Virus record (IMG/VR): IMGVR_UViG_3300042561_001139
Coordinates: 1-22,325 of that record
Length of the DNA stretch: 22,325 nucleotides
Source of the DNA: a virus
Strand: one strand, 5' to 3'
Shown: positions 1 through 22,325 of the stretch, piece by piece
Position numbering within the stretch: position 1 is the first letter of the stretch
Layout: every line of letters begins with the position of its first letter
Translations under genes and position numbers: made by a program
Notes under the pieces: model-generated
Databases searched by the model: none
Seen by the model: the letters and a program-made list of their open reading frames with translations, nothing else
What the model was told of the DNA's origin: nothing

Positions 1-2
1 CC

Positions 3-656
3 GCAGCCCGAGCGATTGGATCGGCACTAACGGGCTTTGTTGCTGAGGCGGGAACTGTTGCCGCCACAGATTCAATCCTTCAAGCAATTAACAAGATTGT
101 CGGCAACATTGCTGGCCGGGCGCTTGCTGGGGCAATCGGCTCCAGCGGGCTGACGATGAACACCAATCGCCTAATTGGCCGCAGCACGGCTGGCACAGGT
201 GCGCCCGAAGAGATCAGCACATCCGGCGGCCTGGTGCTCGTCGACGGTTTTCTGGTGCCTGGCGAGATTGTCAAGCTGGTAGTTTCTGATATAGGGCAAA
301 CCGGGATAACAACCGGTAACTTCAAAAGTGAAGCTCGAATAGATCGAGCCTTTGCGGTGGTTGGGATAACATGGAATTGCCATCCCACGGCAATGGGCAG
401 CGCAGGCACAAGCGATGCACGGCCTTATATCCGCACAGGTGCTGGCACTACTTCAGTTGGCACTAAGACAAACCTGCTCACCGCTGCCAACAACATTGCT
501 TCCCTGGCAGCTTCGGTTCACACCGTAGATGCAACTTCAAGCATCAGCGGCGGCACCTATTCTGGGTCTGCCGGGGATTGGCTCGGGGTTGATCTGATGT
601 CTCTAGGGACCGGATCATCTGGCCACATGCTCACCTACGTCCTTCGCTACTCCTGA
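3..656 (+). CDS. Tail fibre protein, C-terminal part (5'-truncated)
   Basis: The reading frame is open from the first bases of the window and ends at TGA 654-656, so this is the 3' part of a longer gene. An internal Met at 156 is probably not the start, because the frame upstream reads sensibly, including a helical stretch of the type TDSILQAINKIVGNIAG. The visible part is rich in Gly, Ser, Thr and Ala with alternating hydrophobic residues and ends in a compact beta-like domain (ITWNCHPTAMG... to LTYVLRYS), typical of trimeric phage tail fibre tips. By inference it binds the host surface. It is followed after 2 nt by the next CDS on the same strand. Family assignment rests on composition and context, with no catalytic motif. 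Confidence 0.6.
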   Translation, partial: AARAIGSALTGFVAEAGTVAATDSILQAINKIVGNIAGRALAGAIGSSGLTMNTNRLIGRSTAGTGAPEEISTSGGLVLVDGFLVPGEIVKLVVSDIGQTGITTGNFKSEARIDRAFAVVGITWNCHPTAMGSAGTSDARPYIRTGAGTTSVGTKTNLLTAANNIASLAASVHTVDATSSISGGTYSGSAGDWLGVDLMSLGTGSSGHMLTYVLRYS

Positions 657-658
657 TC

Positions 659-1318
659 ATGGCTATCGTCACCAACCCCATTACCGGCGTCGAATACGAT
701 GACCTCACCGGAAACAGCATCAAGAAATATGTTGCTGTAGAGCCTGGCGGAATTGTTCGCAACCCAAGTGGTGGTCTTTGGCCATACAACGAAGGTGGCG
801 TTCATACGCAACCCTACAACTATTTTGAGCTGGTGCCGTTTGTGTCGGCTCCTTACGACGCCGAACTGTTTGTGGTTGATAGCGAAAACAGCGGTTGGGG
901 ATTGCACCCTGCCCGCAATGCTCAAGGCGAGTTTATATCCGTGCCTGATGGCCATCCTAAGGGAGAATACAAATACACCGAAACCATCAAGCGCCGCAGC
1001 GCGGCTGAGCTGAAGACGCTGGCCAAAGGTTACGCCGATCGCTACAACGCTCAACTGTGGCCGCAGGAAAATGGTTATACCGAGAAGCTGCAATACGCAA
1101 AGGAGCAGGTAGCCGCTAACAACAACCTGGCACAATTTACCAGCTTGATCGCTAGGCATGAGGCGTTATTGGCAGCATCGTTCCACAATGATGCCCGACT
1201 AGCGCAGCTTTACAGCGAGATTGAAGCAGCCGGGGAAACCGGCGCTGTTGATTTTGTGGTTGGTCAGATGGCAACTAGAGAATTCCCAGAGGGTTGGGTC
1301 AATGGCATCCCCGAATGA
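659..1318 (+). CDS. Phage protein of unknown function, 219 aa
   Basis: The start ATG lies 2 nt after the stop of the fibre gene, which suggests coupled translation; no clear Shine-Dalgarno is present. The N-terminal half (about 1-100) is rich in Tyr, Pro, Gly and Asn and looks like a beta domain. The C-terminal half (about 105-205) is rich in Ala, Leu, Glu and Gln and should be helical. This beta-plus-helix build directly downstream of a fibre gene would suit a fibre assembly chaperone or adaptor, but I see no diagnostic motif and do not assign a function. The 3' end overlaps the start of the next CDS (ATG 1302) by 17 nt. Confidence 0.6.
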   Translation: MAIVTNPITGVEYDDLTGNSIKKYVAVEPGGIVRNPSGGLWPYNEGGVHTQPYNYFELVPFVSAPYDAELFVVDSENSGWGLHPARNAQGEFISVPDGHPKGEYKYTETIKRRSAAELKTLAKGYADRYNAQLWPQENGYTEKLQYAKEQVAANNNLAQFTSLIARHEALLAASFHNDARLAQLYSEIEAAGETGAVDFVVGQMATREFPEGWVNGIPE

Positions 1319-2135
1319 TGGACTACGCCTCTCACCACCCTGGATCAGCTCTGCAGCCGGAAAGCCGAATCGGGAGGTGCCGCAAGTGATTATTGTGCAG
1401 CGGCAAAAGGTGTCAGATGGTGGTGGGACTTTGGGCAACTTTACTGCTCTCAATCAAACAACTAGAGTCTGGGCGGGCATGACCACGCTTGGCGCCGACG
1501 TTTACGCCTGTGTATATTTCGGCGACATCTACAAACAAACAGGGGGCACAGGCAACTTTACTGCTCTCAATCAAACAACCAGGCAGTGGACCTCAATGAC
1601 CACGCTTGGCGGCGACGTATACGCCTGTGTAGCTGGCGGCGACATTTACAAACAAACAGGGGGCGCAGGCAGCTTTACTGCTCTCAATCAAACAACCAGG
1701 CCATGGTACGGTATAACTACGCTTGGCGCCGACGTTTACGCCTGTGTGCTAGGCGGCGACATTTACAAGCGAACAGGGGGCACAGGCAGCTTTGTTGCCC
1801 TCAATCAAACAACTAGGCAATGGGTTTTTATGACCACGCTTGGCGCCGACGTTTACGCCTGTGCGCTAGGCGCCGACATCTACAAACAAACAGGGGGCAC
1901 AGGCAACTTTGTTGCCCTCGGTCAAACAGCTAGGCAATGGATTGCAATGACAAAGTTGGGCGCCGACTTTTACGCCTGTGTATATGGCGGCGACATCTAC
2001 AAACAAACAGGGGGCACAGGCAACTTTACTGCTCTCAATCAAACAACCAGGCAGTGGAGGTCAATGACAGCGACAGACACGGCAATTTACTGTTGCGTTG
2101 ACAGTGGCGACATTTTTAGGGCTGTCCTGTCATAA
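1302..2135 (+). CDS. Six-repeat beta-propeller-like protein
   Basis: The protein has 277 aa. After a 44-residue leader it consists entirely of six 39-aa repeats; each contains NFTALNQTTRQW, then TTLGADVYACV, then GGDIYKQTGG. The last repeat ends exactly at the stop codon. The pattern (Trp, small hydrophobic strand, Gly-Asp turn, second strand, Ile-Tyr-Lys) resembles tectonin-type blades, and six blades would close a ring, so I infer a small lectin-like propeller, perhaps for host or glycan binding. An ATG at 1221 in the same frame is possible, but ATG 1302 has AGAGGG 8 nt upstream and overlaps the upstream gene by only 17 nt. The last repeat is the most diverged (Cys-Cys, Phe-Arg), as expected for a closing blade. 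Confidence 0.7.
   Translation: MASPNDGLRLSPPWISSAAGKPNREVPQVIIVQRQKVSDGGGTLGNFTALNQTTRVWAGMTTLGADVYACVYFGDIYKQTGGTGNFTALNQTTRQWTSMTTLGGDVYACVAGGDIYKQTGGAGSFTALNQTTRPWYGITTLGADVYACVLGGDIYKRTGGTGSFVALNQTTRQWVFMTTLGADVYACALGADIYKQTGGTGNFVALGQTARQWIAMTKLGADFYACVYGGDIYKQTGGTGNFTALNQTTRQWRSMTATDTAIYCCVDSGDIFRAVLS
1434..2135 (+). repeat. Six tandem 117-bp in-frame repeats
   Basis: Units begin at 1434, 1551, 1668, 1785, 1902 and 2019, each exactly 117 bp, and the sixth ends with the stop codon at 2135. Units 1-5 are very similar in DNA; unit 6 keeps its first half but diverges after about base 55. Differences cluster around the codons after the conserved Trp and around the residues before GDIYK, which would be exposed loop positions in a propeller. 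Confidence 0.95.
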
Positions 2136-2162
2136 CACATTCACTTGTCCTGCTGGGCCATC

Positions 2163-2184
2163 GCTGCCGAGTTTTAGCGGCGGC
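2163..2184 (+). other. Hairpin in the 2136-2291 intergenic region
   Basis: GCTGCCG (2163-2169) can pair with CGGCGGC (2178-2184), with one G-U pair and an 8-nt loop. No T-run follows, so it is not a convincing intrinsic terminator. It could be an RNA structure or processing site between the repeat gene and the next operon. Confidence 0.3.
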
Positions 2185-2233
2185 AGATCAGCCTTGATGC
2201 CTAATTGTGCTGCGCGGTGCAATTTGCCAGAGG

Positions 2234-2264
2234 TTTTCATAACTGCCCTCAATCAGGCTATAAT
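2234..2264 (+). promoter_or_regulatory. Candidate sigma70-type promoter
   Basis: A perfect TATAAT lies at 2259-2264, and TTTTCA (2234-2239) is a weak -35 at 19 bp. It sits in the only sizeable gap of the + strand before the membrane peptide / peroxidase operon and would place the transcript start about 20 nt before ATG 2292. The -35 is poor and spacing long, so confidence is limited. Confidence 0.4.
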
Positions 2265-2291
2265 CGCCATGACTCCACCCAGCGCCTAACT

Positions 2292-2414
2292 ATGGACTTA
2301 TGGGATGCTGTTGCGATGACAGCGCTGCACCTGGCCCTGTTTCTGCCGGCGTGGTGGGTGCTGACCGAGAATCCCACGGTGAGAGGCTGGATGGCAGGGA
2401 GGCTGAAGCCGTGA
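2292..2414 (+). CDS. Small membrane peptide, 40 aa
   Basis: A short ORF whose central part (about residues 5-25, ALHLALFLPAWWVL) is one hydrophobic helix, followed by a basic tail (RGWMAGRLKP). It ends at TGA 2412-2414, overlapping the GTG start of the next gene by 4 nt (GTGA). One helix with a cationic end would suit a holin-like or other lysis-associated peptide, and the next gene also has a membrane segment, but no family motif is visible. The same frame is open back to 2205; I prefer ATG 2292 because it begins the compact membrane peptide and lies just downstream of the TATAAT box. No clear Shine-Dalgarno is seen. Confidence 0.5.
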   Translation: MDLWDAVAMTALHLALFLPAWWVLTENPTVRGWMAGRLKP

Positions 2415-2899
2415 GCGATCAATCAGCCATGCAGCTAGGGGGGCAGAGCGAGGTAGCTGCTGTCCTCGGAATGATTACAACGGCTTGCGGTCGCCTAGCC
2501 AGCGTAGAGGACAAGCTGGGAAATGTTCCGTTAATGCAGCGAGATCTTGAGTCTCTAGTAAAGGGGCAAGAGAAAATGGAAACCACTGTTGAAAGAATAG
2601 AGCAGGCTCAGCGAGATGCACAAACACAGTTTGAAAGACAATTTCAATTACAGCAACTTCAGATCCAAGCAACTCAGTTAAAGCTAGAAAGTTATGAGGC
2701 TACTGCTAAAAAAGTTGCGGATCTAGAAAAGCTATATGGTGAATTGGATAAAAAAGTATTCGCTTACGCTTTACTGGCTGCTGCTGTGGGCGCGGTTGTA
2801 AGCACTCTGTTTACCGGCTTGCCCGCTTGGCTTGAACGCAATCCATTGCAGAAGGCCAGCTTTATCGTGTTTTCAGCGCTGGTGAGGGGCAAGGGCTAA
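2411..2899 (+). CDS. Coiled-coil protein with C-terminal membrane segment
   Basis: I choose GTG 2411 as the start because AGGGAGG lies 8 nt upstream and the codon forms a GTGA overlap with the previous gene; this gives 162 aa. Residues about 40-115 form a long charged coiled coil rich in Gln, Glu and Lys. Residues about 117-138 (VFAYALLAAAVGAVVSTLF) are a membrane helix, followed by a short amphipathic tail. Coiled coil plus C-terminal TM is the build of XhlA-like or spanin-like phage lysis proteins, though this one is longer than XhlA. The codon use in 2600-2760 is more A/T-rich than its neighbours. The stop overlaps the start of the heme peroxidase gene by one base (TAATG), so the two are probably co-translated. 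Confidence 0.65.
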   Translation: MSDQSAMQLGGQSEVAAVLGMITTACGRLASVEDKLGNVPLMQRDLESLVKGQEKMETTVERIEQAQRDAQTQFERQFQLQQLQIQATQLKLESYEATAKKVADLEKLYGELDKKVFAYALLAAAVGAVVSTLFTGLPAWLERNPLQKASFIVFSALVRGKG

Positions 2900-4587
2900 T
2901 GCTCCTGCCAGCCCTGATGCGGTCCCGATCGCTGCGAAGGTTTCTTGCATGGGCGGCATTAATCCCCTGGCTCAGAAAACAGATCAACCGATTTTTTACC
3001 AATCTAATCGCCAGATCCACGGCCCCTCGCCCCAGACCATTCAGCCTGTGGTCTCCTGTGGCAGTTGCAACGGGTGGCCCCAGTGGTCCGATTTCAGATT
3101 ACACATCCTGGCCGGCACTGACGGATCGCCGATTTTCTGCGCGTCATTTGCCTCCTGCCAGCATGAGCAGCATTGCGGCGCTCCCCGATGATGCCCCAAG
3201 CGGGCCTGGTGGCTGGGGCCCGGTTACATCCCTGTTCGCCAGGGATGAGGTAATGCAGACGGATCGCTCTTCTGTTCTGTTCATGTTCTTTGCGCAATGG
3301 TTTACCGACAGTGTGCTCCGCACCGACCCCGACGACCGCCGCAAAAATACTTCCAACCATGATGTCGATCTTTGCCAGGTATATGGGTTGCATGAGCGCC
3401 AAACCCAGTGTCTACGAAGTCATTCTGGAGGGCGCCTAAACTCTCAGATCATTAACGGGGAGGAATATCCCGACTACCTAGGAGAGCGAAACGAGGCAGG
3501 CGAATGGCACGTAAAGGCTAAATATAGCTGTTTAGATTCTGAAGGGCGGGTGAACCCCTCACAGGGCCTTTACCCTCATGGCAATACCGAATGGGTAAAG
3601 GCAGTCCTAGACAAGAGTTTCCCCCCCGGCACGCTGACGCCAGAGCAGCGTGATGCCAGGCTTGATAAGCTCTATGCAACCGGGATTGAGCGCGGAAACT
3701 CATCGGTAGGGTATGTGGCCCTGAGCACCATTTTTTTGCGGGAGCATAACCGCATTTGCCACGAACTGAGCAGCCTTCCCGATCTTGACTGGAAAGACGA
3801 CGACGAGCGCTTGTTTCAAACGGCGCGCATGATAAATACTTGTCTGCTTCTAAAGCTAACTATTGAAGACTACATCAATCATATAGCAGGTGACTCATTA
3901 TTTCAGTTTGATCCCAGTTTTGCCGAAGACCAGCCTTGGTACCGCCCCAACTGGATGGCGCTCGAATTTAACCTGCTCTATCGCTGGCATGGCCTTGTTC
4001 CGGATTACTTGATTGTGAATGATGCAATCGTAAAGCACTCATTCTATCGTTGGAATAATGATCTGTTGGAAGCGCACGGTTTGGCCAGTATCATCGGCAA
4101 CGCCTCCAACCAAGCAGCTGGACGTATCAGCCTAGGGAACAACCCTGATTTCCTGATGGGGGCGGAATATCAGACAATTAAGATGGGTAGAGCTTTTAGG
4201 CTACAGGGTTACAATGAATACCGCCAAAACTTTGGGCTTGCCAAACTACGGGACTTCACAGAGCTTACCAAAGATAAGAGCTTGCGTCAAAAACTGGAAA
4301 CCCTCTATGGAGACATTGACAGGCTGGAGCTAGTGGTGGGTCTGTTTGCCGAAGATCCTCAGCCTGGCGCTTTGTTCGGATCGTTAATGCTGATCATGGT
4401 GGCCTATGACGCTTTCACACAGATTTACACCAATCCACTTCTCTCAAGGGCAATTTATACAGCCGAAACCCTTACCGCCTATGGGCTAGAGCTAATCGAC
4501 ACAACATCAAGCATCGCCGACCTAGTGCGCCGCAACGTGCCTGGGGGATTATCGCAGAAGGTTGCGCTATCATTCCCCCATCATTAG
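2899..4587 (+). CDS. Cyclooxygenase-like animal heme peroxidase
   Basis: The 562-aa protein belongs to the animal heme peroxidase superfamily and is closest to the prostaglandin synthase / fatty acid dioxygenase branch. Visible landmarks are FAQ at 131-133, INGEEYPDYLG around 185-195, FLREHNR at 279-285, LFQTAR at 305-310, EFNLLYRWHGLVPD at 356-369, RLQGYNEYRQNFG at 434-446 and LYGDIDRLEL at 469-478. By alignment from memory with PGHS-1, Tyr361 matches the radical-forming Tyr385, His364 the proximal heme ligand His388 and Gln133 the distal Gln203. The distal His207 position is Asp137, an odd substitution that should alter peroxide activation. Residues 1-40 are basic and hydrophobic, suggesting membrane association. 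The family oxygenates unsaturated fatty acids; the substrate here is unknown. The gene is coupled (TAATG) to the coiled-coil/TM gene, which argues that it belongs to the phage operon. Confidence 0.93.
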   Translation: MLLPALMRSRSLRRFLAWAALIPWLRKQINRFFTNLIARSTAPRPRPFSLWSPVAVATGGPSGPISDYTSWPALTDRRFSARHLPPASMSSIAALPDDAPSGPGGWGPVTSLFARDEVMQTDRSSVLFMFFAQWFTDSVLRTDPDDRRKNTSNHDVDLCQVYGLHERQTQCLRSHSGGRLNSQIINGEEYPDYLGERNEAGEWHVKAKYSCLDSEGRVNPSQGLYPHGNTEWVKAVLDKSFPPGTLTPEQRDARLDKLYATGIERGNSSVGYVALSTIFLREHNRICHELSSLPDLDWKDDDERLFQTARMINTCLLLKLTIEDYINHIAGDSLFQFDPSFAEDQPWYRPNWMALEFNLLYRWHGLVPDYLIVNDAIVKHSFYRWNNDLLEAHGLASIIGNASNQAAGRISLGNNPDFLMGAEYQTIKMGRAFRLQGYNEYRQNFGLAKLRDFTELTKDKSLRQKLETLYGDIDRLELVVGLFAEDPQPGALFGSLMLIMVAYDAFTQIYTNPLLSRAIYTAETLTAYGLELIDTTSSIADLVRRNVPGGLSQKVALSFPHH

Positions 4588-4600
4588 CGAGGGGGAGAGG

Positions 4601-4825
4601 ATGAACTGGTTTACCGCCCTGCTGATTGTCGGCTACATCGGGGTCTGTGAGGCTCGGGTGCCGAGCCCGTTTCAGGCCTGCGAGAGCCGCTGGAACTGGG
4701 CCTTAGGTGTGCTGGTGCCGAGCCCTATCCAGGGGGCCATCCCTGCGGTGAGCAACCTGCTGCGCGGCCGGCGGCGACACGATGAGTCCATCGAGCCACA
4801 ACAGGACCGCACCCCCAACTCATGA
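4601..4825 (+). CDS. Small signal-anchor protein, 74 aa
   Basis: ATG 4601 has a strong purine-rich Shine-Dalgarno (GAGGGGGAGAGG) directly upstream and lies 13 nt after the peroxidase stop. An in-frame ATG at 4562 inside the peroxidase gene is less likely. Residues 1-18 (MNWFTALLIVGYIGVCEA) form a signal peptide or membrane anchor; two copies of VPSPFQ / VPSPIQ flank a Cys-Trp segment, and the C-terminus is hydrophilic and basic. No family is recognised. It overlaps the following tail gene by ATGA at 4822. It could be a membrane partner of the peroxidase or a minor morphogenesis protein. Confidence 0.6.
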   Translation: MNWFTALLIVGYIGVCEARVPSPFQACESRWNWALGVLVPSPIQGAIPAVSNLLRGRRRHDESIEPQQDRTPNS

Positions 4826-5310
4826 CACAGTCCATCAGCTGCCGGATCATGGACGCCTTGGCCGATCTGCTGCAGGGCACGGCCCCCGAGGGAGAGAGCG
4901 ACATCCCCTGGCTGGTTGGCAACCCAACCAACCGTCGCCCACAGTTGTTTCTGGATGCCTCCCGCGTGGCCGGGCCTGGTGATGGGGTGGTGATCGGGTT
5001 GGACCTAGAGGGGGAGGGCCTCGACCAGCCCGGCGATACCTGCCGGGTGGTCTCATCGCTGCCCGTAGTTGTCACCATCTCTACGCCCCGGCAGCTGGGA
5101 GACCCCCCTAACTGGGAGCTGCTCGATCCGTTTTACGTGGCAGTCCATGGCAGGGTCATGGGCGGCACTCGAAAGCTCGGTGGGTTGTGCCGAGGGATTC
5201 AGTCAAAGGGCCGATCGCACGAATCAAACCTCCAGGCCGCTCTGATGAGATGCGTTTATGATGTCACCTATGCCACTGATCAAACTGACGTGAAGATCAA
5301 CCGGTTATGA
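4822..5310 (+). CDS. Probable tail terminator / tail completion protein
   Basis: The 162-aa protein starts with a helix (ISCRIMDALADLLQG), has a central beta-rich region, and ends with YDVTYATDQTDVKINRL, the kind of C-terminal strand seen in siphovirus tail terminator and head-tail joining proteins. It lies immediately before the tail tube gene, which is the expected place for a terminator. It overlaps both neighbours by ATGA (4822-4825 and 5307-5310). The call is based on position and fold-like pattern, not on a catalytic motif. Confidence 0.55.
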   Translation: MTQSISCRIMDALADLLQGTAPEGESDIPWLVGNPTNRRPQLFLDASRVAGPGDGVVIGLDLEGEGLDQPGDTCRVVSSLPVVVTISTPRQLGDPPNWELLDPFYVAVHGRVMGGTRKLGGLCRGIQSKGRSHESNLQAALMRCVYDVTYATDQTDVKINRL

Positions 5311-5486
5311 GTCCGAAACCCTCAGTTTTGCCAGCCCAAGCCCCGGCGCCACCCGAGCCGCCATCATGCGGCGGTGAATGGTACCGAGAGCCCCACGAGA
5401 TCGAATGGCGAGAAATGCCATTGAACACACCCCCAGCGCCCACTCTGCCCTCGACTGATGGACAATCTATTCACGATCAAACCTGA
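5307..5486 (+). CDS. Small Pro-rich ORF, 59 aa, between terminator and tube
   Basis: The start ATG overlaps the upstream stop (ATGA, 5307-5310). The peptide is rich in Pro in its first 20 residues, then contains GGEWYREPHEIEWREMP, and ends with a second Pro-rich run. It overlaps the tail tube start by 29 nt, which is unusual. A competing 26-codon ORF in another frame starts at ATG 5378 and ends in a TGATG junction with the tube start at 5458. One of the two may serve to carry ribosomes across the 147-nt gap. No family is recognised. Confidence 0.4.
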   Translation: MSPKPSVLPAQAPAPPEPPSCGGEWYREPHEIEWREMPLNTPPAPTLPSTDGQSIHDQT

Positions 5487-6408
5487 GGCCGTCAGCGGGA
5501 CCCTCGAAACCCTGGCCGGTTCGGATGTCGTGCGCTGCTACGATTTCCTGCCTACCATCCAGGAATTCTCGGCGGTTGAGCGCAAAACCTTGGGCGTTCG
5601 ACCGGGCACCCCTCAGCCGTCAGCGATGACTATGAGAATGATGCGGTTTGCGGTGCCCATGGAATGGGCCGGCAGCGGCACTCCTGGCACAGCGTCGGGC
5701 AATGACAAAATCGCCCTGGCTGCCGGGATGGGCAAGGCGGTGGTCGGCGCCACCAGCATCACCCGCACCCCAGCGTGGCCCGCACCTGCTACTACCTACT
5801 CGGTTGGGTTCCATTGCGAAGGCGTGCGCTACGCGGGGGCCGGGGCCCGCTGCAACAAGTTGACCATCGAGGCCGAGGCCAATGGTCCGCTTCGGGCAAC
5901 TGCTGAATTTATGTCGCTCTATCGGGACTCGGTGACGGCCGCAAACCCAGCACCTGTGACCTATCCGCCGCAGGTGGATGCAACCATTTTTGACAGCGCC
6001 GCCACAACCCCAGGCAGCGCCACCCTGGGGCCTGTTGGAGGCACGGCGGTGCCGCTGTGTTTCACAAGTTTTTCTTGGGTAAAAGAAAACACGATGGAAC
6101 TAATCGACGACTTTGGCTGTGTTCCATATATTAACTTTACTAAATACGCGATTAACGGATCATGCAGGGTTGCAAGGCCTGCAATCTCTACGCTGGACAT
6201 TCCAGCACTGCGCAAGAATTCTACCTTGTGCGCGTTGACCCTGCCGATTGGCACCACCGCTGGCAATATTATGACATTTAACCAGCCCAGGATACAACTA
6301 ACTAGCGTAGAGTTAGTTGACGTTAAGGGACTTCCTTATTATGATATTCAATGGGTGGCCCGGTTTGGTGACCTTGCCAACCAAGAAGGGTCTATTGTCG
6401 AGACTTGA
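5458..6408 (+). CDS. Major tail tube protein
   Basis: The 316-aa protein is beta-rich, has low Lys content and many Thr, Gly and Ala, and lies between the terminator-like protein and the chaperone pair, exactly where siphovirus genomes keep the tube gene. It begins with an extended arm (MDNLFTIKPEAVSGTLETLAG) and includes NKLTIEAEANGPLRATAEF in its middle, a strand pair typical of tail tube folds. Many copies would polymerise around the tape measure to form the tube. The start codon has no Shine-Dalgarno; translation may be coupled to the small ORFs upstream. GC content falls towards the 3' end. Confidence 0.7.
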   Translation: MDNLFTIKPEAVSGTLETLAGSDVVRCYDFLPTIQEFSAVERKTLGVRPGTPQPSAMTMRMMRFAVPMEWAGSGTPGTASGNDKIALAAGMGKAVVGATSITRTPAWPAPATTYSVGFHCEGVRYAGAGARCNKLTIEAEANGPLRATAEFMSLYRDSVTAANPAPVTYPPQVDATIFDSAATTPGSATLGPVGGTAVPLCFTSFSWVKENTMELIDDFGCVPYINFTKYAINGSCRVARPAISTLDIPALRKNSTLCALTLPIGTTAGNIMTFNQPRIQLTSVELVDVKGLPYYDIQWVARFGDLANQEGSIVET

Positions 6409-6450
6409 TCGCCTAAACTACCAACCCTAACCCTTTGCGTTTTTCTTTCC

Positions 6451-6900
6451 ATGGCATTTGATTTTTTCAAAGTAGGCGACACATTCAAGGCGGAAGTAAA
6501 ACATAATGTTATCCTGGAAGATGGAACACGAAAAGATATAACCTTTACCGCGTTTTTTGAGAGGATGGAACAGACCGAAATTCAAGAGCTAAACGAAGCA
6601 ATCAGGCACTACCGGGCCGTGCTGCTGGCAATTGAAGACGGCAGGGAGCCCCCTAGCGCGGCCAAGGGCGTGCAATCGGTTGACTATGTCCATATTGCTA
6701 ATCGCGTGCTGCAAGGATGGGGCGATGACATGCTTTATAATGAAGAGCCATGGAAGTTTGACGAAGATTCAAAGAGAAAAGTAATTCAATTCCCAGGGAT
6801 GGCCCAGGCAATTACTGATACATGGACAGAATCAACCGCACCTGAAACCGGAAAAAAGCCAACCTCAGGGAGATCGCGGGGGAATGGCATCGGCAAATGA
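6451..6900 (+). CDS. Tail assembly chaperone, gpG-like
   Basis: The 149-aa protein is acidic and mostly helical after an N-terminal beta segment (FKVGDTFKAEVKHNVILEDG). It sits between the tail tube and tape measure genes, the standard place of the G/GT chaperone pair that coats the tape measure before tube assembly. Codons 135-136 read AAA AAG and are preceded by A, giving a dnaX-type slippery heptamer. Only 13 codons remain before the stop, and the -1 frame is open into the next gene, so a 271-residue GT fusion is likely. A 42-nt gap without Shine-Dalgarno precedes the start. Confidence 0.75.
   Translation: MAFDFFKVGDTFKAEVKHNVILEDGTRKDITFTAFFERMEQTEIQELNEAIRHYRAVLLAIEDGREPPSAAKGVQSVDYVHIANRVLQGWGDDMLYNEEPWKFDEDSKRKVIQFPGMAQAITDTWTESTAPETGKKPTSGRSRGNGIGK
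6852..6858 (+). promoter_or_regulatory. Probable -1 programmed frameshift site A AAA AAG
   Basis: In the gpG-like frame the codons are GGA AAA AAG, so A AAA AAG is correctly phased for tandem -1 slippage, the same heptamer known from E. coli dnaX. After slippage the next codon is GCC at 6858, and the -1 frame reads ANLREIAGEWHRQ into the ATG of the downstream ORF without a stop. The product would be join(6451..6858, 6858..7265), 271 aa. Confidence 0.75.
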
Positions 6901-7265
6901 CCCAGGCGCCGGCCAAAACATGGGAGCAGGAAGAGATTGCACAGCGGCGCTCTGCTGAAGGGCTGGGCATCGTCTACGTGCCCCAGATTCGCAAGGATCG
7001 GCCCGAACCTGCTGAGCCGATTTGCCGGATATGGCCCGAGAACATGGACGCCTTCTTGCTCTGGTGCAAGGTGGCCCCCACCCAATGGCACTGGGCCACG
7101 GGTTACACCCCAGAGGGATATCCGCAATTGATGCGGACAGGCCTAATTCATGAAGCCGCAGTCCAGCGGGCCCTACTGACCTGGGGTCGGCGGCGCGTTG
7201 AAGCGATCATGGATGATCTCGCAGTGATCGAGCACGAGTTTCTAAAACTAGAGAGGGGCTTCTGA
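6897..7265 (+). CDS. gpT-like chaperone extension (C-terminal part of GT)
   Basis: The ORF carries 122 codons from an ATG that overlaps the gpG-like stop (ATGA). It is more likely expressed as the C-terminal part of the -1 frameshift product: the frame is open upstream to the slippery site, and the residues encoded there (NLREIAGEWHRQ) look like genuine protein. The ORF contains RIWPENMDAFLLWCKVAPTQ and ends in a long helix (AVQRALLTWGRRRVEAIMDD). In other siphoviruses this part of GT contacts the tape measure. Its stop overlaps the tape measure start (TGATG at 7263-7267). Confidence 0.7.
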   Translation: MTQAPAKTWEQEEIAQRRSAEGLGIVYVPQIRKDRPEPAEPICRIWPENMDAFLLWCKVAPTQWHWATGYTPEGYPQLMRTGLIHEAAVQRALLTWGRRRVEAIMDDLAVIEHEFLKLERGF

Positions 7266-9094
7266 TGGCCGTCAACTTTGCTGCGATTCTCAAGATCGCC
7301 GCCCAGGTTGTCGGCACCGAGCAAGTCGCCAAGCTCGGCTCAACCTTCAAGCAGGTAGAAGGTGCCACGCAGTCGCTCACCAGCAAACTAGGCCCGTTGA
7401 GCGGTGCCCTGGGGGCCCTTGCCCCGATTGCAACGATTGGCGGACTGGGGGCCCTGGTGGGCAGGACGATTGAACTAGGCGACTCGATGAACGACATGAG
7501 CCAGCGCACCGGCGTCAGCGTTGAGTCATTGGCCAGGTTCAGGAAGGCGGCGGCAACATCAGGAACTGACATTGATGCAGTCGCCAAATCGCTTGTCAAG
7601 CTCAGCAAGGGCCTCTACGAAACCGCACAAACCGGCAAGGGTCCGGCATCTGAAGCACTGCAGACCCTCGGCATCAGCGCAACAGATGCAGCCGGTAAAT
7701 TAAAAACAGCCGATCAAGTTACGTTAGAGATCGCCAATAAATTTAAGACTATGCCAGACGGTATAGAGAAAACAGCTTTAGCGATGCAGCTGTTTGGCAA
7801 ATCAGGCGCGGATATGATCCCAATGCTGAACGAAGGCGGCAAAGCTATCGAATCATTAAGCGTAAAGATGACGGCAGCATTCGCTAAAAAGGCGGATGAG
7901 TATAACGATAAGTTGGCGATGCTTGGCGGGAAGGTCGGCGGTCTTGCTGCTGGACTGACCGTGGCTTTGCTGCCTGCGCTGGATGCAACAGCCACGGCGC
8001 TGACTGCGGTGATTGATGCCTTCACAATGCTGCCAGGCCCGATACAGGCAGCGGTTGGGGGCGTGGCACTGTTGGCCGTGGGCTTTACCCTGCTGGCTCC
8101 CATCATCACCAGCGTGGTAACGGTGCTGGGTGCCTTTGCCGGCCTGGGCATTGGCGCCACTCTGGCGGGCATAGCCGGCGCGATCGTGCCAGTAGCCACC
8201 GGTCTGGCTGCCCTGGTTGCCGGGTTCGTGACTGCCCCGGTGCTGATAGGCGCCGCAGTCGTGGCCACGGCGGTGGTGATTTTCAATTTCCGCGACCAGA
8301 TCGCCGATGCTTTCCGGGGCCTGTTCGATCTGATCGCCAACCCCACCACCGGGTTCGTCGCAATGATCGGCGGTGGCTGGAACCTGATGATGGACGGCCT
8401 CGCCAGCTACGTCGGCAACATCCTCCCCAATATCAGCGAGAACTTTGCAGCATTTTTTGACACCATCATCGGCCCAGAGAATGGCCTGATTGCCCGCCTG
8501 GGGCAGGCCTGGAATGCTGGCATGGACGCCATGCGGGACTATGCCGTGGGCCTGGTGCGGCCCATTGCCGATGCCTGGGCAGGGATTGTCGGCACGGTGC
8601 GGGGGGTGATCAATTCGGCCCTCAGCCTGGCAGGGCGGGCGGTCAATGCCTTCATTGAGCAGATCAACCGCCTGATCGCCGCGGCCAATTCAGTGAGCGC
8701 CGCCGTGCGGGGCCCGCAGCTGGGGATGATCCAACCGGTGCAGGTGCCCCAGTTTGCAGTAGGCGGCCGGGTGGATCGGCCAACGTTGATCATGGCCGGC
8801 GAGGCTGGCACCGAGTACATCGTGCCTCAGAAGAAGGTGCCGCAGTTCATCGCTGCGCAGATGGGGGACCAGGGCCTCGGCATTCGCCAGGGTGCCGCTG
8901 CTGGCGGGGGCTTCAGAGGCGGCGGCACTTTCGCCCCAACGATCCAGGTTCAAACCGGCCCAGTCCAGCAGCAGCCCGACGGCTCCCAGTGGATCCGGCG
9001 CGAGGATGCCGAGGCCATGGTGAGCGATGGCGTTGGCCAGCTCTGGGATCACCTCCAGAGCTATGACGGGCGCAAGGCCCTGGGGATGGCCTGA
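7265..9094 (+). CDS. Tape measure protein
   Basis: The 609-aa protein has the expected layout: an Ala/Lys/Gln-rich helical N-terminus, a long hydrophobic Gly/Ala/Val section (about 223-341) with several potential membrane helices, and a C-terminal motif FAVGGRVDRPTLIMAGEAGTE around 497-517, typical of tape measure proteins. It sets tail length and, in relatives, may enter the host envelope during DNA injection. At roughly 0.15 nm per residue it predicts a tail near 90 nm, short for a siphovirus; this estimate uses general knowledge. The gene is coupled upstream by TGATG and to the next gene by TGATG at 9092-9096. Confidence 0.9.
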   Translation: MAVNFAAILKIAAQVVGTEQVAKLGSTFKQVEGATQSLTSKLGPLSGALGALAPIATIGGLGALVGRTIELGDSMNDMSQRTGVSVESLARFRKAAATSGTDIDAVAKSLVKLSKGLYETAQTGKGPASEALQTLGISATDAAGKLKTADQVTLEIANKFKTMPDGIEKTALAMQLFGKSGADMIPMLNEGGKAIESLSVKMTAAFAKKADEYNDKLAMLGGKVGGLAAGLTVALLPALDATATALTAVIDAFTMLPGPIQAAVGGVALLAVGFTLLAPIITSVVTVLGAFAGLGIGATLAGIAGAIVPVATGLAALVAGFVTAPVLIGAAVVATAVVIFNFRDQIADAFRGLFDLIANPTTGFVAMIGGGWNLMMDGLASYVGNILPNISENFAAFFDTIIGPENGLIARLGQAWNAGMDAMRDYAVGLVRPIADAWAGIVGTVRGVINSALSLAGRAVNAFIEQINRLIAAANSVSAAVRGPQLGMIQPVQVPQFAVGGRVDRPTLIMAGEAGTEYIVPQKKVPQFIAAQMGDQGLGIRQGAAAGGGFRGGGTFAPTIQVQTGPVQQQPDGSQWIRREDAEAMVSDGVGQLWDHLQSYDGRKALGMA

Positions 9095-9573
9095 TGGCTG
9101 CGACGGGCCCCTACTTCTGGACCCAGACCATCAAATGGATGGACCCCGGCGGCACTGCCCGGGCCCGCTGGCACCGGCTCGACCTGGCAAACAATTTTCC
9201 GTTCAGCAGCTGGGATGCTGGCGACGGCGACGGGCCCCAGGCTTGGCGGTATCAGGAGTTCAATTGCCCTGGGTTTGATTCGGGTGTGGCGGCAGCATCG
9301 GTCACAATCACCTGCGCCCATTCCCCCGCCACCCTGGCCCTGGTGTTGCAGGCAGTGGCGGGGCAGTGGTTGATTCAGGTGACGCAATATCGAATTGTCC
9401 TGGGTGGCCTGATCCGGGACGACTCAGCATTGCTCGCCATCAGTGGCGGTGGTGGCACGCTGACCGGGATCTCATTTTCTGCCAGCAGCACCCTGCCGCC
9501 AGTGGTTGCCACAATTCCACCTAGAATTGCGACTACCGAATTGATCGGGACACCCTGCGTGCTGTCGTTCTAA
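9094..9573 (+). CDS. Minor tail / distal tail protein
   Basis: The 159-aa protein follows the tape measure gene with a TGATG overlap and precedes the large tail-tip gene with a TAATG overlap, the usual position of distal tail or tail-hub adaptor proteins. It opens with aromatic residues (YFWTQTIKWMDPGG) and ends in a Ser/Pro/Ile-rich strand region. No sequence motif fixes the exact role, so the assignment is by location. Confidence 0.55.
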   Translation: MAATGPYFWTQTIKWMDPGGTARARWHRLDLANNFPFSSWDAGDGDGPQAWRYQEFNCPGFDSGVAAASVTITCAHSPATLALVLQAVAGQWLIQVTQYRIVLGGLIRDDSALLAISGGGGTLTGISFSASSTLPPVVATIPPRIATTELIGTPCVLSF

Positions 9574-11876
9574 TGGTTGCGCCGATAATGCGGTCGGGAA
9601 ATAGCGGGGGCGGCAACTCACGTTCGTCAAGTTCTTTTGCTGGTGACGTATATCAGTCTGCTATTAACAGTGTAGGCGCCAAGGCGCGGCCTTCTCGCTA
9701 TGCAACGAGCACCAACGCGGCGGCCCTGGGCGGGAGCATGGCCATTGGCAGCGGTAATGGAATATCAGGGGGGCTGGATCTGGGTAAAGATCAGGAAGCG
9801 ATGCTGCTGTTTGAGCGAATTCCAATTGTATGGACCCGTCGAGTAGGCAATACGGGCGGGGTTTTGATTGCACCCAAGGCCACTGCTTGCAGATTTGAAA
9901 CCCCAACAGAGCTACGCGAAGAACCTTATAGCGTTACATCAGGTGGGCAAATTCAGTACAGAACCGTCAGTCTTGACCTTCCCAATACTGTAAAGGTTTT
10001 TTATCATCTTGTCTTAAGCGAGGGTAGCATAGGGGGCGTTCAAGTACGCGATATCTTTCAAGGCCGTTGCAGGGTTGGCCAGTTCAGTCAATCACGAAAC
10101 AAGCGAGCAGGAAGATGGGCCCCTGGCAATTTTCTTAAAGATGTATATAGAAACGTTTTGTATTTTAGAACTACCACTTTTGTTGATGGAAAAAATCAGT
10201 CTGAGGCTTTATTAAACAATAATTATTTGGTCGCAAAGGCTGTTCCAGCGCCCACAATATGCGGCACGGCCGGCACCTACGAAGGCATGTCCACGCTTTC
10301 GTTTTCGGTTGTTTATATCAATGGCGACGACCCTTATGGTGTCGCAAATGAAGATCAAGGATACTGGAAGCGGTCGGTACATGCTTTTATCCGCAACGGC
10401 GTTCAGTCCACCCGGCTGACTGATGGCGTTTACGGCAGCAGCAACAATCTAGCCGAGCTTTATTACTGGCTGCTGACTCACACGGGCAAGGTTTCAGAGA
10501 TACAAATTGATCGCGAGTCATTTGTTAAGACTGCCAATTTTATGGCGGTGAATGGCTTGCTTTGGGATGGCATCTTGACCGAACCAACCAGCACCAGTGA
10601 TTGGCTAAACAAAGTCGGGCCTTATTTTCTGGTGCGGGAAACCAGTGTAGGCGGACGATACGGGCTAACGCCATTGCTGCCCGTCACTCCTAGCGGTTCG
10701 ATTGATGTTGGCTCGCAAGAGCCTAAATGGATATTTGACAACGAAGCTGTAGTAAATGGCAGCTATTCATATCAACTTTCAGATCCTCAGGCCAGGCGGC
10801 CATTCATCGCTGAAGTGGCGTGGCGGCAACAAGGGGATGATGGGCTGTCAGGAATCACCAGAACTAGCACGGTCAAATATGACGACACCCCGGACTTGGC
10901 ACCAATCGAAACACATGATCTAAGCCAGTTTGCAACCTCAGAAATTCATATTGCGCGGGCGATACGTTTCAATCAAGCAAAGCGCCGCCATGTCACTCAT
11001 TCAGCGCAGGTAACAATCAAGCCCGGTTACTGGACTTCTGAGCTGGGCGAGGGAGGCCTGGTCGCCATACAGCTTGACCGAGAAGACCTGGAGACAGGAA
11101 CCAGCGACCCAATGATCCAATGGTATTTGGTCACCAACCTCAACAAGGGCCGCGATGGAAACTTGACCCTCTCCCTGGAGCAATTCCCGGTTGACGCGCA
11201 GAGCCGATCCCTGGTGGCGCTAGACGTGGCGGCAGTGACGGTAGCGGGTGACATGTTCATCACCGGCAACAGCGGCCCCTCGTGCGACGCAGACCCCAGC
11301 AGGGCCACCGATACCTCGATCCCTGACGAGGATGCAGATAGCCGGACCGCCGAGGAGGTCTATTTCTACAACAAAAATGGGCGGTTTCCTACCAGCGGAG
11401 AGTATGCGGGTGGTGGAGGCGGTGGCAACTTTGTGGCTGGGGGTGGTGCTCCAGCTGCCCCCCCTGGCGGCGCTGGTGGTGGCAGCGGTGGCGGCAGCGG
11501 TGGTGCCCCCGCCCCGCTGCCACCCACTGGCCCGGTTGAGCCCCCTGGCGTCCCGGCCCAGCCTGGCACCCCTGACGGCCCGGCGGATCCACCGTTGCCG
11601 CCACAACCGCCGGCTAACTTTACAAAATATATCCTGCTTATGAGCTTTGCGAGAATATCTAGCCCTGGTGGCCTTATTAGGCAAATCGACATCTCCGTTA
11701 CCCCTGGGCAAAGAGCGGTTAAGATATTTGAAGACGCAAACTTTACCCGCGTCCAAATATATAACGCAGACGGGACGCCTACGACTATCGTCAATGAATA
11801 CCAACACCTGGCAGATGGCACTATTTCGGGGTCCTGGGACTGGAAATTTGAATTTTCCAGCTTGACCGGGGTGTAA
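9573..11876 (+). CDS. Tail-tip / central hub protein with Gly-Pro linker
   Basis: The 767-aa protein is the largest of the tail genes and lies where lambda-type gpJ or tail-associated hub proteins are found. The region up to about residue 600 is a mixed beta domain with patterns such as WKRSVHAFIRNGVQSTRL and HSAQVTIKPGYWTSELGEGG, seen in host-specificity/hub proteins. Residues about 611-681 are an extreme Gly then Pro-rich linker, encoded by GC-rich DNA at 11404-11617, and the last 85 residues form a separate small beta domain that could be a receptor-binding tip. The start overlaps the upstream stop. GC content switches sharply between the A/T-rich central part (10130-10260) and the linker, suggesting a mosaic gene. 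Confidence 0.7.
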   Translation: MVAPIMRSGNSGGGNSRSSSSFAGDVYQSAINSVGAKARPSRYATSTNAAALGGSMAIGSGNGISGGLDLGKDQEAMLLFERIPIVWTRRVGNTGGVLIAPKATACRFETPTELREEPYSVTSGGQIQYRTVSLDLPNTVKVFYHLVLSEGSIGGVQVRDIFQGRCRVGQFSQSRNKRAGRWAPGNFLKDVYRNVLYFRTTTFVDGKNQSEALLNNNYLVAKAVPAPTICGTAGTYEGMSTLSFSVVYINGDDPYGVANEDQGYWKRSVHAFIRNGVQSTRLTDGVYGSSNNLAELYYWLLTHTGKVSEIQIDRESFVKTANFMAVNGLLWDGILTEPTSTSDWLNKVGPYFLVRETSVGGRYGLTPLLPVTPSGSIDVGSQEPKWIFDNEAVVNGSYSYQLSDPQARRPFIAEVAWRQQGDDGLSGITRTSTVKYDDTPDLAPIETHDLSQFATSEIHIARAIRFNQAKRRHVTHSAQVTIKPGYWTSELGEGGLVAIQLDREDLETGTSDPMIQWYLVTNLNKGRDGNLTLSLEQFPVDAQSRSLVALDVAAVTVAGDMFITGNSGPSCDADPSRATDTSIPDEDADSRTAEEVYFYNKNGRFPTSGEYAGGGGGGNFVAGGGAPAAPPGGAGGGSGGGSGGAPAPLPPTGPVEPPGVPAQPGTPDGPADPPLPPQPPANFTKYILLMSFARISSPGGLIRQIDISVTPGQRAVKIFEDANFTRVQIYNADGTPTTIVNEYQHLADGTISGSWDWKFEFSSLTGV

Positions 11877-11880
11877 TCCG

Positions 11881-13098
11881 ATGGCGACTTTTCCTGCCCT
11901 CATCCCTGCCGATGTCATCATCACCCCCGGCGCGATCCCTGCCACGGAGGTTGAGGGCTATGACGGCAGCAGCGTCACCACCGCGGCCGACACCATGGCC
12001 ACCGGCGACGCGCTGACCCTGCCGCTCAAGAGCCTCACCGAAGCCCAGGCCAACTCAGTGCGCAACCACGCACGCGATCAGCAGGGCCGCCCGTTTGCCT
12101 TCGATGCCGTCACCCTGGCCCCGGCACTGTCGCGGCCTGGCTACGCCTGGGTCTATGCAGGCGATCCCCAGCAGGAGGACGTTCAATCAGTTGCGGGCGC
12201 CGAGCTGTATTTTCTGACCTGCACGTTCCGGGCGGTGCGGGTGCGGGTGGCCCTGGTCCCGACCGCTACATCTCGCATCGTGTTGCGAACCACGGCCGCC
12301 AGGGCGCTGCCAGCTGGTCCTCCCGCTGCCACCTCGATTATCCGCCTGACCACCACGGCGGCCGGTGTGCCGACCACGCCCCCCGCTGCCAGATCGCTGA
12401 TCTTGCTGCGCACCACAGCGGCAAGCACGCTCGATACAACTGTCTACGATCCATTTTTTGAATCAAACCTATTGCTATGCGGCTTTAATGGAGCAAACGG
12501 CTCCACCACATTTGATGATGAAGGCCCGCTAAACCTGACGCTGACCGCAGTTGGCAACGCGCAGATATCAACCGAGCAATCAGTGTTTGGCGGCAGTTCG
12601 CTGAAACTTGATCAGCCCAACACCGATAGCCCCGCCAGTGCGGTGCAATTGCCGACAGATTCTAGGCTAGTAATAACAGGCGAATTTACACTTGACGCTC
12701 GCGTTAGATTGCGTAACGCAAAAAACAACACGATTTTAGGCAAGTCAACTGGAACTCAGATTGGCATAGACTCAAGCGAGAATAATATCTACATGATTCA
12801 TTCAGGCGGCCAGGCTTTCCAGGCGTACTTTCCAGCACTTAATACATGGTTGGCCCTGAGATGCACCAGAAAACTAAACACTGGTGGTACTGGGTGGGTG
12901 TATTACTATTTTGTGAATGGTGATTTAGTGATGGCCCGAGACTCAGAAACCCTAGGAAGTTTAGATTTCTCAGGCAGCAGGATTGGCTGGATTACGTTTA
13001 AAGGTGCTCACGCATATATCGACGAGATAAGACTAAGCGCAATTTGTAGGGGAACCACGGCCTACACCGTAGATACTGCCCCATTCCTCCGGCAGTAG
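11881..13098 (+). CDS. Tail protein with LamG/concanavalin-like domain
   Basis: The 405-aa protein has three parts. Residues 1-122 are a tail-associated beta domain. Residues about 125-187 hold three copies of a 20-residue unit of the type SRIVLRTTAARALPAGPPAA, a Thr/Pro-rich stalk. Residues about 190-400 look like a LamG/concanavalin A-like lectin domain: LLCGFNGANGSTTFDDEGP, SVFGGSSLKLD, FTLDARVRLRNAKNNTILGK and AYIDEIRLSAICR mark the usual strands. It would act as a sugar-binding fibre or decoration at the tail tip. It starts 4 nt after the hub gene and is the last + strand tail gene; its stop lies 6 nt from the stop of the convergent gene. Confidence 0.7.
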   Translation: MATFPALIPADVIITPGAIPATEVEGYDGSSVTTAADTMATGDALTLPLKSLTEAQANSVRNHARDQQGRPFAFDAVTLAPALSRPGYAWVYAGDPQQEDVQSVAGAELYFLTCTFRAVRVRVALVPTATSRIVLRTTAARALPAGPPAATSIIRLTTTAAGVPTTPPAARSLILLRTTAASTLDTTVYDPFFESNLLLCGFNGANGSTTFDDEGPLNLTLTAVGNAQISTEQSVFGGSSLKLDQPNTDSPASAVQLPTDSRLVITGEFTLDARVRLRNAKNNTILGKSTGTQIGIDSSENNIYMIHSGGQAFQAYFPALNTWLALRCTRKLNTGGTGWVYYYFVNGDLVMARDSETLGSLDFSGSRIGWITFKGAHAYIDEIRLSAICRGTTAYTVDTAPFLRQ

Positions 13099-13104
13099 TG
13101 CCTC

Positions 13105-13449
13105 CTAGTCAGCAGCCCGGAGCGATACTCCAGACACCAACCACAGCCCCCCAGGCTGCAAGCTCCAGCTGGGTGCCGAGGCGTAACGCCAGAGGGTAAC
13201 GGGCGGGGGTGATGCACGGCCAACCCACACGGCTGCCGGTAACTCCCAGGCAGACAGCAGCCCAACCGTTCGCCAGTGCTCGACGTGGTCCTCGAACTGC
13301 GCAGGGGTCAGCAGCGGCAGCGGCAGGGCCACGGTTTGGCCACGGACGACAACGCCCGTTCCGAACCGCCTGTCGATTTCATCGGCGATATTAAATCCCC
13401 CCAGGGTGTGGGGCCTGCCGATTGGGAGCAGGGATGCAGGAAAATCCAT
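13105..13449 (-). CDS. Phage protein, 114 aa, probable structural
   Basis: The gene runs on the - strand and its start overlaps the stop of the upstream fibre-like gene by one base (TAATG). It is hydrophobic and rich in Pro and Trp (SAWELPAAVWVG, SWSLQPGGLWLV). I see no known motif. Its stop faces the end of the + strand tail operon with only 6 nt between the stops, leaving no room for a dedicated terminator. Coupling to a fibre-like gene suggests a virion or assembly role. Confidence 0.6.
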   Translation of the reverse strand: MDFPASLLPIGRPHTLGGFNIADEIDRRFGTGVVVRGQTVALPLPLLTPAQFEDHVEHWRTVGLLSAWELPAAVWVGRASPPPVTLWRYASAPSWSLQPGGLWLVSGVSLRAAD

Positions 13450-14306
13450 TAGGAGGGATACGAAGGCATGATCTCAATCGTATTGATTCCCATTGGGAAT
13501 GCAGCGCCACCTGATGAATATGGCGCCCCCCAATTCATAATTGTAATCACTCGATCAGCAGATGCGGCACCGCCCAACCTTACGTAGAATGCAACATATT
13601 GCCCCGTGATTGTTGTGCCCGTAAATATTGGCCCGTCAAATTCGACTATGGTTTTGTTTGCTGCATCGACTCTGGTCACAGTAACGTTGCACTCTATCCC
13701 GCCCGCTGTGTAGCCGGTGCCCGTTACCTCGAATGCAGTCAAGCTGGACCTGTCGCTATGGGTTACGCTAGGGGTGTAGCTAGCATTCAGCACCATTGCA
13801 TAAACGGTGGCTGTGTTGAGGTCTAGCTGTTCATTGATCAGCGCCGTTATCGTTGCGTCCGGGATTGTGTGCGCCGCTGCCCCGGTTTTTGCGGTTTCAA
13901 TCTTCATGGATTCAATTCTAAAAATTCCGCCTGTACTGTTTTGCGATACTTCCAGATTGTTGTAACCTAAGATTATCCATTCAGATGAAATAGAGCTAGC
14001 TGGCCGGTAGTAAATCAGCATCCCTTGCACAGCCGTTAGATTCGCCTCCCATTGCGTGGCGGCGATGGTCAGGGTGTTGACGCTGGCTGCTGTCACATTG
14101 CTCAGCGTGACCGGTTGCCCCCCTGCTGAATAGCCCGATACGGGGCTGATCTCCATTCCTGCAGGCAGGCTGGCGATGGTGTCATGGGTTTTTACATCGA
14201 ACACAAAAGCTGGCTTCATCAGCTGGCCGTACCAGACGCCAGTGAGAGGCGCTGCGCTGGTGGCTATGGCATGCACTGCCGCATTGCCGAGCTTGAATGT
14301 TGGCAC
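13449..14306 (-). CDS. Phage fibre-like structural protein
   Basis: The 285-aa protein starts with GTG 14306 (no clear Shine-Dalgarno; the frame is open a little further upstream but offers no better start). The N-terminus FKLGNAAVHAIATSAAPLTG follows the 'LGN-V-xI-xG-V-xVxxG' pattern common at the head of phage tail and fibre proteins. The rest is Ser/Thr/Gly/Ala-rich, with VTGTGYTAGGIECNVTVTRV like strand in repeated Ig-like or fibre folds. It lies on the opposite strand from the other tail genes, so it may be a separately regulated receptor-binding protein. Confidence 0.55.
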   Translation of the reverse strand: MPTFKLGNAAVHAIATSAAPLTGVWYGQLMKPAFVFDVKTHDTIASLPAGMEISPVSGYSAGGQPVTLSNVTAASVNTLTIAATQWEANLTAVQGMLIYYRPASSISSEWIILGYNNLEVSQNSTGGIFRIESMKIETAKTGAAAHTIPDATITALINEQLDLNTATVYAMVLNASYTPSVTHSDRSSLTAFEVTGTGYTAGGIECNVTVTRVDAANKTIVEFDGPIFTGTTITGQYVAFYVRLGGAASADRVITIMNWGAPYSSGGAAFPMGINTIEIMPSYPS

Positions 14307-14356
14307 GCAAAACAGGCCTAGGATCTTGACAGCAGCTTAATCCCGCTGGTCATGTC

Positions 14357-14629
14357 CTAACCCTCCCGCCAGCCTGACCCGTCCTGCACCATGCCGGCCC
14401 AGCCAGGCTGCCCCGCGGCGGCGTCCTCGTCCAGCCCCTCGATCGGTTCCAACTGGGCCCACCGTGCCAACGGGTTGTGCGATTGCTCGGCGCGGCGCTG
14501 CTCGATCAGGGCACGGATCTGGGCGGGTGATCGATCCTGGTGCCAAACCCCATCAATGAGAACCTCTAGGCAGTAGCCGCCATCTCTCGCGTCTGTTCCT
14601 ACCCTCGTTTGAAAATCCTGATTTGCCAT
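14357..14629 (-). CDS. Small phage protein of unknown function, 90 aa
   Basis: ATG 14629 is preferred over the upstream ATG 14740 because GAGG lies 7 nt before it and the longer version would overlap the divergent NblA-like gene. The peptide contains GGYCLEVLIDGVWHQDRSP followed by an Arg/Gln/Glu-rich helix and a Gly/Asp-rich acidic end. No family is recognised. Its start lies within or very near the start region of the + strand gene, so the two divergent genes share their 5' control region. Confidence 0.55.
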   Translation of the reverse strand: MANQDFQTRVGTDARDGGYCLEVLIDGVWHQDRSPAQIRALIEQRRAEQSHNPLARWAQLEPIEGLDEDAAAGQPGWAGMVQDGSGWREG

Positions 14630-14651
14630 GGGCTCGACCTCGAATAGTTGG

Positions 14652-14918
14652 ATGGTGCCGACACTCAGCCTAGAAACGCAGCTGAGCCGGGCTTTGGATC
14701 GGCGGACCGCTGCCCACCTATGCCGTGACGATTTGAGCATTCTGGTTGACGGGCTGATTGTGCAGGCCTATGACCAGAAGGTCTTGATTGATTCCCTGTT
14801 GGGCCGCGTGCGGCAACTGGAGGTGGAGCTCGTCCTGGCCCGTGATGCTCGCCCTCTGCAGCCTCCGAGCGATGAACACCAGCGGTGGGCCAGGGAGGTG
14901 CTGCAGGGGTTGGGGTGA
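14652..14918 (+). CDS. NblA-like small protein
   Basis: The 88-aa protein (from ATG 14652; an in-frame ATG at 14628 overlaps the divergent start codon) is almost entirely helical. Residues 5-39 match the pattern of NblA without gaps: LSLETQL at the start, a ten-residue spacer with Arg, then LCRDDLSILVDGLIVQA. From memory, cyanobacterial NblA has LS.E.QF, a similar spacer, and (I/M)SREDL or SREQA followed by L and Q at the same distances. NblA directs phycobilisome proteins to Clp protease, and cyanophages are known to carry it. The extra C-terminus (about residues 50-88) is a charged tail that NblA lacks. It is a lone + strand gene among - strand early genes and its stop abuts the tmk stop (14918/14919). 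Confidence 0.5.
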   Translation: MVPTLSLETQLSRALDRRTAAHLCRDDLSILVDGLIVQAYDQKVLIDSLLGRVRQLEVELVLARDARPLQPPSDEHQRWAREVLQGLG

Positions 14919-15575
14919 TCATGCCCGCCCCCCAAAGCGGCAAACCATGGCGCGGCAACAGTCCGCAGTCACAGCAGCTACGGGACGGCCAGCAGCGATG
15001 CGTACCCAGCCCCGTTGCACGGCCAACTCCAGGAACCCATCAGCAACGCGACCCAAAAACGCCACCCCCTCCCCCTCAAGGTGGTCGGCTAATTGGCCAC
15101 CACGGCGCCGGCAGGACTCGACCAGGGACACATCCAGCCAGAGGGTCAGATCGGCACTCAGACCGCCCGTGGCGATGTCTGACAGTGTGTCAATCAGCCC
15201 CAAGCCCAAGCCCCTGCCATAGCCCTGATACGCGAATGTCGATCCGGTGAAGCGATCACATAGCACCCAATCCCCCCGTTCCAGCGCCGGCCGGAGGACG
15301 GTTTCCACATGCTGGGCCCGGTCGGCTGCATAGAGCAGCAGCTCTGCCCGGGGTACAGGAGCAGCTTCCCCAGGAGGGTGCAGTAGCAGCTCCCGCAACG
15401 CTTGGCCCAGGGCGGTTCCCCCAGGCTCTCGGCTCACGATTACGCGAGCACCAAGGGGCAGTAGGCCGCTGCTAGGCAGCCATTCCCGCAGGGCCTCCAG
15501 TTGGGTGGTCTTGCCGCAGCCGTCGATGCCTTCCAGGACGATGAACCGGCCACGGGGTGGGGTTGGGGTGCTCAT
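14919..15575 (-). CDS. tmk: Thymidylate kinase
   Basis: The 218-aa protein phosphorylates dTMP to dTDP. The P-loop GIDGCGKTT is at 16-24, the REPGG motif at 49-53, and the DRFTGSTFAYQGYGRG segment at 107-121 holds the DR(Y/F) catalytic Arg region and substrate-binding residues. The length fits the family, although the last 20 residues, Cys- and Arg-rich, differ from usual. Sequence style is that of Synechococcus/Cyanobium Tmk, so it was probably taken from a host. The start overlaps the dcd stop by ATGA, making one nucleotide-metabolism unit that raises the dTTP pool for phage replication. Confidence 0.95.
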   Translation of the reverse strand: MSTPTPPRGRFIVLEGIDGCGKTTQLEALREWLPSSGLLPLGARVIVSREPGGTALGQALRELLLHPPGEAAPVPRAELLLYAADRAQHVETVLRPALERGDWVLCDRFTGSTFAYQGYGRGLGLGLIDTLSDIATGGLSADLTLWLDVSLVESCRRRGGQLADHLEGEGVAFLGRVADGFLELAVQRGWVRIAAGRPVAAVTADCCRAMVCRFGGRA

Positions 15576-16189
15576 ACCCTGGCCCCCACCACCCGCTCGG
15601 GCTGCCCCTGATATTTTCCCGCTCGATCGGCGTAAGTCGTCTCGCAGGGATCCCCTTCAAAAAAGAGCAGCTGGCAGATGCCCTCCTCCGCGTAGATGCG
15701 GCAGTCGGCACCAGATGAGTTGCTGAACTCCAAGGTGAGGTGACCCTCCCAGGCGGCCTCTGCTGGTGTCATGTTGGCAATGATCCCCAGCCTGGCGTAA
15801 GTGCTTTTGCCTAGGCAGATTACGGTGATATTGGGCGGCACCCGCAGTTTTTCAAGCGCCACCCCCAGGCCATAGGTGTGGGCCGGCAGGATGAAATAGC
15901 GGCCGTCTTCGTCCTGCTGCAGGGGGGCCGGCTCCAGGTTGCGGGGGTTGGGCCGCTTGGGGTTCATCAGGGTGGCAGGGGAATGGCGGAAGGTCAGGAA
16001 CTCGGCGGCGGAGAGACGGATGTCGTAGCCGTAGCTGCTGGTGCCGAAGCTCAGCACCGGGCGCTTGTTGTCCCACGGCTCGCGCAGCGAACCATCCATG
16101 GCGTCAACCTCCCTCACCAGCTTCGCCTGAAAGGGCTCGATCATGCCGGCGGCGGCCTGGGCTCTGATCCATTTGTCGTTTTTCAGCAT
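15572..16189 (-). CDS. dcd: dCTP deaminase
   Basis: The 205-aa enzyme converts dCTP to dUTP for thymidylate synthesis. Motifs are SSYGYDIRLS at 51-60, LGKSTYARLG at 126-135 (nucleotide-binding Lys/Ser/Arg) and HLTLEFSNSSG at 150-160 with the catalytic Glu154, followed by EGICQLLFFEG. The N-terminal region carries a charged stretch (about 26-43, including AMDGSLREPW). It looks like a picocyanobacterial host copy. ATG 16189 has no Shine-Dalgarno; it is preceded 6 nt earlier by the stop of a 12-codon micro-ORF. The stop overlaps the tmk start (ATGA). Confidence 0.93.
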   Translation of the reverse strand: MLKNDKWIRAQAAAGMIEPFQAKLVREVDAMDGSLREPWDNKRPVLSFGTSSYGYDIRLSAAEFLTFRHSPATLMNPKRPNPRNLEPAPLQQDEDGRYFILPAHTYGLGVALEKLRVPPNITVICLGKSTYARLGIIANMTPAEAAWEGHLTLEFSNSSGADCRIYAEEGICQLLFFEGDPCETTYADRAGKYQGQPERVVGARV

Positions 16190-16195
16190 TGGAAT

Positions 16196-16234
16196 TCAAG
16201 GGTGAGGGTAAATGGGGTGGAGTGTGGGTGTCAT
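16196..16234 (-). CDS. Micro-ORF before dcd, 12 aa
   Basis: The peptide MTPTLHPIYPHP starts in an ATGA overlap with the preceding micro-ORF and stops 6 nt before the dcd ATG. It is rich in Pro and His, so ribosomes could pause on it; it may act as a leader peptide that hands ribosomes to dcd, which lacks its own ribosome binding site. The 10-mer TGAATTCCAA precedes both this region's ATG and the dcd ATG. Whether it is translated is unknown. Confidence 0.3.
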   Translation of the reverse strand: MTPTLHPIYPHP

Positions 16235-16281
16235 GGTTGGAATTCAGAAATAAGGGTGGATAGGGATGAACCGCTGTTCAT
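16231..16281 (-). CDS. Micro-ORF after the Lar-like gene, 16 aa
   Basis: The peptide MNSGSSLSTLISEFQP begins in an ATGA overlap with the stop of the Lar-like gene (16278-16281) and ends in an ATGA overlap with the next micro-ORF (16231-16234). It exactly fills part of an 88-nt gap. The perfect chaining at both ends argues for ribosome hand-over rather than chance, but the peptide itself may have no function. Confidence 0.35.
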   Translation of the reverse strand: MNSGSSLSTLISEFQP

Positions 16282-16487
16282 GGGTCCGGCTCGTCGGCGA
16301 TGCGTGCTTGAGCGTTATTCCAACGACATACTGCGCGATGCCCCGTTTTGCAATACTTAGTTGAGTGATTACAGTTAAAACATATAATTTTCCAAGTATC
16401 ACGAAAATCCCAGTCTTCCTGAAGCCTGCCTGGAATGTTGCACTTTGCGCAATTAGCTATTGCTGGAGTGCGTATTTTCTGCTTCAC
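16278..16487 (-). CDS. Lar-like zinc-ribbon protein
   Basis: The 69-aa protein has CAKC at 13-16 and CFNC at 36-39, a Trp/aromatic stretch between them, and ends the fold with HRAVCRWNNA at 50-59. This CxxC-x19-CxxC-x16-WN layout matches the restriction alleviation protein Lar and similar phage zinc ribbons that modulate type I restriction enzymes. I choose GTG 16487 because GGGGAGG lies 7 nt upstream, supplied by the palindromic repeat copy at 16493-16509; a longer version from 16571 would add a Gly-rich shadow of the overlapping gene. The gene overlaps the end of the 520-aa ORF by 35 nt. Confidence 0.6.
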   Translation of the reverse strand: MKQKIRTPAIANCAKCNIPGRLQEDWDFRDTWKIICFNCNHSTKYCKTGHRAVCRWNNAQARIADEPDP

Positions 16488-18015
16488 ACCTCCACCTCCC
16501 CAGCCTGGGCAGGGGGATTGCATTGCAAGGAAGCCAGTGGGTGGCATTTTCTGCCCATTCCAGAGGCTCAAAGCTCCACCAAGGCACCCCCTCTAGCTCG
16601 GGATTGAAGCACCAGCACTTCCCGATGGTTGCGCCCTCATTGAACAGGCAATCTTTAGCCTCCGGACGCCGCTCGCTCACTGCCACCGGCACCCCTCGCA
16701 ATGTGGCCAGCTCGGCGGCTTGCTGATCGAACAATGCAGCAAAGCGGTCAAGATGCACGCCGGTAGAAGTAGCCCATCGGCCCGCAATTTTTAGTAAAGC
16801 CACCAACTCCCCCACCTCCCCAGCCTGGGGCGCTGGAATGGCGCGGATCGCTTCAATGGCCGCATCGGCAATCTCGGCCACGCGGTCGTCGTCTTTGGCC
16901 ACCGGCACAAAATCATCTGGGCCCATGGTCCCGCAGCTCCAGGCGCTCCATACGCGCAGGCAGTCATAGGCTCCGCTGCCCAGTGCCTCGGCTACGGCCT
17001 GGTAGACCGCCTCGCGGCGTTGGTCGTCAAGCTCGGCCACCGGCACAGACACCTCCCCAGCCTGGGCCTCCACCCCAACGCCAAACACCGCTCTGGTCTG
17101 CGAATCCCAGGGCCCCACCGCCGCTCGTCTGAGCACGCCCACGACCGTATCAATGGCGCCATGCCAGGCCACCCCCTCTGCCCCGGTGTGGCCGCCTGAG
17201 TAATCGTGGCAGCCCTGGGCTAGGCGAATGGCGTCTTGGAATGTGGGGCGGGCCACCTCCCCAGCCTGGGGCGCTGGCGGGGTGGCGGGGCGGGCGGGCA
17301 GGCCGTAGTTGACCAGCATTGCGGCGGCCCGCTGCAGGAGAGCGTGGGCCGATGATCCTGGCGAATGAAGGCCACATTCCTTGATTAGCAGGGCGCTTAG
17401 GTTTGCCGCCATCAGCTGATCAGTGGCCAAATCTTCCGGCGCTTGCGAGGTGGGTCCGACGCAGGAGCAGGCCCCTGGCGTCGGGCAGCCACGTGGCTCG
17501 ATCGCTACCGGCTGGCCTGGTGGATTGTCCCTTAGCCAGGCCTCAGCGCGGCTGCTGATTGCTGCGATCTCGCCCACGGTGTGGGCGCCAATGTGGCTGG
17601 CCATTGCGGCCACCTTTTCCAGCAGCGGGCGGACGGCGAGGGCTTCGGCGGGTGTCTCTGGCGCTGGAGGTGTGGGGCAACCCGCTGCAGGGGGCTCCGC
17701 CGCCAGGTCGTAAAGATCCTTTTCGCTTGGCCTTTCCACTTGTGGCTTAGCCTTCAGGACGGCGCGGGCATAATCAACAAGATCAGGCGCTATGCTTTGC
17801 AGCAGATCAATTGGCTTCAAATTGTGGTGGGGTGCCGCAATCTGGACCATTGCCAAGAGGTTTTGCTCTAGGCGCTTAGGCAATAATTCCCATAACTGAA
17901 TGTCTGTTAACGCCCCGGTTGCGGAAGTTTCTGGTGAGGGTTGGGACAATGCACGGTCGGCGGGCGTGGTCATGGTTCTGGGTTGATGAGTAATTCGGAT
18001 TCGACCGGGCATCAT
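16453..18015 (-). CDS. Modular protein with DUF551-like C-terminus, 520 aa
   Basis: ATG 18015 has GAGGAA 5 nt upstream and overlaps a 28-codon ORF by ATGA; Met15 (17973) is an alternative start. The protein is a string of Ala-rich helical modules joined by three PQAGEV or AQAGEV linkers (about 249-254, 317-322, 396-401). Residues about 445-503 look like DUF551: VPVAVSERRPEAKDC, a Trp-rich core, and NATHWLPCNAIPLP. DUF551 proteins are common in phage early regions and have no known function. The last 17 residues (from RLGRWRCE) are in a frame that differs from the linker pattern: the repeat copy here, read one base over, would give PPAQAGEVEV and stop in a GTGA overlap with the Lar-like gene, so a recent frameshift is likely. 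Internal C-x-C pairs (GCPTPGACSC) are noted near 177-185. Confidence 0.7.
   Translation of the reverse strand: MMPGRIRITHQPRTMTTPADRALSQPSPETSATGALTDIQLWELLPKRLEQNLLAMVQIAAPHHNLKPIDLLQSIAPDLVDYARAVLKAKPQVERPSEKDLYDLAAEPPAAGCPTPPAPETPAEALAVRPLLEKVAAMASHIGAHTVGEIAAISSRAEAWLRDNPPGQPVAIEPRGCPTPGACSCVGPTSQAPEDLATDQLMAANLSALLIKECGLHSPGSSAHALLQRAAAMLVNYGLPARPATPPAPQAGEVARPTFQDAIRLAQGCHDYSGGHTGAEGVAWHGAIDTVVGVLRRAAVGPWDSQTRAVFGVGVEAQAGEVSVPVAELDDQRREAVYQAVAEALGSGAYDCLRVWSAWSCGTMGPDDFVPVAKDDDRVAEIADAAIEAIRAIPAPQAGEVGELVALLKIAGRWATSTGVHLDRFAALFDQQAAELATLRGVPVAVSERRPEAKDCLFNEGATIGKCWCFNPELEGVPWWSFEPLEWAENATHWLPCNAIPLPRLGRWRCEAENTHSSNS
16493..17270 (-). repeat. Four dispersed copies of a 17-bp near-palindrome
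   Basis: CACCTCCCCAGCCTGGG occurs on the + strand at 16493-16509, 16813-16829, 17050-17066 and 17254-17270. Its core CCCCAG-C-CTGGG(G) is an inverted repeat with a single central base. Copies two and four share a longer 24-bp version ending GCGCTGG. On the coding strand the element contains GGGGAGG. Three copies encode PQAGEV or AQAGEV linkers; the first is read in another frame and acts as the ribosome binding site of the Lar-like gene. Confidence 0.85.
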
Positions 18016-18098
18016 CGGACTTCCTCGCGCAGTAGATCGGCAAAGTAGTTGGCGCTTGTGAAGCGTTGATCGCGGGCATTAGCGGAGAGGGCTTGCAT
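18012..18098 (-). CDS. Small ORF, 28 aa, upstream of the 520-aa gene
   Basis: The ORF runs from ATG 18098 to TGA 18014-18012, overlapping the start of the 520-aa gene by ATGA. The peptide (MQALSANARDQRFTSANYF followed by ADLLREEVR) has a balanced, helix-forming composition unlike a random frame. Its 3' end encodes the GAGGAA that serves the next gene. No family is recognised; no Shine-Dalgarno precedes it. Confidence 0.45.
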   Translation of the reverse strand: MQALSANARDQRFTSANYFADLLREEVR

Positions 18099-18110
18099 AA
18101 TCAACAGCCA

Positions 18111-18147
18111 AGGGTAAAGAATTAAAGGGTAAAAGGGTAAAGAATTA
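18111..18147. repeat. Direct repeat of 14 bp with a third partial copy
   Basis: AGGGTAAAGAATTA occurs at 18111-18124 and 18134-18147, 23 bp apart (about two helical turns), with AAGGGTAAA between them. The second copy contains the stop codon of the FGE-fold gene. This A/T-rich block lies directly upstream of the 28-aa / 520-aa genes and could be an operator or part of a promoter. Confidence 0.5.
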
Positions 18148-19074
18148 GTCCTGGGGGAGGCAACAGACGCGGAAACCGACGTCGTCGACGCGGACGTCCG
18201 GGGGGCCGTTGCTGCGGTAAGCCGAGCGGCAGCCCCTGGGGGAGCTGCCCCACGACCCGCCGCGCAGCAGCTTTCTCAGGCTGCGGTCCTCCACCCAGGC
18301 CCCACCGTCGGTCGGTGCCCCGTGGTAATTGTGGTGCCATTCATCCAGGCACCATTCCCAGACGTTGCCGTGCATGTCATGCAGGCCCCAGTTGTTAGCT
18401 GGAAAACTTGCTACATCAGTGGTTTGCTCAGTGCTGTAATTGGCCCGCTCCGGCGTCAGCTTGTCTCCAAAATGAAACTGCGTGGTAGTGCCAGCGCGGC
18501 AGGCGTACTCCCACTGGGCTTCGCTCGGCAGGCCGTAACACTGGCCCGTGCGCTGGCTCAGCCGGCGGCAGAACTCCAGCGCATCAAACCAGCTCACCAT
18601 CTCCACCGGACGGTTTGCTCCCTTGAAGTAAGAAGGATCGGGGTCCAGGTCGCGCTCCAGCTTCTGCCAACCCGCCACCTCCCGCCATTGGGCTTGGGTG
18701 ATCGGTGTCTGGGCCATAAAGAAAGAGCCCAGGGTCACCTCGTGCTGGGGGCCTTCGTCGCCGTCCCGGCCTGGTTCATCGGCCGGGGAGCCCATCAGGA
18801 AGCGGCCGGCGGGGATGAGGACCATTGGGATCAGGCTGTCATCTACCGGGGCGGCTGGTACTGGTAGATCGTTGGCCCCACGCTCCAGGGCCTCCAGCCG
18901 GCGGCAGAGCGCGGCGATAGTCCTGTTGTAGCTGTCCAGGAACTTTGTATCATCTCGATCGCGGGCATCGGCGCGGGCGATCAGGTGCAGTAGCGCCTGG
19001 GCGTCACGCTGGCCGGCATCGGCGGCATGGTTGAGCCAGGCCAAGGTTTGGGGGGGAAGGGGAAGGGTGCTCAT
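18145..19074 (-). CDS. FGE-sulfatase-fold protein, putative DGR variable protein
   Basis: The 309-aa protein has a helical N-terminus (about 10-70) and an FGE-sulfatase (C-type-lectin-like) domain from about 83: PMVLIPAGRFLMGSPADEPG, TPITQAQWREV, RPVEMVSWFDALEFCRRLS, GLPSEAQWEYACRAGT, NNWGLHDMHGNVWEWCLDEW and a final RGGSW...GFRV unit. True formylglycine-generating enzymes modify sulfatases, but this fold is also the main variable-protein fold of cyanobacterial DGRs. In residues 276-299 the 14 positions variable in such proteins are all NNC codons. GAGG lies 7 nt before the start, which also overlaps a 23-codon ORF by ATGA. A ligand-binding rather than enzymatic role is inferred. No reverse transcriptase or template repeat is in the window. 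Confidence 0.88.
   Translation of the reverse strand: MSTLPLPPQTLAWLNHAADAGQRDAQALLHLIARADARDRDDTKFLDSYNRTIAALCRRLEALERGANDLPVPAAPVDDSLIPMVLIPAGRFLMGSPADEPGRDGDEGPQHEVTLGSFFMAQTPITQAQWREVAGWQKLERDLDPDPSYFKGANRPVEMVSWFDALEFCRRLSQRTGQCYGLPSEAQWEYACRAGTTTQFHFGDKLTPERANYSTEQTTDVASFPANNWGLHDMHGNVWEWCLDEWHHNYHGAPTDGGAWVEDRSLRKLLRGGSWGSSPRGCRSAYRSNGPPDVRVDDVGFRVCCLPQD
18160..18267 (-). other. Putative DGR variable region
   Basis: This segment encodes LRGGSW through FRVCC at the very end of the FGE-fold gene. Positions 276, 277, 278, 281, 286, 288-291, 294 and 296-299 are all codons ending in C (NNC), as expected if a template with AAC codons is copied with adenine mutagenesis. The constant framework codons between them use other third bases too (AGG, TCG, GCT, CCG, GGT). 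One AAC (Asn289) is kept. Confidence 0.6.
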
Positions 19075-19142
19075 GGTTGGTCCTCAGTGGTGGGTTGGTA
19101 ATTGACCATGTGATCGGGCAGGGGTGGTAGGGAGCCGGTCAT
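19071..19142 (-). CDS. Micro-ORF, 23 aa, between ASCH-like and FGE-fold genes
   Basis: The start forms an ATGA overlap with the stop of the ASCH-like gene (19139-19142), and the stop forms an ATGA overlap with the start of the FGE-fold gene (19071-19074). The frame is exactly 24 codons and fills the whole gap. The peptide begins MTGSLPPLPDHMVNYQPTT and is rich in Pro and polar residues. Its 3' end carries the GAGG used by the next gene. Perfect chaining at both ends favours real translation. Confidence 0.5.
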   Translation of the reverse strand: MTGSLPPLPDHMVNYQPTTEDQP

Positions 19143-19519
19143 GGTTTGATCAAAGAAAACAACATTTGATACTGTTCGATTGTTTGGCCAGGCTTTACCA
19201 ATCGGCGAAACCAAGCGTCCATTTTTTCTTGGCTGTCAAAGCCTTCGATCACATATAGGTCTGTAATCGCATGGCGTAAATTGTCGCCTGCCAAATGATA
19301 GCTAATTACGCCTGCCGCGTCACTGGCTATTGTTATCGGATCTGCACTGCAAGCAATTACAGCCGGGCCGTTTACATGTTTGCTTCGGTAGGGTAAACCT
19401 TCCCAACGAAACAACTGGATCGGGACACCCAATGGCCATGGGTTTGGCCGGATGGTGCTGACTTTGATGCCGTCCAGTACCTTTTGATGGAACTGCTCAG
19501 CCAGGGGGCGTTTGATCAT
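19139..19519 (-). CDS. ASCH-domain-like phage protein, 126 aa
   Basis: ATG 19519 is chosen because it overlaps the upstream stop (ATGA) and starts the recognisable domain; the frame is open 17 codons further. The N-terminus MIKRPLAEQFHQKVLDGIK followed by VSTIRP matches the ASCH / EVE-like pattern of a helix, a Gly-Lys turn and TIR. ASCH domains are beta-barrels thought to bind RNA or modified nucleotides, and small ASCH proteins are common in phage early regions. The rest includes ITDLYVIEGFDSQEKMDAWF. No catalytic residue is assigned. Confidence 0.6.
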   Translation of the reverse strand: MIKRPLAEQFHQKVLDGIKVSTIRPNPWPLGVPIQLFRWEGLPYRSKHVNGPAVIACSADPITIASDAAGVISYHLAGDNLRHAITDLYVIEGFDSQEKMDAWFRRLVKPGQTIEQYQMLFSLIKP

Positions 19520-19956
19520 GGCAGCCCCCCCGCCAGGTGCCTGACAGCCCAGGCCCGAACCCTTACCCATCGCTGGGGGCGGGCGGCTGCCATGTTGCTA
19601 TCCGACCAACCCTCATTAGCCTCAACAACAGCCCAGGCCAGTGCCGGGGCAACGTCGAACGGCTCCGCAAAATGCGGGGGATCGAGGTCTTCCTCCATCG
19701 GGTGGAACCAGAGCGGCACAGCTGCCGCCCCTCGGTAGCGACGAACCGCCCCGAACGCACAGCAACAGCCGGTCACTTCATCCTCCAGGGCCCCGGCGGA
19801 TAACTCGGGGCTGGGCAAATCGTCGAGCCCCGCCACCAGATCGCGCAACAGCCGCTGACCGCGTTGGCCACGGATGGCAGATCGCAGGGCCCCGGCCTGC
19901 TGGCCCTGCATCCAGGGTTCGGCGTCGCCATAGTCATCTTGGTAGAGGCGGCTCAC
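19516..19956 (-). CDS. Conserved phage protein of unknown function, 146 aa
   Basis: The protein starts with GTG 19956, in a GTGA overlap with the upstream gene and with AGGGG about 8 nt before it. It has the pattern AIRGQRGQRLLRDLVAGLDD, then a CAFGAVRRYRG segment, then HFAEPFDVAPALAWAVVEAN and a C-terminal RWVRVRAWAVRHLA. This order is familiar from a widespread family of phage early proteins (RGKRGQxFLREL...CALGA) whose function is not known. A CCC cluster lies at about residues 63-65. It is chained to the ASCH-like gene by ATGA. Confidence 0.65.
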   Translation of the reverse strand: MSRLYQDDYGDAEPWMQGQQAGALRSAIRGQRGQRLLRDLVAGLDDLPSPELSAGALEDEVTGCCCAFGAVRRYRGAAAVPLWFHPMEEDLDPPHFAEPFDVAPALAWAVVEANEGWSDSNMAAARPQRWVRVRAWAVRHLAGGLP

Positions 19957-20432
19957 GGCTGCACCCCTAGCGCCCGCAGAATCGCCGCGCGCTCGTCTGC
20001 GCGGCCACGGTTGTAGATAGCGCGGCGTGCGTCATTAGGCCAGAAACTGCCATCCCACACCTTCAACAGCTCCTCATCTGTCGCCACCGGATCGGCGCCG
20101 GGCGGTGGGAGCTGGGGGGATTGAGTCTGGCGCTGGCGGGCCCAAGCGATGGCCAGCAGGGCGACCCCGTGCGAGACGGGCGGGCCGCCATATAGCCACT
20201 CGTGAGACGCGATTGATTTCCATCGCTCCATCTGCTCGTCGCTCGGCAGGTCAGCCAGGTCATCGAGCAAGCGGGGTGGGACTGGGCCAGGGTCGCGGTC
20301 GCCATAAATCAGCCGCCCGCCAGTGGGTTGAGGTTTGGTGGGGGGACCGGGCGGGTCGGGCTCAAAAGGTAAGCGCTTGTTACATGGGGATGGCCCCGCT
20401 AGCGAATCCCGCAGCCAATTCAGGAGTCCCAT
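19953..20432 (-). CDS. Phage protein, 159 aa, with DARRAIYNRGRADER end
   Basis: ATG 20432 is chosen because it forms a TGATG junction with the ssb stop and AGGAGG lies about 10 nt upstream; the longer frame to 20678 is a shadow of ssb. The protein begins with an amphipathic segment (MGLLNWLRDSLAG), continues with a Pro-rich stretch to about residue 50, has a central helical part (EQMERWKSIASHEWLYGG) and ends with ATDEELLKVWDGSFW and DARRAIYNRGRADERA. The last part resembles a short domain seen in several cyanobacterial phage early proteins. Function unknown. Confidence 0.6.
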   Translation of the reverse strand: MGLLNWLRDSLAGPSPCNKRLPFEPDPPGPPTKPQPTGGRLIYGDRDPGPVPPRLLDDLADLPSDEQMERWKSIASHEWLYGGPPVSHGVALLAIAWARQRQTQSPQLPPPGADPVATDEELLKVWDGSFWPNDARRAIYNRGRADERAAILRALGVQP

Positions 20433-21115
20433 CAGAAAGGCGCCTCCTCTTCCGATTGGCCGCCGTAGCCAGAGGCCGAATACCCACCACCACCGGCTCC
20501 ACCCTCGGCGTCTCGCTTGCTGCCCAGCAGCTTCAGCCAATCCACATTGATGACCGGCTTGGTGCGCTCCTCGCCGCTGCTGCGGTCGGTCCAGCGGTCG
20601 AGCTTGAATGATCCGGTGATGCCCAACAATGAGCCCTTGCGCACGTAGTCTGCAGCGACCTGGGCTTGGTTGCCCCATATCTCCAAGGGGAACCAGTCGG
20701 GCTTATCGTCCCGGCTGCGGCGGTTTACGGCCAGGGTGAATTTGGCGTTGACCTTGCCCGACTCGAAGTAACGGACTTCGGGGTCGCTGCCGGCCCTGCC
20801 TGCCAGGGCAACGGAATTGACGCCGGGGCGATCGAGGGGCATGGCGACCCGGTGGAAGTCCTCTAGCTGAAACTCCGGCGGCTTGCCTTGCTCGATCCTG
20901 AGCCGGCCAGCGACGATCGCCCAGGAGTCCTGCGTGATGTTTGCCATCACGTCGGGGGCCAGCGCATCCCAGGCCGTCACCTGCAGCGGCATGGGGGGGT
21001 CTGTTTGTTTGTAAGGGGTGATCTCAACGTTGAAGGATGCCAGCTGCTTGTCACCGCTGGGGGCTATCAGGGCCGGCGGCGACGTGATGTAGGCCAGCAA
21101 AGTAAGCCGATTCAT
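20432..21115 (-). CDS. ssb: Single-stranded DNA-binding protein with two OB folds
   Basis: The 227-aa protein has two OB-like domains: residues 1-75 (MNRLTLLAYITSPPA ... AIVAGRLRIE) and 99-200 (NSVALAGRAGSDPEVRYF ... KPVINVDWLKLLGSK). A Gly-rich linker (about 203-220) leads to an acidic tip, SEEEAPF, the docking signal for partner proteins in bacterial SSBs. Two OB folds per chain recall Deinococcus-Thermus SSB, which works as a dimer. The second domain keeps the usual SSB pattern better than the first. The start ATG directly abuts a run of 12 C on the coding strand and has no Shine-Dalgarno. It lies beside the recombination genes and would protect ssDNA. Confidence 0.85.
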   Translation of the reverse strand: MNRLTLLAYITSPPALIAPSGDKQLASFNVEITPYKQTDPPMPLQVTAWDALAPDVMANITQDSWAIVAGRLRIEQGKPPEFQLEDFHRVAMPLDRPGVNSVALAGRAGSDPEVRYFESGKVNAKFTLAVNRRSRDDKPDWFPLEIWGNQAQVAADYVRKGSLLGITGSFKLDRWTDRSSGEERTKPVINVDWLKLLGSKRDAEGGAGGGGYSASGYGGQSEEEAPF

Positions 21116-21127
21116 GGGGGGGGGGGG
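21116..21127. repeat. 12-bp G:C homopolymer at the ssb start
   Basis: Twelve G on the + strand (12 C on the coding strand) touch the ATG of ssb. The tract occupies the spacer and Shine-Dalgarno position. Such runs slip easily in replication and sequencing. Confidence 0.9.
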
Positions 21128-21154
21128 ATTCGATGGGATGGGATAGGGCAGTGA

Positions 21155-22054
21155 TCAATCCAGGCCAGGGATCGGGGCGTCAGCAGCAGGCGCAGCAGCA
21201 GGGCCCGACCGGCGGACCGGGGCAGGGGCGGACCGGCGGCCAGCTGCAGGGGCTGCAGTGGTGGGCGCGGGTGCCGGCCGGGGGTCGGCGGCCACGGTGG
21301 TTCGCCCCACCGGCAGCCGCTCAACCGTGCCAGGTTCGGTAACCGCGGCAGGCTGCTCTGGAGTGCTGGTGGCTTCCAAGGTCAAGGAGCTGGGCCCTAA
21401 ATCCGGAGAGCTTGGAGTGGCTTCGGAATTTGGGGCCTGGGGATCCGCTTCAGGCTTTGCATTGCAGCGCTTAACGGTCTGAGGGCTAACGCCCCGCCTG
21501 ACGATCTTGGCCAGCGCCTCAAGCGGTGCATCGCTCAAGGCGCTGGTGTTGCCCTGAGTTAATTCGAGCACGAACGCAGCGATTCCGGCATCGGTCAGAC
21601 CGGATCGGCGGCAGGCGGCGGCGGCGGCTTGGATCAGGTCGGCGGCGGGCTTGGCCGTTGCCAGCGGTGCCGGCAACGGCTGCACCTTGTAGGGACTGCG
21701 CTTCTGCCTGGTCACGGTCAGCGCGATCGACAGCGGGCCGTCTAGGTGCGACAGGTGCGAAACCCTGATTCCGCCTACTGCAATGCCGCCGTAGATCACG
21801 CTGGGATCACGAAACAATGTCACTCGCCGGCCCACGTACTGCAAGGCATCGGCACCCCAGGCGGCGACCAGCACCCGGCGCATCGACTTGCATGGATACC
21901 AGGGCTTGCCGCCGTCGCCCTCAAACGAAACGGCTACAGGTTGCTCAGCGCTGCCGGCCGAGACCTTCGTGATCGTGATGGTCTTCGCGCCGGCGATCAG
22001 GTCGTCTGTGTTGAGCTGTGAGGATTTCGCTTCCAAAGTGGCTGTGATGTCCAT
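21155..22054 (-). CDS. Conserved phage recombination-module protein, 299 aa
   Basis: ATG 22054 is chosen because it overlaps the exonuclease stop (TGATG); a TTG one codon earlier is also in frame. Residues about 15-125 are a conserved domain with KPWYPCKSMRRVLVAAWG, YVGRRVTLFRDPSVIYGG and VGGIRVSHLSHLDG, a pattern I recognise from many phage proteins encoded beside YqaJ-type exonucleases. Its role is not established; by position it could be an annealing or exonuclease-partner protein. Residues about 205-290 are a low-complexity Pro/Ala/Thr/Ser linker, ending in a short tail IPGLD. The next gene is ssb, 39 nt downstream. Confidence 0.7.
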   Translation of the reverse strand: MDITATLEAKSSQLNTDDLIAGAKTITITKVSAGSAEQPVAVSFEGDGGKPWYPCKSMRRVLVAAWGADALQYVGRRVTLFRDPSVIYGGIAVGGIRVSHLSHLDGPLSIALTVTRQKRSPYKVQPLPAPLATAKPAADLIQAAAAACRRSGLTDAGIAAFVLELTQGNTSALSDAPLEALAKIVRRGVSPQTVKRCNAKPEADPQAPNSEATPSSPDLGPSSLTLEATSTPEQPAAVTEPGTVERLPVGRTTVAADPRPAPAPTTAAPAAGRRSAPAPVRRSGPAAAPAADAPIPGLD

Positions 22055-22325
22055 CAAATAAAGATTTCCTGCTCAGGTTGGATAGGTTCGGTGGCCGGGA
22101 AAATGGCGGACTTTGTGGTGTAAAGCTCCATCAGCCGCTGCAGCTCGGCCTCGGCGGCCTGGGCTGCGGCGATCAGCTGGGCGATCACCACTTCGTCACG
22201 CTTGCAGCGGTGGATAAACAGCGGCAGGCCGGGGGCGTAACTGATGTAGTCGCACCAGCGGCGGCCAGTGACAGCCAGGCCGGTCTGCACCTGCGGCACG
22301 TACTCAGTTGGCACCTCGTCACTGA
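22054..22325 (-). CDS. YqaJ/lambda-type exonuclease, C-terminal part (5' cut by window)
   Basis: The frame is open to the window edge, so only the last 90 codons are seen. They contain YVPQVQTGLAVTGRRWCDY then FIHRCKRDE, matching the C-terminal core of YqaJ-family viral exonucleases, where a Q-x-Q-x-G-x-x-VTG motif follows the catalytic Asp/Glu/Lys residues (which would lie outside the window). A helical tail (QLIAAAQAAEAELQRLMELY) follows. It would digest one strand of linear DNA for recombination. The stop overlaps the next start by TGATG. Confidence 0.8.
   Translation of the reverse strand, partial: SDEVPTEYVPQVQTGLAVTGRRWCDYISYAPGLPLFIHRCKRDEVVIAQLIAAAQAAEAELQRLMELYTTKSAIFPATEPIQPEQEIFI

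What the first reader, a model, noticed from the sequence alone, without database searches (positions are those of the whole stretch)
18145..19074. Putative DGR variable protein without reverse transcriptase in the window
The C-terminus of the FGE-fold protein has the exact architecture of cyanobacterial DGR variable regions (RGGSW, CRSAYR, PD-R, GFRV). All 14 positions that vary in such proteins are NNC codons, as produced from AAC codons by adenine mutagenesis, while the framework codons keep diverse third bases. No template repeat or RT was seen on either strand. This would be a remote or orphan target carried by a phage, diversified by a host- or phage-encoded RT elsewhere.
Basis: partly seen in the sequence, partly recalled or inferred. 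Interest (0 to 1): 0.9.

Follow-up and report, generated by a model that had tools for sequence, protein, structure and literature searches.

The report
Phage gene diversified by host retroelement
A virus of freshwater cyanobacteria carries a protein whose tip bears the signature of a hypermutating retroelement that the virus lacks but its likely bacterial hosts have, so the virus probably borrows its host's diversity generator, which in those bacteria also rewrites suspected immune-sensor genes.

Summary
The FGE (C-type-lectin) protein at 18145-19074 (-) ends in a genuine DGR variable region, 18151-18270. In phage homologues chosen by the rest of the gene, third codon positions upstream differ by 22-62%, yet the VR framework is almost invariant while the variable codon bases differ by 41-78%. 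A cyanobacterial MAG carries VR, Avd, RT and an AAC-rich template (L016/L020). Against that template the window VR differs at 16/25 adenines and 3/89 other bases; a related phage, L043, differs at 11/25 and 0/89, a perfect phage-VR/host-TR match. None of 44 phage records searched, one nearly complete, has a reverse transcriptase, and no same-type template was found in IMG/VR. Best reading: a phage-borne remote target, rewritten in trans by the DGR of a Cyanobiaceae-like host. That host DGR also targets TIR-FGE and MoxR/vWA-FGE conflict proteins; the phage versions lack those effectors, so an anti-defence role is plausible but only inferred. The exact cognate template and ongoing diversification were not shown. 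Side finding: 11 related loci carry two tandem VRs, the first read out of frame.

The parts
18145..19074 (-). FGE/CLec-fold variable protein gene, 309 aa
   Evidence: PF03781 1.5e-55; phrog_18508 2.7e-76; PDB relatives PvdO 5hha and the DGR variable protein TvpA 2y3c, 1.3e-23
18151..18270 (-). DGR variable region (VR): identical to the host-MAG template L016/L020 except at 16 of 25 template adenines and 3 of 89 other core sites
18178..18249 (-). Stretch holding the adenine-derived variable codons (13 NNC codons, Tyr TAC, Arg AGG, Asp GAC)
18151..18177 (-). Invariant 3' end of VR, GGTTTCCGCGTCTGTTGCCTCCCCCAG; likely place of the initiation-of-mutagenic-homing element (position inferred by analogy)
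   Evidence: near-identical in phage VRs, host VRs and TR
18096..18150 (-). 3' flank (TAATTCTTTACCC...) shared by many phage VRs and host VRs but not by the TR; possible cis element; forms no hairpin
18826..19074 (-). N-terminal region (about 83 aa) without TIR or other recognised effector domain
15572..16189 (-). dCTP deaminase-like gene, 71-82% identical in DNA to copies in host-type genomes (host link)
   Evidence: PF22769
14919..15575 (-). Thymidylate kinase gene, 67-75% identical to copies in host-type genomes (host link)
   Evidence: PF02223
7265..9094 (+). Tail tape-measure-like gene, marking the contig as phage
   Evidence: PF10145, just below cut-off
9573..11876 (+). Tail protein, marking the contig as phage
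   Evidence: phrog_27845 1.2e-106

Best explanation
The 3' end of the FGE gene is a remote DGR target (VR) carried by a cyanophage that has no reverse transcriptase or template of its own. During infection of a Cyanobiaceae-like host, that host's DGR (template RNA, RT, Avd) makes adenine-randomised cDNA and homes it into the phage VR in trans, so phage progeny differ in about 16 residues of the FGE/CLec ligand-binding face. Shown: the VR and its homing signature, absence of RT from the related phage records held, presence of the full machinery with a matching type of template in host-type genomes, and a perfect VR/TR match between a relative phage and a host genome. Inferred: that homing happens on this phage, that the host of this phage carries the exact template, and what the protein binds. 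Most likely use (inferred, low confidence): an effector-less counterpart of the host's TIR-FGE and MoxR/vWA-FGE conflict proteins, acting as a variable decoy or binder inside the cell, since the gene lies in the early/nucleotide-metabolism region and not in the tail module.
For: Homologues picked by the FGE body (patterns outside the VR): upstream third codon positions differ by 22-62% while the VR framework of the close clade differs at 0-5 of 82 sites in most copies and the NN positions at 41-78%; for example L044 has 55% upstream, 0/82 framework and 22/32 variable in its in-frame VR. Among 17 distinct phage VRs with at most 2 framework mismatches, mean entropy is 1.62 bits at template adenines against 0.11 elsewhere, p=3e-18; that set was filtered on the framework, so one search is the independent test. 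Host MAG bin-282 holds VR, Avd (NF033474 and PF22296), RT (RVT_1, YVDD) and TR in one 3-kb contig and three further VRs on other contigs. Against that TR the window has 16/25 adenine and 3/89 other changes (p=1e-10), and phage L043 has 11/25 and 0/89. No RVT_1 in 44 phage records, including G429 with terminase, portal, head protease, tape measure, tail and helicase. tblastn with three host RTs finds RTs only in distant phage lineages (L075, L076, L079, L081, L082), showing the search can find them. No RT closer than 45% to the host clade in IMG/VR. No same-type TR in IMG/VR. The window's tmk and dcd genes resemble host copies. Trans homing onto a phage target from a donor plasmid has been shown for BPP-1 (PMC3240598).
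Against: The window is a 22-kb fragment and IMG/VR classes every record searched as linear. The exact TR was not found: three non-adenine differences remain to the nearest one. No reads were available, so ongoing diversification is not shown. No tyrosine integrase in 12 records tested, so homing would have to occur within a lytic cycle or carrier state. The GC-rich hairpin found downstream of BPP-1-like VRs is missing, though the host VRs of this family lack it too. Host assignment rests on gene similarity, not on CRISPR or culture.
Confidence: 0.78

Rival explanations
1. The phage encodes its own RT and TR in the part of its genome that is not in the window.
For: The window is a fragment; many phage DGRs are self-contained; distant FGE-bearing viral contigs (L075, L076, L079, L081, L082) do carry an RT.
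Against: 0 of 44 phage records of FGE-VR carriers have an RVT_1 match, including 40-67-kb relatives and one with the full structural set. No IMG/VR contig has an RT closer than 45% to the host clade or a template of the window's type.
Confidence: 0.1
2. The phage VRs are not homed in place but were picked up already diversified, by homologous recombination with host VR genes.
For: Phage FGE domains are related to host TIR-FGE genes (L028 to L012 87%, L043 to L017 83% in DNA), and the 3' flank is shared as well, so exchange with host genes has happened.
Against: The near-perfect identity is confined to the 120-bp template segment plus 3' flank, while the DNA just upstream has diverged by 20-50% at third positions. 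Two adjacent VRs in one gene differ from each other at 11-23 of 32 variable bases. Repeated recombination would have to respect exactly the template's boundary.
Confidence: 0.12
3. The VR is a relic: once homed by a host DGR, now frozen in this phage lineage.
For: The window and contig L002/L021 (100% identical over 5.9 kb) have the same VR; phages L030 and L048 share an identical VR1.
Against: The framework is intact at all 82 pattern sites and the variants carry no stop; close relatives differ at most adenine sites. L030 and L048 are 96% identical upstream yet differ at 19/32 in VR2, though their downstream DNA also differs.
Confidence: 0.12
4. An ordinary FGE-like protein whose NNC codons reflect C-rich codon usage.
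For: 42% of this gene's codons end in C.
Against: The homologue comparison and the adenine-specific TR/VR match.
Confidence: 0.01

Closest known systems
Cyanobacterial remote variable proteins (Vallota-Eastman 2020, PMC7517822)
   Same: CLec/FGE-fold gene with a 3'-terminal VR far from the RT/TR; matching template in cyanobacteria
   Different: There the remote targets lie in the same genome as the DGR. Here the target is on a phage without an RT.
Thiohalocapsa PB-PSB1 trans-acting DGRs (Dore 2024, PMC10907252)
   Same: [quoted passage not shown] targets are conflict-system sensors with FGE domains
   Different: Trans between loci of one chromosome, not between host and virus.
BPP-1 Bordetella phage DGR (PMC3240598)
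   Same: Adenine-directed VR on a phage; machinery supplied from a donor plasmid can rewrite a phage target
   Different: BPP-1 carries its own RT, TR and Avd, targets a tail-fibre tip and needs a downstream hairpin; here there is no RT or TR, no hairpin and a non-tail location.
FGS/FGE domains of MoxR-vWA ternary conflict systems with DGRs (Kaur 2020, PMC7159879)
   Same: The host targets that share this VR framework are MoxR/vWA-FGE and TIR-FGE proteins
   Different: The phage proteins keep the FGE-VR part but lack recognised effector domains.

Membership tests
DGR variable region (target) | Near-identity to a template repeat with differences concentrated at template adenines | tested here: met
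   16/25 adenine sites against 3/89 others for the window; 11/25 against 0/89 for phage L043
DGR variable region (target) | Variation among homologues confined to adenine-derived codon bases | tested here: met
DGR variable region (target) | Located at the 3' end of a CLec-fold gene | tested here: met
   PF03781 up to aa 303 of 309; TvpA 2y3c 1.3e-23. AlphaFold models were too weak to use
DGR variable region (target) | Hairpin/cruciform just downstream of VR (BPP-1 type) | tested here: not met
   No stable hairpin in the window or in host/phage relatives. Described for BPP-1-like DGRs; host VRs of this family lack it too, so it is not used here to deny membership
Self-contained phage DGR | RT gene on the same phage | tested here: not met
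   absent from all records held, but most are fragments
Self-contained phage DGR | TR on the same phage | tested here: not met
   Only VR copies found in window and relatives; L106 holds a TR-like copy of another type
Remote (trans) DGR target | Matching TR and RT in another replicon of the same cell | tested here: inconclusive
   TR, RT and Avd in host-type MAG G013; perfect match for L043, 3 non-adenine mismatches for the window; same-cell presence not testable here
Remote (trans) DGR target | Active diversification in a population | not testable with these tools
   No reads available

The most novel reading that the evidence does not exclude
Cyanophages borrow the host DGR, which the host uses to diversify TIR-FGE and MoxR/vWA-FGE immune sensors, to diversify their own effector-less copies of the sensor domain as decoys or anti-sensors. 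Some of these genes carry a second, frame-shifted VR, so that one gene could present alternative variable ends.
Probability: 0.3. Interest if true: 0.92.

Novelty: new variant of a known kind. Interest (0 to 1): 0.75.

Why it matters
It would be a natural case of a virus relying on a cellular hypermutation machine instead of bringing its own; I found no earlier report in the open-access library searched. It ties phage diversification to the same DGR that rewrites suspected bacterial immune sensors, and it suggests that metagenome surveys that look for RT and VR side by side miss a class of phage DGR targets (PMC8144416 states that limit). The claim is directly testable in a laboratory DGR-positive picocyanobacterium with and without its RT.

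Tried and rejected
AlphaFold models of the window protein and of a tandem-VR protein: mean pLDDT 55 and 43, not used. Single-protein search for the host RT in IMG/VR: nothing; profile search: only RTs at 45% identity or less. Megablast of the window against sequenced phages: no match. tblastn to phages gives Microcystis phage relatives at 54%. Downstream hairpin: none. Lysogeny: no tyrosine integrase in 12 records. Exact template in GTDB species genomes: only bin-282's TR and VR copies in two MAGs. The second DGR RT types in these MAGs (L018, L019) have other templates or targets. A related DGR in genome G280 (L117) has lost the RT catalytic half and the TR by an internal deletion.

Full report
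WHAT IS THERE. The window is a 22,325-base IMG/VR virus record with tail genes on the left and, on the minus strand to the right, SSB, dCTP deaminase, thymidylate kinase and other early-type genes. Among these lies the FGE gene 18145-19074. The protein is related by sequence to the solved DGR variable protein TvpA (2y3c, 1.3e-23) and to PvdO.

IS IT A VARIABLE REGION. A scan of IMG/VR with the framework, leaving the variable bases free, found 11 contigs, all VR copies, with intact framework and changing NNC codons. Because that scan selects for the framework, I repeated the test on loci fetched by peptides upstream of the VR. In the close clade, upstream third codon positions differ from the window by 22-62%, but the VR framework is nearly unchanged (commonly 0-5 of 82 sites, third positions included), while the free bases differ by 41-78%. 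Protein selection alone does not keep third positions fixed in one 120-bp segment; overwriting from a template does.

THE TEMPLATE AND THE MACHINERY. A scan of one genome per GTDB species found the framework in only two cyanobacterial MAGs. In bin-282 one 3-kb contig (L016, also L020) holds VR, an Avd gene (NF033474, PF22296), an RT (RVT_1, motif YVDD) and a template with AAC at the variable codons. Three more VRs lie on other contigs of that MAG. Against this template the window VR differs at 16 of 25 adenines and 3 of 89 other sites (p about 1e-10); phage L043 differs at 11 of 25 and 0 of 89. Among 17 distinct phage VRs with at most two framework mismatches, entropy is 1.62 bits at template adenines and 0.11 elsewhere. 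The few variable non-adenine sites (RGG third base, the first base of the third variable codon, AGG, Ala third base, the ATC/CTC site) are explained most simply by sister templates. The second MAG (LacPavin) has two VRs with the window's GGG and ATC-type pattern but its template was not recovered.

NO MACHINERY ON THE PHAGE. No RVT_1 match in the window or in 43 other phage records. One relative, G429 (53 kb, L048), has terminase, portal, head protease, tape measure, tail protein and helicase, with its head and tail modules meeting across the contig ends, which suggests a permuted, nearly complete genome (inference). Host RTs used as tblastn queries do find RTs in distant viral lineages in the same locus set, so the search works. 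IMG/VR holds no RT closer than 45% to this host clade and no template of this type by two patterns. A third pattern found only L106, a TR-like copy of another type on a contig without RT. No tyrosine integrase was found in 12 records, so lysogeny is not supported.

HOST LINK. The window's thymidylate kinase and dCTP deaminase genes are 67-82% identical in DNA to copies in genomes of the MAGs' genus, with at least one match in all 42. Phage FGE domains are up to 87% (L028 to L012) and 83% (L043 to L017) identical in DNA to host FGE domains.

WHAT THE HOST USES IT FOR. Host proteins with the same VR framework are TIR-FGE (L012, L017) and FGE proteins next to MoxR-type AAA and vWA genes (L013, L015), the kind of conflict system described in PMC7159879 and proposed as DGR-diversified antigen sensors in PMC10907252. 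The window protein has the FGE-VR part without a recognised effector. This makes an anti-sensor or decoy role attractive, but nothing here tests it.

A SIDE FINDING. In 11 related loci two VRs lie in tandem, 124, 127 or 130 nt apart, always 1 modulo 3. One long ORF runs through the FGE domain, reads VR1 in the +1 frame as an Ala/Ser/Thr/Pro-rich stretch and then VR2 in the normal frame. In VR1 the bases that are wobble in the translated frame differ from the framework at only 8 of 253 sites, so VR1 seems to be held by homing, or by translation in its normal frame after a frameshift. The loci are related, so this is not 11 independent events. The window has one VR in the normal frame.

LIMITS. 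No reads, no closed genome, no exact template, no culture. The trans mechanism on this phage is the best-supported inference, not a demonstration. AlphaFold models were too poor to place the variable residues. The literature search covers open-access papers only.

Noticed in passing
L026:4797-5984, L029, L030, L032, L033, L034, L044, L048, L069, L022, L023: Tandem VR1/VR2 in one FGE gene, spacing 124/127/130 nt (all 1 mod 3); VR1 is read in the +1 frame yet keeps its normal-frame framework and in most cases a stop right after it.
   Followed up: partly
L106:348-887 (IMGVR_UViG_3300046777_002218): Short phage ORF with an AAC-rich, template-like copy of another host TR type followed by a VR copy of the window's type, both next to the same short repeat; no RT on the contig.
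   Followed up: partly
L117:1375-2202 (genome G280): Host DGR whose RT reads YLRYV then jumps into the TR tail (CFRVCCLPQHPS): internal deletion of the RT catalytic half and TR, with VRs kept on both sides.
   Followed up: no
L012, L013, L014, L015, L016, L017: Two cyanobacterial MAGs with one VR type spread over TIR-FGE and MoxR/vWA-FGE conflict proteins on several contigs; one template in bin-282 serves at least four VRs.
   Followed up: partly
window 2899-4587 (+): Phage-encoded protein with an animal-type haem peroxidase domain (PF03098, 2.8e-39).
   Followed up: no
window 1221-2135 (+): Protein made of about six near-identical 35-40-residue repeats (FTALNQTTRQW..MTTLGADVYACV..GDIYKQTGG), no Pfam match.
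   Followed up: no
L022:3968-6059: Two FGE paralogues in tandem, each with double VRs, followed by an orphan copy of the N-terminal region that is fused to FGE in the window.
   Followed up: no
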